Shown one piece after another: positions 1 through 64,000 of a DNA stretch of 64,000 nt. The stretch lies in NCBI RefSeq assembly GCF_014023275.1, contig NZ_CP054698.1, positions 2,604,001 through 2,668,000 of the forward strand, read 5' to 3'. The number at the start of each line of letters is the position of its first letter. Positions within the stretch are counted from its first letter, which is position 1. Origin of the DNA: Nostoc edaphicum CCNP1411 (GTDB taxonomy: Bacteria; Cyanobacteriota; Cyanobacteriia; Cyanobacteriales; Nostocaceae). Position numbers and translations under genes: made by a program. The notes under the pieces were generated by a model. That model did not search any database and was not told where the DNA came from. It saw only the letters and a program-made list of their open reading frames with translations.

Positions 1-539
1 CGATCGCTATTGGCATAACCCCGATACAGTTGGAACAGTCGGCCAAATCCAACGTTTTTCAGTCCTACTTGACTTTTAAAGCCTCGATAGTAGGGGACAA
101 TGTTCTCGCCAAAACTTTCTTGATATTCTAGTGAGTCAATGTAGGAATTAATCTCAGCTTCATAACCTTCTGAGTTGTAAAGCTCAACATGGTACGAAAT
201 CTCTGACTCATCTTCCGGGGCACGCCCCAATAAATGCTTATAATTCAACTCGATAAACCGAGTTTGGGAATTGGAGTGGAAAAACTTATCCCGATAGAGT
301 TCCGATTGAGCAATAGCTTGCACAAATCCCCGGACGGAGATTGCACCTTGCTGCAACAGTGATTCTGCACTCTCTAGACGTTCTCCTTCTAGTAGATATG
401 CATTACCCAAAACCTGACGGTAAGCCGCTCGGATAACCACTGCCACATCCGCTTCTGTTCTATCGGGACGTAGTTCTACCAGTGCTGAGTTTTCAAATGC
501 TCCAATCCCTAATCTTGCTGCTTGTCCCAAAGCCGCCAT
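1..539 (-). CDS. cpcC: Phycobilisome rod linker polypeptide (CpcC type), C-terminal part outside window
   Basis: This is a rod linker that attaches phycocyanin hexamers to each other in the phycobilisome. About 179 residues are visible, running off the left edge. They cover most of a phycobilisome linker (PBS_linker_poly) domain, with family blocks such as [12 protein letters not shown], a VPYYRGF stretch and LYRGYANSD near the edge. The ATG at 537-539 follows a strong GAGGAGG ribosome-binding site. It is the third gene of a cpcB-cpcA-linker operon, separated from cpcA by a stem-loop. In the visible part the only sulfur residue is the initiator methionine, matching the sulfur depletion of the two upstream proteins. 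Assignment as a phycocyanin linker, not a phycoerythrocyanin linker, rests on operon position and similarity recalled from the family. Confidence 0.9.
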
Positions 540-627
540 CCTTAACCTCCTCAGTTTTAACTGCAAAACTGAAAACTTTTTAGAAAATTTTTTTCTAGTC
601 TTTTAACAGTCTTTTGAAAATAAAACT

Positions 628-689
628 GCCCGGAGAAGTAAACAACTCATAGAACTTACTTGTCATAAGAGCTGATTTCCTCTCCGGGC
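628..689 (-). terminator. Intercistronic stem-loop between cpcA and the linker gene
   Basis: GCCCGGAGA and TCTCCGGGC arms flank a loop of roughly 40 nt, and on the transcribed strand the second arm is followed by a T-rich run. Similar hairpins between cpcBA and linker genes are known to lower linker transcript relative to subunits, by partial termination or by stabilising the upstream mRNA. That role is inferred here from position and structure. Confidence 0.6.
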
Positions 690-701
690 TAAAGAAACAC
701 T

Positions 702-1193
702 CTAGCTTAGAGTATTGATTACATAGTCGATGTAAGAATTGGCTTCAACAGCTGGGTCGCCGCTTAGACCGTGGTTAGCTTTGATGTACTTGAGAGCTTC
801 AATGTACCAGCTAGGAGACAGGTCAAAAGTCCGGTTGATTTCAGCCAAGCCAGAAATCAAGAAATCATCCAAGGGGCCTGTGCCACCAACAACTAAAGCG
901 TATGTGATAATCCGCAAGTAGTAGCCAACATCACGAACACACTTGCCTTTGCCGCGTGCATCAGACGCGAAGTTGGGGCCTTGTTGTTGGGTGGTGTAAG
1001 GGAATTTGTTATACACTGCTTGAGCAGCACCTTCGGTCAAACGTTGAGCATTAGCGCTCAATGCTTTTGCTGCTTGTAAGCTAGCTGGTGCTTGGCGGAA
1101 GCGACCAAAAGCAACTTGAATTTCGGTGCTGCTGAGGTAGCGACCTTGAGAATCTGCTGATGCAATTGCTTCAGTTAGAGGTGTTTTTGTCAT
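702..1193 (-). CDS. cpcA: C-phycocyanin alpha subunit, sulfur-depleted variant
   Basis: Alpha subunit of the light-harvesting biliprotein phycocyanin, 163 residues, binding one phycocyanobilin through the cysteine in GKCVRD (residue 85 counting Met). The start chosen is ATG 1191-1193 (MTKTPLTEA), the conserved family N-terminus; the longer frame upstream has no family match. Apart from the initiator Met and the bilin-binding Cys there is no Met or Cys. Positions usually occupied by Met or Cys carry other residues (TTQQQG for [15 protein letters not shown] for YYLRMVTYC, GPLDD for GPMDE). This is the hallmark of the cpc3 phycocyanin made by Calothrix PCC 7601 under sulfur starvation. It is co-transcribed behind cpcB with about a 100-nt gap. 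Confidence 0.95.
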
Positions 1194-1290
1194 TTTTGGT
1201 ATTTCCCTTTTACAAACGTTATGGTTGAAATTTTGTTTTGTCCTATGGATGGACAATTATTTAGTCAACATTCAGCAATGCAAGCTTTGC

Positions 1291-1812
1291 TTAAGCAACA
1301 GCAGCAGCAGCACGATCAAAATAGCTAGCTATTTCAGATGCCAAAGCACTGCAATCGCCTCTGGTGATGTTGTTTGTGTCGTTAACAATTGCCAAAGAAG
1401 CTGCTTTCAGCTTTTGAATACCAACAGCAACTGAAGCTCCTGGGGTTCCCAATGCTAAGTAGGTTTCACGCAAGCCATTGAGGGCGCGGTCATCTAGCAC
1501 GCTGGAATCGCCAGCAAAGATAGCGTAGGTGATATAGCGAAGAATGATGTCCAAGTCTCTGATACAAGCAGCTGCACGACGGCTGGTGTAAGCATTACCA
1601 CCGGGAGTGATCAATTGGGGTTGTTCTGCCCACAAATCACGAGCCGCAGCAGCAACAAGAGCTGATGCATTGCTGGTAATACGGTTAACAGCATCTGCAC
1701 GCTTGTTACCATCTTTGACTAGTTCGCTCAATGCATCCAATTGTGCATCGGAGAGATATTCCCCACGTGTATCAGCTTGGGAAACTACTTTTGCAAATGC
1801 ATCTAAAACCAT
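1291..1812 (-). CDS. cpcB: C-phycocyanin beta subunit, sulfur-depleted variant
   Basis: Beta subunit of phycocyanin, 173 residues, first gene of the operon. The two chromophore cysteines are present at 83 (AACIRD) and 154 (GDCSALASE), equivalent to Cys82 and Cys153. The non-chromophore cysteine found near position 109 in ordinary CpcB (DRCLNG) is alanine here (DRALNG), and there is no methionine other than the first. The start ATG is preceded by AGGAGA at normal spacing. The conserved [17 protein letters not shown] block and C-terminal [10 protein letters not shown] identify the family. Regulation by sulfur supply is inferred from the composition and the known cpc3 precedent; no operator was identified. 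Confidence 0.95.
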
Positions 1813-2520
1813 TGCGTTAAATCTCCTAATTTGCTCGGTTAAGAATAATTGGACTCAAAACTGAATGGTTCAGTTTATTTTTCGATGTCAGCACTGCCTG
1901 ACGAGTTACGAAAGGTCTAAAACAGACATCCAACGGAATAAGTTTACGATCTCCAGGCTTTCAGATTAAAACTTTTGTTAGAAAACTTCAAACTTCTGCG
2001 AACGACTGGAAAACCTGATTAAGATGTTGTTTTTTACTTCCAAGTTCTCTTTATACAATGCTGCCGCATCATTATTTATTACAAATTATTGTTATGTTTG
2101 TTAATCTGATTTACATAAGTTAACACTTTGTCTCTTTAGTTTATGAGACGTTAGTACCGCATGACAAAAATCACTCTCCAGTTTTAAAAAAGCTAAAAAG
2201 CTAATGAAATAGGCAGTATTCTTCTGCTTCCTGCCGCGACCAGATGGGTCTTGGGTTTAAGACCCCCACCAAATTAAAAATTTGGTTGCTTTTATTCAAG
2301 AGGGGTCTGAATCCCCAACTGAGGTAAGACCTTCTGCCTCCTGCCTCCTGCCTCCTAACTCCTAACTCCTTCAACGGAAATCCCTTAAAGAATGCGTAGA
2401 CGTAGCCCACCGCAGGCATCGCAATCTAAATTTGTGTAATATTAGCTACTTCTAGCTTCTGCCAAGGTCACTGCAACCGCAGATTCATCGCCAGAGTCAA
2501 CAATGCGATCGTACAATTAC
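1813..2520. other. Upstream region of the cpc operon with dispersed repeats
   Basis: About 700 bp without a credible gene. The part near 1813-2160 is AT-rich and should hold the cpc promoter, though no box can be placed with confidence. Further left-to-right it carries common cyanobacterial repeats: tandem CCTCCTG/CCTAACT STRR units at about 2333-2370, a palindromic GTAGACGTAGCCCACCGCAG block at about 2395-2425 (relatives near 26170 and 39645), and a TCTGAATCCCC block at 2307-2317 (relative near 54870). A 72-codon frame across these repeats is not treated as a gene. Confidence 0.6.
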
Positions 2521-2850
2521 CTAATCGAATTTATCTTGCAGAAACGCTATGATTCAATACGCTTGGGTTAAGGGCTAATAGTACAAAATTGAAATTGTGG
2601 GTTTTCAAGACGCGATAAATCGCCGTCTCTACAAGTGTTTTGGTCTTATCTGAACTATATTGCGCTATGATTCGCTTAAATGCTTGGGTATCTTGGTAAA
2701 GAAAGCGATGACCACCCTTAAAGAACTCTAAATACGCATCTGGTATTTTTTTATACATTTTCTCAAGATTAGCAGGAGAAGACATACCATCGTAACGACC
2801 ACCGCAGACATAAACGGGAAGATGCATCCGAGAAAGTCGATTATACGTAT
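2521..2850 (-). pseudogene. Alpha/beta hydrolase C-terminal remnant interrupted by a small element
   Basis: The readable peptide LPVYVCGGRYDGMSSPANLE, then FFKGGHRFLYQD, is the C-terminal third of an alpha/beta hydrolase, including the acid (GRYDG) and histidine (GGHRF) of the catalytic set. Nothing of the N-terminal two thirds with the nucleophile elbow is found upstream. The reading continues into a 108-bp insertion (2555-2662). Removing that insertion and one copy of its 10-bp duplication restores a sensible end, KRIIAFLQDKFD followed by TAG at 2521-2523. This is a dead fragment broken at both ends. Confidence 0.7.
2555..2662. mobile_element. CAATAC-family miniature element, copy 1, with 10-bp target duplication
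   Basis: A 108-bp segment bounded by CAATAC... and ...TATTG lies between direct repeats CGCTATGATT at 2545-2554 and 2663-2672. Its core contains the palindromic GACGCGATAAATCGCCGTC, which recurs at 13586-13689 and, in part, near 45395. It has no coding capacity, so movement would need a transposase supplied elsewhere. Confidence 0.75.
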
Positions 2851-2898
2851 TGTGAGCAGGCAGGCATCGCACCCTTAGTATGTACTATTTAATACCTA

Positions 2899-3918
2899 CT
2901 AATTCCTGCCAAACACACTGCCAAGGGCGCGTGCCATATTTTGCGGTTGCATTGCATCCATTGCGGCGGTGGGTTCGTAGCCGCAGTGAACCATACAATC
3001 GGCACACTTGGGATTACCACTCTTCTGGCCGTATTGACTCCAGTCAGTTTGTGCCAGTAATTCCTTGAAGGTAGAGTAATAACCTTCGTTCAGCAGATAG
3101 CAAGGTTTTTGCCAACCGAGAACGCTATAACTAGGGCTACCCCAAGGCGTACATTCGTAGTCCTTCTCGCCAGTGAGAAAATCTAGGAACAGCGGATTGT
3201 GATTGAAGTTCCAGTTTTTCTCACCACTTTTGTATGGAGCCAGAATTTCTCGGAAGAGGGCGCGGGTTTGTTCACGGTGGAGAAAATGATCTTGATCTGG
3301 TGCCCACTCGTAACTATAGCCGGGAGAAATCATCATCCCGTCAGTATTTAGTGTTTCCAGAAAGTTGAAGAACTCTTGCATATCTTGGGGTTTAGTCCCC
3401 TCAAATATAGTGGTGTTAGTTGTAACACGAAAGCCTTTAGCTTTAGCGGCGCGAATGGCTTTGACAGCAATATCAAAAACACCTTGGCGATCGACACACT
3501 GATCATGCAACTCCCGCATTCCATCTAAATGCACACTAAAAGTTAGATAAGGGGAAGGTTGAAACTTATCTAGACTCTTTTCTAACAGCAAACCATTGGT
3601 ACACAAGTAAATATATTTCTTGCGCTCAATTAATCCCTGAACAATCTCATCAATCTGGGGATGTAGCAGAGGTTCTCCCCCAGGAATTGAGACAACCGGT
3701 GCGCCGCACTCTTCCACTGCGGCAAAGCACTGTTCTGGGGTGAGATTTTGCTTTAAAATTTCCTTTGGATGTTGGATTTTACCACAACCCGTACAAGCTA
3801 GATTACACCGAAAAAGAGGTTCCAACATCAATACTAAGGGGAAGCGTTTACGTCCTTTCAAACGCTGCGTAACAAGATACTTCCCGATATCCATAGCTTG
3901 TTGTAGATTAACTGCCAT
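2899..3918 (-). CDS. hpnH: Adenosyl-hopene transferase, radical SAM protein HpnH
   Basis: HpnH joins a 5'-deoxyadenosyl group to diploptene, the first step of C35 hopanoid side-chain synthesis. The 339-residue protein has the radical SAM cluster motif CNLACTGC (Cys38, 42, 45), the GGEPL motif at 80-84, and a C-terminal cysteine cluster (CADCMVHC) typical of the family. Length matches known HpnH. The downstream neighbour is a hydrolase remnant. The upstream genes hpnA and an RND transporter are on the same strand, and an HpnG-like phosphorylase for the next step lies at 8097. A 42-bp gap to hpnA suggests co-transcription. Confidence 0.93.
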
Positions 3919-3960
3919 TGTTGCGATCGCTCCTCTTTTAAAGATAAATGCACCACTTTC

Positions 3961-5013
3961 TCAACCCCAAGATTTATCTGTGGGGTTTTCAATTTTGAAT
4001 TTTGAATTTTGAATTTTGAATTTCCCAGAGGGGTTGACATACCCCTGAGCAACAAACCAATCTACAGCATTTTTGAGTGCCCCATTCAGCGAAGATTGGG
4101 GTAGACCCAACTCTCGGACAGCCTTTGCAGCATCGTAATACATAGGTTGTTTCGCCATCCGAACTCCATCCAATGGCACTGAGGGCAATTTTCCCAAGGG
4201 TGCGAGAATCTTTTCATCAACCCAGGCAATGCTAAGGGGTAACCAAGGGGGTACGGTTCGTTGAGGTGCGCTTAGACCGGTGATATCGGCGAGTTGTTCA
4301 AGTAGTTGCTTTAGACTGAGGTTTTGATGACCTAAGATATAGCGATCGCCTGATTTACCTCGTTGCAAAGCCAGTAAATGCCCCCATGCCACATCTTGCA
4401 CATCGATAAAATTTAGACCAGTATCTAAGTAAAAGGGCATTTGTCGCCGCAAAAATCGCAGGATTATATCACCCGTCGGGGTAGGCTTGATATCCAACGA
4501 GCCAATGGGGCTGCTGGGATTGACTATAACTACCTCCTGACCTGTAGCAACGGCTTGCATGGCTTCTTGTTCAGCCAGAAACTTAGACTTTTTGTAGTCA
4601 CCCACCAACTTTTCTAAGGGACTCTGATGTGTTTCATCCACAACCTCCCCTGATGATCCTACCCCAATTGCTGCCACTGAGCTGGTGTAGACGGTGCGCT
4701 CAATGTTAGCTTTGCGAGCGGCTGCCAAAATATTGCGCGTACCCAGGACATTATGACGGTGGAGTAACTCTCGGTCTGTTTGCCACAGAGAATAATGGGC
4801 TGCCACATGAAATAGGTATTTACAACCTCTCATTTGTTGCCAGAGATTTGGATCATTCAAATCGCCTTTGACAATTTCCACATCCAAACCGCGTAGGTTC
4901 TCCAAATTACTGCTTGAGCGTACCAGCGCTTTTACTGTATATCCCTGTTGCAGAAGCAACCGTACCAAGTGAGCGCCAATAAAACCAGTACCCCCCGTGA
5001 CAAAGACTTGCAT
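3961..5013 (-). CDS. hpnA: Hopanoid-associated NAD-dependent sugar epimerase HpnA
   Basis: An extended short-chain dehydrogenase of about 350 residues with the nucleotide-binding TGGTGFIG near its start and an active-site YKKSK. HpnA proteins are found with hopanoid genes and are thought to act on the sugar of hopanoid side chains; the exact reaction is not settled. The start chosen is the ATG at 5011-5013 (MQVFVTGG), which overlaps the TGA of the upstream RND gene by one base (TGATG) and implies translational coupling. Residues before it in the longer frame are encoded by a tandem repeat. The last ~20 codons read through an AATTTTG tandem repeat, so the original stop may have been altered. 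Confidence 0.9.
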   Translation of the reverse strand: MQVFVTGGTGFIGAHLVRLLLQQGYTVKALVRSSSNLENLRGLDVEIVKGDLNDPNLWQQMRGCKYLFHVAAHYSLWQTDRELLHRHNVLGTRNILAAARKANIERTVYTSSVAAIGVGSSGEVVDETHQSPLEKLVGDYKKSKFLAEQEAMQAVATGQEVVIVNPSSPIGSLDIKPTPTGDIILRFLRRQMPFYLDTGLNFIDVQDVAWGHLLALQRGKSGDRYILGHQNLSLKQLLEQLADITGLSAPQRTVPPWLPLSIAWVDEKILAPLGKLPSVPLDGVRMAKQPMYYDAAKAVRELGLPQSSLNGALKNAVDWFVAQGYVNPSGKFKIQNSKFKIENPTDKSWG

Positions 5014-6120
5014 CAACTTCCCCCCTGCTCCCCTGCTCCCCTGCTCCCCTGCTTCTGAAATCGAGGAAACCAATCATCCAAAATACTGTAGACGACTGGC
5101 ACGACAATTAAACTGAGGATAGTTGAAGTTACGAGTCCACCAGCGATCGCAACAGCCATTGGCGATCGCAATTCAGAACCAGCACCAAAACCCAATGCGA
5201 TCGGTAGCATTCCTAAGAGGGTGGAGGCTGTGGTCATCATAATTGGTCTGAGGCGCACTGGCCCTGCTCTGAGGATTGCCTCTGTGCGGTCTAAGCCAGA
5301 TTTACGGAGTTGGTTGATGTAATCTACCAGTAAGATGGCATTTTTGTTTGCTAGTCCCAACAAAAATACAAAACCAATCAGCGAGATCATGCCAAAGTCA
5401 CTCTTGGTAAAGAGCAAGGCCAGCATGGCCCCCACAATTGATAAGGGTAAAGAAACACCAATAACTACTGGGTCTATCCAGCTTTTGAACAGCAAAATCA
5501 GCACCACAACAATACAGAGTGCTGATAATACCAAAGTAGTGCCAAAACTAGCAAATACTTCACCTTGGCGGGCAGAATCTCCTCCCAAGTCTAAAGTTAC
5601 ACCAGCAGGTAACACTGCTTTGGCTTCCGCTACCAATTGGTCTGTGGCACTACCTAAAGACAAATCTCTGCCCAAATTGGCACTGATATAGGCGACCCTT
5701 TGATTGTTGAGCCGCTCAATTTGAAAAACTGTACCCTGTGGATTTGTTTCACTTGTTACAGTCACATCAGCAAATCCCGGTAGTTTCTCAATGCGCTCTT
5801 TAATTGCCTGGGCAGCTTTGCTGAGGCTTTGGAGGTTATCGCCTCGTAGTGACGCCTGTAAAGGTTTTTGTCCACCAGTGTCAACAAATTGAATATCTTC
5901 CACACTGGTACTCACACCAGGCAGATTAGGCAAAGACGAGCGTAATTGGTCTTGTACTTCCGCAGTCTTGATATTGCGGTCTTCTTTGAGCTTCACATAA
6001 AGCGTACCTTTATTTGGTTCACCTTCACGAGAACCAACAGTAGTAAAGACTGTTTCCACTACTGGAGATTTTCTCACTACATCTTCTAGTTTCTTAGCAA
6101 CCTCTAGGGAATCGTTTAAG
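5013..6120 (-). pseudogene. RND efflux transporter, C-terminal half (frame-disrupted from N-terminal half)
   Basis: This segment continues the AcrB/HAE1-like RND permease whose N-terminal half is at 6094-7749. The frame is open from LNDSLEVAKKLEDVV onward and contains the second periplasmic region and the last group of membrane helices, with typical FVFLLGLANKNAILLVDY and RAGPVRLRPIMMT stretches. It ends in a tail (GSRGAGEQGGS) encoded by an 8-bp tandem repeat and overlaps the hpnA start by one base. On its own it has no convincing start: the nearest is a GTG inside the domain. It is unlikely to be a functional protein without frame restoration. See the repeat at 6118-6186. Confidence 0.8.
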
Positions 6121-7749
6121 GGGTTGGGGATGGGGAATGGGAGATTGGGGGATTGGGGATTGGGGATTGGGGATTGGGGATTGGAGACTAGAATCTTTCC
6201 CCTGTCCCTCTGCTCTACCAGGAATACTCGGCAAGGGGGCGGTGTAAGTAATATTGAACTCGCCGCGATCTAATTTCGGAATAAATCCTTTGGGAATTAG
6301 TAGACTCAGTGCCATACCTGCAATAAAACTAAGTATGGCTAATGCGACGACTGTCTTGCGGTGGTTTAAAGACCAGTGGAGTAAGTTTCTGTAAAATCGG
6401 GTAAAATTCGCCCAGATGTTTGCTTCCTGGCGGTGTTGGGGAGTTGAATTAGCAGGTTTTAACCAATAAGTGGCTAAGGCTGGTGACAATGTACGGGCAA
6501 CCAATGTTGAAGCAATCATGGCTGCTGAAACTGTGATTCCAAATGGCTTGAAGAACTGTCCGATGACTCCTCCCATCAAACCAATGGGCAAAAAAACCGC
6601 TACTGCTGTAGCAGTGGTGGCGATGACTGTTAAGCCAATTTCATCTGTAGCTGAAAAAGCGGCTTGGCGAGGAGTTTCCCCTTCATCAATGTGCCGCATG
6701 ATGTTTTCGACATCGATGATCGCATCATCGATGACACTGCCAATAACTAAGGCCAAAGCCAACAATGTAATCGTTTCTAGGTTGAAGCCAAAAATTGCCA
6801 TGACGATAAACGTCGCCAACAAAGATGTCGGAATCGCCAAAGCAGAGATGAGAGTTGCCCGCCAATTCCATAAAAAAGGAAAAATTACCACTATCGACAA
6901 GACAACGGCTTCCATCAGCGCATCGATTGTTGACTGAGTGGCTTGGCGGATATATTCTGCTTGGGTGGCAGCTAAAGTGAGGTTAACATCCTTGAGGGTA
7001 GAGCGTAGCCTTTGAACTTCTTTTTCAACTAGACTCACTACTTCTAAGGTGTTAGCGCTACCGCGTTTGATTACCTGAAATGCCAGTGCATCTTGGCCAT
7101 TAAACCTGACTAATGTTGCGCCACCCTGGGGTAGAGCCGCTGCACTCGCATTCGCTGGATTTACCGGAGGAGTTGCAGTAGCAGCGCCTAGCAATGAAAC
7201 TTTCAGAACTCCTGGTAGTTTAGCGATCGCACTGACAATTTCATCTTGCGCCAATTTTGTCAAATCTGTGAGATTCCGCGTCGGACTCTCAATGGCATAG
7301 CTAATGGCGGCTGACTCGTTTAGATTCAGGGGAATAATTTTGGAAGTTGCTCCTTGAGGTAGAGTCAACTGCTTGAGAGCAGCTTCAACTTCTTTTGTTG
7401 ATGTTTCTAAATTAGTTCCAACGGCAAAAGAGAGGGCAACGGCTGTTTGACTAGGATAAGTAGATGAACGGATATTCTCCAGTCCTTCTAGGGAGCGGAG
7501 GCGTTCTTCTAGGGGTTGGGTGAGCTTCGCCTCTGTATCCAGGGCAGTTGTCAGGGGGGCTGTAGCATTTACAACCACCACTGGAAATGTAATATCTGGA
7601 AACAAAGCATACTTAAGAGAACTGAAAGCCAGAACACCAGCTACCGTTACGGCAATCCAAAAACTCACCGTCAGCCACGAAAATTGAATCGCCAATTTAG
7701 AGATATTGAAGAGTTCTCGTGCGGATTTTGAGTTACGAAGCTTTACCAT
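6094..7749 (-). pseudogene. RND efflux transporter, N-terminal half (frame-disrupted)
   Basis: The first 520 or so residues are a normal start for an AcrB/AcrD/AcrF-type inner-membrane permease. There is a first membrane helix near residue 30, a periplasmic porter region, then a bundle of helices with the family sequences SVIDDAIIDVENI and GLTVIATTATAVAVFLP. After FNITYTAPLPS the frame enters a heptanucleotide repeat and stops. Loss of one base, or of one 7-bp unit, would join it to the downstream half. RND pumps need a membrane-fusion partner and an outer-membrane channel, neither of which is adjacent. Its position directly before hpnA and hpnH suggests a link to hopanoids, but it looks like a drug/metal-type pump, not the MmpL-like HpnN. 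Confidence 0.85.
6118..6186. repeat. STRR block (GGGGATT units) that breaks the RND reading frame
   Basis: Five ATT triplets are spaced by G runs. The spacing is 7 bp except once, where five Gs stand in place of four and give 8 bp. The preceding GGGATGGGGAATGGG is a related variant. The switch from the N-terminal to the C-terminal reading frame of the transporter falls in this block. The needed correction is minus one base, obtainable by losing one G or one 7-bp unit. Confidence 0.8.
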
Positions 7750-7866
7750 CTTGGAAAATTATCGTGTGGGTGACACAATTATTTAGTCATGCTACAGCAA
7801 TCGGCTTTGGTTTGCGAGTTTTGATCCTCACCAAACGGTAATATTACTTATTGTCACTCAAATATG

Positions 7867-7900
7867 AAAAACTCCACGCCACTTGCGGGATGGAGTTTTT
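7867..7900 (+). terminator. Hairpin with T-run in the hpnG leader region
   Basis: AAAAACTCCA (7867-7876) can pair with TGGAGTTTTT (7891-7900), giving a stem ending in five Ts on the plus strand. It lies between the divergent RND and hpnG genes, about 200 bp before hpnG, so it could attenuate hpnG transcription or insulate the two genes. A second GATGGAGTTT at about 8003 could compete for the same arm. Confidence 0.4.
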
Positions 7901-8096
7901 GGGCATGGGGAATCGGGCATGGGGCATGGGGCATGGGAAAGAACATACCAATGCCCAATGCCCCAAGCGACGGGGCGACTATCCCTCTACAGACACCTGG
8001 GGATGGAGTTTCCCGTCGCTTTCAATGAACCAATATTTAATCGAACTTCAAAGATGAAGAATTCAGAAGTCAGAATTCAGACTCTCAAGAGCGCTA

Positions 8097-8786
8097 ATGT
8101 CTAATTTTCCACTTATCAACACAATTCTGGTGCCTCAAGGAGCAGAATATAAAGCTGTGTGTCGCGGATTAAGCGGCGTTACTGGCTCTATCCCAACAGT
8201 AGTAGCCATACCTGTTGGGATGAAGCCTTTGCTTAAATATCTGCAACAATCCCAATTGATAGCTCCAAAATCCAGAGTACTGATTATGGGTATATGTGGC
8301 AGCCTAAGCGATCGCCACACAGTTGGTGATATTGTGCTGTATCAAGATTGTATTTATCAGGGAAGGCGGCAAGAATGCGATCGCACTTTTACAGCACAAT
8401 TGCACTCTTATATATCAGATAAAGTCTCCTTAGTCAAGTCACTGACAAGCGATCGCGTGATTTGGTCTGCTGCCGAAAAACGCCATTTGGGTGAAACTTT
8501 AGCGGCTGATGTTGTTGATATGGAAGGATTTACCGCCCTAGAGTTTTTCAATGCCGCTGGGGTAGACGTAGCAATACTGCGAGTAGTTAGCGATGATTGT
8601 CAGCATAATATCCCCGATCTCACATCAGCAATTAATTCTGATGGCTCCCTAAACCCTTTTCCTTTAGCGATGGGAATGCTTCAACAACCCATTGCTGCTG
8701 CTCGGCTGATTCGAGGTTCATTAACAGCATTAAAGGTGTTAAAGCAAGTTACAAATCTGCTCTTTTCAGGCTATAGCCAGAAATAA
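8097..8786 (+). CDS. hpnG: Hopanoid-associated nucleoside phosphorylase (HpnG-like)
   Basis: HpnG removes adenine from adenosylhopane, giving a ribosyl hopane, the step after HpnH. The 229-residue protein has the PNP/UDP family features: GICGSL at 65-70 (phosphate-binding region), VVDMEG at 139-144 (substrate-binding Met-Glu), and RVVSDD at 162-167 (catalytic Asp). It is divergent from the hpnH-hpnA-RND group. No clear ribosome-binding site precedes the ATG. The leader contains GGGCATG tandem repeats (7900-7940) and a hairpin. Identity as HpnG rather than a general phosphorylase rests on its hopanoid neighbours. Confidence 0.8.
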   Translation: MSNFPLINTILVPQGAEYKAVCRGLSGVTGSIPTVVAIPVGMKPLLKYLQQSQLIAPKSRVLIMGICGSLSDRHTVGDIVLYQDCIYQGRRQECDRTFTAQLHSYISDKVSLVKSLTSDRVIWSAAEKRHLGETLAADVVDMEGFTALEFFNAAGVDVAILRVVSDDCQHNIPDLTSAINSDGSLNPFPLAMGMLQQPIAAARLIRGSLTALKVLKQVTNLLFSGYSQK

Positions 8787-9328
8787 TTTATTGCATCTGT
8801 TACAGCAATTGTCAGGTAAATAGACCACCCAATAGTGGCATAGCGTTGCTGTGCCTTTACAACAAATAGCAATCCTAAATAATTAATTGCTAAAAATATC
8901 TCTTTATTCTCTCTGCGCCTCTGCGGTTCGTTATAAAAAATGATTTTTCATAGGACTCATATTTGATTTCTGAAAAAACTCAGTACAACTAATAAGCCTT
9001 CTTTCCTATTTCCAATTGCCTATTTCCAATTGCTTGCATACGCAAATTCGTAAAGCGGATTCCTATATATCACATTAAGACAACCTAATAAATATTAATA
9101 GTGTAACAATCAATATAATTTCAGTAGTGATTGTGAAATCACTTTTGGAATAAGTTTTACAGAAACTTTATCGTTATACATATCAAGTAGAAAGCGATAT
9201 TGGGAATCATAATATATGACCTGATCAGGGTTGGGTTCCATGAGAGCTAATTCCACTGGATTATTAATCAAAAATCCTCTTTTGTCAGCATAGCTCGGAA
9301 CTAATTTACCAACTATTAAACAGAATTT
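8787..9328. other. Intergenic region with repeats and a possible minus-strand coding remnant
   Basis: 540 bp separate hpnG from the GGDEF/EAL gene. The left half has short repeats (TTTCCTATTTCCAATTGCC type) and no gene. From 9123 up to about 9366 the minus strand is open for about 80 codons with protein-like composition, including PVELALMEPNPDQVIYYDSQ and YRFLLDMYND. It ends with TGA at 9121-9123, has no upstream ATG, and overlaps the start of the next gene. I do not recognise the family, and it may be the tail of a lost gene. Confidence 0.35.
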
Positions 9329-11041
9329 ATGAAGCTCAATAACAACCTCTACCTGTACTCGTTCCTAGCTAATTTCGGATGGCTCAAGAAAAGTTACACC
9401 GCTAAAATCATGTTGGTGGCATTTTTGGGCACTCACGTACCACTTTTGACCTTACTTTTCAGTTTCGTGATCTCAAACTCTTACTCCTTAGAGATGGCAG
9501 CGCGAGTTATGATTGTTGCTCTATTGGCGACATTAGCAGGTACGGCTGCCACCCTCTACGCAATACACCACCTCCTCAAACCGGTTATTTTGACATCTGC
9601 TGCATTGCAAAATTATCTGAACACCAAAACCCTACCTGGATTGCCCACAGAATTTGCTGATGAAGCGGGTACATTGATGGCGGATACCTCACAAACTCTT
9701 CACAAATTAGATGAATTAATTCACTACATCAGTAATTATGATGATCTAACTGGATTAGCCAATCGTGATTTATTTCGCGATCGCCTCTATCAGACCCTAT
9801 CTCAACCTGAAAACAACCAGCGCCTTGTCGCTGTCTTTTTGCTGAGTATTGATGATTTCACTGGTATGAGTCATGGGTTGGAGCCTCAGACAACAAATTT
9901 GTTGTTAAGAACAGTTGCCCAGAGATTATCAAACTGTGTGGCGAAAACAGATATTCTTGCCCATTTAAGCGGAGATGAATTTGCCATCGCCCGCATAGAA
10001 ATTGTTTCTTTTGAAAGTGTGATTAAGCTATCTCAGTTGCTGTTAAGTACTCTGAGTAAACCTTTTTCTTTAGAGGGTAACTTGATTCATATCACCGCTA
10101 GTATCGGCATTACAATTAATGGACTAAATGATCGTAATAGCGTAGATCAACTCTTGCAACAGGCTCACATGGCACTGTACCAGGCGAAACAGCAAGGGCG
10201 TAGCCAATACCAATTCTATTCGCCGGAAATTAATGCTCAGTTACAGGAGCGACTGAGTTTAGAAAATGAATTATATGGAGCGCTTAAGCGTAATGAAATG
10301 CTGGTTTATTATCAACCTCTGATTGATTTACACAGCAGACAAATTACAGCGATGGAAGCATTGGTTCGCTGGCAGCATCCTACATTAGGTTTGATTTCTC
10401 CTGCAAAATTTATTCCGATCGCAGAAGCCAATGGTTTGATCGTACAAATTGATGAATGGGTTTTGCGAACTGCTTGTGCCCAAAACCGTGCTTGGCAACT
10501 TGCTGGATTTACCCCAATTCGGATATCTGTGAATCTGTCAGCTCGACAGTTTGAACAACCGCATCTAGTTGAAATCGTCAGCCAAGTCCTTGAGGAGACG
10601 GAACTCCCAGCATCTTGCTTGGAACTGGAAGTGACAGAAAGCTTCTTGATGGCTGACATGGAGCGATCGGTTAAAACTTTAAAAGAATTACGAGAACTGG
10701 GTATATGGTTGGCACTAGATGACTTCGGCACTGGTTATTCTTCCCTCAACTACTTGAAGCGCTTTCCCGTGAATATGCTCAAGATTGATCAGTCATTTGT
10801 ACAAGATGTCATGTCCAATCCTGATAGCGCCGCCGTCACTGATGCCATTATTGCCCTCGCAAAGAGCCTCCGGTTGAAAATCACCGCAGAGGGTGTGGAA
10901 ACCCAAGAACAGCTTGACTACCTGCAAATGCAGGGATGTCACGAAGGTCAGGGTTTCTATTTCAGTTGTCCTGTTCCCGCTGATATAATTGTCCAGATGT
11001 TGCAGAAAAGTTCTCAGCAGATGGAGACAATTGCAGCATAA
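9329..11041 (+). CDS. Membrane-anchored GGDEF/EAL protein, probable cyclic-di-GMP phosphodiesterase
   Basis: A 570-residue signalling protein. Two membrane helices lie at about 27-49 and 56-80 with no large sensor between them, followed by a short HAMP-like linker and a GGDEF domain from about 135. The GGDEF signature is degenerate (LSGDEF, 213-218), so cyclase activity is doubtful. An EAL domain follows with EALVRW at 343, DDFGTGYSSLNYLKRFP, KIDQSFV and TAEGVE, all the metal- and substrate-binding blocks. The prediction is a c-di-GMP-hydrolysing enzyme in which the GGDEF part may bind GTP as regulator. It stands alone, with the GAF-LuxR gene convergent downstream. Confidence 0.9.
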   Translation: MKLNNNLYLYSFLANFGWLKKSYTAKIMLVAFLGTHVPLLTLLFSFVISNSYSLEMAARVMIVALLATLAGTAATLYAIHHLLKPVILTSAALQNYLNTKTLPGLPTEFADEAGTLMADTSQTLHKLDELIHYISNYDDLTGLANRDLFRDRLYQTLSQPENNQRLVAVFLLSIDDFTGMSHGLEPQTTNLLLRTVAQRLSNCVAKTDILAHLSGDEFAIARIEIVSFESVIKLSQLLLSTLSKPFSLEGNLIHITASIGITINGLNDRNSVDQLLQQAHMALYQAKQQGRSQYQFYSPEINAQLQERLSLENELYGALKRNEMLVYYQPLIDLHSRQITAMEALVRWQHPTLGLISPAKFIPIAEANGLIVQIDEWVLRTACAQNRAWQLAGFTPIRISVNLSARQFEQPHLVEIVSQVLEETELPASCLELEVTESFLMADMERSVKTLKELRELGIWLALDDFGTGYSSLNYLKRFPVNMLKIDQSFVQDVMSNPDSAAVTDAIIALAKSLRLKITAEGVETQEQLDYLQMQGCHEGQGFYFSCPVPADIIVQMLQKSSQQMETIAA

Positions 11042-11140
11042 GTGAATGCTTAAGCCAGAAAATCTCCCCCCTGATAGCGTTTCAGTTTAATATTTCATAA
11101 AAATGGTTGTCAGGGGGAAATGAAGCGAATAAAAGGTCAT

Positions 11141-11812
11141 TTATTTTGAAACAGTGGAAAGCTTTGCAACCATGTGAGTACGAGATGAAACCTCAAGCTT
11201 GCGAAACATCCTTTTTAAGGCTTGCTTGACAGAGTTTTCAGTAATCCAAAGTTCAGCACTAATTTCTGCATTGGTTTGTCCTTGAGCCACTAAGGAAGCA
11301 ATTTGCATTTCACGAGGTGTTAAAAGCTCTGTCTGTAATAGTGGTTGTTGCAATCTCGCCATTGCCACCCAAGTAGAAATGTGCAGACAAATGGCACTTA
11401 AATCTGTGAGATTTTGTGAATCAAATGCAGGCATTCCTTGCTCACGGGTCAAACCTACCACGCCCACTAACTTACCATTATTGACAATTGGCCCTGCCAT
11501 GACGTGCCAGTGGTCAGCACGAGGACAAATCAACTTCCATGTCTTAGGTTCTACTACCAAAGCTTCATGAACAGGGGCATGGCGTTCTAGCAAGTAGCGT
11601 GCAACTGGATTGTATTGCGGTGATAATGCAATTTGCAGTGTTTTTTGAATCTTGCTGTCAATTTGAGAAATTTGGGCAAAGAAGAACAGCCCACATCGTG
11701 TAGCTGAAAAATACTCACTCACTTCTACGGATATGTGCGATCGCAACATCTGTTCATCTTTAGCTTGAGCAATTGCATGAAATAGAGTTTGTAATGCAAT
11801 CATGATTGGCAA
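11141..11812 (-). CDS. GAF-domain LuxR-type transcriptional regulator
   Basis: This 223-residue protein has an N-terminal GAF-like sensor (about 8-150) and a C-terminal LuxR/GerE helix-turn-helix. The HTH region reads LLTPREMQIASLVAQGQTNA, then EISAELWITENSVKQALKRM, the usual T-P-R-E start and recognition helix. There is no receiver domain, so input is probably a small ligand or redox signal at the GAF domain. It is convergent with the GGDEF/EAL gene. Targets cannot be inferred. Confidence 0.85.
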   Translation of the reverse strand: MPIMIALQTLFHAIAQAKDEQMLRSHISVEVSEYFSATRCGLFFFAQISQIDSKIQKTLQIALSPQYNPVARYLLERHAPVHEALVVEPKTWKLICPRADHWHVMAGPIVNNGKLVGVVGLTREQGMPAFDSQNLTDLSAICLHISTWVAMARLQQPLLQTELLTPREMQIASLVAQGQTNAEISAELWITENSVKQALKRMFRKLEVSSRTHMVAKLSTVSK

Positions 11813-11937
11813 ATTGTACCCTTTCGAGGTCTAGGCGCAGTATAACAACCAGACTTATCCTAGCTTTTGTCATTTGTCATTAGTTTTTTAGCCACTCTCT
11901 TGCAAGGTATGTACTAACAAACTCTTTATCAATGACC

Positions 11938-12121
11938 GAATGGCACTAAGAAAAGCCCAAAGGCTTGTGTCGTCTTGTTCCCAGCCTGGAGGCTGGGAAT
12001 GCATTTAAAGAGGCTCTGCCTCTTGTCAAGCTACTGGAGGCGGAGCCTCCCAGAATGGTTTCCCAGCCTCTAGGCTGGGAACCAGTTAGAGCAAGGGCTG
12101 TATCTTTACTTAGTGCCATTC
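11938..12121. mobile_element. 184-bp miniature inverted-repeat element with 10-bp target duplication
   Basis: The terminal repeats GAATGGCACTAAG (11938-11950) and CTTAGTGCCATTC (12109-12121) are perfect inverses and extend to about 18 bp with one mismatch. They are flanked by the exact direct repeat ATCAATGACC (11928-11937 and 12122-12131). The interior holds two arms of CCCAGCCT(C/G)NAGGCTGGGA palindromes and GAGGC-rich hairpins, with no coding capacity. The right duplication lies just before the gene at 12168 and adds an in-frame upstream ATG at 12126. Confidence 0.85.
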
Positions 12122-12167
12122 ATCAATGACCAATGACTATTTGTTTGCTTTTTTGGATTACTTAACC

Positions 12168-12587
12168 ATGAATGTAAATTCTGGCATTGATGATACACAG
12201 AGATCCGAGCGCTGGATTCAAATCAGTTTTTTTATCGCAGCAGTGTTTTTCAATCTCTGTTTAGCAACCCAAGTATTCAGTGTTGGAATGGCTTACTTTT
12301 ACAACTCTGATTGGTGGAATCTACATATTTGGCTCGTGCGAGGATATAGCGGACTCTCACTAATTTTATTGGTATGGGTGTTTTTAATTCCGTTTCCTCG
12401 AAGAATCCAAAGCCTTACAGCAAGTATGCCAGTACTGCTAGGACTGCAATTTCTCACAATCCATTTACACACTCCTTTTCCTCTAGCAGTGTTCCATCCA
12501 CTCATCGGCTTTTCCTTATTCTCTATTTCCACAACCCTAGTGCATCGGACATCGCACATCGTATTTCCCAACCACAACCAAGACTAA
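12168..12587 (+). CDS. Small four-helix membrane protein, DUF6220-like
   Basis: About 139 residues with four predicted membrane helices (FFIAAVFFNLCLATQVFSVG, then GYSGLSLILLVWVFLI, a LLGLQFLTIH segment and FHPLIGFSLFSISTTLV). The helix pattern and HPLIGF region resemble DUF6220 proteins; function is unknown. I prefer the ATG at 12168 (MNVNSGIDD). The frame is open from an ATG at 12126, but that codon is created by the target duplication of the adjacent element. Nearest downstream gene is a rhodanese, about 57 bp away and possibly co-transcribed. Confidence 0.65.
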   Translation: MNVNSGIDDTQRSERWIQISFFIAAVFFNLCLATQVFSVGMAYFYNSDWWNLHIWLVRGYSGLSLILLVWVFLIPFPRRIQSLTASMPVLLGLQFLTIHLHTPFPLAVFHPLIGFSLFSISTTLVHRTSHIVFPNHNQD

Positions 12588-12643
12588 ATCGTTGAGAAAA
12601 CACAAGTTTCAATTCTTTTCACGCTATTACAGGAGAAATAAAA

Positions 12644-13477
12644 GTGTCTCAATACGCCGATCCATCAGTTCTCGTTGATACCCAGTGGCTTGCAGATCAT
12701 CTCAACGATCCAAATGTCCGTATTATTGAAGTGGATATCAGCCCAAAGCCATACAAAAATGCTCACATACCTGGTGCTGTCTTCTGGAACTTCTTTAGAG
12801 ATTTACTATTGCCTGATTTGAAGGTGAATTGGGATGCGATCGCTTTTGAGAAGCTGATGGCACGTTCAGGCATCACCAATGACACCACAGTGATTGCTTA
12901 TGGCAGTTATCCGGGAACAGGAGCCTGGATTTTCTGGTTATTGAAAGTCTTTGGGCACGAAAATGTACGAGTTCTCAATGGCGGCTATCAAAAATGGAAA
13001 TCAGAAGGTTGTCCACTAGCAACTGAGTTATCTACGTTTGCTTCTACTGATTACCGTGCCAGAGGTATTGATGCTCATCTGCGAGTATTACATAATGAAG
13101 TTCAGGCATCGATAGGTCGAAGCGATTGCGTGTTGTTAGATGTCCGAACAATTCAAGAATACTGTGGTGAGTGGTTTTTCGATCAACCACCAAAAGAAGG
13201 TGAACGTACTGGACATATTCCAGGTGCAGTCCATCTTGAGCATATCTTAACTCTCAACGAGGATGGAACTTTTAAATCATTCAACGAATTGAAAAATCTT
13301 TATCACAGTAAGGGGATTACAGCTGATAAGGAAGTGTTTCCCTACTGTGCCATCGGCGGGCGTTCTGGATATACCTGGTTTGTCTTGAAGTATTTATTGG
13401 GCTATCCCAATGTTCGGAATTACGATGGCTCTTGGAATGAATGGAGTCGCCTGCCTGATGTAGCCATTGAGAGGTAG
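12644..13477 (+). CDS. Two-domain rhodanese sulfurtransferase
   Basis: 277 residues with two rhodanese folds: an inactive N-terminal domain (about 8-130) and a catalytic C-terminal domain (about 150-270). The active-site loop is CAIGGRS in YCAIGGRSGYTW, placing the persulfide-forming cysteine near residue 231. Such proteins move sulfur from thiosulfate or 3-mercaptopyruvate to acceptors such as cyanide or thiols. The start is GTG at 12644, with AGGAGA nine bases upstream. The preceding small membrane protein may be in the same transcript. Confidence 0.88.
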   Translation: MSQYADPSVLVDTQWLADHLNDPNVRIIEVDISPKPYKNAHIPGAVFWNFFRDLLLPDLKVNWDAIAFEKLMARSGITNDTTVIAYGSYPGTGAWIFWLLKVFGHENVRVLNGGYQKWKSEGCPLATELSTFASTDYRARGIDAHLRVLHNEVQASIGRSDCVLLDVRTIQEYCGEWFFDQPPKEGERTGHIPGAVHLEHILTLNEDGTFKSFNELKNLYHSKGITADKEVFPYCAIGGRSGYTWFVLKYLLGYPNVRNYDGSWNEWSRLPDVAIER

Positions 13478-13585
13478 TGAGAAGGCAGGAGGCAGAAGGA
13501 ATCGACACTTAAGGATCGAGGACGCTTTGGATCACATCGACAGCGCCTCTTGATACAATTTTTTTATACTAGTGGGCTGCTATAC

Positions 13586-13689
13586 CCTAATGCGCTTGAG
13601 TTAGGGGCTAATTGTACAAAATTGTGGGTTTTCGAGACGCGATAAATCGCCGTCTCTACAAGTGTTTTGGTCTTATCTGAACTGTATTG
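13586..13689. mobile_element. CAATAC-family miniature element, copy 2
   Basis: About 104 bp closely matching the element at 2555-2662, including the core GACGCGATAAATCGCCGTC and the TTTTGGTCTTATCTGAACTG tail. The direct repeat TGCTATAC flanks it (13578-13585 and 13690-13697), shorter than in other copies, so the left end may be slightly eroded. It lies between the rhodanese and the site-2 protease gene. CCTCCTG STRR units follow at about 13725. Confidence 0.65.
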
Positions 13690-13865
13690 TGCTATACTCA
13701 CAACTTTTTGTTAGTAACTTCTTTCCTCCTGCCTCCTGATTACCAATAACCGCACCTTTACAGACGGACACCACTACCGTCACGAAGATTAAAATATCTT
13801 AACCTTTCGTTACACTAGAGACATCGAGAAGGACAAAAACAAACTTCTCAAAGCTGAAATCAAAG

Positions 13866-14999
13866 GTGAACGACATGAATGGCACAATTCGCGTTGGTAA
13901 TCTCTTCGGAATTCCCTTCTATATCCATCCGTCCTGGTTTTTAGTTCTGGGTTTAGTAACTTGGAGTTATAGCGGTGGACTGGCGGCACAATTTCCCCAA
14001 TTATCTGCGGGATTAGCTTTGCTACTAGGATTGATGACAGCGCTGATGTTATTTGCCTCTGTCGTCGCCCATGAATTAGGCCACAGTTTCGTTGCTATTC
14101 GTCAGGGGATTGATGTAAAATCCATCACACTGTTTATATTTGGCGGTTTGGCGAGTTTAGAAAAAGAGTCGAAAACCCCAGGTGAGGCTTTCTGGGTTGC
14201 GATCGCAGGGCCAATAGTAAGTCTACTATTGTGCGGTATCGTTACAGCGATTGGTGTTACTACCACTGCATCAGGGCCGTTAGCTGCAATTCTTGGTGTT
14301 CTAGCTTCTGTTAACTTGGCACTAGCTCTATTTAACCTGATTCCTGGCTTACCTTTAGATGGCGGAAATATACTGAAATCCATCGTTTGGAAAATTACAG
14401 GTAATCCTTATAAAGGTGTCACCTTTGCTAGTCGAGTTGGGCAAATCTTTGGTTGGGTAGCAATTCTTTCAGGTATAGTTCCCCTACTATTCTTTGGCAA
14501 CTTCGGTAACATCTGGAATTTGTTAATTGGCTTCTTCTTGTTGCAAAATGCTGGTAATGCGGCTCAATTTGCCAGAGTGCAAGAAAAACTCACAGGTTTG
14601 ACAGCCGAAGATGCTGTAACTCATGACAGCCCGATTGTATCTGGTAATCTTAGCTTAAGAGAGTTTGCCGATGAGCGAGTCATCAGTGGGCAAAACTGGC
14701 ATCGGTTCTTAGTGACTGATGATGATGGACAATTAGTAGGTGCGATCGCAGTTGATAATTTACGAAGCATCCCAACAGTAATGTGGTCAGAAACTCAAGT
14801 TAAAGAAGTCATGCGACCAATTACTGAATCTACCACAGTTCAATCCGATCAACCTCTGCTGGAAGTCATGCAGCTACTCGAACAACAAAAGCTATCTGTA
14901 CTTCCCGTGATTCGTGAGAATGGCGTTCTAGTTGGAATCTTAGAAAAAGCTGCAATTATCCAGCTACTTCAAAGTCGAACTCAACCTAACCCTGCATAG
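13866..14999 (+). CDS. Site-2 protease family (M50) membrane metalloprotease with CBS domains
   Basis: An intramembrane zinc protease of up to 377 residues. HELGH at 69-73 supplies two zinc ligands and the catalytic Glu; NLIPGLPLDGGN near 157-168 supplies the third ligand. About five or six membrane helices fill residues 15-230. A C-terminal pair of CBS motifs (about 245-372) probably senses adenine nucleotides. This is the common cyanobacterial S2P-CBS architecture; substrates are likely membrane-bound regulators. The start is GTG 13866 or ATG 13875, and the second gives a more usual N-terminus (MNGTIRVG). A strong terminator follows. Confidence 0.9.
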   Translation: MNDMNGTIRVGNLFGIPFYIHPSWFLVLGLVTWSYSGGLAAQFPQLSAGLALLLGLMTALMLFASVVAHELGHSFVAIRQGIDVKSITLFIFGGLASLEKESKTPGEAFWVAIAGPIVSLLLCGIVTAIGVTTTASGPLAAILGVLASVNLALALFNLIPGLPLDGGNILKSIVWKITGNPYKGVTFASRVGQIFGWVAILSGIVPLLFFGNFGNIWNLLIGFFLLQNAGNAAQFARVQEKLTGLTAEDAVTHDSPIVSGNLSLREFADERVISGQNWHRFLVTDDDGQLVGAIAVDNLRSIPTVMWSETQVKEVMRPITESTTVQSDQPLLEVMQLLEQQKLSVLPVIRENGVLVGILEKAAIIQLLQSRTQPNPA

Positions 15000-15025
15000 A
15001 TTTATCTCAAAAAACGTCAAACCCT

Positions 15026-15060
15026 TTTAGAGAAGCTATTAATAGCTTCTCTAAATTTTT
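15026..15060 (+). terminator. Rho-independent terminator after the site-2 protease gene
   Basis: TTTAGAGAAGCTATT pairs perfectly with AATAGCTTCTCTAAA (15026-15055), followed by five or more Ts. It sits 26 bp after the stop and could also serve the opposite strand, where the TPR gene ends at 15179. Confidence 0.85.
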
Positions 15061-15178
15061 ATTTATAATTGCAGCAGTTTGCAAGTAACTGAAGTACAAC
15101 ATGCAGGACTCACGCATCAGATTATAGAGAGTTTCTACCTCCTACCTCCTGCCTCCTGCCTCCTGCCTCCTGCCTTCT

Positions 15179-17392
15179 TCACAATTTTGACAAAATCTCT
15201 GGTAACAACTGACTAGGAACTTTAGATAAAGCTAGATTTTGCCCCTGTATCCCTAATTCATTATGAAAAGCACGAATAGTTTTCACCACATAAGCGAAGG
15301 TTGTTTGATAAGCCTCTGGTTGTTTACTTAATCCCTTTAAGGCTTGTAAATGGTTATCTAATGCTATTTCTAAGTGTTGAGAACGTATTGCTTTATCGCC
15401 ATTAAAAGACTTATCTATTACTAGCTGATAATGGGCTAGTCCCAAATTATTATAAGAGGCAAGCAAATCAAAACTTAAAGAAGTCCCGCTAAGTGAGTGA
15501 GCCAAAGCTATAGCTTCTTCATAAGCGCTGATACATAATTTCAGATACTTTTGCCGTGCCTCTTTAGTTGTCTGAGATAGGTTTGCTAGATGCCAGTAGG
15601 CAGTACCCAGATTATTTTGTGTAGCGGCGCAAGCACTGGGAACATTAGCTGGAGTGCGATACTTGAGAGCATCGGTGTAGACAACTATAGCTCGCTGGAG
15701 ATTTTGGGCAGGTTGTTCGTATTGTGCCAGATTCCAACAGGCAGTACCGATATTATTTTGAATCATGCCATACTTAAGCGGCTCCTCTTCGGGGTTGTAG
15801 TGTACAAGTGCTTCATTGTAAGCTGCGATCGCTTTCTTTAAATGTACAATCGGTTGATTATATTGACCCAGATGCCAATAAGCAGTACCCAAATTGTTCT
15901 GGCAAGCCGCATACTTTAATGAATCCATATCGGCTGTACGATAGCTGAGTGCTTCACTGTAAGCTAAAATTGCTTGCTGCCAATTTTCAGATGGGTGAGA
16001 AAAACGAGCTAAGTCACCATAAGCAGTCCCCAAATTATTTTGCACACGAGCGTAAGTTTCCAAATGTGTCTGGGGCGAAATCATCTTTAACGCCAACTGA
16101 TAAAATTCTATTGCCTGATCTATATAAGTTTGTCCTTCCTCCGAATTGGGTGGTGTACGGTATAACATCCAGTAAAGTGTACCCAAATCATTCAAGATAT
16201 CTGGGAGTTGCGGTGAGCTTTCGTCATAGCTAATTGCTTCCTGATAGGCAATAATTGCTACCATCAGGTTTTCTAGGGTTGACTCTCCTTGTTCAATCCG
16301 AAGACGGTATAAAGTACCCAATCGATGATAAGCTTCTGCCAGTATCTCCGCTGAAACAAGATTTTCGTGTAATTTTTCAATCTCCAACAAAATCTGCTGC
16401 GGTTGTAAATAATTCTCAGTATTTTGAGTAGTATTTGTGTTGATTGTTGCGATTACTAGCTCCGTTAACTCACTACTAACATAAGATAAAGACGACAGCG
16501 ATTGATTATTACTCCCACTACCATATCTAGTAGTAGATTCCTGCTGTTGTGGCGCAACCTTCAATAAATCTGCTGTTGACGGCGAAACTTCCTGGGTTTT
16601 ATGTATGCCATTCCCTTGTATCTCTGCGGGGAAATCGGAATTATTTTCAAAGTTTAACCCGGTGGCTGCGGTTCTAAGTTCTTCTTGGTTAACTGATTCA
16701 TCTAAAATCGACTGCTCAATATTTCCTAAATCCAAACTTCTGGAATTAGAAAAACGTTCTGGATAGCCGGAATTCTGAGTTGCTGGTGTGGGTTCTCCAG
16801 CAAACACAAATACACCAGTCCTGGAACGCCAAAATTGTGGTGCTGATTGCTTAATAGCAGATAACCAAGGGCGCGGTATCCACAACAGTAAGTTAGATTC
16901 TAAGAATCTGCCGGATTCTTGTGTAGAAAAATATTGTTCGCTTAAGCGGAGATAGTGCAAAAACAAACGCTGTGTCGCAACTGGTTGCTTGGTGAGATGC
17001 TCCACGCCTACAATCTGAAATGCTGGTACTGGAAAAGGTCTTCCAGGCGTATCTTTTGATGCCCCAACAATTGGCGGGGGATAATTAGCCAACCATTGAT
17101 TAATCTGGACTATGGGATCGGGATCATTTAAATTCAAACGCAATGTGACTAATCGCGGATAAGCTGGAGTGCTATTTTCCTGAGCATTTGATGACTGATA
17201 TAGCACCTGTCCAACAGGATAAGCCAATGTAGAATGCAAACGGGCTGCTACCTGATTTCTTAAGTGTAAATCATCACATACAGCTAAAAAAAGTTGTCGT
17301 CGTAAACCAAGACTTAGGGCAAGTTTCAGGCGGTGGTATACTTGCCGATTCCAAGTAGAATTATTGTTGTGTGCAGTATCATTCACGCTCAT
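15179..17392 (-). CDS. Tetratricopeptide-repeat protein
   Basis: A 737-residue protein with no signal peptide or membrane helix. Residues 1-205 form a globular domain with repeated LRLNLNDPDPIVQINQWL-like and LLLWIPRPWL segments that I do not recognise; it may be a degenerate ATPase-like fold. Residues 205-340 are low complexity. From about 345 to 690 there are at least six TPR units, each with N-N-L-G-T-A-Y-(W/G) followed by A-I-x-A-Y-x-E-A-L. It is most likely a protein-interaction scaffold. The region downstream of its stop (15136-15178) is a CCTCCTG tandem repeat. Confidence 0.8.
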   Translation of the reverse strand: MSVNDTAHNNNSTWNRQVYHRLKLALSLGLRRQLFLAVCDDLHLRNQVAARLHSTLAYPVGQVLYQSSNAQENSTPAYPRLVTLRLNLNDPDPIVQINQWLANYPPPIVGASKDTPGRPFPVPAFQIVGVEHLTKQPVATQRLFLHYLRLSEQYFSTQESGRFLESNLLLWIPRPWLSAIKQSAPQFWRSRTGVFVFAGEPTPATQNSGYPERFSNSRSLDLGNIEQSILDESVNQEELRTAATGLNFENNSDFPAEIQGNGIHKTQEVSPSTADLLKVAPQQQESTTRYGSGSNNQSLSSLSYVSSELTELVIATINTNTTQNTENYLQPQQILLEIEKLHENLVSAEILAEAYHRLGTLYRLRIEQGESTLENLMVAIIAYQEAISYDESSPQLPDILNDLGTLYWMLYRTPPNSEEGQTYIDQAIEFYQLALKMISPQTHLETYARVQNNLGTAYGDLARFSHPSENWQQAILAYSEALSYRTADMDSLKYAACQNNLGTAYWHLGQYNQPIVHLKKAIAAYNEALVHYNPEEEPLKYGMIQNNIGTACWNLAQYEQPAQNLQRAIVVYTDALKYRTPANVPSACAATQNNLGTAYWHLANLSQTTKEARQKYLKLCISAYEEAIALAHSLSGTSLSFDLLASYNNLGLAHYQLVIDKSFNGDKAIRSQHLEIALDNHLQALKGLSKQPEAYQTTFAYVVKTIRAFHNELGIQGQNLALSKVPSQLLPEILSKL

Positions 17393-17423
17393 AGCGGCTA
17401 AAGAGCCAAAACACAGTGTATAT

Positions 17424-17555
17424 CAATACTTCTCGGTTAAGGATTTTTAACTCGGAATTGGGTTTGGGGAAAAGGTTAAAGGGTAAAGGTTAAAGGTTTT
17501 TTCTTTCCCCTTTCCCCTTTCCCCTTCCCCTTTTCCCCTTAACCGACAAGTATTG
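17424..17555. mobile_element. CAATAC-family miniature element, copy 3
   Basis: The 132-bp element begins CAATACTTCTCGGTTAAGG and ends with the near-exact inverse (CCTTAACCGACAAGTATTG). The 10-bp direct repeat CAGTGTATAT flanks it (17414-17423 and 17556-17565). The centre is a purine/pyrimidine-rich run of AAAGGTTAAAGGG and TTTCCCC repeats. It closely resembles the copy at 25094-25248. Confidence 0.85.
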
Positions 17556-17796
17556 CAGTGTATATCACCTTTCTGGGTGCATCCAAGTGGACTAAACTCA
17601 TAATAAAAATTATTTTTAAGTAGATATTGTGCTGCTTAGGATAAACTAAGCCTTCATCTCTACATAAATAATAAAGTATGTAATTATACTTTAATTGCTA
17701 ATTCAATTTTAACAAAAAATAAAAAAGCAGGCCCCTCTTAAGATTGGAACCTGAAAAACTATAAAAAAGTTGAAATTTTATTAAAATGTTTTATGC

Positions 17797-17976
17797 TCAA
17801 CTGCTCTTAGAAACAAAGAAGGCGACTAGAATCAAACCGACAACCAAAGCTGTAGCAGCGATTCCTAGTAAGATATAAGTTCGTTTTTGCCCTTCCGTGG
17901 GAGGTTCTGCTTGATAAATCTTTGGTTCACGGGCAAAATTATTCAGAAGACCGCCTTCTTCATTCGTATAGGGCAT
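17797..17976 (-). CDS. psb34: Photosystem II assembly protein Psb34-like (Ssl1498 family)
   Basis: A 59-residue protein, missed by length cut-offs. It starts MPYTNEEGGLLNNFAREPK, continues with a YQAEPPTEGQKR segment, and has one C-terminal membrane helix (YILLGIAATALVVGLILVAF). The N-terminal part resembles the stretch shared by Psb34 and some HLIPs, which binds CP47 assembly intermediates. It is flanked by the element at 17424 and the thiO-thiG gene, and appears monocistronic. Confidence 0.8.
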   Translation of the reverse strand: MPYTNEEGGLLNNFAREPKIYQAEPPTEGQKRTYILLGIAATALVVGLILVAFFVSKSS

Positions 17977-18062
17977 GAATTAATTCCTTTATCTTTATTG
18001 TTCATTTAATGTTACATAAATGCTAGATCCGCTCTGAAACTGCTAGACAAATCGTTACATTA

Positions 18063-18200
18063 TTGGGGCATGGGGCATTGGGCATGGGGCATTGAAAAGA
18101 GGCAGAGGGAGTGGGGTGCGGGGGGAAAAGGGGAAAACACTCTTCTCCCATTCCCCATTCCCCATTCCCCATTCCCCATTCCCCATTCCCCATTCCCCAT
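18063..18200. repeat. STRR block (GGGCATT/CCCCATT units)
   Basis: Tandem GGGGCAT/GGGCATT units are followed by at least seven copies of the heptamer CCCCATT up to the stop of thiO-thiG. They carry no gene. Confidence 0.8.
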
Positions 18201-18203
18201 TCC

Positions 18204-20207
18204 CTAACTAGTAATTGTTCCAGTTAGAGGTGAACTAGGACTGGCGTAGTCTTTAATAGGCATCCTGCCAGCAAGGTATGCTAGACGACCGGCGACTGTT
18301 GCTAAATTCATCGCACGAGCCATTGCTGCTGGGTTTGGAGAAAGTGCGATCGCACTATTAATCAACAAGGCATCTGCTCCCAATTCCATTGCCTGAGCGG
18401 CTTCTGAGGGTGAACCAATACCTGCATCTACCACCACTGGTACACCTGCATTTTCGATGATGATTTGGATATTGGCGGTTGTTTTCAGCCCTTGTCCAGA
18501 TCCAATTGGCGATGCCAAAGGCATTACCGTAGCACAGCCTACTTCTTCTAAGCGCTTGGCTAACATGGGGTCAGCGTTGATATAAGGCAATACTGCAAAA
18601 CCTTCTTTGACTAATTGTTCTGCGGCTTGCAGCGTCCCGATTGGATCTGGAAGTAAATACTTAAGGTCTGGTATTACTTCTAACTTGATAAAGTTATTGT
18701 CTTCCTGTCCCAACAATTTCGCCATTTCTCGCCCTAAACGCGCTACCCGAATCGCCTCTTCAGCAGTTTGACAACCTGCGGTATTGGGCAACATCCAGAT
18801 TTTTGTCCAATCTAAGGCTTCAGCTAAACCTTCATGTCCGGGGGCCTTGGTTTGTACCCGTCGTACTGCTACGGTGACAATCTGGCAATCGCTAGCAGCG
18901 ACGCTTTGCTGCATTTCCTCAATGCTGCGATACTTACCAGTTCCCGTCATCAAACGAGATTGAAAGGTTTTACCAGCAATAATTAATGGGGAATCTGTAG
19001 AAACGCGATTCATCGTGTCTAGGGTACGGTGCCCATTAGAGAAATTGGCAGAGTTAGTCAGCATTGGGGTGGAGGTAGATGGCTTGGACTGGAAGCGCGA
19101 ATAGTGAAAATCTGAAAGCAGAGGGTCAGACTTTTGTTCCAAAATGAAATCGGCAATCAATGCGGCGGTTATGGGCGCAAGTAGAATTCCGTTGCGGTAA
19201 TGACCAGTAGCAAGGGTTAAATTTTGACAGTGGCTAGTGCCAAGGATGGGCAACTCATCAGGGGTGGCTGGGCGAAATCCCCACCAGAATTCTTGGATGG
19301 GATAATGCTTAAGTTGGGGATACAGCCGGATAGCAGCTTGTAGTAATTTTTGAATACCTTCTGGGGTATTGTCAGGGATGAAGCCAACGTCTTCGCTGGT
19401 TGCCCCAAGAACAAGGCGATCGCGTCTTGGTACGATGTAAATATTCTGTCCAAATAAAACTCGCTTTAAGGGCAATTCTGGTACAAATTCCGGTACTCTC
19501 ACACTCAGCATTTGTCCTTTTCGGGGACGTACAGGTAATGGTAACAATTCATTTGACCAAGCACCTGAAGCTAAAACATAGTGCGCGGCGCGAATTATTC
19601 CAGCATTGGTTTGCACGCCAACTACTTGTCCCTGCTGCTGTAAAAATGCTTCTACTGTAATCCCGTCTTTCAGTTCAACACCAACAGACTCAGCCGCCGT
19701 CCACAATACCTGAGCTAGAGCCTTATTATCAACTTGTGCATCTTCAGGATACCACCACCCACCTACTACATCTGCTCCTAATCCTGGCTGATATTGATGA
19801 ATTGCCTCTTTGGTTAACCAGTAAGCCGGAGAATAGGCAGGGGGGCAGGGGGAAGGGTGCAGAGGAGAGGAATTTTCCCCCTGCTCACTGCTCCCTGCTC
19901 CCTGCCCTGCCTCTTCAAAGAGGGGTGCGAGAATACCGCAGGGACGGTAGCCAGTATTTAAGCCGGTCAGTTCTTCTAATTTGCGCGTCCAGTCAGGATA
20001 TAAAGCACGCGATCGCCAACATAAGGAGCGCATTGCCTCATTAGAAATGTTTTCCGCATCTGGTGCTAACATCCCAGCGGCGGCGTGGGTAGCGGCAGCC
20101 TTGAAGTCACGACAAAGCACGGTGACCTGTGTCCCGCGCAGTTTTAGTTCAATGGCGATCGCTAAACCAATAACGCCGCCACCAATAATTACAGTCTCAC
20201 TAGTCAT
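18204..20207 (-). CDS. thiO-thiG: Bifunctional glycine oxidase ThiO / thiazole synthase ThiG
   Basis: A 667-residue natural fusion for thiamine thiazole synthesis, known in several cyanobacteria. ThiO (about 1-365) is an FAD-dependent glycine oxidase with the dinucleotide motif [10 protein letters not shown] at 7-16; it makes the imine from glycine. ThiG (about 405-660) is a TIM-barrel thiazole synthase, with the Schiff-base lysine in FIKLEVIPD and the phosphate-binding [20 protein letters not shown]. Residues 99-126 ([20 protein letters not shown] and beyond) are encoded by an in-frame STRR block not expected in ThiO. It lies in a surface region between GILAPLFEE and the conserved AYWLTKEA, so it is probably tolerated. 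No THI-box riboswitch is visible upstream, where tandem repeats begin at once. Confidence 0.93.
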
Positions 20208-20424
20208 TAGTCATTAGTCATTAGTCATCTATCATTAGCCATTTATCATTAGTACATAACTAATAACTCATAACTAATAACTCATAACTTATAACTTATA
20301 ACTCGTAACTAAAGACGGATCTATCTTCATCAGGAATGCTGAGTGCAATTAATTTTATTTTTTACTCAGCACTCGTTACGAGCTAAACGCCCCGCTACCG
20401 CTAACAGAACTTAGCACTGTTCAG
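20208..20424. repeat. Tandem short repeats (CATTAGT, AACTCAT, AACTTAT units)
   Basis: About 100 bp of CATTAGT-type 7-mers followed by ACTAATA/ACTCATA/ACTTATA units, then about 110 bp with a CTCAGCACTCGTTACGAG stretch. No gene is seen. The heptamers lie directly upstream of thiO-thiG and so displace or form part of its promoter region. Confidence 0.75.
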
Positions 20425-20820
20425 TTACCATAAAGCTCGAATTGGTTCGTTGCCTTGATTGACATCGCTTGATGGCGTGTCTGTTCCAGAAGTATCTGTG
20501 CCATCTGTTGTACTGTCAGCAGGTGATGTTGAGTCATCAGAAGGATTCTGAGCAACGCTACTCCTGTTGTCAGGTCTTGGAGCTACAATACTACGTCTGG
20601 GTTCGTTAGTTTCAGCAGTTTCATTTCCTTCAGTTGCAGTTTCCTCATTCTTGCTGCCAGCACTGCTATTAACATTGATATTAGCTGGCAGGACTTGTGA
20701 TTTCTTGTCACTGGGAGCGTTAGCGCTTTGTACGCCCATAGGAAAGTTGATGCCCAGTAATGTACCAAGCAGAATGGCTAAACCTCCAGCCATTAAAATT
20801 AAGGGTGTCCATCTACCCAT
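20425..20820 (-). CDS. Hypothetical membrane-anchored protein with Ser/Thr/Asp-rich tail
   Basis: 131 residues. An N-terminal membrane helix (PLILMAGGLAILLGTLLGIN) is followed by a disordered tail rich in S, T, D, N and P. It probably faces the periplasm or lumen. It directly follows the ferredoxin gene on the same strand with a 17-bp gap, so the two are likely co-transcribed. I do not recognise the family. Confidence 0.65.
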   Translation of the reverse strand: MGRWTPLILMAGGLAILLGTLLGINFPMGVQSANAPSDKKSQVLPANINVNSSAGSKNEETATEGNETAETNEPRRSIVAPRPDNRSSVAQNPSDDSTSPADSTTDGTDTSGTDTPSSDVNQGNEPIRALW

Positions 20821-20837
20821 CTTGTCTTAACTCCTTT

Positions 20838-21176
20838 TTAACCTTTTGGTGTCCACACTATTCGAGAACCTTGTCCCCAAAATCCATCAAACTTTGTCAC
20901 TTTCACATCGCCCAAAACCTGAGTTTGACAGGCTAAACGCAAGTCTGTTGTAGGAGAATGGGGAGGAAGCGAACGCCGTGCTCGATCACGCCAATTCGCT
21001 GCTGATACTTTGCCCTCTACCTTAACCGTACAGGTACCGCAACTGCCAATGCCCCGACAGTTTATTACCTTAGCACCGTCATTGTAGAGTTCAATACTAT
21101 TTTGCAGCAAAATTTTTCGGAGATTGCTTCCCTGTTCGCAATCAATTGTTTTACCTTCAGCTAGTACTTTAGGCAT
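20838..21176 (-). CDS. [2Fe-2S] ferredoxin
   Basis: A plant/adrenodoxin-fold ferredoxin of 112 residues from the ATG at 21174-21176 (MPKVLAEGK). The cluster ligands are Cys40, Cys46, Cys49 and Cys83, with spacing C-x5-C-x2-C as in the adrenodoxin/Isc type rather than the C-x4-C-x2-C of photosynthetic PetF. The basic loop (RDRARRSL) is unusual for a photosystem I acceptor. The longer frame starting at 21218 overlaps the divergent cimA region and is not preferred. The partner protein is unknown; the downstream gene is a small membrane-anchored protein. Confidence 0.85.
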   Translation of the reverse strand: MPKVLAEGKTIDCEQGSNLRKILLQNSIELYNDGAKVINCRGIGSCGTCTVKVEGKVSAANWRDRARRSLPPHSPTTDLRLACQTQVLGDVKVTKFDGFWGQGSRIVWTPKG

Positions 21177-21251
21177 TTTTAAATTGCCAAACTGGCTTTT
21201 TGTTGTATATTGACACATTGCCTCGAAAGTTGTCTCGTCGGTCCCAGTTTT

Positions 21252-22943
21252 ATGACCACAAATTCCTCACCTCAACTTTGGCTCTATGACACTACACTAC
21301 GGGATGGCACTCAGCGCGAGGGGCTATCGGTATCGATAGAAGATAAGTTACGCATTGCCCGTAGACTTGATCAACTGGGAATTCCCTTCATTGAAGGCGG
21401 TTGGCCTGGTGCCAATCCCAAGGATGTACAATTTTTCTGGCAACTTCAAGAAGATCCGCTAAAACAAGCTGAAATTGTTGCTTTTTGTTCGACTCGACGC
21501 CCCAATTCTACTGCTGCCACCGAACCGATGCTACAGGATATTTTGGCTGCGGGAACTCGCTGGGTAACGATTTTTGGTAAGTCTTGGGATTTACATGTGA
21601 CAACAGGACTCAAGACGACATTAGAAGAAAATTTGGCGATGATTCGCGACACTATTGAGTACCTCCGTTCTCAAGGTCGTCGCATTATCTACGATGCCGA
21701 ACATTGGTTTGATGGCTACAAGCACAATCGAGATTATGCTTTACAGACATTAGAGGCTGCGATCGCATCTGGTGCTGAATGGCTAGTCCTCTGTGATACC
21801 AATGGTGGCACTTTACCACACGAAATTAGCCAAATTGTTCAAGATGTAGTCAAGGTGACTGGGGAATGGGGCATGGGGCATGGGGCATGGGGCATGGGGA
21901 AAGAATCTACCCAATCACCAATGCCCAATGCCCAATCCCCAATGCCCCAAATTGGAATTCATACTCATAACGATTCGGAAATGGCGGTTGCTAACGCAAT
22001 AGCTGCCGTGATGGCAGGGGCAAAGATGGTACAGGGCACAATTAACGGTTATGGTGAACGTTGCGGTAATGCTAACCTCTGTTCGTTAATTCCCAATTTA
22101 CAACTGAAGGCGGGTTACAGTTGTATCACAGAAGACCAGCTCACACAACTTACAGAAGCTAGTCGTTTTGTGAGTGAGGTCGTCAACCTCGCGCCAGATG
22201 AACATGCTCCCTTTGTGGGACGTTCGGCTTTTGCCCATAAGGGCGGTATTCATGTATCAGCTGTGGAACGTAATCCCCTGACTTACGAACACATTCAACC
22301 GGAACAAGTCGGAAATCGTCGCCGCATTGTGATTTCTGAACAGTCTGGACTCAGCAATGTTTTAGCCAAAGCCCGCAGTTTTGGCATTGAACTCGATCAG
22401 CAAAAGGCAGAGGCCAGGGAAATTCTCCAGCGCCTCAAAGATTTGGAGAGTGAAGGATTTCAATTTGAAGCAGCCGAGGCTAGTTTTGTGCTGTTGATGC
22501 ACGAAGCTTTGGGAGATCGCCAGAAGTTTTTTGAAGTCAAAGGTTTCCAAGTCCACTGTGACTTGATTGAGGGGAAAGAAACTAGCAATGCCCTAGCTAC
22601 TGTCAAAGTCGCTGTTGAAGGGAAAAATATTTTGGAGGCGGCGGAAGGTAACGGCCCCGTGGCAGCTTTGGATGCAGCGTTACGCAAGGCTTTGGTGAAC
22701 TTTTATCCCCAAATTGCAACCTTTGATTTGACAGATTACAAAGTACGGATTCTCAACGGACACACGGGCACTGCGGCAAAAACTCGTGTGTTGGTAGAAT
22801 CGGGCAATGGTCGCCAACGCTGGACGACGGTAGGGGTTTCTACCAATATTTTGGCGGCTTCCTATCAAGCTGTGGTGGAGGGCTTGGAATACGGTTTGTT
22901 ATTACACTCCCAAGCGGAAGCGGCGGTGAAAGCTTCTAGTTGA
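21252..22943 (+). CDS. cimA: Citramalate synthase
   Basis: This enzyme condenses pyruvate and acetyl-CoA to (R)-citramalate, the entry to the threonine-independent isoleucine route known in several cyanobacteria. The DRE-TIM metallolyase signature DTTLRDGTQREGLS is at 13-26, the metal-binding HTHND follows mid-domain, and the regulatory LeuA dimer domain occupies about 430-550. The start is ATG 21252 (MTTNSSPQLW). An in-frame insertion of about 30 residues (GEWGMGHGAWGMGKESTQSP and on, 21860-21948) encoded by GGGCATG/CCCAATG repeats sits just before QIGIHTHND, that is, next to the active site, yet the frame is intact. A palindromic terminator follows. Confidence 0.92.
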   Translation: MTTNSSPQLWLYDTTLRDGTQREGLSVSIEDKLRIARRLDQLGIPFIEGGWPGANPKDVQFFWQLQEDPLKQAEIVAFCSTRRPNSTAATEPMLQDILAAGTRWVTIFGKSWDLHVTTGLKTTLEENLAMIRDTIEYLRSQGRRIIYDAEHWFDGYKHNRDYALQTLEAAIASGAEWLVLCDTNGGTLPHEISQIVQDVVKVTGEWGMGHGAWGMGKESTQSPMPNAQSPMPQIGIHTHNDSEMAVANAIAAVMAGAKMVQGTINGYGERCGNANLCSLIPNLQLKAGYSCITEDQLTQLTEASRFVSEVVNLAPDEHAPFVGRSAFAHKGGIHVSAVERNPLTYEHIQPEQVGNRRRIVISEQSGLSNVLAKARSFGIELDQQKAEAREILQRLKDLESEGFQFEAAEASFVLLMHEALGDRQKFFEVKGFQVHCDLIEGKETSNALATVKVAVEGKNILEAAEGNGPVAALDAALRKALVNFYPQIATFDLTDYKVRILNGHTGTAAKTRVLVESGNGRQRWTTVGVSTNILAASYQAVVEGLEYGLLLHSQAEAAVKASS

Positions 22944-22987
22944 CAAATAGCACTCAATGGTGTAAATAAATTTTACACTGATCAATG

Positions 22988-23015
22988 AAAAAGGGAGGCG
23001 ATCGCCTCCCTTTTT
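22988..23015. terminator. Perfect palindromic bidirectional terminator with HIP1 core
   Basis: AAAAAGGGAGGCGA and its exact inverse form a 28-bp palindrome with A5/T5 ends, whose centre is GCGATCGC. It lies between the convergent genes cimA and mscS and can serve both strands. Confidence 0.9.
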
Positions 23016-23033
23016 CGTGCAACCCTATTAGTA

Positions 23034-24608
23034 TCAATTCTTGGAAAAACCACAAATTTCAATTTCTTCTTGACTAAAAGTATCCTTTAATACCTTGCGG
23101 AGAACACGCTGAATATGAAGGTGTTTTCCAGGCTTGACTTTTGTCAGCGTCAGCAGCAATAGGTTATTCTCGCCGAAATTTTCTATTCCAGCTACCCGCG
23201 TGGGTTCTATAACATCCTGTTCATCCGCCTTTAACTCCTGTCCTACCTTGTCAACCACTCTATACACATGATCTAAATTGGAGTTATATGAAACGCTAAC
23301 TTCCACTCTTGCATATATATACTGTTTAGAGAAATTGACAATTGATCCAATATCCCCATTACGAATAATTTGCAATTGACCATCAGGATGACGGAGGTGA
23401 GTGGTTCGCAATTCAATCGCCTCTACAATCCCCTCAACACTTCTCTCTTCCATTTTGCCGGCTTCAACATAATCACCAACCAAGTAATAGTTTTCAAATA
23501 AAATCAAAAATCCACTAACAACATCATTAATTAGGTTTTGCGCTCCAAGACCAACTGCTATACCCACAATTCCCGCACCTGCTAATATAGGCGCAGGATC
23601 AATGCCAATCAGCTTGAGTATAGTAACTCCGGCAGTGAAGTAGATGAAATATTTGGCAAAACTCCGTATTAAGGGAATCAGCGTCAGCCGTTTCTGTTGC
23701 TGTGAGTCATTTAAATTTGTAGTTCTTAAATAGAACTCATCAAGAATAAAGTAAGCGACTTCAATCAAAACATTGCTAATAAAATAAACCCCAATAATCT
23801 GCACAATTCTAGGTGTATAAGCATTTATCCAAGCGATAAATTCTATTTCTGGAACAACAAGATTTACTATGCCAACATAGAGGATGTATTCCAAACATTT
23901 TTTGAAGAGGGGAATTAAATGGCATAAACGCTCGTATAAACGCAGTAGATTGTCAGAATTAGAGTATTTAAGACTCAGTGCGTCGAGAGTATCAACTATG
24001 GTAGTAACAGCTTTAATAATTAGTAAACCAATTGTAATTATGATGTATATTTTTAAAGCGATGTAAATATACTTGGGAATGACTTCTGGGAGGTAGAGAA
24101 ATTTAGCACAGATGATAAAAGAAGATATCCAGAGAGTATGAATAATAATTCTTTTTAAAACTTTAAAAAAAGCCTCAGTACTCTCATCATTAGCTTTTAT
24201 TTGATCGGCTCTCTTTGCGTAATTGCAGACCCAATCTATACCACGCTTTAAAGGTGGTATGCTAAATTTAACTAGCAATAGCAAACTTACACTTTTCAAG
24301 CTTGCCGTAAAAATATTGATCCAAAATTGAGTAGGAAGACTGCGAATAAGATTAAGTTGAAATTCCTGAAGGTTTCCACCTCGATAAATCACCATCCCAT
24401 TCACACCAATCAGCACAAGACATAGAATCACAGAAATTAAAATTAAAAGTCTGCTGATACTCCGGCGCAGGAATGTGATATTTGCAGTTATTCCTTGAAG
24501 CCAAGAAACTTTAGTAACCTGCTTAAAGATTATGCCAATCAGCCAGTTCAACAGCGAGAAAAAGACTATTAAAAATATGACTTCACCCAGGATAATTAAT
24601 ATATTCAT
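23034..24608 (-). CDS. MscS-family mechanosensitive channel / mechanosensitive-like transporter
   Basis: 524 residues with several N-terminal membrane helices (first at about 3-25, then near 47-75, 90-115, 145-170 and 180-205, and more near 240-320). The conserved MscS pore and beta domain follow (about 320-500), shown by GIDPAPILAGAGIVGIAVGL and GAQNLINDVVSGFLILFENY. The pore helix has the Gly/Ala packing pattern, and VGDYV opens the beta domain. It likely opens on membrane tension during osmotic downshock. It is convergent with cimA. Confidence 0.88.
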   Translation of the reverse strand: MNILIILGEVIFLIVFFSLLNWLIGIIFKQVTKVSWLQGITANITFLRRSISRLLILISVILCLVLIGVNGMVIYRGGNLQEFQLNLIRSLPTQFWINIFTASLKSVSLLLLVKFSIPPLKRGIDWVCNYAKRADQIKANDESTEAFFKVLKRIIIHTLWISSFIICAKFLYLPEVIPKYIYIALKIYIIITIGLLIIKAVTTIVDTLDALSLKYSNSDNLLRLYERLCHLIPLFKKCLEYILYVGIVNLVVPEIEFIAWINAYTPRIVQIIGVYFISNVLIEVAYFILDEFYLRTTNLNDSQQQKRLTLIPLIRSFAKYFIYFTAGVTILKLIGIDPAPILAGAGIVGIAVGLGAQNLINDVVSGFLILFENYYLVGDYVEAGKMEERSVEGIVEAIELRTTHLRHPDGQLQIIRNGDIGSIVNFSKQYIYARVEVSVSYNSNLDHVYRVVDKVGQELKADEQDVIEPTRVAGIENFGENNLLLLTLTKVKPGKHLHIQRVLRKVLKDTFSQEEIEICGFSKN

Positions 24609-24819
24609 CTTGTGAGTATCTGTTGGCTCATTTATTGAATTTCAGCAGGGAACTACTGCAAAAGTGCCTGAAAGTTGCTTCTATCTGTGTGCATGGATGT
24701 AGTCCACAAAGTAAAATCTTGGATGAACCCAGAATCTCACCCAAGCGTAAGCTCCTAGACCTAATAGTGCGATCGCTATTAAGGGTAAACCCAGAGTCAG
24801 TTGTAATCCATCGGGAAGG

Positions 24820-24976
24820 CTACGGTGTACACACAAGTCAAATTACCCCCCTTAATCCCCCCTTGCCAAGAGGGGAAACAAGAAAAATCTAGTTCCCTCC
24901 CCAATGCATCGGGGAGGTTTAGGGTGGGGTGAAACATTGGTTAATTAGCGATTTCATACTTGTGTGTACACCATAG
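24820..24976. mobile_element. CTACGGTG-family miniature element, intact copy
   Basis: The 157-bp element has terminal repeats CTACGGTGTACACACAAGT and, inverted, CTATGGTGTACACACAAGT (18 of 19 match). It is flanked by the exact 10-bp direct repeat ATCGGGAAGG (24810-24819 and 24977-24986). The interior carries AATTACCCCCCTTAATCCCC and GGGTGGGGT stretches seen in the copies at 45.5 kb and 62.7 kb. The ends match those of the Tn5-like IS at 45584-47071. It sits inside the oxygenase pseudogene. Confidence 0.88.
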
Positions 24977-25093
24977 ATCGGGAAGGAGAGCAACAGCGCA
25001 AACAGTAATCACAAAGTAGATTAAAAGCACTGCTTGCAAGCGTTGCACAACCAAAAATGCTTCTCGACAGCTACGACAATGTTGGGTGTGTTG

Positions 25094-25248
25094 CAATACT
25101 TGTCGGGTTTTGGGGAAAAGGGGAAGGTGGGGCCCCCTCTGGGGATAAGGGGCGGGGGAAAGGGGAAAGAAAAAACCTTTAACCTTTACCCTTTAACCTT
25201 TACCCCAAACCCAATTCCGAGTTAAAAATCCTTAACCGAGCAGTATTG
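25094..25248. mobile_element. CAATAC-family miniature element, copy 4
   Basis: The 155-bp element runs from CAATACTTGTCGG to CCTTAACCGAGCAGTATTG. The exact 10-bp direct repeat GGGTGTGTTG (25084-25093 and 25249-25258) flanks it. The interior matches the copy at 17424 in mirror orientation (AAACCTTTAACCTTTACCC, then AACCCAATTCCGAGTTAAAA). It interrupts the oxygenase remnant in the codons for the QHTQHC region. Confidence 0.88.
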
Positions 25249-25497
25249 GGGTGTGTTGTTTGTAGCGATCAAGGATTTGCTGGCGATCGCTATTGATATT
25301 CCGTTTTGGTGAAACATTGATTCCAACTTCGCTCCAAGGTAGTTGTCCGTGACAATAGCGATCGAACCAATTCCTAAACTCTATTACTAAACGGTCTGCA
25401 CTTGTAGGTAGCTGATAGGCAGTTTTCCAGCACTAACAAAGACTTGCTCAAGCTTGCAGGTATTTGCTGCTAATTTGCTAGCTGTTGTGGTTATCAT

Positions 25498-26260
25498 TGT
25501 TTAAACTCTCCAAATTGCTTGGAATGCATAACACCACACTTAACGCTTCTTAACGTCTCAGACTTTTAATAAGAATGCAAGGACAGTTAAGACAGTTAAG
25601 ATAATAAATAAGCTATATAAATTAATTAGTTTTTTTTTATAAGTTTTACTTAAATACTTTTCAATGATTCGTGAAAAACAATCTTACCTAAACAACTAGG
25701 GAAAAGAAAAAATCTGATAATGCGTTAGAAACTTGAATCTAACTTTTGGCGTTTAACCGCCCTTTAACCCAATACGGTTCACTTAAGGGAATTATCCGTT
25801 GAGGCCGGTAAGAGGTGCAGGGGAAGAGAAAAAGGCTTATCTGAACCACTAAAAAACTGAAGAATCCACATCACCCTTCATCAGTAAGATTAGCAATGTG
25901 TTTAGCGCCGATGATCGTTATCAGGTGAATCGACATGAAACATTGAAATTCCAACCCTTCGATTTACTTGAAAAAAACTGGCTGATTTGGCAACTAATCC
26001 AGAAGGCTAACCGTTTTGAGTAATTCTATTTTTAGGCTGGCTTTGACGCATCTGATTGAGTTTCTAGTGCCCAGTGCTGATATGGTTAAGTTAGTGCCTT
26101 TTGTGCCTTAAATGCAAAAATAGCAACCCAATTGCCAATTCTAGGCATGTTACTCCTATACCTAAAATGCGTAGGCGCAGCCCGCCGCAGGCATCGCTAA
26201 CATTTAGGTACAGACCTAGAAATCTAATGCTGCGACAAAAACTTTATCATATACAAGGTT
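25498..26260. other. Gene-poor region with an element remnant and a possible coding scrap
   Basis: The first 270 bp are AT-rich and featureless. CCCAATACGGTTCACTTAAGG at about 25767 resembles one end of a CAATAC element without a partner. From about 25790 to the TAA at 26021-26023 the plus strand is open with protein-like content (ADDRYQVNRHETLKFQPFDL, LEKNWLIWQLIQKANRFE) but has no start codon; I do not recognise it. A hairpin-forming repeat occupies about 26160-26216 (TACCTAAAATGCG... ...ACATTTAGGTA) around the dispersed GGCGCAGCCCGCCGCAGGC block. Confidence 0.45.
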
Positions 26261-26494
26261 TTAGGAGAAATTTTCCCAGGATTGAGCTACTAATTGGCTC
26301 AACCAGCGACGTTGTTGCTGATCCAGCAGTGAATCATCTGCTAGCAACTGAGCGGTTAATTCTTCCAAAGATTGACCTTGAGCGCGGACAATTTTAATAA
26401 CTCCAGCGATCGCACTAGCAACTAGTTCTTCATCAATCGGCTGTTGTCGTAGGTCAATAATTTCTTGGGGACTGTCTGGAATGGGATAATTCAT
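26261..26494 (-). CDS. Small conserved-type hypothetical protein
   Basis: A 77-residue acidic, helical protein (MNYPIPDSPQEIIDLRQQPI, then a run of A/I/E/L-rich helix, ending QRRWLSQLVAQSWENFS). There is no membrane segment or metal motif. Its composition and clear start support a real gene. It is divergent from the CruA-like gene with about 160 bp between. The function is unknown. Confidence 0.55.
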   Translation of the reverse strand: MNYPIPDSPQEIIDLRQQPIDEELVASAIAGVIKIVRAQGQSLEELTAQLLADDSLLDQQQRRWLSQLVAQSWENFS

Positions 26495-26655
26495 GGCGTG
26501 GGTTTACAGAAATACAAAATGAACAATAAATTTGACAAACTCTTAAAATTTCTTCACTGAATCTTTACGAAGCTAGTTAGGGCGGAGTGTACCTTACTTT
26601 GTGCCTTAATAAAATCTGTCTTAGTGAGTAGATTGATCGGAGATGTCAGGAAAAG

Positions 26656-28800
26656 ATGAGAGAAATCCTTTATTTAGAAATTCCAACTCCGGATATAGCA
26701 ACTGTGCGTAACTGGTTACAAACAGATTTTGAACCCGGCAATGGAGAAAAAGTGCTTACCTCGGAAGGCTTTCGCCTCAAAATACCCAGTGCTACTACAA
26801 CTATTGGAGTGGCTCTTTCCGAAAACTTGCCTGCGGAACTTTCGGTATTTGTCTGGTCGGTACAACGAACTACTTATCTAAAAGTGTTTCGTTGGGCAGA
26901 ACAACCCTTTCCCTGTGAAGGACAAATTCTGCAACGCCTGACTAAAGAAATCAGAAGCCGTTTTCCGCATCATTACCCAGAACCGCCAGCAATTGATTTA
27001 TCCCAGCAATCGATTTTCGCAGCACTAGGCTCTGCTTACCCCCTCACCGTCAAGTATTTTCAGAAAATGCCTAACGGTGAATATGATCTAACGCGTGCCT
27101 ACTGGTGGGAACAACGATGGCGCGAAGGGGTACGGAATCCGCAGCAACCCCGGCAGGTGGTGTTTTCCAGTCAAGGGGACAGGGGACTGGGGACTGGGAA
27201 CTGGGTAAAAGGTAATCCCAATACCCAATCCCTAATCCCTAATCCTCAGTACGACATCATCTACATCGGTGGCGCATTAGGCGCAATCCATGCAGCACTG
27301 ATGGCAAAACTAGGATATAAAGTCCTGCTGGTGGAACGGATGCCCTTTGGGCGAATGAACCGAGAATGGAATATTTCCCGCGATGAGATTCAAAGCTTGG
27401 TTAATCTGGGTTTAGTCACCCCCGCTGAGTTAGAAACCATCATTGCCAGAGAATACAAAGACGGATTCAATAAGTTTTTTGATGCTAATAATCCAGCCAA
27501 ACTGCGATCGCCCGTCCTCCACACACCCACAGTCCTAAATTTAGGTTTAGATTCCGAAAAATGGCTCCAAATGTGTGGGCAAAAACTGGAAGCGGCTGGC
27601 GGTGAAATTTGGGATGAAACAGAGTTTATCCGTGCAGATATTGATATATCACAAGTAGTTTTGCAAGTCAAGCACTTGCCCAGTCAGATTGAGAAGCAAG
27701 TAAGTGGACGATTGCTAATAGATGCAATGGGAACTGCGTCCCCCATCGCTTGGCAATTAAATGGTGGTCGTGCTTTTGATAGTGTGTGTCCAACAGTGGG
27801 AGCGGCAATTCAGAGCGGATTTGAGCCAGGAGTATGGGATTCCCAATATGGGGACGTTCTTTACAGTCATGGGGATATTTCGCGGGGAAGGCAGTTGATT
27901 TGGGAATTGTTTCCCGCAGCAGATGATGAACTAACGATTTATTTATTTCATTACCACGAAGTCAATGCTGAAAATCCCGGTTCCTTGCTAGAGATGTACG
28001 AGGACTTTTTCACAATTTTGCCAGAGTATCGCAGGTGCGATATGGACAAATTGGTGTGGAAGAAGCCGACATTTGGGTATATACCTGGGCATTTTAGTCT
28101 GGGAAGTCGCGATCGCACAGTTGCCTTTGATCGATTGATTGCGATCGGTGATGCCGCATCACTCCAATCTCCCCTCGTCTTCACCGGTTTTGGTTCCCTA
28201 GTTCGCAACTTAGAGCGCTTAACAATGCTGTTGGATACTGCTCTCAAACATGACTTGTTGAGTTTCCGCCACTTGAACCAAATACGCGCTTACCAAAGCA
28301 ACGTTTCAGTGACTTGGCTATTTTCCAAAGGGATGATGGTACCCACAGGAAAATTTTTACCACCCCAGCGGATTAACTCCATGCTCAACACCTTTTTTGG
28401 GCTGTTGGCAGACGAACCGCCAGAGGTAGCAGATAACTTCATCAAAGATCGGTGTGATTGGTTAACCTTTAACCGCCTCGCGCTTAAAGCCGCTAGGAAA
28501 AATCCTGCCTTGCTTTTATGGATTTGGGAACTTGCTGGGCCCAGGGATTTGCTCAGATGGCTTGGTAGTTATTTCAACTTTGGTCGTCATGCCCTAATCA
28601 GCGCTTTGCTGAGTCCGTGGTTGCCGCGCTTCTTGAATCGGGTAGGTTTTTGGCTAGAACCCCGGAATCCGGGCTTGTGGCTGTGGCTATTGGCGATTAA
28701 CTATGCGATCGCCACAGGCAAACCGCGATCGCGCAGTCAGGTAGTAAAATCCAACCCAGAAGCCATAATTCCGAAGCCAGAAGTAAGAATTAGTCATTAG
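26656..28800 (+). CDS. CruA/CruP-type lycopene cyclase family flavoprotein
   Basis: 714 residues. The N-terminal 170 residues are an extension without a recognised motif. A dinucleotide-binding fold begins at about 196 (YDIIYIGGALGAIHAALMAK, then GYKVLLVER). The family blocks REWNISRDEIQSLVNLGLVT, RLLIDAMGTASPIAWQ and FDRLIAIGDAASLQSPLVF match my memory of the CruA/CruP group, which cyclises lycopene ends (CruA) or has a related, less clear role in photosynthetic stress (CruP). I cannot decide between the two. Codons for about 25 residues at 27165-27250 are an in-frame STRR block between the extension and the flavin fold. The C-terminal ~25 residues also run into repeats. Confidence 0.75.
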   Translation: MREILYLEIPTPDIATVRNWLQTDFEPGNGEKVLTSEGFRLKIPSATTTIGVALSENLPAELSVFVWSVQRTTYLKVFRWAEQPFPCEGQILQRLTKEIRSRFPHHYPEPPAIDLSQQSIFAALGSAYPLTVKYFQKMPNGEYDLTRAYWWEQRWREGVRNPQQPRQVVFSSQGDRGLGTGNWVKGNPNTQSLIPNPQYDIIYIGGALGAIHAALMAKLGYKVLLVERMPFGRMNREWNISRDEIQSLVNLGLVTPAELETIIAREYKDGFNKFFDANNPAKLRSPVLHTPTVLNLGLDSEKWLQMCGQKLEAAGGEIWDETEFIRADIDISQVVLQVKHLPSQIEKQVSGRLLIDAMGTASPIAWQLNGGRAFDSVCPTVGAAIQSGFEPGVWDSQYGDVLYSHGDISRGRQLIWELFPAADDELTIYLFHYHEVNAENPGSLLEMYEDFFTILPEYRRCDMDKLVWKKPTFGYIPGHFSLGSRDRTVAFDRLIAIGDAASLQSPLVFTGFGSLVRNLERLTMLLDTALKHDLLSFRHLNQIRAYQSNVSVTWLFSKGMMVPTGKFLPPQRINSMLNTFFGLLADEPPEVADNFIKDRCDWLTFNRLALKAARKNPALLLWIWELAGPRDLLRWLGSYFNFGRHALISALLSPWLPRFLNRVGFWLEPRNPGLWLWLLAINYAIATGKPRSRSQVVKSNPEAIIPKPEVRISH

Positions 28801-28950
28801 TCATAGGGCATTGGGCATGGGGCATGGGGCATGGGGCATTGGGCATGGGGCATTGGGCATGGGGCATTACTCACTTGACTCCCAACTCCCAACTCCCAAC
28901 TCCCAACTTCCAACTCCTAACTCCTAACTCAGCACTCAGCACTCAGCACT
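28801..28950. repeat. STRR block (GGGCATG, AACTCCC, CAGCACT units)
   Basis: Three kinds of 7-mer tandem repeats follow one another: GGGCATG/GGGCATT (28805-28866), AACTCCC/AACTCCT (28880-28927) and CTCAGCA (28928-28952). They separate two convergent genes and contain no gene. Confidence 0.85.
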
Positions 28951-28951
28951 C

Positions 28952-30499
28952 TTAACTCTTGGGGCGAAAATTCGGCAGTTCTACAGATGCCAATGACTTA
29001 CGCCCCTTGGGTGGACGCTGGGGATAAACCACAGGTGAGGGTGAATTAGCATCATTGGTGTTATCACCTAATGATTCTGGGGAGAAATCAGTTGCCGACA
29101 ATTCTAACTGTGACAATTGGGAAACTTCTGACCAGTAGTCTTCAGTTTCTCCAAGAGGTGTCTCAGTGTCAGGTGGAGTGGAGGAAATCGGTAAGTTATT
29201 GGCTGGTGAAAGCACAGAATCTGTTGTCCAAGAATTAGAGGTAGTTGCAGGGGGATCTATTTCTGCCTCCAACTGCTCCTTCTGTGGATTTTCTAGTTCT
29301 TCATCGTCTTCTAAGATTGTTGCTAAAGTCTCCCAGATGGGGGAATCACCTACATCAGTTTTCGCAGGTGGTGGTGGTGATACTGATGCAGGCTGGGAAG
29401 TAAAAAACATTTGGATTAGACTATCTAATTGCTGATCTAAATTTGATGAAGATGAACCCAAAGGTGAAACAACTTCCGTTGTATCTGAAGAATCATCAAT
29501 TTCTGGAGATGATCCTGGCTGTGTTGGTGTTGGCGTATCTTTCTTAACTGTCCAGTTCCAAGGAGATGATGGCGTCGGAGTGGCTTCATTTCTTTGGAAT
29601 GGGATTGGTGCTGAGGGTTCGCCCCAAGAATTATCTAGATCATCACTCAAAGATTCTGGTTCTGCTGACCAAGGTTGAATTGGATGTGCATTCGGAAATA
29701 AAGACCGAGCTTTTCTAGAGAATCTTCCTTGTCCACTAGTTATATCTTTAGGATGTTTTGCAGCATCCTCTAGGGAGTCATAGCTAGGAACCGATGTATC
29801 TAAACATTTTTCTAGAGCTGCTTTGAATTGCAGCGTCTGGCGTTGCTGTCGCATCAGTCTAGTACGTAACTCCCGACAAGCAGTTTCTGACTGCAATAGC
29901 TGCTGAGACTGTTCGCTGTTGTTAGTGTGTAACAATGTACATTCTCGCTCTAGCTGGGCAAGGCGTTGTTGGCTAATTTGGAGCTGTGCTTTATAAGTAT
30001 CAATGAAAATTTCCTGGCGTTGAACAGTTTGTACAGCAGTTTCTAATTGTTGAAATAAAGACTTTATCTGTTCTTGAGCCGCCGCCAGTTCCTGGGTATG
30101 TTGGTTGAGCATCGACTCACTAACGCTGGAACGCGTTTTCTGCCACTGCAAAACCTTTTCTGACTCAGTTAGGTTGTCTTTTAGCTGCTCTACTTGTTCA
30201 TACAAGTTATTGTTAGCTGCACGTAATTCTTCGTTCAATGCCAGCAGGTTCTGAAATTCCGAGTCAATAAGTGCCTGTTTGTCGCTTTCAGGCTCTGCAA
30301 CCCAGTCCTGCTGGGTAGTATCTTGTGAAAATTGTGTATCTTCAGCTGGCATGAGGAGTGGCAGTTTTCTAACTGTCATATTGTCATTAGGCACAACTGA
30401 GTAAAAGGGACAACTCGCCTGCTCTGATTGTGGCGAATTAGCAGAATTTAGGGATTCCATCACAGCCCCCTTGTTTGAGGTGTCAGCTTCATTCATCAC
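28952..30499 (-). CDS. Coiled-coil hypothetical protein
   Basis: About 515 residues; a start at the second or third Met (MESLNSANSP) is also possible. Residues 75-235 form a long coiled coil (heptads in LLALNEELRAANNNLYEQVE through RELRTRLMRQQRQTLQFKAA). The rest is disordered, rich in Ser, Pro, Thr and acidic residues, with a short basic C-terminus (RPPKGRKSLASVELPNFRP). There is no signal peptide or membrane helix. It may be a cytoskeletal or scaffolding protein of filamentous cyanobacteria, but nothing here proves that. Confidence 0.7.
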   Translation of the reverse strand: MMNEADTSNKGAVMESLNSANSPQSEQASCPFYSVVPNDNMTVRKLPLLMPAEDTQFSQDTTQQDWVAEPESDKQALIDSEFQNLLALNEELRAANNNLYEQVEQLKDNLTESEKVLQWQKTRSSVSESMLNQHTQELAAAQEQIKSLFQQLETAVQTVQRQEIFIDTYKAQLQISQQRLAQLERECTLLHTNNSEQSQQLLQSETACRELRTRLMRQQRQTLQFKAALEKCLDTSVPSYDSLEDAAKHPKDITSGQGRFSRKARSLFPNAHPIQPWSAEPESLSDDLDNSWGEPSAPIPFQRNEATPTPSSPWNWTVKKDTPTPTQPGSSPEIDDSSDTTEVVSPLGSSSSNLDQQLDSLIQMFFTSQPASVSPPPPAKTDVGDSPIWETLATILEDDEELENPQKEQLEAEIDPPATTSNSWTTDSVLSPANNLPISSTPPDTETPLGETEDYWSEVSQLSQLELSATDFSPESLGDNTNDANSPSPVVYPQRPPKGRKSLASVELPNFRPKS

Positions 30500-31508
30500 T
30501 CTTGACTCACCCGCTTAAAAATATTCAGCAGTGCTGGCATTAGCATTGCTTATTAACTGTGTCTAATCAGGGTTTGCTCTAGAAGCTAAGTTTAACTCTC
30601 TCCAAGCACCAGCAATTAATCATCAATTGGTGTTCCCTATTTTGTATCTAGACTGATGCCGTTATAACACTATGATGCTCTGCCCCGTCAAGAAGAGGTG
30701 GAAGGGGAACTTGGGCTGCCTTCGAGGGTAGGCGGGAGGGAGGAGAAACCTAATGCGTTAAAAACTAAGCTTTATTAGCTGATGAAGTTTTTCTACATGA
30801 AAAAACTGCCTCACCTTATAGTTTATTTTTTGTAACCGCATCCGTCTTAAGATATAAATCAAAAATGTCTTCTTCAACACAATTTTGTACTGACTTATTT
30901 CTTACTTAAGATAGATGTCGATACAAGTATCTACTATTTGATGATAATTCTGTAATCTGAGCGATCGCTATTTAATGTCAGCAAACAACTAAGAGCTTCT
31001 GCCATAACTGCAATGTTAGGAAATTGTGACAAATGCGAATAAATACTTATAAATAGTTCTTAAAAGGGTAGCAAACTACCTAAGTAAATTAATAAATTTT
31101 TTTTAAAGAGTAATCTCAACTTAGTATGGGCTTTTTTCTCAGTAAATACAGTCCTAGTCGGCAATTCCAGGCTTAGTTAGTGAGAGACTTTTCATATCAA
31201 CTTACCTTCAATATGTCAAGTTTCTTTAATGACCACAAGAAAATTGTCTAAAGTATACTTGACTACTTATCAATATTATTTACATTGTATTTTTATTGAC
31301 GTAGTTTTGATTTTAATTAAGTACTAGTGCGGATATCATTTTTAATTAACTTATTAAAGAATAATTGGAATAACCGAGTTTTTCACTAGCAACAAAGTAG
31401 TTATAAAGACCATGATTACTGCCTATTTATATAAATGTGGCGCGAACTAAAGCGTTGTGGCAGTTAGGCTTGTCCAAAAAATCCAAATTTAAAATAGGGG
31501 TGCTAAAG
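30500..31508. other. 1-kb intergenic region upstream of the sulfur cluster
   Basis: No open frame of interest on either strand. It is AT-rich, except for a G-rich stretch (AGGTGGAAGGGGAACTTGGG, about 30695-30750) that could form structure. I see no tRNA or riboswitch. It probably holds the promoter(s) for the desulfurase-like gene. A small RNA cannot be excluded. Confidence 0.5.
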
Positions 31509-33059
31509 ATGACTGACGTACTTGCAATGGGCGCAAATATAAAGCAAGAAGCTGCCCAATTACCGCTGGTTGCAGAAAATTTTGACAGTTTTTGGGATAA
31601 AGAAATCAGACCGTTATTCACAGATGAATCTCTATCTTTTAAGGTGAAAACTCTTAACGGAAAATATGTCAAGTACGTCAACTTGGATAATGGAGCTACA
31701 ACCACTCCCTTTGCAACCCTTAAGCAGCATGTGGATGAAATGCTTGACACTTATGGCAGTGTGCATCGAGGTTCTGGGCAAAAGTCCGTCATTACGACAC
31801 GAGAATATGACGCTAGTCGGAACGTGATTCGGGATTTTGTCGGGTCATCTTCAGACAACTATGTAATCTTTGCGAAGAATACAACAGAAGCAATTAATGG
31901 AGCCGCCACACTTTGGGCAAAAAAACCTGGGAAAATCTTAGTTTCTGATATTGAGCATTCATCCAACCTGTTACCTTGGGTCACTAGAGACGAAGTTGTG
32001 CAGTACAGAACTCAGCCGGATGGAAGTGTAAGTGTTGCAGAAATTGAGGATATATTCAAGGCACATCAAAATCTCCCCGAAGCCGAGCAAATTAAGTTAG
32101 TAACTATTACAGGTGCTTCAACAATTACAGGTTACAGGCCCCCGATTTACGAAATTGCAGCTTTAGCACATCGGTATGGTGCAAAGATATTTGCCGATGT
32201 GTGTCAGTTAATTCAGCATGAACAAGTAAACATGGGTGCAGATGATGACCCATGTCATTTAGATTTTGTGGCTTTCTCTGGACACAAAATGTATGCCCCT
32301 TATGGAACTGGGGTTTTGCTGGGGCCAAAGGAATTTTTTGATAGCTCCTACCCTTATCAAATCGGGGGTGGAAACCTGCCTTATATCACCAGAAACCTAG
32401 AAATAAAACGTTTTTATACAGAACGGGCCCATGACCCTGGAACACCAAACGCAATGGGTGCGATCGCCATTGCTAAGGCGATTGAAATTATCGAAGCATT
32501 AGGACGCGATCGCATCGCCCAGTATGAACACTCTCTAGTTGAATTCACATATACACGGCTGGGGCTGATTCCTGGGGTCAAAGTACATATTCCCGGAGAT
32601 AATTTAGCCCATGTTATTCCCTTTGATATTGATGGGTTTGATGGACGCTTAGTAGCAGAAATTCTGGCACAAGAATATGGCATTGGGGTTCGGGCTGGGG
32701 CTTTCTGCACTTATGAATACATTCGCAAACTCAAGAATATTTCAGACGAGCAAGACTGTGAGATTGCCAAGGAAGTAGACAGAGGAATTACGCGCAACAT
32801 TCCTAGTATTATCCGAGCCAGCTTTGCTGTATATAATACATTGGAAGACTGCGATCGCTTTATAGATGCGATCGCTCAAATAGCTAAAAACGGATTGACT
32901 CATTATTTGCCCAACTACACACAAGATCAGATGACTGGTGTCTGGACAAGCAATAAACAGCTAGTTTTTTCAGAGCATAGGGCATTTATTGGGCATTGGG
33001 CAATAGTTCTTCCCCTATTTCCCCTGCTCCTTCATCAAGCCTTATTCTCTGTGCCTTAA
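31509..33059 (+). CDS. Class V aminotransferase / cysteine-desulfurase-like PLP enzyme
   Basis: About 516 residues from ATG 31509 (MTDVLAMGAN). It has the SufS/CsdA fold markers: NLDNGATTTPF, VHRGSG, IEHSSNLLPW with the PLP-stacking His150, ADVCQ with Asp230, and the PLP lysine Lys260 in FSGHKMYAPYGTG. Cys399 in VRAGAFCTYEY lies where desulfurases carry the catalytic cysteine loop. It may remove sulfur or sulfinate from cysteine or cysteine sulfinate. With sulfite oxidase and TauE/SafE directly downstream, a cysteine-sulfinate desulfinase role is attractive but inferred. The C-terminal ~30 residues (EHRAFIGHWAIVLPLFPLLL...) are encoded by repeats and are probably not native. Confidence 0.82.
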   Translation: MTDVLAMGANIKQEAAQLPLVAENFDSFWDKEIRPLFTDESLSFKVKTLNGKYVKYVNLDNGATTTPFATLKQHVDEMLDTYGSVHRGSGQKSVITTREYDASRNVIRDFVGSSSDNYVIFAKNTTEAINGAATLWAKKPGKILVSDIEHSSNLLPWVTRDEVVQYRTQPDGSVSVAEIEDIFKAHQNLPEAEQIKLVTITGASTITGYRPPIYEIAALAHRYGAKIFADVCQLIQHEQVNMGADDDPCHLDFVAFSGHKMYAPYGTGVLLGPKEFFDSSYPYQIGGGNLPYITRNLEIKRFYTERAHDPGTPNAMGAIAIAKAIEIIEALGRDRIAQYEHSLVEFTYTRLGLIPGVKVHIPGDNLAHVIPFDIDGFDGRLVAEILAQEYGIGVRAGAFCTYEYIRKLKNISDEQDCEIAKEVDRGITRNIPSIIRASFAVYNTLEDCDRFIDAIAQIAKNGLTHYLPNYTQDQMTGVWTSNKQLVFSEHRAFIGHWAIVLPLFPLLLHQALFSVP

Positions 33060-33098
33060 TTACGAATTACGAATTACGAATTAAAAGGGGGTAATAGC

Positions 33099-34385
33099 TT
33101 GAGCGATGAAAACCTCTTTGATCAGGAAGATTACTTACAGGCACGGGTTGATGAGTGTATCTGGCAAAAAAGTACAGATGCAGGTATTTCGCGCCAGCGC
33201 TTTCTAAAAATACTAGCCACTATGGTTGGTGCAACAGCCGTCGCTGGGTTAGCTAAACCTGCACCTGCTCACAGCCAGACAGCTATTAAAACTAAAGGCA
33301 GTAAAATACTTAAGCCATTGCCACCAGGGTATATCTCTCATAGCAAAGGCACATTAGAGATGAACTGGGAAGCAATGTATGGGCGTGGTTATTTAGTACC
33401 AAATGATTGGTTCTATGTTCACAACCGCCATACACCTCCCCCTTTTGACCCGATTACATGGCGTTTGAAGATTCACGGAACTGGCGTTTCTGCACCTTGT
33501 GAGTTCACTTACGATGAAATCGTTGCCATGCCGTCCATCTCAGTCACTTGTGCTATTGAGTGTGCTGCTAATGGTCGGCGCTTCTTTGAAGAAGCTTACA
33601 ACACACCACTCTCTGGAGCAAAATGGAGACTTGGAGCTATTGGTGTGGCTGAGTGGACTGGTGTACCGCTTGGCATGTTATTAGAGCGAGCTGGATTGAA
33701 AGCCACAGCGAAAGATGTACTAGTAGAGGGTGCAGATGTGGATTCGCTGGATTCAAAGGAGACAAATAAATCCAAGTTCAGCAGTGTAGTTCCAATTAGT
33801 AAGGCATTAGCAGATAACTCGCTCGTTGTCTATGCAATGAACGGAGAACCATTACCTCCAGATCACGGTCAGCCATGCCGTGTTTTATTCCCTGGTTGGG
33901 GAGGAAACGCCAACGTTAAATGGATTGAGCGGATTGAAGTTTCGGAAACACCGATATATACCCAGTGGGTGACAGAGCAAATGGTGCTGGTTGGTGCAGA
34001 TTATCCAGCGATCGCACCATATAAAGGTAAGCTGATTACCTATCAAAATGTTAAGAGCGCTTTCGAGTTGGCTTGGCCTGCTACACTTTCGGCTCGAACT
34101 CACTTACTGCGTGGACGTTCTTGGTCTGGGAAAGGAAAGATTACGCGTGTGGAAGTCAGCCTAGATGGCGGTAAAACTTGGCAATTCGCACGACTCAGAG
34201 AACCAAACTTTCCATTTGCATGGGTACGCTGGGACATTGAATGGAACCCAATTCCTGGGGAATATTTTCTCCAAGCTCGTGCTACTGACAATTTAGGTAA
34301 TACACAACCGAGTACAGTTCCGTGGAATGATTCTGGATTGCTATACGGAGGCATTGTTAGCCATCCGGTGACAGTACGGGGATGA
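33099..34385 (+). CDS. Sulfite oxidase-family molybdenum enzyme
   Basis: 428 residues. After a hydrophilic start a twin-arginine-like region lacks the second Arg (SRQRFLKILATMVGATAVAG, 31-50), so export by Tat is uncertain. The molybdopterin domain carries the Mo-ligand cysteine in CAIECAANGRR (Cys155 by analogy with SoxC/SUOX LECxGN) and the GWGGNANVKW block. A C-terminal Mo-co dimerisation domain follows (VEVSLDGGKTWQFARL, then FLQARATDNLGNTQP). It likely oxidises sulfite to sulfate. The start is TTG at 33099, preceded by AGGGGG at good spacing. A 12-bp-unit ACGAATT tandem repeat separates it from the upstream PLP enzyme. Confidence 0.88.
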   Translation: MSDENLFDQEDYLQARVDECIWQKSTDAGISRQRFLKILATMVGATAVAGLAKPAPAHSQTAIKTKGSKILKPLPPGYISHSKGTLEMNWEAMYGRGYLVPNDWFYVHNRHTPPPFDPITWRLKIHGTGVSAPCEFTYDEIVAMPSISVTCAIECAANGRRFFEEAYNTPLSGAKWRLGAIGVAEWTGVPLGMLLERAGLKATAKDVLVEGADVDSLDSKETNKSKFSSVVPISKALADNSLVVYAMNGEPLPPDHGQPCRVLFPGWGGNANVKWIERIEVSETPIYTQWVTEQMVLVGADYPAIAPYKGKLITYQNVKSAFELAWPATLSARTHLLRGRSWSGKGKITRVEVSLDGGKTWQFARLREPNFPFAWVRWDIEWNPIPGEYFLQARATDNLGNTQPSTVPWNDSGLLYGGIVSHPVTVRG

Positions 34386-34713
34386 AACAGATGAGGAGGA
34401 CAAGGGGATAAGGAGAATAATTAACACCGTGTGCGACTTTCTCTCAGACCTAACCCCCAACCCCTTCCCTACCTCTCCCTAACCCTCTCCTACGAGGAGA
34501 GGGAAGCGGAAAAACTTTTGTTGCTGGAAGGGCAGCAAAAATTAAAGCCTATCGACCTTTCGGAGAGAGGAATGGAAGTGGGGTTTCAAGAATAAGTCGC
34601 ACATCGCGTTAATTAATAACCATACCCCATGCCCAATGCCCCATGCCCCATGCCCAATGCCCAATGCTCAATGCCCACTCAGCACTATCAGTTCTCTAGA
34701 AAAAGACCTATTT
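34386..34713. repeat. Repeat-rich spacer before the TauE/SafE gene
   Basis: A C-rich CTAACCC/CCTCTCC block with its inverse GAGAGGGAAG (34450-34575) can form a long hairpin and resembles a dispersed palindromic element. It is followed by GCCCCAT/GCCCAAT STRR units (34625-34675). A frame through these units upstream of the TauE start is not native coding sequence. Confidence 0.6.
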
Positions 34714-35496
34714 ATGATTGATTATAGTTGGTTGATTTTAGTGACGGGGGGTCTAATATCTGGAGTCATAGCTGGACTTTTAGGAATAGGTGGCGGTATT
34801 GTCACAATTCCTCTTTTAGTCACACTAGGCTATACTCCCGTTCAGGCGATCGCTACTAGTAGTCTTGCTATTGTAATTACTTCAATTTCTGGAAGTTTGC
34901 AGAATTGGTGGATGGGCTACTTTGACTTTAAACGAGTAATTTACTTAGGAATTCCAGCTTTTCTAACTACTGGAATAGGTGTATATTTCGCCAATAAAAT
35001 TCCATCTTATATAATACTTTTTACATTTGGCATCATCCTACTCGCTAATATCTATTTGATTGAGCTTCGCAAGCAATTGGCCTTTAAAGATACAGAGAAT
35101 ACAGCACCAATATTTAACCCATTAGTTTCTAAAATCGGCACTGGGGGAGCAGCAGGTATTTTAGCAGGTTTATTCGGCTTAGGTGGCGGTACGATTATGG
35201 TGCCACTGCAAATGTTGCTACTAGGAGAAGACATTAAAGTAGCAATTCAAACTAGTTTGGGTGTAATTGTCATCACTGCTTTAGCTGCCTGTACAGGACA
35301 CACATTAGAGGGAAATATTCTGTTTGTTCAAGGTATAGTTTTGGGATGTGGAGGTCTTTTAGGCGTTCAAATGAGTACTCGCACATTGCCAAAACTACCA
35401 GATTCCACAGTGAGTTTAGGACTTCGTATTTTCTTAGGAATACTATCAATCTATATTTTTTGGGAAGCTTGGATAAATTATCAAGTGATAGTTTAA
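34714..35496 (+). CDS. Sulfite exporter TauE/SafE family permease
   Basis: 260 residues, with about eight membrane helices in two repeats. Each repeat carries the glycine signature (GVIAGLLGIGGGIVTIPLLV; GILAGLFGLGGGTIMVPLQM). The family moves sulfite, sulfoacetate or similar anions. The start is ATG 34714 (MIDYSWLIL); earlier codons come from STRR sequence. Its position after the sulfite oxidase gene suggests sulfite or sulfate export as a detoxification step. Confidence 0.9.
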   Translation: MIDYSWLILVTGGLISGVIAGLLGIGGGIVTIPLLVTLGYTPVQAIATSSLAIVITSISGSLQNWWMGYFDFKRVIYLGIPAFLTTGIGVYFANKIPSYIILFTFGIILLANIYLIELRKQLAFKDTENTAPIFNPLVSKIGTGGAAGILAGLFGLGGGTIMVPLQMLLLGEDIKVAIQTSLGVIVITALAACTGHTLEGNILFVQGIVLGCGGLLGVQMSTRTLPKLPDSTVSLGLRIFLGILSIYIFWEAWINYQVIV

Positions 35497-35537
35497 AAGT
35501 CTTCGATAAATGACAATTTGTCAGCTTGTTATAAAAA

Positions 35538-35570
35538 AGATTCCTAACTTCTCTAAAAAGTTGGGAATCT
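35538..35570 (-). terminator. Hairpin terminator, minus orientation
   Basis: AGATTCC(T)AACTT pairs with AAGTT(G)GGAATCT. On the minus strand it is followed by six Ts, so it suits the minus gene ending at 35797, although it could also stop TauE transcripts. The region to 35796 also holds the dispersed GTGGGGACTTCAGTCCCC repeat. Confidence 0.6.
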
Positions 35571-35796
35571 AAAATTACCTAATATATTAAAAGTTAGTTT
35601 GACCGTGGAAGCGTAGACGCAAAGCAGTTTGTCGCTAAACATCGCTCATTTCGTCCGTTATTATGATGTCAGCCAAATTACCCATAAGAAGCAGTTTGTA
35701 GTGGGGACTTCAGTCCCCAAAGCTAGGACTAAAGTCCTTACTACTAACGAATATTTTTTATTCAGCTTGATAGACGTAAATTTTCGGAATATCATC

Positions 35797-37296
35797 TTAG
35801 GGTAGCCATCGGGGACGAAATCCAGCAAAGGGGAGTTGTTCTGGTCTAATTTCAACTGTCTCAGCATCAGCGATGGGCAACAGAGGCATTAACCACAGGC
35901 TACTGGTATCGATCGCATCTCCATCATCAGTTTTCAAAGTGTTTGGGGGCAATGATGTTGGGGGATTTGTCTGCGGTACTACTTGGTCAAATAACAAGCC
36001 TAAACCGTCGGCAGATAAACTCATTTGCACATTTCGTTGAGCAGGAGGCAGTACTAGCAGTGGTTTTTGTTGTCCGCTTTTCAGATCAATTGCCACCACA
36101 TAAGGCTGTTCTATATATTGTTCTTTGGATACTAGCTGTGTTAGCAAGCAGTAGAGAGTGGGTGAGGCGATGTCAAATTGGCAGCTGAGAATTGAGCCTG
36201 TAGTTTTTAATAGTTGTTTCTGCACACCTTGGTTTGTCACTAAAAACAAATCTCGCGTGTAATCTGTATTAAATTTTACCATCGCTGCTTGAGAGCCATC
36301 TTTGGAGAAAGCCTGTACCAAACCAAACTGCGGTAGAAAATCTAGGGGTTTGCTAGCATCACCTTGCAGTGGTAGAATTGCTGCCCCTTGTCCTTGAGCA
36401 ACTGCTACGGCTTGACTATCTGGTGTGATCATAAAGTCTCCCCCAGGTTGGCTTTGCAGACGTTTAGGGGTGGGTTTTTCTGCTGAACCGTCGCTGTTTG
36501 CTGGCATAAACCATAGTCCAAAGTCGCCGGGATTAGTTTTGTTTCCCCGCTGGATGACAATAGTTTCCCCATCAGGTGATAAGTCAAATTTGAGATTTTG
36601 ATAATCTTTACTATCTAAAATCAGGTCAACTCTACCTGCTGGTTCTACTTCTTGTTCAGATTTACCAGAAACGCCTGTTGTCACTGTGTACAGCTGGGCT
36701 GAAAGTAAGTCTTGATTGTTGCTGGTGCGAGCAGAAAATAAAATTTTCTCGCCATCAGGAAACGATTCAAAGTCCATTACTACCAAATCTTTGGGGGTAA
36801 GTACCCTTTTTTGCTCTTCGGTTAAGTTGTAAAGAACTAATCGTCCCTGTTCTTCTTGATTGGTTCCGATGTAAAGGATGACGCGATCGCGTGTGCGGAA
36901 GCTACCTGTAAAGGCCTGTATCACCCGATTTTTGCCTTCTTGCTGGGCAAACTTATCTTTGGCTCCCTGTAACTGCACTTTATAATTTGTGCCATAAGGT
37001 GCTGGTGTCACTAGCGTATAAACCATCCGCCGCCCTGCCCAACTGAATTTACCTGCTAGAGGTGGCTCAATTTTTAAGTTCTCCTCGACGCTTTTTACTT
37101 CCATTGGGCGGCTGAAGGTGAGGGTGAAGGAGTTATCTTCTGCCCCAATTTGTTGATTTTGCCAGGTAAATTCCCGGACACGAGCAGTTACCACATCACC
37201 TTGCAATACGAGTAACCCAATCAGCACACTCAGCAGTAGCATTAGTGCGATCGCTATCCGATCCAGTGGTTGAATAAATGCTTTAGATTTAGTCAT
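35797..37296 (-). CDS. Membrane-anchored Ig-like / beta-propeller protein
   Basis: 499 residues. One N-terminal membrane helix (about 11-31: RIAIALMLLLSVLIGLLVLQ) leads to a Big_5-like domain (about 45-130, with FTLTFSRPMEV). The rest is a TolB/WD40-like propeller with repeated LSPDGETIVIQ, ITPDSQAVAVAQ and LSADGLGLLF strands. It is probably periplasmic. It belongs to uncharacterised cyanobacterial proteins, and no enzyme motif is seen. Confidence 0.7.
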   Translation of the reverse strand: MTKSKAFIQPLDRIAIALMLLLSVLIGLLVLQGDVVTARVREFTWQNQQIGAEDNSFTLTFSRPMEVKSVEENLKIEPPLAGKFSWAGRRMVYTLVTPAPYGTNYKVQLQGAKDKFAQQEGKNRVIQAFTGSFRTRDRVILYIGTNQEEQGRLVLYNLTEEQKRVLTPKDLVVMDFESFPDGEKILFSARTSNNQDLLSAQLYTVTTGVSGKSEQEVEPAGRVDLILDSKDYQNLKFDLSPDGETIVIQRGNKTNPGDFGLWFMPANSDGSAEKPTPKRLQSQPGGDFMITPDSQAVAVAQGQGAAILPLQGDASKPLDFLPQFGLVQAFSKDGSQAAMVKFNTDYTRDLFLVTNQGVQKQLLKTTGSILSCQFDIASPTLYCLLTQLVSKEQYIEQPYVVAIDLKSGQQKPLLVLPPAQRNVQMSLSADGLGLLFDQVVPQTNPPTSLPPNTLKTDDGDAIDTSSLWLMPLLPIADAETVEIRPEQLPFAGFRPRWLP

Positions 37297-37299
37297 TGA

Positions 37300-37390
37300 T
37301 TATTGGGCATTGGGCATTGGGCATTGGGCATTGGGCATTGGGCATTGGTCGTTAGTCATCCACAAATGACAAAGGACTAATGACTAATGA
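37300..37390. repeat. STRR block (GGGCATT units)
   Basis: At least six copies of ATTGGGC in tandem are followed by CATTAGT/TGACTAA units. They lie directly upstream of the propeller gene and end at the stop of the TIGR03943 gene. Confidence 0.85.
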
Positions 37391-38164
37391 CTAATAACTA
37401 TAAGGATTCTCCGGTTGAGGAATCTTTTTGAGAGAGGTAGCGGCAATGGTAAGTTTGCGTTTATCTCCCAAACTTTCTGTCACCATTTGTCCTTCAACTT
37501 CTAGCCAGGTATCAGGGGAGTAACGCTCTTGATTATTTTGTAGTTTAACGGGCAATCCCACAGGGTAAGCATCTGCTGCACAGCAAGTTAAGACAAATCG
37601 TGCTAAAAACAAATATTCTTTTCCTATATCGGGCGGGTGGATCACAAATCCCTGCACCTTGACTTTTTGCCCTGTATATGCATCTGGTTCTGGATAGACA
37701 TTGAGGGTGCGTACCCAGTCTACGAGCGATCGCTCTTCTGGACGAACAGTAACCCGAAAGGCTTGAGGTTTAACACGTGTGCTTCCCAATAAATCAGTAG
37801 TCACACCCCCTTGGAGTGCTTTATCACTAGCAAAAACTTGCGGTGTAATAATAAAACCTAGAATCACTGTAATCAACAAGAAAGCACTGCCCCAACCAGG
37901 GGGAAATAAACTAATATGCTGCATGTTTGGCGTCACATCACGGCGACGCCGTTTCCAAAGTTCCTGCATCTTGAATAAACCAATAATGATGAAGCCGATA
38001 CCAGCCACAATCACCAACCCAAAGAAATTTGGGTGAATCAATAGGTTAAGCTTGTTAGTTTGCCAATATCTCAACATCAAAACACCCCAAGCTGTAATTG
38101 CTAGGGCATCCAGCCAAGGGAGTAACAGATTTAGGATTTTAGATTTGGGATTTTTGTTAGTCAT
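37391..38164 (-). CDS. TIGR03943 family membrane protein
   Basis: 257 residues with N-terminal helices (about 14-30, 40-62, 92-112) and an extracytoplasmic C-terminal domain containing FVLTCCAADAYPVGL, a Cys-Cys signature of the TIGR03943/DUF1980 family. These proteins are almost always paired with an ArsP_1/DUF318-type permease, which is the gene immediately upstream here (38228-39295). The pair is thought to handle a metal or metalloid; the substrate is unknown. Confidence 0.88.
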   Translation of the reverse strand: MTNKNPKSKILNLLLPWLDALAITAWGVLMLRYWQTNKLNLLIHPNFFGLVIVAGIGFIIIGLFKMQELWKRRRRDVTPNMQHISLFPPGWGSAFLLITVILGFIITPQVFASDKALQGGVTTDLLGSTRVKPQAFRVTVRPEERSLVDWVRTLNVYPEPDAYTGQKVKVQGFVIHPPDIGKEYLFLARFVLTCCAADAYPVGLPVKLQNNQERYSPDTWLEVEGQMVTESLGDKRKLTIAATSLKKIPQPENPYSY

Positions 38165-38227
38165 TAGGCATTAGTCATTGGTCATTGGTCATTGGTCATT
38201 AACAAAGGACAAATGACAAATGTTTTT

Positions 38228-39295
38228 TTAAAAGACGTGTAAATTCAGAAAAAGAGTGAACAGAAATGTCAACTGTGCTGCTACAGCAAATAAGTAAAAG
38301 ATAGTTTTGGGTTTAAAAATAGATAACATCAAACCAACACTTTTGATGTCAATCATTGGCCCAAAGACGAGAAATGCCAGTAATGAACCACTGCTAAAGG
38401 TTGAGGCAAAAGATAGAGCAAAGAAAGAATCGACTGTAGAACAAATTGACACTACTACTGCTAATATCAGCATCACCAGAATTGAGCTAATAGGCCCAGC
38501 ACCTAAACTGAGGATTAAGTCACGGGGGGCTAGAACTTGAATGGCCGCAGCGATCGCACTTCCTAAAATCATCACTCCGCCCAATTCCCGCAATTCTTGG
38601 ATGCTATTATCCACCACTAAGCGGAGTTTATCTCCCAGCGGTTTACTGGTGGTAGAGATTAAGGTAGGCGGTACCACACTAGGATCTATCCGCAGAGGTA
38701 TACCTGCTTTTCCCCCTAAGATATAAGTCCCGGATTGCAAGAGATTCGATACAGGTGCTTCCTGTTGTACTTGATAACGCTTACCACGGCGTTTAGTTTC
38801 AGGCTGCGCGGGTGGATTAAACTTCATATAACGAGCGATCGCAGGTTGGACTATGGGATTTAAGTCCTTTTGAAAACTGAAAACAAACCCGATAATTGTA
38901 GCAATTGCTAGGGAAAATACGACTCGTAAGACCACTATTTCTGGCTGATCTCGAAATGCTGTCCAAGTTGCCCAAATTACAATTGGGTTAATTGTTGGTG
39001 CTGCTAGCAAAAAACCAATTGCGACTGGTGTGGGTACTCCCTGCATTAGGAACCGCCGCGCTACCGGTACATTCCCACACTCACACACCGGAAATAAAAA
39101 GCCGATCATGCTGCCAACTAAAGCACCCAGCAGCGGATTTGTGGGCATTTTTTCTACTAGTTTGCGCTCATCAACAAAAAATAGCAGCAAACTGGAGAAT
39201 AAAACCCCAAGAAGCAAAAAAGGCATCGCCTCGACTAGCAGACTTAGAAATATCGTAAAACCATTGTTCAATTGATTCATGGGCGTCGCAGTCAA
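38228..39295 (-). CDS. ArsP_1/DUF318-type permease
   Basis: 355 residues with about eight to ten membrane helices. PVCECGNVPVARRF contains the conserved Cys pair region of the permease family, and AAPTINPIVIWATW follows. A cytoplasmic basic segment (about 165-175, ETKRRGKRYQ) splits the two halves. It forms a two-gene unit with the TIGR03943 protein. The role may be efflux of metal or arsenical; no operator such as a Zur or ArsR box could be identified. Confidence 0.87.
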   Translation of the reverse strand: MTATPMNQLNNGFTIFLSLLVEAMPFLLLGVLFSSLLLFFVDERKLVEKMPTNPLLGALVGSMIGFLFPVCECGNVPVARRFLMQGVPTPVAIGFLLAAPTINPIVIWATWTAFRDQPEIVVLRVVFSLAIATIIGFVFSFQKDLNPIVQPAIARYMKFNPPAQPETKRRGKRYQVQQEAPVSNLLQSGTYILGGKAGIPLRIDPSVVPPTLISTTSKPLGDKLRLVVDNSIQELRELGGVMILGSAIAAAIQVLAPRDLILSLGAGPISSILVMLILAVVVSICSTVDSFFALSFASTFSSGSLLAFLVFGPMIDIKSVGLMLSIFKPKTIFYLFAVAAQLTFLFTLFLNLHVF

Positions 39296-39946
39296 AAGCG
39301 GTTTTGAGTTTTAGGGTTCTGCCTAGTCATTCTATCGAAATGGGGATCAAAAGCAGTTCGGGAAAATTAAACATCATTTAAGTAGCAAGTTATCCTACGT
39401 TTCAAATAGCGCTTAAACGCTACAAACCTTTGCTTCAGCCAAGATAGTAATTTTTACCTGAGTGCATTTACTGACGATGACCATTTCTAAGATTGTCTAA
39501 GTTCAGAAATTGTTCCGTTCTAGAGGGCAAGTAGCTGCATAGATGATTTGAAGTTATCTATGTTTATACTTACAGTAATTTGCTGGATAAGATATTAGCT
39601 TGGCTGTATTTTCATCAAGTATTCACAGTTATTGAACATTTGGGGTAGGCGTAGCCCGTCGTAGACATTGCTCTTGGTTACTACCATGATTGCTTTTGGC
39701 TAGTTCTCGCAAAATCTGATCTGAGCTTTGGTTGATTTTTTACTATAAAAACTCTAAAAATGCAAGACCACAGTTTAGCAAACACGATGAAGAGTGCTGA
39801 GTGCTGAGTTGGGTAAATGCTGAAAGTCCCTATCCCCTAGTCTCCAGTCCCCTTTTCGTCAAAATATAAGACAATTTAGATCCCCGACTTCTTTAAGAAG
39901 TCGGGGATATACTTCACTAATTCACGATTATTTTGTACCATCGTGA
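39296..39946. other. Intergenic region with a hairpin repeat
   Basis: 650 bp with no gene. It includes the dispersed TAGGCGTAGCCCGTCG block (about 39645), a CTGAGTG STRR scrap (39790-39810), and a strong hairpin at 39880-39908 (ATCCCCGACTTCTT/AAGAAGTCGGGGAT) that probably terminates the WD40 gene from the minus side. Confidence 0.55.
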
Positions 39947-41014
39947 TTATTTACGTTTTGGTGGAATCCCCCAAATCTTGATTTGTTGATCAAAACCACC
40001 ACTGGCAAGAATTTTACCATTTGGACTAAAAGCGATCGCACTTACCCAGTCTGTATGTCCACTTAGTGTATTTACCAACTCGCCTGTAGTTAAATTCCAC
40101 AATTTAATCCCATCCCTGCCAGCACTAGCAAGGGTTTCTCCATCAGGGTTAATGGCGATCGCATTTACCCAGTTATTATGTCCTGTGAGGGTGCGGACTA
40201 TTTCTCCAGTATTAATATTCCACAGTTTGACTGTGCGATCGCGGCTTGCACTAACTAATGTTTGTCCATCTGGTGTAAAGATTACAGCGCTCACACCATT
40301 AGAATGAGCTGGCAATTCACTAACTAATTGACCAGTACTCAAATTCCACAGCTTGATTACACCCTTATTATCACCACTAGCCAAGGTCTGTCCATCTGGA
40401 CTAATAGCTAGGGTATAAATCAAATTATCAAAGCGTACTAGAGTTCCTAGAGGGCGTTGCTGTAGCAAATCCCATATACGAATCCCATCCAAAGCTCCAC
40501 TAATGAGAACTTTACTATCAGGAGACACCGCTAAAGATAAGACGTTACTGGTATGTCCGACAAAAGAGCGGCTAAATTTAAAATTTTTCAGGCTCCAGAG
40601 GTTAATCGTGTTGTCATTACTACAGCTAACAAGGGTTTGACCATCTGGCGAAATAACTAAAGATTCTACAGATGTTTTGTGTGCTTTGTTAATATCCGCC
40701 AACTTTTTGCCGTTTGCGGAATTCCAGAGGCGAATTATACCCTCGTTTTCTGCACCTCCACTCACAAGTATTCTGCTATCTGGACTAAAAGCGAGGGATT
40801 TAACGGTTCCTTTATGTCCTCTAAGTGTGTAAAGTAGTTGGGCATTACCAAAGCTGCTGGTAGCTTGGGAATTTGGCGTTACTTCAACGGCAGCATGAGC
40901 TTGATGAATGTAAAACCCTTCCCAGGTAATCACTGGAAGGGCAACAGCTGCCATAAATGCCAGGATAATATACGGACGCAGAAAACTACCCCCACCTCTT
41001 CCCTCACTACTCAC
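39947..41014 (-). CDS. WD40-repeat protein with N-terminal membrane anchor
   Basis: 355 residues. A membrane helix or uncleaved signal (about 12-32) is followed by seven WD40 units forming one complete propeller (about 65-352). Each unit has the form GH...V..LAFSPDG..L.SG..D..I.LW. No enzymatic domain is fused. It is likely an exported or membrane-tethered interaction platform. Confidence 0.88.
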   Translation of the reverse strand: MSSEGRGGGSFLRPYIILAFMAAVALPVITWEGFYIHQAHAAVEVTPNSQATSSFGNAQLLYTLRGHKGTVKSLAFSPDSRILVSGGAENEGIIRLWNSANGKKLADINKAHKTSVESLVISPDGQTLVSCSNDNTINLWSLKNFKFSRSFVGHTSNVLSLAVSPDSKVLISGALDGIRIWDLLQQRPLGTLVRFDNLIYTLAISPDGQTLASGDNKGVIKLWNLSTGQLVSELPAHSNGVSAVIFTPDGQTLVSASRDRTVKLWNINTGEIVRTLTGHNNWVNAIAINPDGETLASAGRDGIKLWNLTTGELVNTLSGHTDWVSAIAFSPNGKILASGGFDQQIKIWGIPPKRK

Positions 41015-41090
41015 TCTTTTTCCTCACTTTTATAGATACGGTTACCCCAATACATTTTGCAGAGTTATTACTTAAATAACTCTGCATATC

Positions 41091-41387
41091 CTAAAGAGGT
41101 GGTTTTTTCTTAGAAATGCTTAACATTGGTAAAGGCGGACTAGAAGAACGAGAGGGCAAATAATGTTGCACTACAGGTTCCTCTGGTAAGGGACGACGCT
41201 GTTGGACACGCCACAACTTAAAGCCGAGCGCTATCCCTGCTGTTCCCAAACCAAAAGCGAACAATGACCAGCTATCATTCAAACCGCCAATCAGGGCATC
41301 CATAACGCCCATCGTCATCAATACAGTGACTATTGGCTCTTTTCGGTAAGTTGACTTCAAAAAACGAGGTAATACAGCATTCATCAC
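41091..41387 (-). CDS. Small hypothetical membrane protein
   Basis: 98 residues with two hydrophobic segments (about 20-38 and 42-60) and a basic, proline-rich C-terminal tail (RRPLPEEPVV, SRSSSPPLPML). It lies upstream of the WD40 gene on the same strand with a 76-bp gap. The family is not recognised. Confidence 0.55.
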   Translation of the reverse strand: MMNAVLPRFLKSTYRKEPIVTVLMTMGVMDALIGGLNDSWSLFAFGLGTAGIALGFKLWRVQQRRPLPEEPVVQHYLPSRSSSPPLPMLSISKKKPPL

Positions 41388-41681
41388 AGCTTGGTTGGTT
41401 CCAGTTCACCTTTTGTGTATATTTACCCAGAATACCTCACCCGTCATTTGCCTTTCTTATCCAAGGCAGGCATTAATTATGATTTTCTTTAGTAGGGGAG
41501 GAAGTTTACTCATTAATTGCCTTGCATATACCTTGCATATATTAGTTGCAAGTCTATGATATTTCAATCACTAATAGGTATTTCCATTCCTCTCTTGCTT
41601 ACATTCTAGGTCAATTATTTATAAATAAGTCTAATTAAAGTATTTAAGGTGAAGTACTTGGCTATCAATTGTTAAAGTCAA

Positions 41682-41706
41682 AACCAACTGGTTGTTCCAG
41701 CTGGTT
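41682..41706 (-). terminator. Probable terminator of the HLIP gene
   Basis: AACCAGCTGG and CCAGTTGGTT (minus strand) form a stem with a five-base loop followed by TTTTGACTTT. It lies about 55 bp after the HLIP stop. Confidence 0.5.
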
Positions 41707-41759
41707 AAAACTCTTTTAATTACTAGCTTACAACTTCAATATCGTGCTTGTTGATGGCA

Positions 41760-41930
41760 CTATTTCAGACCCAGCCATGATAGCACCCCTTGATTGGTGA
41801 CATATTCAATCACCAACATCAAAGCGAAGCCAATCATTGCAGCTCGACCATTCAAGCGTTCGGCATATTCGTTAAAGCCAAACTTAGGCTCCTCTAGTTT
41901 GGGTGTAATCGTTGGTTGTGTTTGTGTCAT
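41760..41930 (-). CDS. High-light-inducible protein (HLIP/SCP)
   Basis: A 56-residue one-helix chlorophyll-binding protein, missed by length cut-offs. It begins MTQTQPTITPKLEEPKFGFN and continues with EYAERLNGRAAMIGFALMLV, the LHC-type E...N...R chlorophyll motif at the start of a single membrane helix. HLIPs protect photosystem II and chlorophyll during excess light or assembly. It is monocistronic with a probable terminator downstream. Confidence 0.9.
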   Translation of the reverse strand: MTQTQPTITPKLEEPKFGFNEYAERLNGRAAMIGFALMLVIEYVTNQGVLSWLGLK

Positions 41931-42366
41931 TTTTAAGAAACCTTTTTCGGCAAACGGGACATGATATCAGACTTCGCAGCAGAAGTCGGGGAAAGTGGTG
42001 AGAAGTGGTAAAGGTTAAAGGAATAGATTCGTTTTTCCCCTTAACTTTTACCCTACGCTTGGTAGCTTAAAAGCTGATTGCAGTGCTTGAATACCAAGAT
42101 GACTTGAGAAATTCAGCAAAAGCTCCCTAGTCGGGAGCTATACAATCGGTCTTTTAATAAATTGTTACTATTCTTTATATATTGTATAAATACTGGGGCA
42201 ATAGTCAAGGGCAAGAGTTTGGGCTACTCAGATTGAATTGAGAAACTTAGAACAGAGATTAGCTATCTCTAATACAGCTATCTCTAATACTGAAGTAGCA
42301 AGACAGAAGTAGCAAGCTTGAGATTGGCAGGCTACAGTTAAACAAAAAAAATATCAGAGGCGATAT
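41931..42366. other. Intergenic region between HLIP and ald
   Basis: It contains AAAGGTTAAAGG / CCCCTTAACTTTTACCC repeats (about 42008-42055), a short perfect hairpin AGCTCCC-TAGTC-GGGAGCT (42121-42139), and a duplicated AGCTATCTCTAATAC (42263-42293). A short open stretch (QIELRNLEQRLAISNT, about 42228-42308) looks like a coiled-coil scrap. No complete gene is present. Confidence 0.45.
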
Positions 42367-43458
42367 ATGGAAATCGGCGTTCCCAAGGAAAATAAGGATC
42401 AAGAATTTCGTGTAGGTTTAAGTCCTTCTAGCGTGCGGGTGCTGCGAGAAAATGGTCATAGCATCTTCGTCGAGACGCAAGCAGGTAATGGTGCTGGATT
42501 CTCTGATGACGACTACAAAAGTGCTGGAGCCGAGATTGTCCCGACATCAGAAACAGCTTGGAATAGAGAATTGGTTGTTAAAGTTAAAGAGCCGCTGACA
42601 TCTGAGTATAAATTTTTGCAGAAAGGGCAGATATTATTTACTTATTTACATTTAGCAGCCGATCGCAAATTGACAGAGCATTTAATTGATTGTGGCACAA
42701 CTGCGATCGCCTACGAAACTGTAGAACAACCTGGTGCTAACAAACTACCCTTGCTCACCCCCATGAGCATAATTGCCGGTCGGCTAGCAGTACAATTTGG
42801 GGCCAGATTCCTAGAACGTCAGCAAGGTGGTAGAGGTGTACTTTTGGGCGGTGTCCCTGGAGTCAAACCAGGAAAAGTAGTAATTTTAGGTGGCGGCGTT
42901 GTCGGCACAGAAGCAGCTAAAATTGCCGTGGGGATGGGTGCGATCGTCCAGATTTTAGATGTGAGTGTCGAGCGTTTATCTTATTTAGAAACTCTTTTTG
43001 GCTCTAGAGTCGAATTGCTTTACAGCAACTCTGCTCATATTGAAGCCGCCGTTAAAGAAGCAGATTTACTCATCGGTGCAGTTTTAGTGTTAGGACGTAG
43101 GGCACCAATATTAGTATCCCGGGAATTGGTCAAACAAATGCGTCCTGGTTCTGTAATAGTTGATGTAGCTGTTGACCAAGGTGGTTGCATAGAAACCTTA
43201 CACCCCACATCCCACACTAATCCGGTATACATTGAAGAGGGTGTGGTGCATTATGGCGTTCCCAATATGCCAGGAGCAGTACCTTGGACAGCAACTCAGG
43301 CACTTAATAATAGTACATTACCTTATGTTGTCCAGTTGGCAAATTTGGGAATTATGGCACTGGAAGTTAACCCAGCATTAGCTAAGGGTGTGAACGTGCG
43401 GAATCATCATTTAGTGCATCCGGCTGTGCAAGAGGTATTCCCTGATTTGGTCAATTAA
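42367..43458 (+). CDS. ald: Alanine dehydrogenase
   Basis: 363 residues, NAD-dependent oxidative deamination of L-alanine to pyruvate. The N-terminus MEIGVPKENKDQEFRVGLSP is the family signature; LTPMSIIAGRLAVQ is the substrate region with the downstream nucleotide fold VVILGGGVVGTEAAKIAVGM (about 177-196). HYGVPNMPGAVPWTAT is the conserved closing motif. In heterocystous cyanobacteria Ald supports nitrogen release in heterocysts, where alanine may be a carried carbon source. No NtcA site is evident in the upstream sequence. Confidence 0.94.
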   Translation: MEIGVPKENKDQEFRVGLSPSSVRVLRENGHSIFVETQAGNGAGFSDDDYKSAGAEIVPTSETAWNRELVVKVKEPLTSEYKFLQKGQILFTYLHLAADRKLTEHLIDCGTTAIAYETVEQPGANKLPLLTPMSIIAGRLAVQFGARFLERQQGGRGVLLGGVPGVKPGKVVILGGGVVGTEAAKIAVGMGAIVQILDVSVERLSYLETLFGSRVELLYSNSAHIEAAVKEADLLIGAVLVLGRRAPILVSRELVKQMRPGSVIVDVAVDQGGCIETLHPTSHTNPVYIEEGVVHYGVPNMPGAVPWTATQALNNSTLPYVVQLANLGIMALEVNPALAKGVNVRNHHLVHPAVQEVFPDLVN

Positions 43459-43510
43459 GGTTTGCAAGTGCTAGGCGATCGCTTATTTTAATGGTGATAG
43501 CGATCGCTAG

Positions 43511-43759
43511 TTAGACTAATTTCCTTGCCAAATGCGCGGATGGGTAGGTGTACAAAATGAGATGGGGCAAAAAAGCCTGTATGTTGCATCTATACAAGGC
43601 TTTGAGGGTAATGGTACTTTTAAACCATCCGCGCACCTTATGGGAACTGGTTTTCAGCGATTTGTATCTTGTGTTATTACTATTCCCTGTGCTATGATTC
43701 ACTCATTCGCGCAACTGCACCTTGAAAACCAAATACAGCAAGGCTTTCGGACGCCAGCG
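43511..43759 (+). promoter_or_regulatory. CRISPR leader of array 1
   Basis: About 250 bp preceding the first repeat, strongly similar to 50586-50831 before array 2. Both carry an inverted pair, TGCGCGGATGG (43533-43543) with CCATCCGCGCA (43625-43635). A TATGATTC segment near 43692 may be a -10 element. The 84-codon frame across it also reads into the array and is not a gene. Confidence 0.85.
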
Positions 43760-45377
43760 ATTGCAATTCATCAAAATCCCTATTAGGGATTGAAACAGGA
43801 TGATAAACCTTAATTCCTAAATCTTCTAAGATTGCAATTCATCAAAATCCCTATTAGGGATTGAAACGAATAGAAGGCTCCGTCCGTGTCACAAGATATA
43901 AGAATTGCAATTCATCAAAATCCCTATTAGGGATTGAAACACTGAAGAATTTCGCATATCCAGAAAGTTTACGTATTGCAATTCATCAAAATCCCTATTA
44001 GGGATTGAAACTTTAGCGTAGTGCGTATACGTGTATTCTATGTTTGATTGCAATTCATCAAAATCCCTATTAGGGATTGAAACAGGAGTGAAGCGGCGCA
44101 CAGTCTTAAGTTGCAAACGGGGAGATTGCAATTCATCAAAATCCCTATTAGGGATTGAAACAAAAGGCTAAACAGTAGATAGTTCAAGAGTTTCAAATTG
44201 CAATTCATCAAAATCCCTATTAGGGATTGAAACGTATATAGATCGAATAAGAATTTACTTTTTTGATATTGCAATTCATCAAAATCCCTATTAGGGATTG
44301 AAACGGTTCATTTGCAAACTTCCAACGCTTTGTAGAGCCTAAAATTGCAATTCATCAAAATCCCTATTAGGGATTGAAACTAATATTTGGGAATTGTAAA
44401 ACAGCCATAGCATTTAAAATTGCAATTCATCAAAATCCCTATTAGGGATTGAAACTGGCATAAAACACTTTGTATCATGATGAAAGGACATTGCAATTCA
44501 TCAAAATCCCTATTAGGGATTGAAACAGTTTAATCTTTTGGGAAAATTAATCAATCCCTCATTGCAATTCATCAAAATCCCTATTAGGGATTGAAACAAA
44601 CCGAACATCAGCAAGCAATTCTCGCAACTCTATTGCAATTCATCAAAATCCCTATTAGGGATTGAAACAAAGAAATATCAGGATTGGAAAGCGGGAAAAG
44701 TTGATATTATTGCAATTCATCAAAATCCCTATTAGGGATTGAAACATTCCAATTACCACAATAATCATAAAGTAAAATGGTATTGCAATTCATCAAAATC
44801 CCTATTAGGGATTGAAACGAATTTCAGGAATGGGCTGAATTAGAAGCCGATATTATTGCAATTCATCAAAATCCCTATTAGGGATTGAAACGAGCGTATC
44901 TTGCCCAGCTTCACGAGCGTAATGATATTGCAATTCATCAAAATCCCTATTAGGGATTGAAACGGGAACGTTCACAAAATAAGATAGATCGTCAGTAGAT
45001 TGCAATTCATCAAAATCCCTATTAGGGATTGAAACGTAAACGCTATAAAACAAATCCCTCAACGTGACGCAAATTGCAATTCATCAAAATCCCTATTAGG
45101 GATTGAAACAACAGCCTATGGGATGATGTGGCTGGATTTGATCATTGCAATTCATCAAAATCCCTATTAGGGATTGAAACTGCACACTTACTTATGGAGA
45201 TAACCGACATAACAACATTGCAATTCATCAAAATCCCTATTAGGGATTGAAACGTGTTAATAAAATTTGTGCCGTCAAAGCCATAGGATTGCAATTCATC
45301 AAAATCCCTATTAGGGATTGAAACTTTGGTATCAGAGTTTGAACATAATTAAGTTCAAAATATTGCAATTCATCAAA
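43760..45377 (+). CRISPR. CRISPR array 1: 22 complete 37-nt repeats plus one truncated repeat
   Basis: The repeat is ATTGCAATTCATCAAAATCC + CTATTAGGGATTGAAAC. Complete copies start at 43760, 43831, 43904, 43975, 44047 and so on to 45288 (ending 45324). Spacers are 34-41 nt. The final repeat, from 45362, stops after ATTGCAATTCATCAAA where foreign repeat DNA begins. All complete repeats appear identical. The ATTGAAAC 3' end is the usual crRNA handle for type I-D/III-like cyanobacterial systems. No cas gene lies nearby, so the type is not determined. Short frames reported on the minus strand here are repeat translations (SIPNRDFDELQ). Confidence 0.99.
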
Positions 45378-45583
45378 GGATAAATTCCCTGTAGAGACGG
45401 CGATTTATCGCGTCTCTCTAAAAGGTTGTTTGAAAAGTCGTATGTTGTAATTTTAATCGAATTATTACCCCCCTTAATCCCTCCTTATAAAGGGCTACGG
45501 TAGTACACACAAGTCGAATTACCCCCCTTAATCCCCCCTTGGAAAGGGGGGAAATAGAAAATCTAGTTCCCTCCCCTTTGCAA

Positions 45584-47071
45584 CTACCGTGTATACACAA
45601 GTCGGATGTAAAGTAGGTGCAGAGGATTTTTGAGAAGCAAAAACTATGGATAATCCAATCTTAATTCACGCTTCGACGACACCAGGAACGGCATTTGGAG
45701 ACCCAAGGCTGATAAAAAGGGGGCAGCATTATACGAGGCGATTCGTAAGCACCAATCGATAAATATCCGGCAAATAAGTCGAAATTGGGCAGAACAGATG
45801 GGTTATTATCGGTTTTTGGAGAATGAAAACGTAACACTATCAGAACTAGTACGTAGCCTTTCGGATGATTGCGAGTTTCATCTGGCAAAACGACACGTAT
45901 TAGCGATTAGCGATACTAGCGAGATTAACTTGCAGTCTCATGCAGGTAGGCTGTCACCGCCAGGATTAGGAGTAGTAGGCAATAACACAGATGTCGGGTT
46001 TTATATCCATCCAACATTGGTATTAGATGGTGAGAGTGGATTTCCACTGGGGTTAAGCACAGTAAAACTGTGGAGCCGAGCTATAAACCATGCAGATAAA
46101 CATAACTCGTGACTATCAAAATTTACCAATTGAGGAGAAAGAATCTTACAAATGGTTAGCATCGGCAGAAAGTAGTAAGCGATGCTTTGAAGTGGGTGGA
46201 GCAAAAATGGTAACTCATATTGGCGACCGCGAATCGGATTTATTTGAGGAATTTGCAACTGTACCCAATAAAAACAATCATTTACTGATAAGAGCTTGCC
46301 AAGATCGTCGATTGTTAGGGCGGTCTGAATCACTATTCGACTACTTAAGTCAGCAGCCTTGTGAAGGTACTTATATAATTAACGTTCCCGCAGACTCACG
46401 TCGAAAGCGAATGCCAAGAGAAGCAATGCTTATTGTTTCGTTGTGGACAAGTTGAGATTCAACGCCCCGATAAATTAGGCGTTTTTGGCTATCCTCCTAG
46501 TGTTACCCTTTTTGCTGTTGAAGCTCTGGAAGTCCAACCACCCGCAGGACAAGAACCGATTCATTGGCGGTTGCTGACAACTCACGTTGTTGTCTGCTTG
46601 GAACAGGCACTGCGAGTCATTAAGTGGTACGGATGGCGATGGAAGATTGAACAACTTTTTGCCACTCTCAAAAAAGCTGGATTGAATATCGAAGCGACTC
46701 AGTTAGAGTCTAGTATTGCAATTCAACGCCTAACAATCCTTGCTTTGTCCGTAGCCGTGCGAACCTTACAAATGGTTGAGGGACGCGATAATACTCAACT
46801 TTCTGCCGAGCTTACCTTTTGTCAAAAGCAGCAGCAATGCTTATTAGGACTTCAATCTTCTGTTGAAGGCGATACCAAAAAATTACAAAATCCTTATCCA
46901 CGGGGTTGTTTGCCCTGGGCTACTTGGATCATTGCTCGACTTGGTGGATGGTCTGGTTATACCTCTGGTAGGCCTCCTGGAATGCCTACCCTTGTTCATG
47001 GTTTAAGACAATTTGAATCCATCTTTATCGGCTGGAAACTCGCTCTGGATGGACTTGTGTATACACGGTAG
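45584..47071 (+). mobile_element. Tn5-like (IS4-superfamily) insertion sequence, 1488 bp, inactive
   Basis: The terminal repeats CTACCGTGTATACACAAGTC (left) and its exact inverse (right) are 20 bp. The 11-bp direct repeat CCCCTTTGCAA flanks the element (45573-45583 and 47072-47082). The transposase stop codon TAG is formed by the right terminal repeat itself. The ends match the CTACGGTG small-element family at most positions, so this IS is a good candidate parent. Confidence 0.88.
45646..47071 (+). pseudogene. Tn5-like DDE transposase, frameshifted
   Basis: Three frame changes split the gene: near 45662, near 46105 and near 46432. The joined product has an N-terminal Tn5-type DNA-binding domain (RNWAEQMGYYRFLENENVT), the first catalytic region (ISDTSEINLQSH), the second (THIGDRESDLFEEF), and the YREK signature of IS4-type enzymes, Y-x2-R-x3-E-x6-K, in YGWRWKIEQLFATLK. 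Ends match the IS boundaries. It cannot be made as one protein unless the shifts are sequencing errors. Confidence 0.88.
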
Positions 47072-47299
47072 CCCCTTTGCAAGGGGAGGGTTAGGGTGGG
47101 GTAAAAAATATTTGATACATCAATCATGACTTTTCAAACATCCTCTAACCGCCAAAATGAATTTGACAGAGTACTAACCTGCAATTTTTGCGAAGGATAC
47201 GCAGACTCCAGGAACTTGAAACCATTATCATGTGGGTTTTGTCTGTATAGTCCCGAATTATATTCGCCCTTTGGTATTAATCATAATAAGTATGTTTTT

Positions 47300-48577
47300 T
47301 TAATCTGGGGTACTTATGATTGGAATTCTAATTGTAAACTCGGTTCCCATCCCCATTTGAGAATTCACTTCCAATGTACCATTGTGTTTTTCCAAAACTA
47401 TTTGATGGGCAATTGATAAGCCGAGTCCAGTGCCTTTACCGACAGGTTTTGTGGTAAACAAAGGCTCAAACAGCCTTTGTTTCACAGATTCAGGAATGCC
47501 GGTACCATTGTCTGCAATCCGAATTACAATCCATTGTTCGGAATCTACTTCTGTAGTAATCTGAATTTGAGGAATTTGATCACTGATTTTACCTAATATC
47601 AGAGCTTCATCAAGAGCATCAATTGCATTAGCTAGAATATTCATAAATACTTGATTCATCTGACCGAGATAGCAATTTATCTCTGGTATTATTCCATAAC
47701 TCTTAATAACTTCAATAGCAGGACGATCGCCATTACCTTTGAGGCGGTGCTGCAAAATCATTAATGTGCTATCCAGTCCTTGGTGCAAATCTGCAAGTAA
47801 TTTTTCATCACTATCCGAGCGGTAAAAGTTGCGTAGTGAGGTAGAAAGGTTTTGAATCCGTTCACTACCTAGCTTGAGTGAGTTCAGGATTTTTGTGATA
47901 TCTTCAAGAATAAATTCCAGATCCAATTCATCAATAGCAGTGCTAATTTTAGCTGTCGGGTTGGGATAATCTTGTTGATACAGTTGGATAATTTTACTTA
48001 TTCCTGCAAAATATTCCTCTAAAGGTGGAATATTGCTAGTGATAAAACTGAGAGGATTGTTGATTTCATGGGCGACACCAGCAATTAATTCTCCTAGTGT
48101 TGAGAGTTTCTCTTGCTGCACTAGTTGGACTTGGATTTGTTGCAAAGCAGCGGTGCGATCGCTCACTTGTTTTTCTAAAGATTCAGTCAGTTGTTTGACT
48201 TGTAAATGCACACGCACTCTTGCAATAACTTCCTCTTGGGCAAAGGGTTTGGGGATATAGTCTACTGCACCAAGAGAAAATCCCTTGGTTTTGCTCTCCG
48301 TATCTGCTAAGGCTGTGGTGAAAATAATGGGAATGTTTTGAGTAACAGGATTGGCTTTGAGGCGGCGACAGGTTTCAAATCCATCAATCCCAGGCATTTG
48401 TACATCCAGCAAAATTAACTCTGGTCGATTACGTTCTGCAAGAGCGATCGCAGTTTCTCCATCCACTGCAACACGAAAACGAAACCCCTCAATACTGAGC
48501 GCTTCGCACAGGACAGATAAATTTGTCGGATTATCATCCACAATCAAAAGAAATCCAGTATTTGAGGTCTTGAGCAT
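47300..48577 (-). CDS. Response-regulator/histidine-kinase hybrid (REC-HisKA-HATPase)
   Basis: 425 residues. A receiver domain (about 8-125) has the phosphorylatable Asp in ELILLDVQMPG and the lysine in DYIPKPF. A coiled linker (about 127-160) leads to a dimerisation helix with the phospho-acceptor His in GVAHEINNPLSF, and an ATPase domain with N (NILANAIDAL), G1 (ADNGTGIPE) and G2 (KGTGLGLSIA) boxes. It lacks a membrane helix. It likely receives phosphate from a partner kinase; the ethylene-receptor-like kinase, 30 bp upstream on the same strand, is the obvious candidate. Confidence 0.93.
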   Translation of the reverse strand: MLKTSNTGFLLIVDDNPTNLSVLCEALSIEGFRFRVAVDGETAIALAERNRPELILLDVQMPGIDGFETCRRLKANPVTQNIPIIFTTALADTESKTKGFSLGAVDYIPKPFAQEEVIARVRVHLQVKQLTESLEKQVSDRTAALQQIQVQLVQQEKLSTLGELIAGVAHEINNPLSFITSNIPPLEEYFAGISKIIQLYQQDYPNPTAKISTAIDELDLEFILEDITKILNSLKLGSERIQNLSTSLRNFYRSDSDEKLLADLHQGLDSTLMILQHRLKGNGDRPAIEVIKSYGIIPEINCYLGQMNQVFMNILANAIDALDEALILGKISDQIPQIQITTEVDSEQWIVIRIADNGTGIPESVKQRLFEPLFTTKPVGKGTGLGLSIAHQIVLEKHNGTLEVNSQMGMGTEFTIRIPIISTPD

Positions 48578-48607
48578 GATGGATTAAAAAGCGAAATTTG
48601 ATTCTAA

Positions 48608-50497
48608 TTAATTAATATGTTGTTGAATGAAACTTTCCAAACGTTTAAGTTGGAAATTACTAGCAAGCTGGATGATTTGCTCAGTAAAAGCACTAAGTTG
48701 CTCATCAGATGCAGAAAGTTGTTGAACTGATTCTAAAAGTAGTTGAATATCGCCGTCTTGTGCTAGTTCGAGTAACTGTTGTAAAATCTCATTACTAGGA
48801 GAAATCATCTTCTCTAGCTGATCGATACCACCTGCATCAGTTTTTTTGATTATGTCTGCTTTGCCATCAAAAATCCATTGCAGTTGTAAAAGTTTTCGTA
48901 ATAATTCCAGCAGGGCTTCAGCTTCTATAGGCTTTGGTAGAAATATATTTGCACCAGCATCAACACTCTTATACTGATCGGCTGCAAATACACTAGCTGA
49001 CGAAGCAATAACAGCAATCTTTTTAAATTGGTTAGACCAACGTAAACGTTTGATGAACTTAAATCCATCGCTTACAGGCATAACTAGGTCAGTGATAATC
49101 AAGTCTGGTTTATGAGCTATAGCTTGTTCCCATCCTTCCTGACCATGACTAGCTTCTACAACCCTAAACCCAACTGGCTCTAGTAAATTTACAATTACCG
49201 AACGGTTTTCCCATTTGTCATCCACAATCAAAATCGTGCGTTTTTGTCCTTGATAACCAATAATAGTTCCCTGCTCTATCACTCTGGAAACCTTTGCCCA
49301 ATCTTTAGATTCTGGCAATTGCACCTCAAACCAGAAAGTGCTACCTTTGCCAAGTTCACTCTGCACCTGAATTTGACCACCCATCAGTAAAATAATTTGT
49401 TGGCTGATGGCTAATCCTAAGCCAGTACCTTCACTTTGTCGTTTCTGATTTCCCACTTGCTCAAAGGGCTGGAAGATTTTCTGAGTTTGCTCAGGGGTTA
49501 TACCCGCGCCGGTATCTGCTATCTCAAAACGAATTTTGTAGTTTGTTATCTTTCCATCGGCGTCTAATTCTTGACTAATAACCTTAGCCTGGAAGCTAAC
49601 GCTACCTTCATGAGTAAATTTAATAGCATTACTCAGCAAGTTAATCAATACTTGTCGCAAGCGTTTTTCATCAGCATAAACGCCTGTTGGCAAATCAGGA
49701 TCTAAGTTGACATGAAATGCAATGACTTTTTGTTCCGCCTGGATACGGCAAATTTCAACCACACTATCTATAAAAGCAGGAAAGTAGAAACCAACACGAT
49801 TCAATTCCAGTTTCCGGGCTTCAATTTTGGAGAGATCCAGGACATCATTAATCAAGGTTAATAGATGAGAGCCACATTGGTAAATAATGCTGACTCCTTT
49901 GCGTCCTTTCTCGCTTAAAGATTCTGTGCGTTGGAGAATTTGTGTATAACCCAAAATGCCATTAAGAGGTGTACGTAATTCATGGCTCATATTGGCAAGA
50001 AATTCACTTTTTGCTTGGCTAGCATTTTGAGCAACTTCCTCAGCTTTACGCAGTTCTTGCTCTATACGCTTGCGCTGCACAATTTCACTTGTGAGCACTC
50101 GATTAATTGCTTCTAACTGGGCAGGGCTAGGCAATGTTAGAGCTTGAGGCATGAGATAAAATAAGGCAAAAGCTGTATATATTGAAATAATCGCAGTTAA
50201 AGCTTTGAGACTACCTGCAACCCAGTAATCTGGATGCCAAAGCGTCCAAATGTCTATCAAGTGTCCAGTTCCGCAAGCAATGATAAAAGCACCAAATAAT
50301 ACAAAGACTCCATTAAAAGGAACGTCTTGGCGTTTGGAAATAAAATAGATCAGTAGGAAGGGAATAGAATAATAGGCGAGTGCGATCGTGGCATCAGAAA
50401 TAATGTGTAACCAAACTAGCCCCGTTTGCCAGAGATAACAATGTCCGTGGGGAATAAAACCAATTGAGTGCAAAGGATATTTTAAAAGTGTCAACAT
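48608..50497 (-). CDS. Hybrid histidine kinase with ethylene-binding (ETR1-like) membrane domain
   Basis: About 629 residues from MLTLLKYPLHSIGFIPHGHC. Three membrane helices at the N-terminus match the ETR1 sensor: ISDATIALAYYSIPFLLIYF carries the conserved Asp, and FGAFIIACGTGHLIDIWTLW carries the Cys and His that bind copper(I) and ethylene in ETR1. There is no GAF or phytochrome domain. A kinase core follows (SHELRTPLNGILGY, NLLSNAIKFT, ADTGAGI, GTGLGLAIS), then a receiver domain (DLIITDLVMP) and a C-terminal helical tail. The start at 50497 is preferred to 50551. It is likely co-transcribed with the downstream hybrid kinase. Confidence 0.9.
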   Translation of the reverse strand: MLTLLKYPLHSIGFIPHGHCYLWQTGLVWLHIISDATIALAYYSIPFLLIYFISKRQDVPFNGVFVLFGAFIIACGTGHLIDIWTLWHPDYWVAGSLKALTAIISIYTAFALFYLMPQALTLPSPAQLEAINRVLTSEIVQRKRIEQELRKAEEVAQNASQAKSEFLANMSHELRTPLNGILGYTQILQRTESLSEKGRKGVSIIYQCGSHLLTLINDVLDLSKIEARKLELNRVGFYFPAFIDSVVEICRIQAEQKVIAFHVNLDPDLPTGVYADEKRLRQVLINLLSNAIKFTHEGSVSFQAKVISQELDADGKITNYKIRFEIADTGAGITPEQTQKIFQPFEQVGNQKRQSEGTGLGLAISQQIILLMGGQIQVQSELGKGSTFWFEVQLPESKDWAKVSRVIEQGTIIGYQGQKRTILIVDDKWENRSVIVNLLEPVGFRVVEASHGQEGWEQAIAHKPDLIITDLVMPVSDGFKFIKRLRWSNQFKKIAVIASSASVFAADQYKSVDAGANIFLPKPIEAEALLELLRKLLQLQWIFDGKADIIKKTDAGGIDQLEKMISPSNEILQQLLELAQDGDIQLLLESVQQLSASDEQLSAFTEQIIQLASNFQLKRLESFIQQHIN

Positions 50498-50585
50498 GAT
50501 TTTAAAGGTTACTGGATTTGCAATATATACCTCTAATCTCAGTATTCCCAAATCATCAAGTAGTAAGCTTAGTTCTCAGCAATCT

Positions 50586-50831
50586 GACTAATTTACTTGC
50601 AAAATGCGCGGATGGGTAGGTGTACAAAATGAGAAGGGGCAAAAAAAGCTGCACACTCTATCTATACAAGACTTTGAGGGCAATGGTACTCTGAAAACAT
50701 CCGCGCACCTTATGGGGACTGGTTTTCAGCGATTTGCATCTTATGCTATGACTATTCCCTGTGTTATGATTCATTCATTCGCGTAACTGCACCTTGAAAA
50801 TCAAATACAGCAGCGCTTTCAGACGCCAGCT
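50586..50831 (+). promoter_or_regulatory. CRISPR leader of array 2
   Basis: A close copy of the leader at 43511-43759, sharing GCGCGGATGGGTAGGTGTAC, CTTATGGG(A/G)ACTGGTTTTC and the final CCTTGAAAA(C/T)CAAATACAGC. The inverted pair TGCGCGGATG (50605-50614) and CATCCGCGCA (50698-50707) is kept. A 60-codon frame here is the counterpart of the frame in leader 1 and is not a gene. Confidence 0.85.
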
Positions 50832-52528
50832 ATTGCAATTCAACAAAATCCCTATTAGGGATTGAAACATCAAAGCAGTTGAAGATATCTCAAATTCTGC
50901 AAAATTGCAATTCAACAAAATCCCTATTAGGGATTGAAACAGCGCTTCGACTAATCCCTCTCGATCCGCCAAGGGCATATTGCAATTCAACAAAATCCCT
51001 ATTAGGGATTGAAACACAAGAAGAAAATCGGATACTGAAAGCAGCCCAATTGCAATTCAACAAAATCCCTATTAGGGATTGAAACGCCTCTCCTATTGCT
51101 GGAGGAGCCGCGATCACCCTGAATTGCAATTCAACAAAATCCCTATTAGGGATTGAAACTGTGCATTCCAGTTTGTTGAACAGGTCGATAAGAATTGCAA
51201 TTCAACAAAATCCCTATTAGGGATTGAAACAGGTTACTCTGAAGCCGTTGAAAATCAACTTCAATATTGCAATTCAACAAAATCCCTATTAGGGATTGAA
51301 ACTCAAGTCGATCAAGAGACAAAAGACCTATTTTTAGAATTGCAATTCAACAAAATCCCTATTAGGGATTGAAACATCCAACAATACCGAAAATACCAAT
51401 ATTTATATTGCAATTGCAATTCAACAAAATCCCTATTAGGGATTGAAACCCTAAATTGGCATAGGAACCATTGAAAGTGGTAAAATTGCAATTCAACAAA
51501 ATCCCTATTAGGGATTGAAACATTCGCGGAGCAGGGCTTAATGCTGATACTTGCGGAGCGCTAATTGCAATTCAACAAAATCCCTATTAGGGATTGAAAC
51601 GCAGGTTCTACTATTGGTTTAATTGGTGCTGGCGATTGCAATTCAACAAAATCCCTATTAGGGATTGAAACGGCAACATCCCCACTGGATTATCAGGAAT
51701 CTGGATTGCAATTCAACAAAATCCCTATTAGGGATTGAAACTGAGCTTACTCGTTATCCCGTAGATTCTTTGAAATTGCAATTCAACAAAATCCCTATTA
51801 GGGATTGAAACAAGAAATCGACGGGAGTTCCAAATATTTGAGTGAATTGCAATTCAACAAAATCCCTATTAGGGATTGAAACTCAGGAGTAGCTTTCTCT
51901 ATGTGATTCATATTGTCATTGCAATTCAACAAAATCCCTATTAGGGATTGAAACAAACCATAGCTCTAAACCGGAGATGGGGGTATCTATTGCAATTCAA
52001 CAAAATCCCTATTAGGGATTGAAACGGGTTTGACTGGGTGCTTGATGCTTACTCCCCATATTGCAATTCAACAAAATCCCTATTAGGGATTGAAACAGGG
52101 CGCTTGTATGGCTATTGCTAGAGTTAAGCATTATTGCAATTCAACAAAATCCCTATTAGGGATTGAAACAACCCCGGACAACGTAGGAACCCAATCGAGC
52201 GAATATTGCAATTCAACAAAATCCCTATTAGGGATTGAAACCATATTGTGGAATAGGGCAAGTAGTGCTAACAACATATTGCAATTCAACAAAATCCCTA
52301 TTAGGGATTGAAACTTGTAAATGTTAAGGTCGAAAACATCGAAAAAGAATTGCAATTCAACAAAATCCCTATTAGGGATTGAAACTCAGATAATTTAGCA
52401 GTGGCCATAAACAAGCAACATTGCAATTCAACAAAATCCCTATTAGGGATTGAAACAAAACCCGAACGATCGGCATTAATCCAGCCCTGAGATTGCAATT
52501 CAACAAAATCCCTATTAGGGATTGAAAC
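50832..52528 (+). CRISPR. CRISPR array 2: 24 complete 37-nt repeats
   Basis: The repeat is ATTGCAATTCAACAAAATCC + CTATTAGGGATTGAAAC, which differs from array 1 at position 12 only (A instead of T). Copies start at 50832, 50904, 50979, 51049 and so on to 52492 (ending 52528). The 23 spacers are 33-42 nt. All 24 repeats appear identical; one junction near 51410 has a doubled ATTGCAATTGCAATT edge. The array ends without a degenerate repeat. No cas gene follows: dusB is next. Confidence 0.99.
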
Positions 52529-52634
52529 AAGCTTGTTAAATTTGTCCAAATAAAATAAGGTAGCAGTATCTAAGCGATCGCGTCACTTTTCGGAATCACC
52601 AATATCATCCCAAGCTAATGGTAAAATCAATTTT

Positions 52635-53690
52635 CTAAAGCATTACCAAACTACCTTCTGCTTCTTCTTCAAGTTCATAACCATTAGCCAGTTTTTCAAT
52701 TGCTTGGTCAATCATTGCCAAACCTTGATCTACTTTTTCAACTAAACTTAGCTGTCCTCGCAGTTCGGCAGCACCAACGAAACCCTTAGCATACCAAGTC
52801 ATGTGCTTACGGGCTTGACGCACGCCGCGATCGCCTTTATATTCCCACAAGGCTTGTAAATGATCTCTTGCACATTCCAACCGCTGAATCGGGGTAGGTT
52901 TCGGTAATATTTCCCCAGTTTTCAGGAAATGATCAATTTCTCCCACCAAAAACGGATAACCCAAAGTTCCACGAGAACACATAACGCCATCAGCGCCAGT
53001 TTGTTCTAAACATCTCACCGCCGCTTCAACAGAAAAAATATCTCCATTCCCAATTACTGGGATAGAAAGCACTTCTTTTACACGGGTAATCCATTCCCAA
53101 CGAGCATTGCCATTGTATCCTTGGGCGCGGGTGCGTCCATGTACCGTAATCATCTTTGCCCCGGCATCTTCCATTCGCTTGGCAAAGTCGAGAATAGTAA
53201 TTTCGTTATCATTCCAGCCAATGCGGGTTTTTACTGTCACAGGTACATCAACAGCTTTTACCACTTCCCGCACAATTGCTTCTGCTATTTCTGGTTGGCG
53301 CAACAACGAAGAACCACCACCATTTTTAGTGATTTTATTAACTGGACAACCCATATTAATATCAACAGTATCAGCACCTTCTGCAACTGCTTTGATTGCT
53401 GCTTCTGCTAGGAAATCTGGACGACAATCAAATAGTTGAACGCTAATTGGGCGTTCGTTGGGGTCTACCTCCATGATTTTGGGTAACTGCTTGACATAAT
53501 GCAATCCTGTAGCATTCACCATTTCGGTATACATCATGGAATCTGGGGCATAGCGACGCACCAGACGGCGAAACACCATATCTGTAACCCCAGATAGAGG
53601 CGACTGGAGAACCCGACTTTTTACCTCGAAGGAGCCAATTTTGAGGGGTTGGGAAAGTCTAGCTTGGAGAATGGGAGACAGGGAAATCAT
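52635..53690 (-). CDS. dusB: tRNA-dihydrouridine synthase
   Basis: 351 residues, an FMN enzyme that reduces uridines in tRNA D-loops. A TIM barrel carries PLSGVTDMVFRRLVRRYAPD, the catalytic cysteine in NMGCPVNKITKNGGGSSLL, the ARAQGYNGNARW block and VIGNGDIFS. It is the DusB/NifR3 branch by overall pattern. Convergent to the end of CRISPR array 2. Confidence 0.94.
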   Translation of the reverse strand: MISLSPILQARLSQPLKIGSFEVKSRVLQSPLSGVTDMVFRRLVRRYAPDSMMYTEMVNATGLHYVKQLPKIMEVDPNERPISVQLFDCRPDFLAEAAIKAVAEGADTVDINMGCPVNKITKNGGGSSLLRQPEIAEAIVREVVKAVDVPVTVKTRIGWNDNEITILDFAKRMEDAGAKMITVHGRTRAQGYNGNARWEWITRVKEVLSIPVIGNGDIFSVEAAVRCLEQTGADGVMCSRGTLGYPFLVGEIDHFLKTGEILPKPTPIQRLECARDHLQALWEYKGDRGVRQARKHMTWYAKGFVGAAELRGQLSLVEKVDQGLAMIDQAIEKLANGYELEEEAEGSLVML

Positions 53691-53770
53691 AGAAAAAATT
53701 AAAAATTGTGCGGATAAAAAATAGCAGGAATCTTTAGAGAGAGGGATTTGTGATCAGTGCTAATTGTCGG

Positions 53771-54592
53771 TTACGTATCCTGACTTGGAGGTTGTTTTTG
53801 CATTTCTTGCTGAATCTCTTCTAGACTCAAACCTAACTCTTTCGCTGTTTCTTCAAAACTCAATCCCAATCTCAACAACAAAGGTATCATTCTCAACTTT
53901 TCTTCACGCGCTCCTTCTTGTTTACCTTCTTGCTTGCCTTCTTGCTTGCCTTCTTGATAAACTCGTGTTTTTTTCAAATCACTTAACCCAAACATACCTT
54001 CAATCTCCTCTCGACTCATTGCCGGAAACTTGTAAACCAAAATTGTCTCTATCAATTCTAGTAACTGCCGCCGTTGTGGTTCAATGTTGATTTCTTGCTG
54101 GGTTCTGTCTATTAACTGCCTAGCAGCGATAATAGCTGTCTCCTCTTCATCAACGACTAATTTCATCGTAGCAATTCCAACTGGCAGCAATGCTGTTTCA
54201 CCTAGTTCATTGAGATAAATGCGACTGATGCGCTGGCTAGTGAAAAATTCGCTGTAATTCTTGATATCTGCTGTATCTAGACTGCGATTGGGATAAATAA
54301 CTACTCCTCGCCAAGAATTTTTAGGTTTATTTTGGCGTAAGTATAAAGAAATTTCTGAAAATAGGCGTGAATAAATTTCTGTGTCGGTTTGAAACTGGAC
54401 TTCAACAAAGTAAATCGGATTTTCTTCTCCTTGTGTTGGGAGAAAAACACCATCTATACGGAAGGCAGTTTGCTTGATTTCAATTGAGGAGAATTGATAA
54501 GTCTCTGCGGTTTGGGGTGGATTACCAATTAATTCAAAAAAGATGCCAGGAAGTTCTTGAAAAAGGCGATAAAAAATGCTGTCAGTTTTCAC
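53771..54592 (-). CDS. Rpn-family (DUF2887) PD-(D/E)XK-type protein
   Basis: 273 residues. The N-terminal half has nuclease-fold features typical of the DUF2887/Rpn group: FRIDGVFLPTQ, then IYFVEVQFQTD (the D...ExQ core), and later YSRLFSEISLYL. The C-terminal region carries four-residue tandem repeats (EGKQEGKQEGKQEGAREEK) followed by a helix-rich tail. Related proteins are called recombination-promoting nucleases or putative transposases; they are abundant and variable in cyanobacteria. Confidence 0.85.
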   Translation of the reverse strand: MKTDSIFYRLFQELPGIFFELIGNPPQTAETYQFSSIEIKQTAFRIDGVFLPTQGEENPIYFVEVQFQTDTEIYSRLFSEISLYLRQNKPKNSWRGVVIYPNRSLDTADIKNYSEFFTSQRISRIYLNELGETALLPVGIATMKLVVDEEETAIIAARQLIDRTQQEINIEPQRRQLLELIETILVYKFPAMSREEIEGMFGLSDLKKTRVYQEGKQEGKQEGKQEGAREEKLRMIPLLLRLGLSFEETAKELGLSLEEIQQEMQKQPPSQDT

Positions 54593-55032
54593 GCTTGATG
54601 TATTGCGGTGATTTAACCAGTTAGATTTTACCGTAAAATAGCTAGCAACAAATTTTGTTCAATTAGAGAATGTTTTAAAAGTTCTCTAAGACTACTGAGT
54701 TTTATTTTCAGCCTTAAAAAAGTCACAAAAAACGCCGAGACTAAAAATATCTAACAAAAATCTTTTTTTAAATAAGTGGAACTCACGTTAATTTATCAAG
54801 AAAGGCAGTCTTGCTGGAGGAAAACTGCCCTCTCTCAAGTACCGCGACTAAAGGAGTCTTATTCAGGAAGAGTCTGAATCCCCTACTGATTTACTCCTTC
54901 TGCCTCCTGCCTTCTTTTTCAATACTCTGTATTAAAAATCGCCAATCGGTCAATATTGTGAGTAATATTATCGACATAATACTCTCTAAGAGTATAAGAA
55001 TTTATTGATACTTCTAAGGAGTCGTGTTAAAG
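54593..55032. other. Intergenic region with short repeats
   Basis: 440 bp, AT-rich, with no gene. It includes a CTGCCTCC STRR scrap (about 54900-54912) and a GAGTCTGAATCCCC block related to the one near 2307. An AAGGAG ribosome-binding site at 55016 marks the start of the next gene. Confidence 0.5.
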
Positions 55033-56910
55033 ATGATTCACTATCGTGTGTTTCCTAAGTACCGTAGAGTAGATGTTATGCTTGCGAAGCTGAAGTTTTT
55101 GAAATCAGCAAGGCTTTTATTTTTTAGTATTTCAGTATTATATTTTACTTTAAGTACGGTAGCGGCAAGTATGGCGTTCCTGAGTACAAGCTTGGGTAGA
55201 GCGATCGCTCAAATACCATCGACACCAGATTCTATACCCTCTGGTGAAAAAACACCATCTCAGGTTAATGTGCTGTTTGTCAACCCAAAGGTTGGAGATG
55301 ACAGCGCAGGTAATGGCAGCGAATCCGCTCCTGTGAAAACGATTACTCAAGCGTTGCAATTAGCTAACGCCAATACTGTAATTATGCTCTCTACGGGCAC
55401 TTATAGCGCCGAGACAGGAGAGGAATTTCCCTTAATGCTAAAGCCGGGTATTTCAATTCAAGGCAACCCTAGCAATCAAGGCAAGGATATTATCATTCAG
55501 GGTGGTGGTGATTACCTGAGTCGGAGCTTTGCCGGTCAAAATGTCACAATTGTTGGAGCAAATCAAGCTTTATTGACTGGGGTAACGGTGACAAACTCTA
55601 ACTCTCGTGGTTACGGTTTATGGATTGAATCTAGCAATCCAGTAGTCGCAGAAAATACATTTACTGGCAGTACTCAAGATGGGATTTCCGTCAGCGGTAA
55701 TGCTGCACCCACTATTACCAAGAATTACTTCGATCGCAATGGAGCCAATGGGATCACAATTTCCGGTAACTCCAGTCCCCAAGTGAAGGAAAATATCTTT
55801 CACCAAACGGGTTTTGGGATTAATATTGCTCAAAATGCCGCTCCGATAGTCATCGGCAATCAAATCCAAAATAATAGATCGGGAATTGTGGTGCAAGCAA
55901 ATGCCCGCCCGATTTTGCGGAATAATTCTATTCAAGATAATAAAGAAGATGGTTTAGTTGCGATCGCTCAATCAATGCCAGATTTGGGTAGTGCATCTGA
56001 ACCTGGGGGTAATCAATTTCAAAATAATGGCCGCTACGACATTAACGCTAGCGCTGCTAAACAGGTAATTGTTGCTGCTGGTAACAACCTTGTGAGCGAT
56101 CGCATCACTGGCAAAGTAGATATTGACGGTACAACAGCAATAGCAACCCAAAATTCTCAACCCGCTCCCAACAACGTGTTACGAGAAATACCACCAACTG
56201 GAGAAATCACTTTCTCGGCTCCGGAAATCTCTGAAACTACCAATGGGCAAAGCAGCAACAGCATTTCAGCAAATCATCCTGTTTCTACACAATTAAACAG
56301 TCAAATGCTGCCATTAGCGCCAGTCAATACATCAGTTTCCACGCCTAGATCCAATCAACAACTCCCCACCTCTGGAGTCGCAGGTTTTCCTACTCCTAGC
56401 AGCTTGTCAGGTAGACAAATACCAACTAACACTTCAAGAGTTGCAAATTCCAGTCCAGCACAGCAGTCTGATACACGACAGTTAAATTATGTGCGGATTG
56501 ATCCTAATACGATTGAGTTTACTGCCCCTGAGTACCCATCCAATCCAGTTGCACAGCAGTCATTACCAATACTAGAAACTTCTGCCCCAGGTGCTTCAGC
56601 ACTTTTACCACTTCCTAGTCACAATATCCCTATTAGCAATACTCGCAATATGCAAACAAGTTCTGCAAGTATTCCTTATGGCGGTAACTCTGCGACGCAG
56701 TTTGGTATACGTTATCGCGTGGTAGTGCCACTAGCAACTGAGAGAGATCAAGATTTAGTGCGATTCCTTGCTCCTGATGCGTTTCCCACAGTTTGGCAAG
56801 GTCAAAGAGTTATGCAAGCAGGAGTATTTAACAGCGAATATAATGCTAAAGAAATGCTTAAAACACTTTCTAGCAAAGGTTTAAGAGCTATTGTGGAGCC
56901 GTTGAATTAA
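55033..56910 (+). CDS. Exported DUF1565 / right-handed beta-helix protein with SPOR-like C-terminus
   Basis: Up to 625 residues. A hydrophobic N-terminal segment (ARLLFFSISVLYFTLSTVAA) acts as a signal or anchor. A DUF1565 domain follows (VNPKVGDDSAGNGSESAPVK, typical of the start), then right-handed beta-helix coils with repeated N-x-G-I-x-I/V-x-x-N-A-x-P (about 190-330). A long Ser/Pro/Asn-rich stretch leads to a C-terminal SPOR-like segment (RYRVVVPLATERDQDLVRFL to KGLRAIVEPLN). AAGGAG is 11 bp before ATG 55033. Function is probably cell-surface or periplasmic carbohydrate binding. Confidence 0.8.
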   Translation: MIHYRVFPKYRRVDVMLAKLKFLKSARLLFFSISVLYFTLSTVAASMAFLSTSLGRAIAQIPSTPDSIPSGEKTPSQVNVLFVNPKVGDDSAGNGSESAPVKTITQALQLANANTVIMLSTGTYSAETGEEFPLMLKPGISIQGNPSNQGKDIIIQGGGDYLSRSFAGQNVTIVGANQALLTGVTVTNSNSRGYGLWIESSNPVVAENTFTGSTQDGISVSGNAAPTITKNYFDRNGANGITISGNSSPQVKENIFHQTGFGINIAQNAAPIVIGNQIQNNRSGIVVQANARPILRNNSIQDNKEDGLVAIAQSMPDLGSASEPGGNQFQNNGRYDINASAAKQVIVAAGNNLVSDRITGKVDIDGTTAIATQNSQPAPNNVLREIPPTGEITFSAPEISETTNGQSSNSISANHPVSTQLNSQMLPLAPVNTSVSTPRSNQQLPTSGVAGFPTPSSLSGRQIPTNTSRVANSSPAQQSDTRQLNYVRIDPNTIEFTAPEYPSNPVAQQSLPILETSAPGASALLPLPSHNIPISNTRNMQTSSASIPYGGNSATQFGIRYRVVVPLATERDQDLVRFLAPDAFPTVWQGQRVMQAGVFNSEYNAKEMLKTLSSKGLRAIVEPLN

Positions 56911-57018
56911 TTGGGGATTGGGGATTGGGCAGAGAAGAAAGAGGTAATTAATTTTATTATTCTCCCCCTTGCCCCCTGCCCCCTGCCCTCTGCTTCTCCC
57001 TCATCTCCCGAAAAAATC
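56911..57018. repeat. STRR scraps (GGGGATT, CCCCCTG units)
   Basis: Short TTGGGGATTGGGGATTGGG and CCTGCCCCCTGCCCTC runs separate two convergent genes; no gene is seen. Confidence 0.7.
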
Positions 57019-58248
57019 CTACCCCGGCTTATGATCCAAATGGGTTGCTTGCTCTAGAGCAGCTTTTTCTTTAGCTCGGCGGACATAGGGTTGTAATTGA
57101 GAGCGATCGCAACCTGTTAAAATACTCAGGTTTTCCAAGGTGATCCCCCGCATTAACATTTCTACGCGCCAGGTTTGTTGCGCCTGAGCTAAAGCTGGCG
57201 CTTGTCCTTGGGGAGTTAACAATCCCTCACTCCATACTTGCCAACGTGTCTCAAGCTCTGATTGTGAGATGGGTGTGCCTGTTTCATTTAAAAACATGGC
57301 TGTTTGAGCATCTTTACGACTTTTCAGCCATTTGATTAAAGGATTATTAGTAAAAGAGCCGTAGCGTTTGCCCAAAATCCACTGATTCACAGGTACTTGA
57401 CGGACAAATCCGGGAATTGTGATTTGTAGGAAGTGCCCTTGAGTATCGTAGATTTGGTGCGATCGCTGCAAGCTAATTATTTCTGTGGCGGATAACCCAG
57501 CCCCAAATAATACATAAGCTAAAGCATAATCTCGCGTTCCCAATTTCCTGGACTGTTGCAGAATTTCGTGAACTAAACTAGCAGGCAAATCAGCTATTTC
57601 TGTAGTGCTCAAGCCTCCTTGTAAGCAGTTTGTTGCTAATTCTGCGGAAGATGACATGGCTCCATTTAAAAACAACTCCACCAAATTTTCTAGAAAATCG
57701 TCGCGATCGTCCCAAAGTTCGTGAAATTCGCTAGTGAACTCAATTACGGCATATCCCAAGATCATCCCATTCAGCAAACTGGCTAATTTTTCTGCGGGTA
57801 AATAAGTATTTAGGTGTCCTTGCTGGATTACAGTAGCTAAATACTGAGCTACATAGCGGTTTGCTTCTGTTACTCCCCTGCCTAGGGCGCGGCGATTTTC
57901 TGCCGGAAATTGGTCGGCTTCACCCACCACAGACCGGACGAACTCTGGCACTCGTTCTAGTGCATGTAAAGTGTCACTTGCATAATCCTTAAGAGCTTGG
58001 TAAACATTGCCGGGAGGCGTTGCTCGCCGCACCAGCGACTCACCTAAATCCTTGAAGGCTGCGGACTCTTCCAGCACAGCCAAAAGCAGTCCGTGCTTAT
58101 TGCCAAAATTCCGAAATAAAGTCACTTCGTTGACTTCGGCTTTTTCAGCAATTTGGCGGGTTGTAGTGGCGCTGACTCCGTGAGCAGAAAACAACTCAAG
58201 TGCAGCTTGAATCAAGCGTTGACGAGTAGAAAGGAGGTGAGATGACAT
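57019..58248 (-). CDS. TetR-family regulator fused to a tyrosine-recombinase-like domain
   Basis: 409 residues from ATG 58246-58248 (MSSHLLSTRQ). Residues 5-60 form a TetR helix-turn-helix (TTRQIAEKAEVNEVTLFRNF), followed by a helical ligand-binding domain to about 205. From about 230 the protein matches the layout of a tyrosine-recombinase catalytic domain: RDYALAYVLFGAGLSATEII, then AMFLNETGTPISQSELETRW, QQTWRVEMLMRGITLENLSI and QPYVRRAKEKA. The first catalytic Arg (normally TGLR) is Ser, and the His of HxLRH is absent, while the second Arg and a Tyr are kept. It probably cannot recombine DNA. Palindromes overlapping its promoter suggest autoregulation and control of the divergent desaturase. 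Confidence 0.82.
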   Translation of the reverse strand: MSSHLLSTRQRLIQAALELFSAHGVSATTTRQIAEKAEVNEVTLFRNFGNKHGLLLAVLEESAAFKDLGESLVRRATPPGNVYQALKDYASDTLHALERVPEFVRSVVGEADQFPAENRRALGRGVTEANRYVAQYLATVIQQGHLNTYLPAEKLASLLNGMILGYAVIEFTSEFHELWDDRDDFLENLVELFLNGAMSSSAELATNCLQGGLSTTEIADLPASLVHEILQQSRKLGTRDYALAYVLFGAGLSATEIISLQRSHQIYDTQGHFLQITIPGFVRQVPVNQWILGKRYGSFTNNPLIKWLKSRKDAQTAMFLNETGTPISQSELETRWQVWSEGLLTPQGQAPALAQAQQTWRVEMLMRGITLENLSILTGCDRSQLQPYVRRAKEKAALEQATHLDHKPG

Positions 58249-58255
58249 AGAAAAA

Positions 58256-58272
58256 TGCAAGTGGCACTTGCA
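58256..58272. promoter_or_regulatory. Candidate TetR operator 1
   Basis: TGCAAGTGGCACTTGCA is a perfect 17-bp palindrome (TGCAAGTG-G-CACTTGCA) ending 8 bp before the tetR-fusion start codon. Position and symmetry fit a TetR dimer site. Confidence 0.65.
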
Positions 58273-58302
58273 CGGATATCAGAGTTCTGCTAGCATAACA
58301 AA

Positions 58303-58319
58303 TGTAAGTGATACTTGCT
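58303..58319. promoter_or_regulatory. Candidate TetR operator 2
   Basis: TGTAAGTGATACTTGCT is an imperfect version of operator 1 (13 of 17 positions equal), 47 bp from it centre to centre. It could serve both the regulator and the divergent desaturase promoter. Confidence 0.55.
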
Positions 58320-58538
58320 TTACTCTATCCTACGGGTGACGCTCCTGCGTCGCTAATGGGGGAAACCCCTAGACGCTCAATGACTCGCTAACGCTGTGCT
58401 ATCGCTTTTGGCGTCTCCCTTTGGGAGAAGACCGTGGTGGCTCACTGTAACGAACTAGTATACAGGGCGGGTAAATCCCTTGTGGGATGGCATCCGAGAA
58501 AAAGCAAATCGCTTCATCATCCATCAACAGGAATTTTT

Positions 58539-59396
58539 ATGACCGCAAATTTTGGGGCGATCGCTCCTGAGAGAGGCAACTCACCTCAACTCAGGTGGAT
58601 AAATGTGGTATTTTTTGGTGTATTTCATGCGTTAGCACTTCTGTCTCCTTGGTTTTTCTCTTGGCCAGCATTAGGTTTGCTAGTGTTTCTCCACTGGTTA
58701 TTCGGGAGCATTGGTATTTGCTTGGGATATCACCGACTACTGAGCCATAAGAGTTTCCAAGTTCCCAAGTGGTTAGAGTATGCGATCGCCCTCATTGGAG
58801 CGTTGGCTTTGCAAGGTGGGCCAATTTTTTGGGTAGGTGGACACCGCCAACACCACGCCCACACAGAAGATATCAATTTAGACCCCTATTCTGCCCAAAA
58901 AGGATTTTGGTGGAGCCATATACTATGGATTTTCTACCCACGTCCAGAATTCTTTGACTATGACACCTATAAAAAATATGCCCCTGACTTAGCAAGACAA
59001 CCTTTTTATTGTTGGCTGGATCGCTACTTCCTGGTGTTGCAAATCCCCTTCGGGCTGCTGCTTTATGTCTTAGGAGGATGGCCTTTTGTGTTCTATGGAG
59101 TGTTTCTCAGATGTGTCTTGCTTTGGCACTCAACCTGGTTTGTAAACTCAGCATCACACCTGTGGGGTTATCGCACCTTTGATGCTGATGATGGCGCTCG
59201 TAATCTTTGGTGGGTATCCATCGTAACATACGGAGAAGGATGGCACAATAACCATCATACTTATCCCCACATGGCGAAATCTGGGTTGTATTGGTGGGAA
59301 ATTGATGTTACTTGGTGGAGCATCCTAGTTTTGCAGACTTTGGGTTTAGCCAAAAAAGTTGTCTCACGTCCCCCTCAAGGTGCAACTCACGGCTAA
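58539..59396 (+). CDS. desC: Delta-9 acyl-lipid desaturase
   Basis: 285 residues from ATG 58539 (MTANFGAIAPERG), preceded by AGGAA. It has the three histidine boxes of membrane desaturases (HRLLSH, HRQHH, HNNHH) and two pairs of membrane helices. It introduces the first double bond into membrane fatty acids, a step that responds to temperature. The upstream interval 58320-58538 is filled by a dispersed hairpin-rich repeat (GTCTCCCTTTGGGAGAAG and relatives), so the leader is unusual. The longer frame from 58434 is within that repeat and not used. It is divergent from the TetR fusion, which is a candidate regulator. Confidence 0.92.
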   Translation: MTANFGAIAPERGNSPQLRWINVVFFGVFHALALLSPWFFSWPALGLLVFLHWLFGSIGICLGYHRLLSHKSFQVPKWLEYAIALIGALALQGGPIFWVGGHRQHHAHTEDINLDPYSAQKGFWWSHILWIFYPRPEFFDYDTYKKYAPDLARQPFYCWLDRYFLVLQIPFGLLLYVLGGWPFVFYGVFLRCVLLWHSTWFVNSASHLWGYRTFDADDGARNLWWVSIVTYGEGWHNNHHTYPHMAKSGLYWWEIDVTWWSILVLQTLGLAKKVVSRPPQGATHG

Positions 59397-59488
59397 ATTG
59401 CAACTAAATTATCATGAATTTGTTATGCCGATTGCTTCCCGCAGTCGGCTTAATAAGTTTTTACGCATTTTAATTGCATATTTAGATC

Positions 59489-59908
59489 ATGATTAATACT
59501 TCTAGTTTTCGTCAGACGATTCTACTAGCTATTATCACACTCAACCTCATTTCTACTTGGTTACACTACATAGATAATGCATTATTTTTGAGTCGATATC
59601 CTGGCCCAACGTGGTTCACTTCTGTTGGAGTAATTAGTACTGTAATTGTGATGACTCCAGTAGGACTATTAGGATATTGGTTTTACACCAAAGGCATGTT
59701 TTGGTTAGCGTACTTTTTATTAGCCTTATACTCAATAACTAGTATCTCCAGTCCAGTCCATTATCTCTTTCCGATGGTTGCTCCCATGACTTGGAAAATG
59801 CATAGTCTAATTTGGCTGGATGGATTTATGGGACTGTTACTGATAAGTTTCTTGTTATGGTCTAGTCTTGTATTGAAAGAGTGGCATAGTACACTATCTG
59901 CAAATTGA
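59489..59908 (+). CDS. Hypothetical four-helix membrane protein
   Basis: 139 residues with four membrane segments (TILLAIITLNLISTWLHYID, VGVISTVIVMTPVGLLGYWF, FWLAYFLLALYSITSISSPV, GFMGLLLISFLLWSSLVLKE). There are conserved-looking His-Tyr pairs (WLHYID, SPVHYL). No family is recognised. It is about 90 bp after desC on the same strand. Confidence 0.6.
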   Translation: MINTSSFRQTILLAIITLNLISTWLHYIDNALFLSRYPGPTWFTSVGVISTVIVMTPVGLLGYWFYTKGMFWLAYFLLALYSITSISSPVHYLFPMVAPMTWKMHSLIWLDGFMGLLLISFLLWSSLVLKEWHSTLSAN

Positions 59909-60078
59909 TTTTACAAAAAGTATATATAGGAATCTGCTTTGATTTCTGAACGAATTTGCGTAGGTAGGCAATAGGCAATAGGAAAGAAGACTTATTAGTT
60001 GTACTGAATTTTTTCAGAAATCAAATATGAGTCTTATATATATAGTTGTAACTGAAATCGCCCACCATTTTGTTAAGT

Positions 60079-60140
60079 CTAAGAGGATGTTTGAAAAGTG
60101 CCTAAAGTCACAGCGAAACACTTTTCAAATATCTTCTTAG
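60079..60140. repeat. 62-bp inverted-repeat element (CTAAGAGGATGTTTG ends)
   Basis: CTAAGAGGATGTTTGAAAAGTG pairs with CACTTTTCAAATATCTTCTTAG at a few mismatches. The same end sequence borders the nest at 45425 and 47128. No target duplication is evident. It lies just upstream of the glycosyltransferase start. Confidence 0.6.
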
Positions 60141-60159
60141 AACAGTAAATTCAGCAATT

Positions 60160-60906
60160 ATGAGTCAGAATATTGGCGCTGTCACAATTTCTATTATTAT
60201 TCCGGTACTCAATGAAGCGGGAAATATCAAAGAAGCAATATCTACGACAGCCTTCTCTACGAAATGCTATGCCAACGCAACTACAAAACCCAGTGCAAAT
60301 ATAGAAGTGATTGTCGTAGATGCTGGTTCAGAGGATGAAACTGTGGAAATTGCTCAGTCATTAGGTGTTAAAGTTATCTCGTCATCTCCCGGTCGTGCTG
60401 CTCAAATGAATGCGGGTGCTGTTGCAGCTAGCGGAGATATTCTGCTATTTCTCCATGCAGATACACGTTTGCCGACTGGGTTTGATGAGATGATTTGTAC
60501 AGCACTACAGCATTCGGGGACTGTGGCTGGTGCATTTAACTTGCGAATTGATGCGTCACTTTTAAGTTTACGATGGGTGGAGTGGGGAGTAAAAATGCGA
60601 TCGCATTTTTGGCAAATGCCTTATGGCGACCAAGCAATTTTTTTAACAAAAGACGTATTTCAGCAAATTGGTGGCTTTCCTGAATTGCCCATCATGGAAG
60701 ACTTTGAACTCATACGACAGTTGAAACACACTGGACGCATTGTAATTATCCCCACACCAGTTGTTACCTCAGCCCGTAGATGGTTGCAAAAGGGAGTATT
60801 AAAAACCACCCTACTTAATCAAATAGTAATTGTTGCTTATTTACTCGGCGTTTCACCTGAGCGAATTCGTAGCTGGTATCGCCGAGAAAAATTTAAGAGA
60901 ATTTAA
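60160..60906 (+). CDS. TIGR04283 family glycosyltransferase
   Basis: 248 residues, GT-A fold: SIIIPVLNEAGNIKEAIS at the start, VIVVDAGSEDETVE and LLFLHADTRLP (DXD-like metal site), and the family hallmark GGFPELPIMEDFELIRQLKH. Proteins of this group are often found with arsenosugar genes, but no such gene is nearby. Residues 29-45 (TTAFSTKCYANATTKPSANI) are an atypical insert. A small inverted-repeat element precedes the gene. Confidence 0.88.
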   Translation: MSQNIGAVTISIIIPVLNEAGNIKEAISTTAFSTKCYANATTKPSANIEVIVVDAGSEDETVEIAQSLGVKVISSSPGRAAQMNAGAVAASGDILLFLHADTRLPTGFDEMICTALQHSGTVAGAFNLRIDASLLSLRWVEWGVKMRSHFWQMPYGDQAIFLTKDVFQQIGGFPELPIMEDFELIRQLKHTGRIVIIPTPVVTSARRWLQKGVLKTTLLNQIVIVAYLLGVSPERIRSWYRREKFKRI

Positions 60907-60944
60907 GCTGTTTCTCATGTGGGTAGTATATCTTAGGGGCATTG

Positions 60945-61054
60945 CAATACGGTTTGGTTAAGGCTTTTTGATGAAAATTTTAGATCACAAAGATTCGATA
61001 ATTTATCACAAAGACGCGATGAATCGCGTCTTTTGCCTTAACCGAACCGTATTG
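60945..61054. mobile_element. CAATAC-family miniature element, copy 5
   Basis: The 110-bp element has ends CAATACGGTTTGGTTAAGGC and, inverted, CAATACGGTTCGGTTAAGGC (19 of 20 match). Direct repeats AGGGGCATTG (60935-60944) and AGGGGCATTA (61055-61064) flank it, differing at one base. Its core includes GACGCGATGAATCGCGTC, related to the palindrome in copies 1 and 2. Confidence 0.85.
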
Positions 61055-61088
61055 AGGGGCATTAGATTTAAGGGTAAGTTTCAAAGTT

Positions 61089-61151
61089 GAGCTTCAGAAG
61101 GTCAACTTTGAGCCTCAGAAGGTCAACATCAAGCCTCAGAAGGTGAAACTT
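61089..61151 (+). repeat. Three tandem 21-bp units carrying AGAAGG, upstream of the VTT gene
   Basis: GAGCTTCAGAAGGTCAACTT(T), GAGCCTCAGAAGGTCAACAT(C) and AAGCCTCAGAAGGTGAAACT(T) are 21-bp units starting at 61089, 61110 and 61131. Each holds AGAAGG. The last one lies about 14 bp before ATG 61158 and may be the ribosome-binding site. Unit number could tune translation. Confidence 0.6.
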
Positions 61152-61157
61152 ATAAAA

Positions 61158-61916
61158 ATGAGAAAGCGCGTATTAAATTCTAAACTCAAATTACTGCTGC
61201 TAAGTTGCCTGATGGTCACTCTAATAATTGCCGCTAAACAGTTAAACATTCAGGGACTTTTACAAACCTCAGTTATTTGGGTTGAGAGTCTTGGGATTTT
61301 AGGGCCTATCGCTTACATAGTCATTTACAACTTGGCAACATTACTGTTTGTACCGGGTTCCCTACTAACGCTCAAAGGTGGTTGTTTGTTTGGAGTATTT
61401 TGGGGATCAATATATGTGCTAATTGCTGCAATAGTCGGAGCAACCTTAGCTTTTATCATTGGACGTTACCTGTCACGGGATTGGGTTTCTCAACAAATGG
61501 ACAAACATCCTAAATTTAAAGCGATTGATTTAGCAGTTGCCAAAGAAGGATGGAAAATTGTCTTTTTGACTCGTCTCTGTCCCATTTTTCCCTTCAATTT
61601 ATTAAATTATGCTTTTGGAGTTACACAGGTTTCTCTCAAAGACTACATATTAGGTTCCTTCGGTATTATTCCCGGTACTGTGATGTACGTTTATATTGGT
61701 TCTTTAGCTGGTAATCTTGCGATGATTAACACGTCTCATCAACCAATCACTCCAGAAACTCAAGTTTGGCAATGGATAATGCGAGTAGTTGGGTTGATTG
61801 CTACTGTTGCGGTGACTGTGTATATCACAAAAATTGCTCAGAAAGCATTAGCTCAAAGTGTAGCAATAGAAGAAATAACAACCCATGACAAAATTAACAA
61901 TAATTCAGATATTTAA
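61158..61916 (+). CDS. VTT-domain (TVP38/TMEM64 family) membrane protein, copy 1
   Basis: 252 residues with about five or six membrane helices and the VTT core: FVPGSLLTLKGGCLFGVFWG, GATLAFIIGRYLSRDWV, and RLCPIFPFNLLNYAFGVTQV. The family is DedA-related and is linked with lipid scrambling or membrane transport. It overlaps the next paralogue by 32 bp, so the two are translationally coupled. Confidence 0.88.
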   Translation: MRKRVLNSKLKLLLLSCLMVTLIIAAKQLNIQGLLQTSVIWVESLGILGPIAYIVIYNLATLLFVPGSLLTLKGGCLFGVFWGSIYVLIAAIVGATLAFIIGRYLSRDWVSQQMDKHPKFKAIDLAVAKEGWKIVFLTRLCPIFPFNLLNYAFGVTQVSLKDYILGSFGIIPGTVMYVYIGSLAGNLAMINTSHQPITPETQVWQWIMRVVGLIATVAVTVYITKIAQKALAQSVAIEEITTHDKINNNSDI

Positions 61917-62658
61917 AAGTATTGATGCCAGAAACTTGCAGAAGTTTTTTAGCTTAAGTGTATTAACATTACTGATATTGGCGATCGCTTTCTCATTCAA
62001 CACAGAGTCAGCTTTAGCACAAGAATCTGCAAATCCAAATTCTTTCAATCCCCAAGCCATTTTACGGGAAGCCTTGCAGTGGATTGATAGCTTGGGTGCG
62101 GTGGGAGCCTTAGCTTTTATAGCCCTTTACATTATCGCTACTGTTGCTTTTTTCCCAGGTTCTATTCTCACTTTGGGTTCTGGTGTGATTTTTGGTGCAG
62201 TTTGGGGTTCTCTCTACGTGTTCATTGGTGCAACCCTTGGCGCTACAGCTGCTTTCCTTGTGGGACGTTATTTAGCTAGGGGTTGGGTTGCTCGGAAAAT
62301 CGCAGATAACAAAAAATTTGCCGCCATTGATAAAGCAGTAGGTAAAGAAGGATTAAAAATTGTCCTGTTAACGCGACTGTCCCCTATATTTCCTTTTAAT
62401 TTGCTGAACTATGCTTTTGGTATTACAGGAGTTTCACTTCAAGATTACTTCCTCGGCTCTCTAGGCATGATTCCCGGAACCATTATGTACGTTTATATTG
62501 GTTCTCTTGCAGGTAATCTGGCCATGATTGGCACTGAGGCTCAACCTACTAACCCGACTTTACAATGGGTAATTCGCATTTTGGGTTTGATTGCGACGGT
62601 CGCTGTAACAGTTTATGTAACCCGGATTGCACGCAAAGCTTTAGAAGAAGAATTGTAG
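61885..62658 (+). CDS. VTT-domain (TVP38/TMEM64 family) membrane protein, copy 2
   Basis: 257 residues. It has the same core as copy 1 (FFPGSILTLGSGVIFGAVWG; RLSPIFPFNLLNYAFGITGV), so the two arose by tandem duplication. An additional N-terminal segment (VLTLLILAIAFSFNTESALA) looks like a signal peptide. The neighbouring mercuric-reductase-like gene at 63238 is a frequent partner of TVP38 proteins in cyanobacteria (recalled), separated here by inserted elements. Confidence 0.88.
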   Translation: MTKLTIIQIFKSIDARNLQKFFSLSVLTLLILAIAFSFNTESALAQESANPNSFNPQAILREALQWIDSLGAVGALAFIALYIIATVAFFPGSILTLGSGVIFGAVWGSLYVFIGATLGATAAFLVGRYLARGWVARKIADNKKFAAIDKAVGKEGLKIVLLTRLSPIFPFNLLNYAFGITGVSLQDYFLGSLGMIPGTIMYVYIGSLAGNLAMIGTEAQPTNPTLQWVIRILGLIATVAVTVYVTRIARKALEEEL

Positions 62659-63124
62659 GGTAGTACCACTTGCACACACAAGTCGAATTACCCCCCTTAA
62701 TCCCCCCTTGCCAAGGGGGGAAAAAGAAAATCTAGTTCCCTCCCCTTTGCAACTACGGTGTACACACAAGTCGAATTACCCCCCTCAATCCCCCCTTGCA
62801 AAGCTATCCATTACCCGGATCTTTCTTAACATTTGCGAGAGTATTCACTCACGCTTTTCTAACCCTGATTCGTTCGTCATCAATTCTCAATAAAACCCTA
62901 ATTTTAGCGATAAGACTAAGAGCCAATCTGTCAAGTATGTTTGACACCTCAGTGTTCAAGATGCCGACAAAACAAGCGTTTCAAGATTGTAAAGAAAGAT
63001 GTGACTAATGGATAGCTTGCAAAGGGGGGAAGCCGGAAATCTAGTTCCCTCCCCTTTGCAAGGGGAGGGTTAGGGTGGGGTAAAACGCTGGTTAATCAGC
63101 TATTTAAGACTTGTATATACACCG
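62659..63124. mobile_element. Nested CTACGGTG-family elements between VTT copy 2 and the flavoprotein
   Basis: A first element copy, with a degraded end near 62664, runs (ACACACAAGTCGAATTACCC, then TTCCCTCCCCTTTGCAA) up to 62752. A second begins at 62753 (CTACGGTGTACACACAAGTC) and ends near 63124 (GACTTGTATATACACCG). The second is itself split by a third element at 62803-63016. The junction CTCCCCTTTGCAA|CTAC at 62752/62753 is the same target used by the IS at 45584. Confidence 0.7.
62803..63016. mobile_element. 214-bp element with GCTATCCATTA ends
   Basis: GCTATCCATTA (62803-62813) is inverted at TAATGGATAGC (63006-63016). The flanks repeat TTGCAAA (62796-62802 and 63017-63023), giving a 7-8 bp duplication. 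The interior has no complete reading frame and resembles no other sequence in this window. It is probably the remnant or miniature form of another IS. Confidence 0.65.
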
Positions 63125-63237
63125 GGCGGTGTGTCTTGTAGCTCACTCAATCGAGAACCGCCATAAACAAGCATAAAAATAAAAGACTGAGCCACCTAAA
63201 TTAATCGGGATTCTTAATTTTAAAAGAGGTTTCGCCA

Positions 63238-64000
63238 ATGACAAATTCAGATTTAGAGAGAGTTACAGTTCGTCCAATGGATGAATATAACCAAAAGTTG
63301 GTGTCTTACGTCCATCCACCAAATTGGGTTAATCCTCAACCGGCAGATGTTTACGATTTGGTAGTAATTGGGGCTGGTACGGCGGGATTAGTGGTGGCGG
63401 CGGGGGCGGCGGGTCTGGACTTGGGTTTAAAGGTGGCGTTGATTGAAAAGCATCTCATGGGTGGAGATTGCTTAAATGTTGGTTGCGTACCATCTAAAAC
63501 TATTATTCGGTCTGCCCGCATCGTTGGTGAAATTTGGGATGCTAAAGACTTGGGAGTTAATATTCCCCAACATAATATAGATGTTGATTTTCCGAAAGTC
63601 ATGGCCAGGATGCGGCGAATAAGGGCTGATATCAGCCATAATGACTCGGCGGAGCGGTTTCAAAACTTGGGTGTCGATGTATTTTTGGGTAGCGGTCGAT
63701 TTGCAAGTAAAAATACTGTGGAAGTTGGCGATAAAACTCTGCGGTTTAAAAAAGCTGTAATTGCAACTGGTGCAAGAGCTGCACAACTGTCGATTCCGGG
63801 AATTGAACAGGCCGGTTATCTAACCAATGAGACGGTTTTTTCCCTGATTCAACGACCGGAACATTTGGCGGTGATTGGCGGTGGCCCCATTGGTTGCGAA
63901 TTGGCGCAAGCTTTCCGCCGTTTGGGTTCTGAGGTGGTACTTTTTCATAGCGGTTCTCATCTTTTAAATAAAGAAGATGCTGAAGCTGCTGAAATTCTCC
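63238..64000 (+). CDS. Mercuric-reductase-like pyridine nucleotide-disulfide oxidoreductase, 3' end outside window
   Basis: The first 254 residues are present. After MTNSDLERVTVRPMDEYN comes a FAD fold (LVVIGAGTAGLVVAAGAAGL), the redox-active disulfide GGDCLNVGCVPSKTI with C-x4-C, and the start of the NAD(P)H fold (LAVIGGGPIGCELAQAFRRL). No N-terminal heavy-metal-binding domain is fused. The family includes mercuric reductase and dihydrolipoamide dehydrogenase; cyanobacterial members act on varied substrates. The gene follows a pair of VTT proteins. Confidence 0.9.
   Translation, partial: MTNSDLERVTVRPMDEYNQKLVSYVHPPNWVNPQPADVYDLVVIGAGTAGLVVAAGAAGLDLGLKVALIEKHLMGGDCLNVGCVPSKTIIRSARIVGEIWDAKDLGVNIPQHNIDVDFPKVMARMRRIRADISHNDSAERFQNLGVDVFLGSGRFASKNTVEVGDKTLRFKKAVIATGARAAQLSIPGIEQAGYLTNETVFSLIQRPEHLAVIGGGPIGCELAQAFRRLGSEVVLFHSGSHLLNKEDAEAAEIL

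What the first reader, a model, noticed from the sequence alone, without database searches (positions are those of the whole stretch)
1..1812. Phycocyanin operon purged of sulfur amino acids (cpc3-like)
Directly visible: CpcB (173 aa) has one Met (initiator) and only the two bilin cysteines; CpcA (163 aa) has one Met and only the bilin cysteine; the visible 179 residues of the linker have one Met and no Cys. Positions that are Met or Cys in ordinary phycocyanin are replaced, including the conserved Cys109 of CpcB. Known precedent: the cpc3 operon of Calothrix PCC 7601, expressed in sulfur starvation. Inference: this is a sulfur-sparing second phycocyanin and the genome holds another, sulfur-rich cpc operon.
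Basis: partly seen in the sequence, partly recalled or inferred. Interest (0 to 1): 0.72.

Follow-up and report, generated by a model that had tools for sequence, protein, structure and literature searches.

The report
Nostoc's only phycocyanin is sulfur-poor
The single blue light-harvesting protein of this Nostoc, and its red one too, have lost nearly every sulfur amino acid not needed to hold pigment, so what is known elsewhere as an emergency sulfur-saving spare looks here like the permanent equipment.

Summary
CpcB has no internal Met and only two bilin Cys; CpcA no internal Met and one Cys. But the genome, Nostoc edaphicum CCNP1411, shows one cpcBA, this one, and one cpcE, in the same operon. 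In its genus 32 of 35 genomes with this CpcB type show no other CpcB; outside, 25 of 25 genomes with a read Met-free CpcB had at least two. The operon sits where relatives keep a partly purged phycocyanin. Phycoerythrin beta is purged too (23 of 23 read: 0-1 internal Met, 4 Cys), as is ApcA (13 of 13); RbcL and AtpD are lowered much less. A 93%-identical, Met-free phycocyanin was purified from BG11-grown Nostoc R76DM (6JPR). Best reading: a constitutively sulfur-poor housekeeping phycobilisome, not a conditional cpc3. Whether cpcB was purged in place or came from a cpc3 copy is unresolved. Sulfur economy as the cause is inferred; no expression was measured here.

The parts
1291..1812 (-). cpcB, phycocyanin beta, 173 aa, no internal Met, Cys only at the two bilin sites, starts Met-Val
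   Evidence: NCBIfam TIGR01339 above cut-off
702..1193 (-). cpcA, phycocyanin alpha, 163 aa, no internal Met, one Cys, starts Met-Thr
   Evidence: NCBIfam TIGR01338 above cut-off
1..542 (-). first rod linker (cpcC-like), 180 of its 270 aa lie in the window; one Met, no Cys over the full length
   Evidence: no NCBIfam cut-off reached, weak resemblance to CpcG rod-core linkers only
1813..2530 (-). stretch upstream of cpcB without a clear gene; presumably holds the operon's promoter and leader (not analysed)
   Evidence: inference
2899..3918 (-). radical SAM protein (HpnH-like by its domains; the name is recalled), used here as a neighbour marker of the locus
   Evidence: PF04055, PF11946; found upstream of cpcB in 17 of 24 A-type and 9 of 15 B-type loci

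Best explanation
This is the housekeeping and only phycocyanin operon of the strain (cpcB-cpcA-linker-linker-cpcD-cpcE-cpcF), and its structural proteins have been stripped of every Met and Cys not used for initiation or bilin attachment. The same stripping has reached phycoerythrin beta and allophycocyanin alpha, and partly the core linker ApcE, so the antenna as a whole carries less sulfur all the time. It works like the conditional cpc3 of Calothrix 7601 (same light harvesting, less sulfur per protein) but without a switch: no sulfur-rich alternative is left to switch from. Shown by sequence: composition, single copy, locus, spread to PE and ApcA. Inferred: constitutive expression (from a relative), sulfur economy as the selective cause, removal of the initiator Met by methionine aminopeptidase after a small residue gained at position 2.
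For: One CpcB in the own genome, one CpcE, in this operon. In the genus search 53 genomes, 52 with a CpcB: 35 with the Met-free type by identity (93-100%), of which 32 have no second CpcB; 17 with an 80-84% type, all single. Of the 35, six were read in the named set or singly for sequence in addition to 24 named A-type loci, which are 24 of 24 CpcB 0 Met/2 Cys and 24 of 24 CpcA 0 Met/1 Cys. Outside, 25 of 29 genomes examined had a read Met-free CpcB, 25 of these 25 had at least two CpcB, and in 22 of 25 I read the sulfur-rich copy (4-7 internal Met). Linkers, cpcD, cpcE and cpcF follow cpcBA in 24 of 24 A and 15 of 15 B loci. CpeB 23 of 23 read in the A group with 0-1 internal Met and 4 Cys, against 2-5 Met and 5-10 Cys in 9 CpeB-like rows from eight outside loci, and 116 of the 120 listed database clusters (of 1,556) with at least 2 Met and 5 Cys. 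ApcA 0 internal Met in 13 of 13 A genomes against 1-5 in 10 outside. Nostoc sp. R76DM phycocyanin, 159 of 171 (beta) and 152 of 161 (alpha) identical, no internal Met, three Cys, was purified from BG11 cultures.
Against: No expression data for this strain; BG11 as sulfate-replete is recalled, and R76DM has no genome here, so it might hold another phycocyanin. 3 of 35 A-type genomes do keep an extra, 70-71% identical CpcB (one read, sulfur-rich, L170). Control proteins are also somewhat lower in the A group: RbcL 15.5 against 17.9 and AtpD 8.1 against 10.6 Met+Cys on average, so part of the effect is not confined to the antenna, and none of these tests corrects for kinship. ApcB is hardly changed (3.4 against 4.2), CpeA overlaps with outsiders. 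The nearest outside relative, L050's genome, has a Met-free CpcB with a sulfur-rich PE (5 Met, 6 Cys), so the parts were not purged together. The strain comes from the brackish Baltic, where sulfate should be ample (recalled).
Confidence: 0.72

Rival explanations
1. A conditional, sulfur-starvation phycocyanin (true cpc3), with another cpc operon for normal growth.
For: Composition; in CpcB-only and in the widest concatenated tree the A-type groups with the Met-free copies of Calothrix, Scytonema and Brasilonema type.
Against: No second cpcBA in the genome; the only cpcE is in this operon; 32 of 35 A-type genomes have a single CpcB; purified from BG11-grown cells in a relative.
Confidence: 0.04
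2. Promotion of the spare: the cpcB (or cpcBA) of a cpc3-type copy replaced the old genes inside the vertically inherited operon, and the sulfur-rich version was lost. Mechanism today is the same as in the best explanation; only the history differs.
For: CpcB alone puts the A-type with the cpc3-like clade, also with all Met/Cys columns removed (0.943 and 0.946), and so does the widest concatenated tree (0.966). In CpcB 14 positions unite A with C against B, 8 unite A with B.
Against: CpcA alone and the concatenation group A with B (0.64-0.95); CpcA positions 16 for A-B against 10 for A-C; linkers, cpcD-F and neighbours are the same locus as in B. The same replacements arose in a separately placed group (L078, L083, G153; support 0.995 beside a sulfur-richer sister), so convergence is real. 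The AU test rejects neither history in any of four data sets (5,000 replicates, which the program calls too few; the weaker RELL and ELW measures disfavour A+B for CpcB and A+C for CpcA).
Confidence: 0.35
3. The purge is selected for something other than sulfur saving: resistance of the antenna to oxidation, or spectral tuning. R76DM phycocyanin is blue-shifted by about 10 nm.
For: Met and Cys are the most oxidisable residues (recalled). The R76DM paper finds 12 substitutions and a blue shift and never uses the words sulfur, methionine or cysteine; 11 of the 12 occur in the window proteins.
Against: Surface exposure was not tested. Precedent ties the same change to sulfate (Mazel and Marliere 1989, title only seen; Gutu 2011, title only seen). 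CpcE of the same operon keeps 3 internal Met and 4 Cys, as a rare enzyme would under economy but not obviously under oxidation.
Confidence: 0.2
4. Drift or general composition bias of the genome.
For: RbcL and AtpD also run slightly lower in sulfur in the A group.
Against: Purged positions are otherwise nearly invariant Met or Cys; the same replacements recur in separate lineages; neighbours in the window average 2.4% Met plus Cys.
Confidence: 0.05

Closest known systems
cpc3 operon (cpcB3A3H3I3D3) of Calothrix / Fremyella / Tolypothrix PCC 7601, sulfur-depleted phycocyanin (Mazel and Marliere 1989; Gutu et al. 2011; both seen as citations only)
   Same: Phycocyanin subunits and linkers without internal Met and non-bilin Cys; two linkers and a cpcD follow (operon content of cpc3 is recalled).
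   Different: Here the only cpc operon, with cpcE and cpcF attached, in a genome whose PE and ApcA are purged as well; no sulfur-rich partner.
Phycocyanin of Nostoc sp. R76DM, PDB 6JPR (PMC6614406; parts 1-2 of 4 of the text and search passages read)
   Same: 93-94% identical, no internal Met, three Cys, 11 of its 12 listed substitutions shared.
   Different: The deposited chain B starts Met-Leu, without the extra Val of the window protein. The authors read the changes as spectral and structural and speak of an unnamed extra evolutionary pressure; sulfur is not mentioned.
cpc3-like copies in Calothrix, Scytonema, Brasilonema, Stenomitos, Microcystis and others
   Same: CpcB without internal Met, same replacements at 80, 87, 110 and 135.
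   Different: All 25 such genomes with a read Met-free copy hold at least one more CpcB. In 10 loci with both linkers no cpcE followed on the same strand within the stretch held.

Membership tests
C-phycocyanin beta / alpha (TIGR01339 / TIGR01338) | score above the curated cut-off | tested here: met
   289.6 against 279.3 bits; 301.5 against 269.45 bits
C-phycocyanin beta / alpha (TIGR01339 / TIGR01338) | bilin cysteines alpha-84, beta-82, beta-153 | tested here: met
   Cys kept at own positions 85 (CpcA), 83 and 154 (CpcB), invariant in all groups
Sulfur-depleted conditional phycocyanin (Calothrix cpc3) | no internal Met, Cys only at bilin sites, in CpcB and CpcA | tested here: met
Sulfur-depleted conditional phycocyanin (Calothrix cpc3) | a sulfur-rich cpcBA in the same genome | tested here: not met
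   no second cpcBA
Sulfur-depleted conditional phycocyanin (Calothrix cpc3) | operon of cpcBA, two linkers and cpcD, without bilin lyase genes (definition recalled) | tested here: not met
   two linkers and cpcD present, but cpcE and cpcF follow
Sulfur-depleted conditional phycocyanin (Calothrix cpc3) | expressed in sulfur limitation, silent otherwise | not testable with these tools
   no expression data; a relative's Met-free phycocyanin was purified from BG11 cells
Sulfur-depleted conditional phycocyanin (Calothrix cpc3) | common descent of its cpcBA with cpc3 | tested here: inconclusive
   gene trees disagree, AU test rejects neither history

The most novel reading that the evidence does not exclude
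A whole clade of Nostoc has made elemental sparing permanent: the single housekeeping phycocyanin, phycoerythrin beta, allophycocyanin alpha and, in part, ApcE are purged together over time, with Met lost before Cys109, an extra small residue gained after the start codon so that even the initiator Met can be cut off and reused, and the blue shift of Nostoc phycocyanin arising as a side effect. The fixed state arose more than once (A-type; the G153 lineage, whose sole CpcB and apparently its PE are purged; G176), so the conditional spare and the permanent state are two ends of one evolutionary path.
Probability: 0.5. Interest if true: 0.72.

Novelty: new variant of a known kind. Interest (0 to 1): 0.6.

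Why it matters
Sulfur sparing in antennas is taught as an emergency response with a dedicated spare operon. If it is the permanent state in a large and well-studied group of Nostoc, then these strains should differ from other cyanobacteria in sulfur quota, in their response to sulfate limitation and perhaps in symbiosis. The comparative series (sulfur-rich, 2-3 Met, Met-free with Cys109 kept, fully purged) makes the order and structural cost of the change testable. It also offers a reason for the substitutions and blue shift that were reported in R76DM phycocyanin without one.

Tried and rejected
Rejected: a missed second cpcBA (second genome search with a sulfur-rich query). Rejected as evidence: the binomial chance test alone. 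Tried without result: iqtree bootstraps of several data sets in one script (timed out, nothing printed), replaced by FastTree and an AU test, which left the origin open. Tried: reading the two founding papers (not held). Literature on constitutive purging or on sulfur-poor phycoerythrin: searches listed none that I recognised from title and abstract, but only listings were seen and most subscription papers are not held, so this is not proof of novelty. The methionine-aminopeptidase idea: purged CpcA rows start Met-small in 56 of 69, others in 2 of 50; purged CpcB rows 54 of 54, others 18 of 62 (rows partly duplicated and related). It is not exclusive: CpcB with 2-4 internal Met from sole-copy genomes often start Met-Thr or Met-Ala, PE subunit CpeA starts Met-Lys, and the 6JPR chain starts Met-Leu. 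Dropped before counts: L099 and L100 from the group comparison; G041 lacks ApcE; 14 of 53 single-CpcB genomes outside the genus had no place listed and were not read; G062's presumed Met-free CpcB was cut off by its locus end and is not counted.

Full report
What is there. The left end of the window holds, on the - strand, cpcB (1291-1812), cpcA (702-1193) and two thirds of a rod linker (1-542). The operon goes on beyond the window: a 270-aa and a 289-aa linker, CpcD (85 aa), CpcE (281 aa) and CpcF (241 aa), chromosome 2600641-2605812 of contig C6. The genome matches Nostoc edaphicum CCNP1411 in chromosome length (7,733,505) and total length (8,316,316) (and 7 against passages of PMC7551626). 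Beyond the start, CpcB and CpcA have no Met and only bilin Cys; both linkers have one Met and no Cys. The catalytic CpcE keeps 3 internal Met and 4 Cys, CpcD 2 internal Met; CpcF has neither beyond the start.

Is there another phycocyanin? Searching the own genome with this CpcB gives itself, then CpeB at 56% and allophycocyanin-type proteins. Searching with a sulfur-rich CpcB gives the same. CpcE has a single match, itself. So the inference of a second, sulfur-rich cpc operon fails.

How general is it? In the genus, 53 genomes were searched and 52 gave a CpcB at E <= 1e-40. 35 have the 93-100% identical type (call it A), 17 a type 80-84% identical (B), one (85% complete) none. 32 of 35 A and 17 of 17 B have no second CpcB; three A genomes have one at 70-71%. 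The named set overlaps with this one: 23 of 24 A genomes single, 15 of 15 B genomes single. Reading them: A CpcB 24 of 24 with 0 internal Met and 2 Cys, CpcA 24 of 24 with 0 and 1; B CpcB 12 with 2 and 3 with 3 internal Met, all with 3 Cys. In contrast, of 29 named genomes outside, 25 had a Met-free CpcB that I read; 25 of these 25 have at least two CpcB matches, and in 22 the other copy was read and is rich (4-7 internal Met). As a wider control, 147 genomes of the family were searched: 53 outside the genus have one CpcB; 39 were read (38, L050's); 5 of 39 are Met-free (G127, G153, G157, G158, G176), of which G127, G157 and G158 are close to the A type; 34 have 2-7 internal Met. A sole Met-free phycocyanin is thus uncommon and mostly a feature of this group.

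Same locus as the ordinary operon. Both linkers, cpcD, cpcE and cpcF follow cpcBA in 24 of 24 A and 15 of 15 B loci, and the radical SAM gene lies upstream in 17 and 9 of them; linkers are 85-93% identical between the window and B, against 65-72% in the cpc3-like loci (link1). In ten cpc3-like loci with both linkers no cpcE follows on the same strand. L078 and L083 are an exception of another kind: their Met-free pair is followed by cpcE while a richer copy sits elsewhere.

The rest of the antenna. CpeB of the A group: 14 with 1 and 9 with 0 internal Met, all 23 with 4 Cys; three B genomes with PE: 0-1 Met, 4 Cys; nine CpeB-like rows from eight outside loci: 2-5 Met, 5-10 Cys. Of 120 listed database clusters (best of 1,556) 4 have at most 1 internal Met and 4 Cys; those with a named source are Nostoc. 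CpeA is less distinct: 0-2 internal Met in A, 0-2 outside. ApcA has 0 internal Met in 13 of 13 A genomes, 0-2 in B, 1-5 in 10 outside; ApcE totals 8-12 Met+Cys against 12-22; ApcB 3.4 against 4.2 on average. Controls: RbcL 15.5 against 17.9 and AtpD 8.1 against 10.6. They are lower too, and the naive tests call this significant (0.004 and 0.0006), so a weak trend reaches beyond the antenna; none of these tests corrects for kinship. Two A genomes of the named set and three of 35 in the genus search showed no CpeB.

Is it made in ordinary cells? The closest solved structure is 6JPR, phycocyanin of Nostoc sp. R76DM: 159 of 171 and 152 of 161 residues identical, no internal Met, three Cys. The paper says the strain was cultivated in BG11 (passage), which I recall as sulfate-replete. 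Its Table 1 lists 12 substitutions; five are losses of Met or Cys (alpha C98A; beta M79A, M86L, C109A, M134L), and the authors describe F60W, A56V and L83I as compensating two of them. Eleven of the 12 occur in the window proteins. The paper suggests an additional evolutionary pressure without naming one; the words sulfur, methionine and cysteine do not occur in its main text. Sulfur economy is a candidate for that pressure (inference).

History. Replacements recur: M80A, M87L and M135L in A, in the cpc3-like group, in Microcystis and in L078/L083; Cys110 is kept in L050 and L078/L083 after all Met are gone, and lost in A, cpc3-like and Microcystis. L078, L083 and G153 form a group (1.0) beside a copy with 4 internal Met (0.995), and G176 stands among copies with 3-4, so Met-free CpcB arose at least three times on that tree. 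Whether the A type shares its purge with cpc3 is not settled: CpcB alone and the widest concatenation say yes, CpcA alone and the smaller concatenation group A with B, the bootstrapped tree gives A+B+cpc3 70, and the AU test rejects neither. L050's genome is a counter-case: Met-free CpcB, PE with 5 Met and 6 Cys, and a fragment of another CpcB.

Possible last step. Met-free CpcA begins Met-Thr or Met-Ser where sulfur-rich CpcA begins Met-Lys, one residue shorter; CpcB begins Met-Val against Met-Leu or Met-Phe. Methionine aminopeptidase removes Met before small residues (established knowledge), so the mature purged proteins could be wholly Met-free. The association is strong in counts but the rows are related and partly duplicated, and intermediates show it too.

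Verdict. A true and well-placed observation; a conditional cpc3 is unlikely here. The better reading is a permanently sulfur-poor phycobilisome in the N. punctiforme-like clade. Composition, copy number and locus are shown; constitutive expression and the selective cause are inferred.

Noticed in passing
L170 (G009, Desmonostoc muscorum FACHB-395) and two further genomes, G084 and G094: Three A-type genomes carry an extra CpcB about 70% identical; the one read is sulfur-rich (5 internal Met, 3 Cys) with a divergent CpcA. Its role is unknown.
   Followed up: partly
L293 (G153) and P0071: A second lineage whose only CpcB is Met-free (Cys109 kept) and whose CpeB, by matching contig length, has 1 internal Met and 3 Cys.
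   Followed up: partly
L304 (G176): A sole CpcB with no internal Met and 2 Cys inside a group with 3-4 Met: a third Met-free lineage.
   Followed up: partly
window 39947-41014, - strand: WD40-repeat protein with one Met or Cys in 335 residues when started at its ATG, the poorest in sulfur among the window's other ORFs.
   Followed up: no
own genome C6:6506110-6506739 (L025): A 209-aa protein with a phycobilisome domain upstream of the rod-linker genes of another cluster; role not determined.
   Followed up: no
own genome C6:6360418-6360927 (L023): A second ApcB-family protein, 169 aa, with no internal Met and one Cys; not compared with relatives.
   Followed up: no
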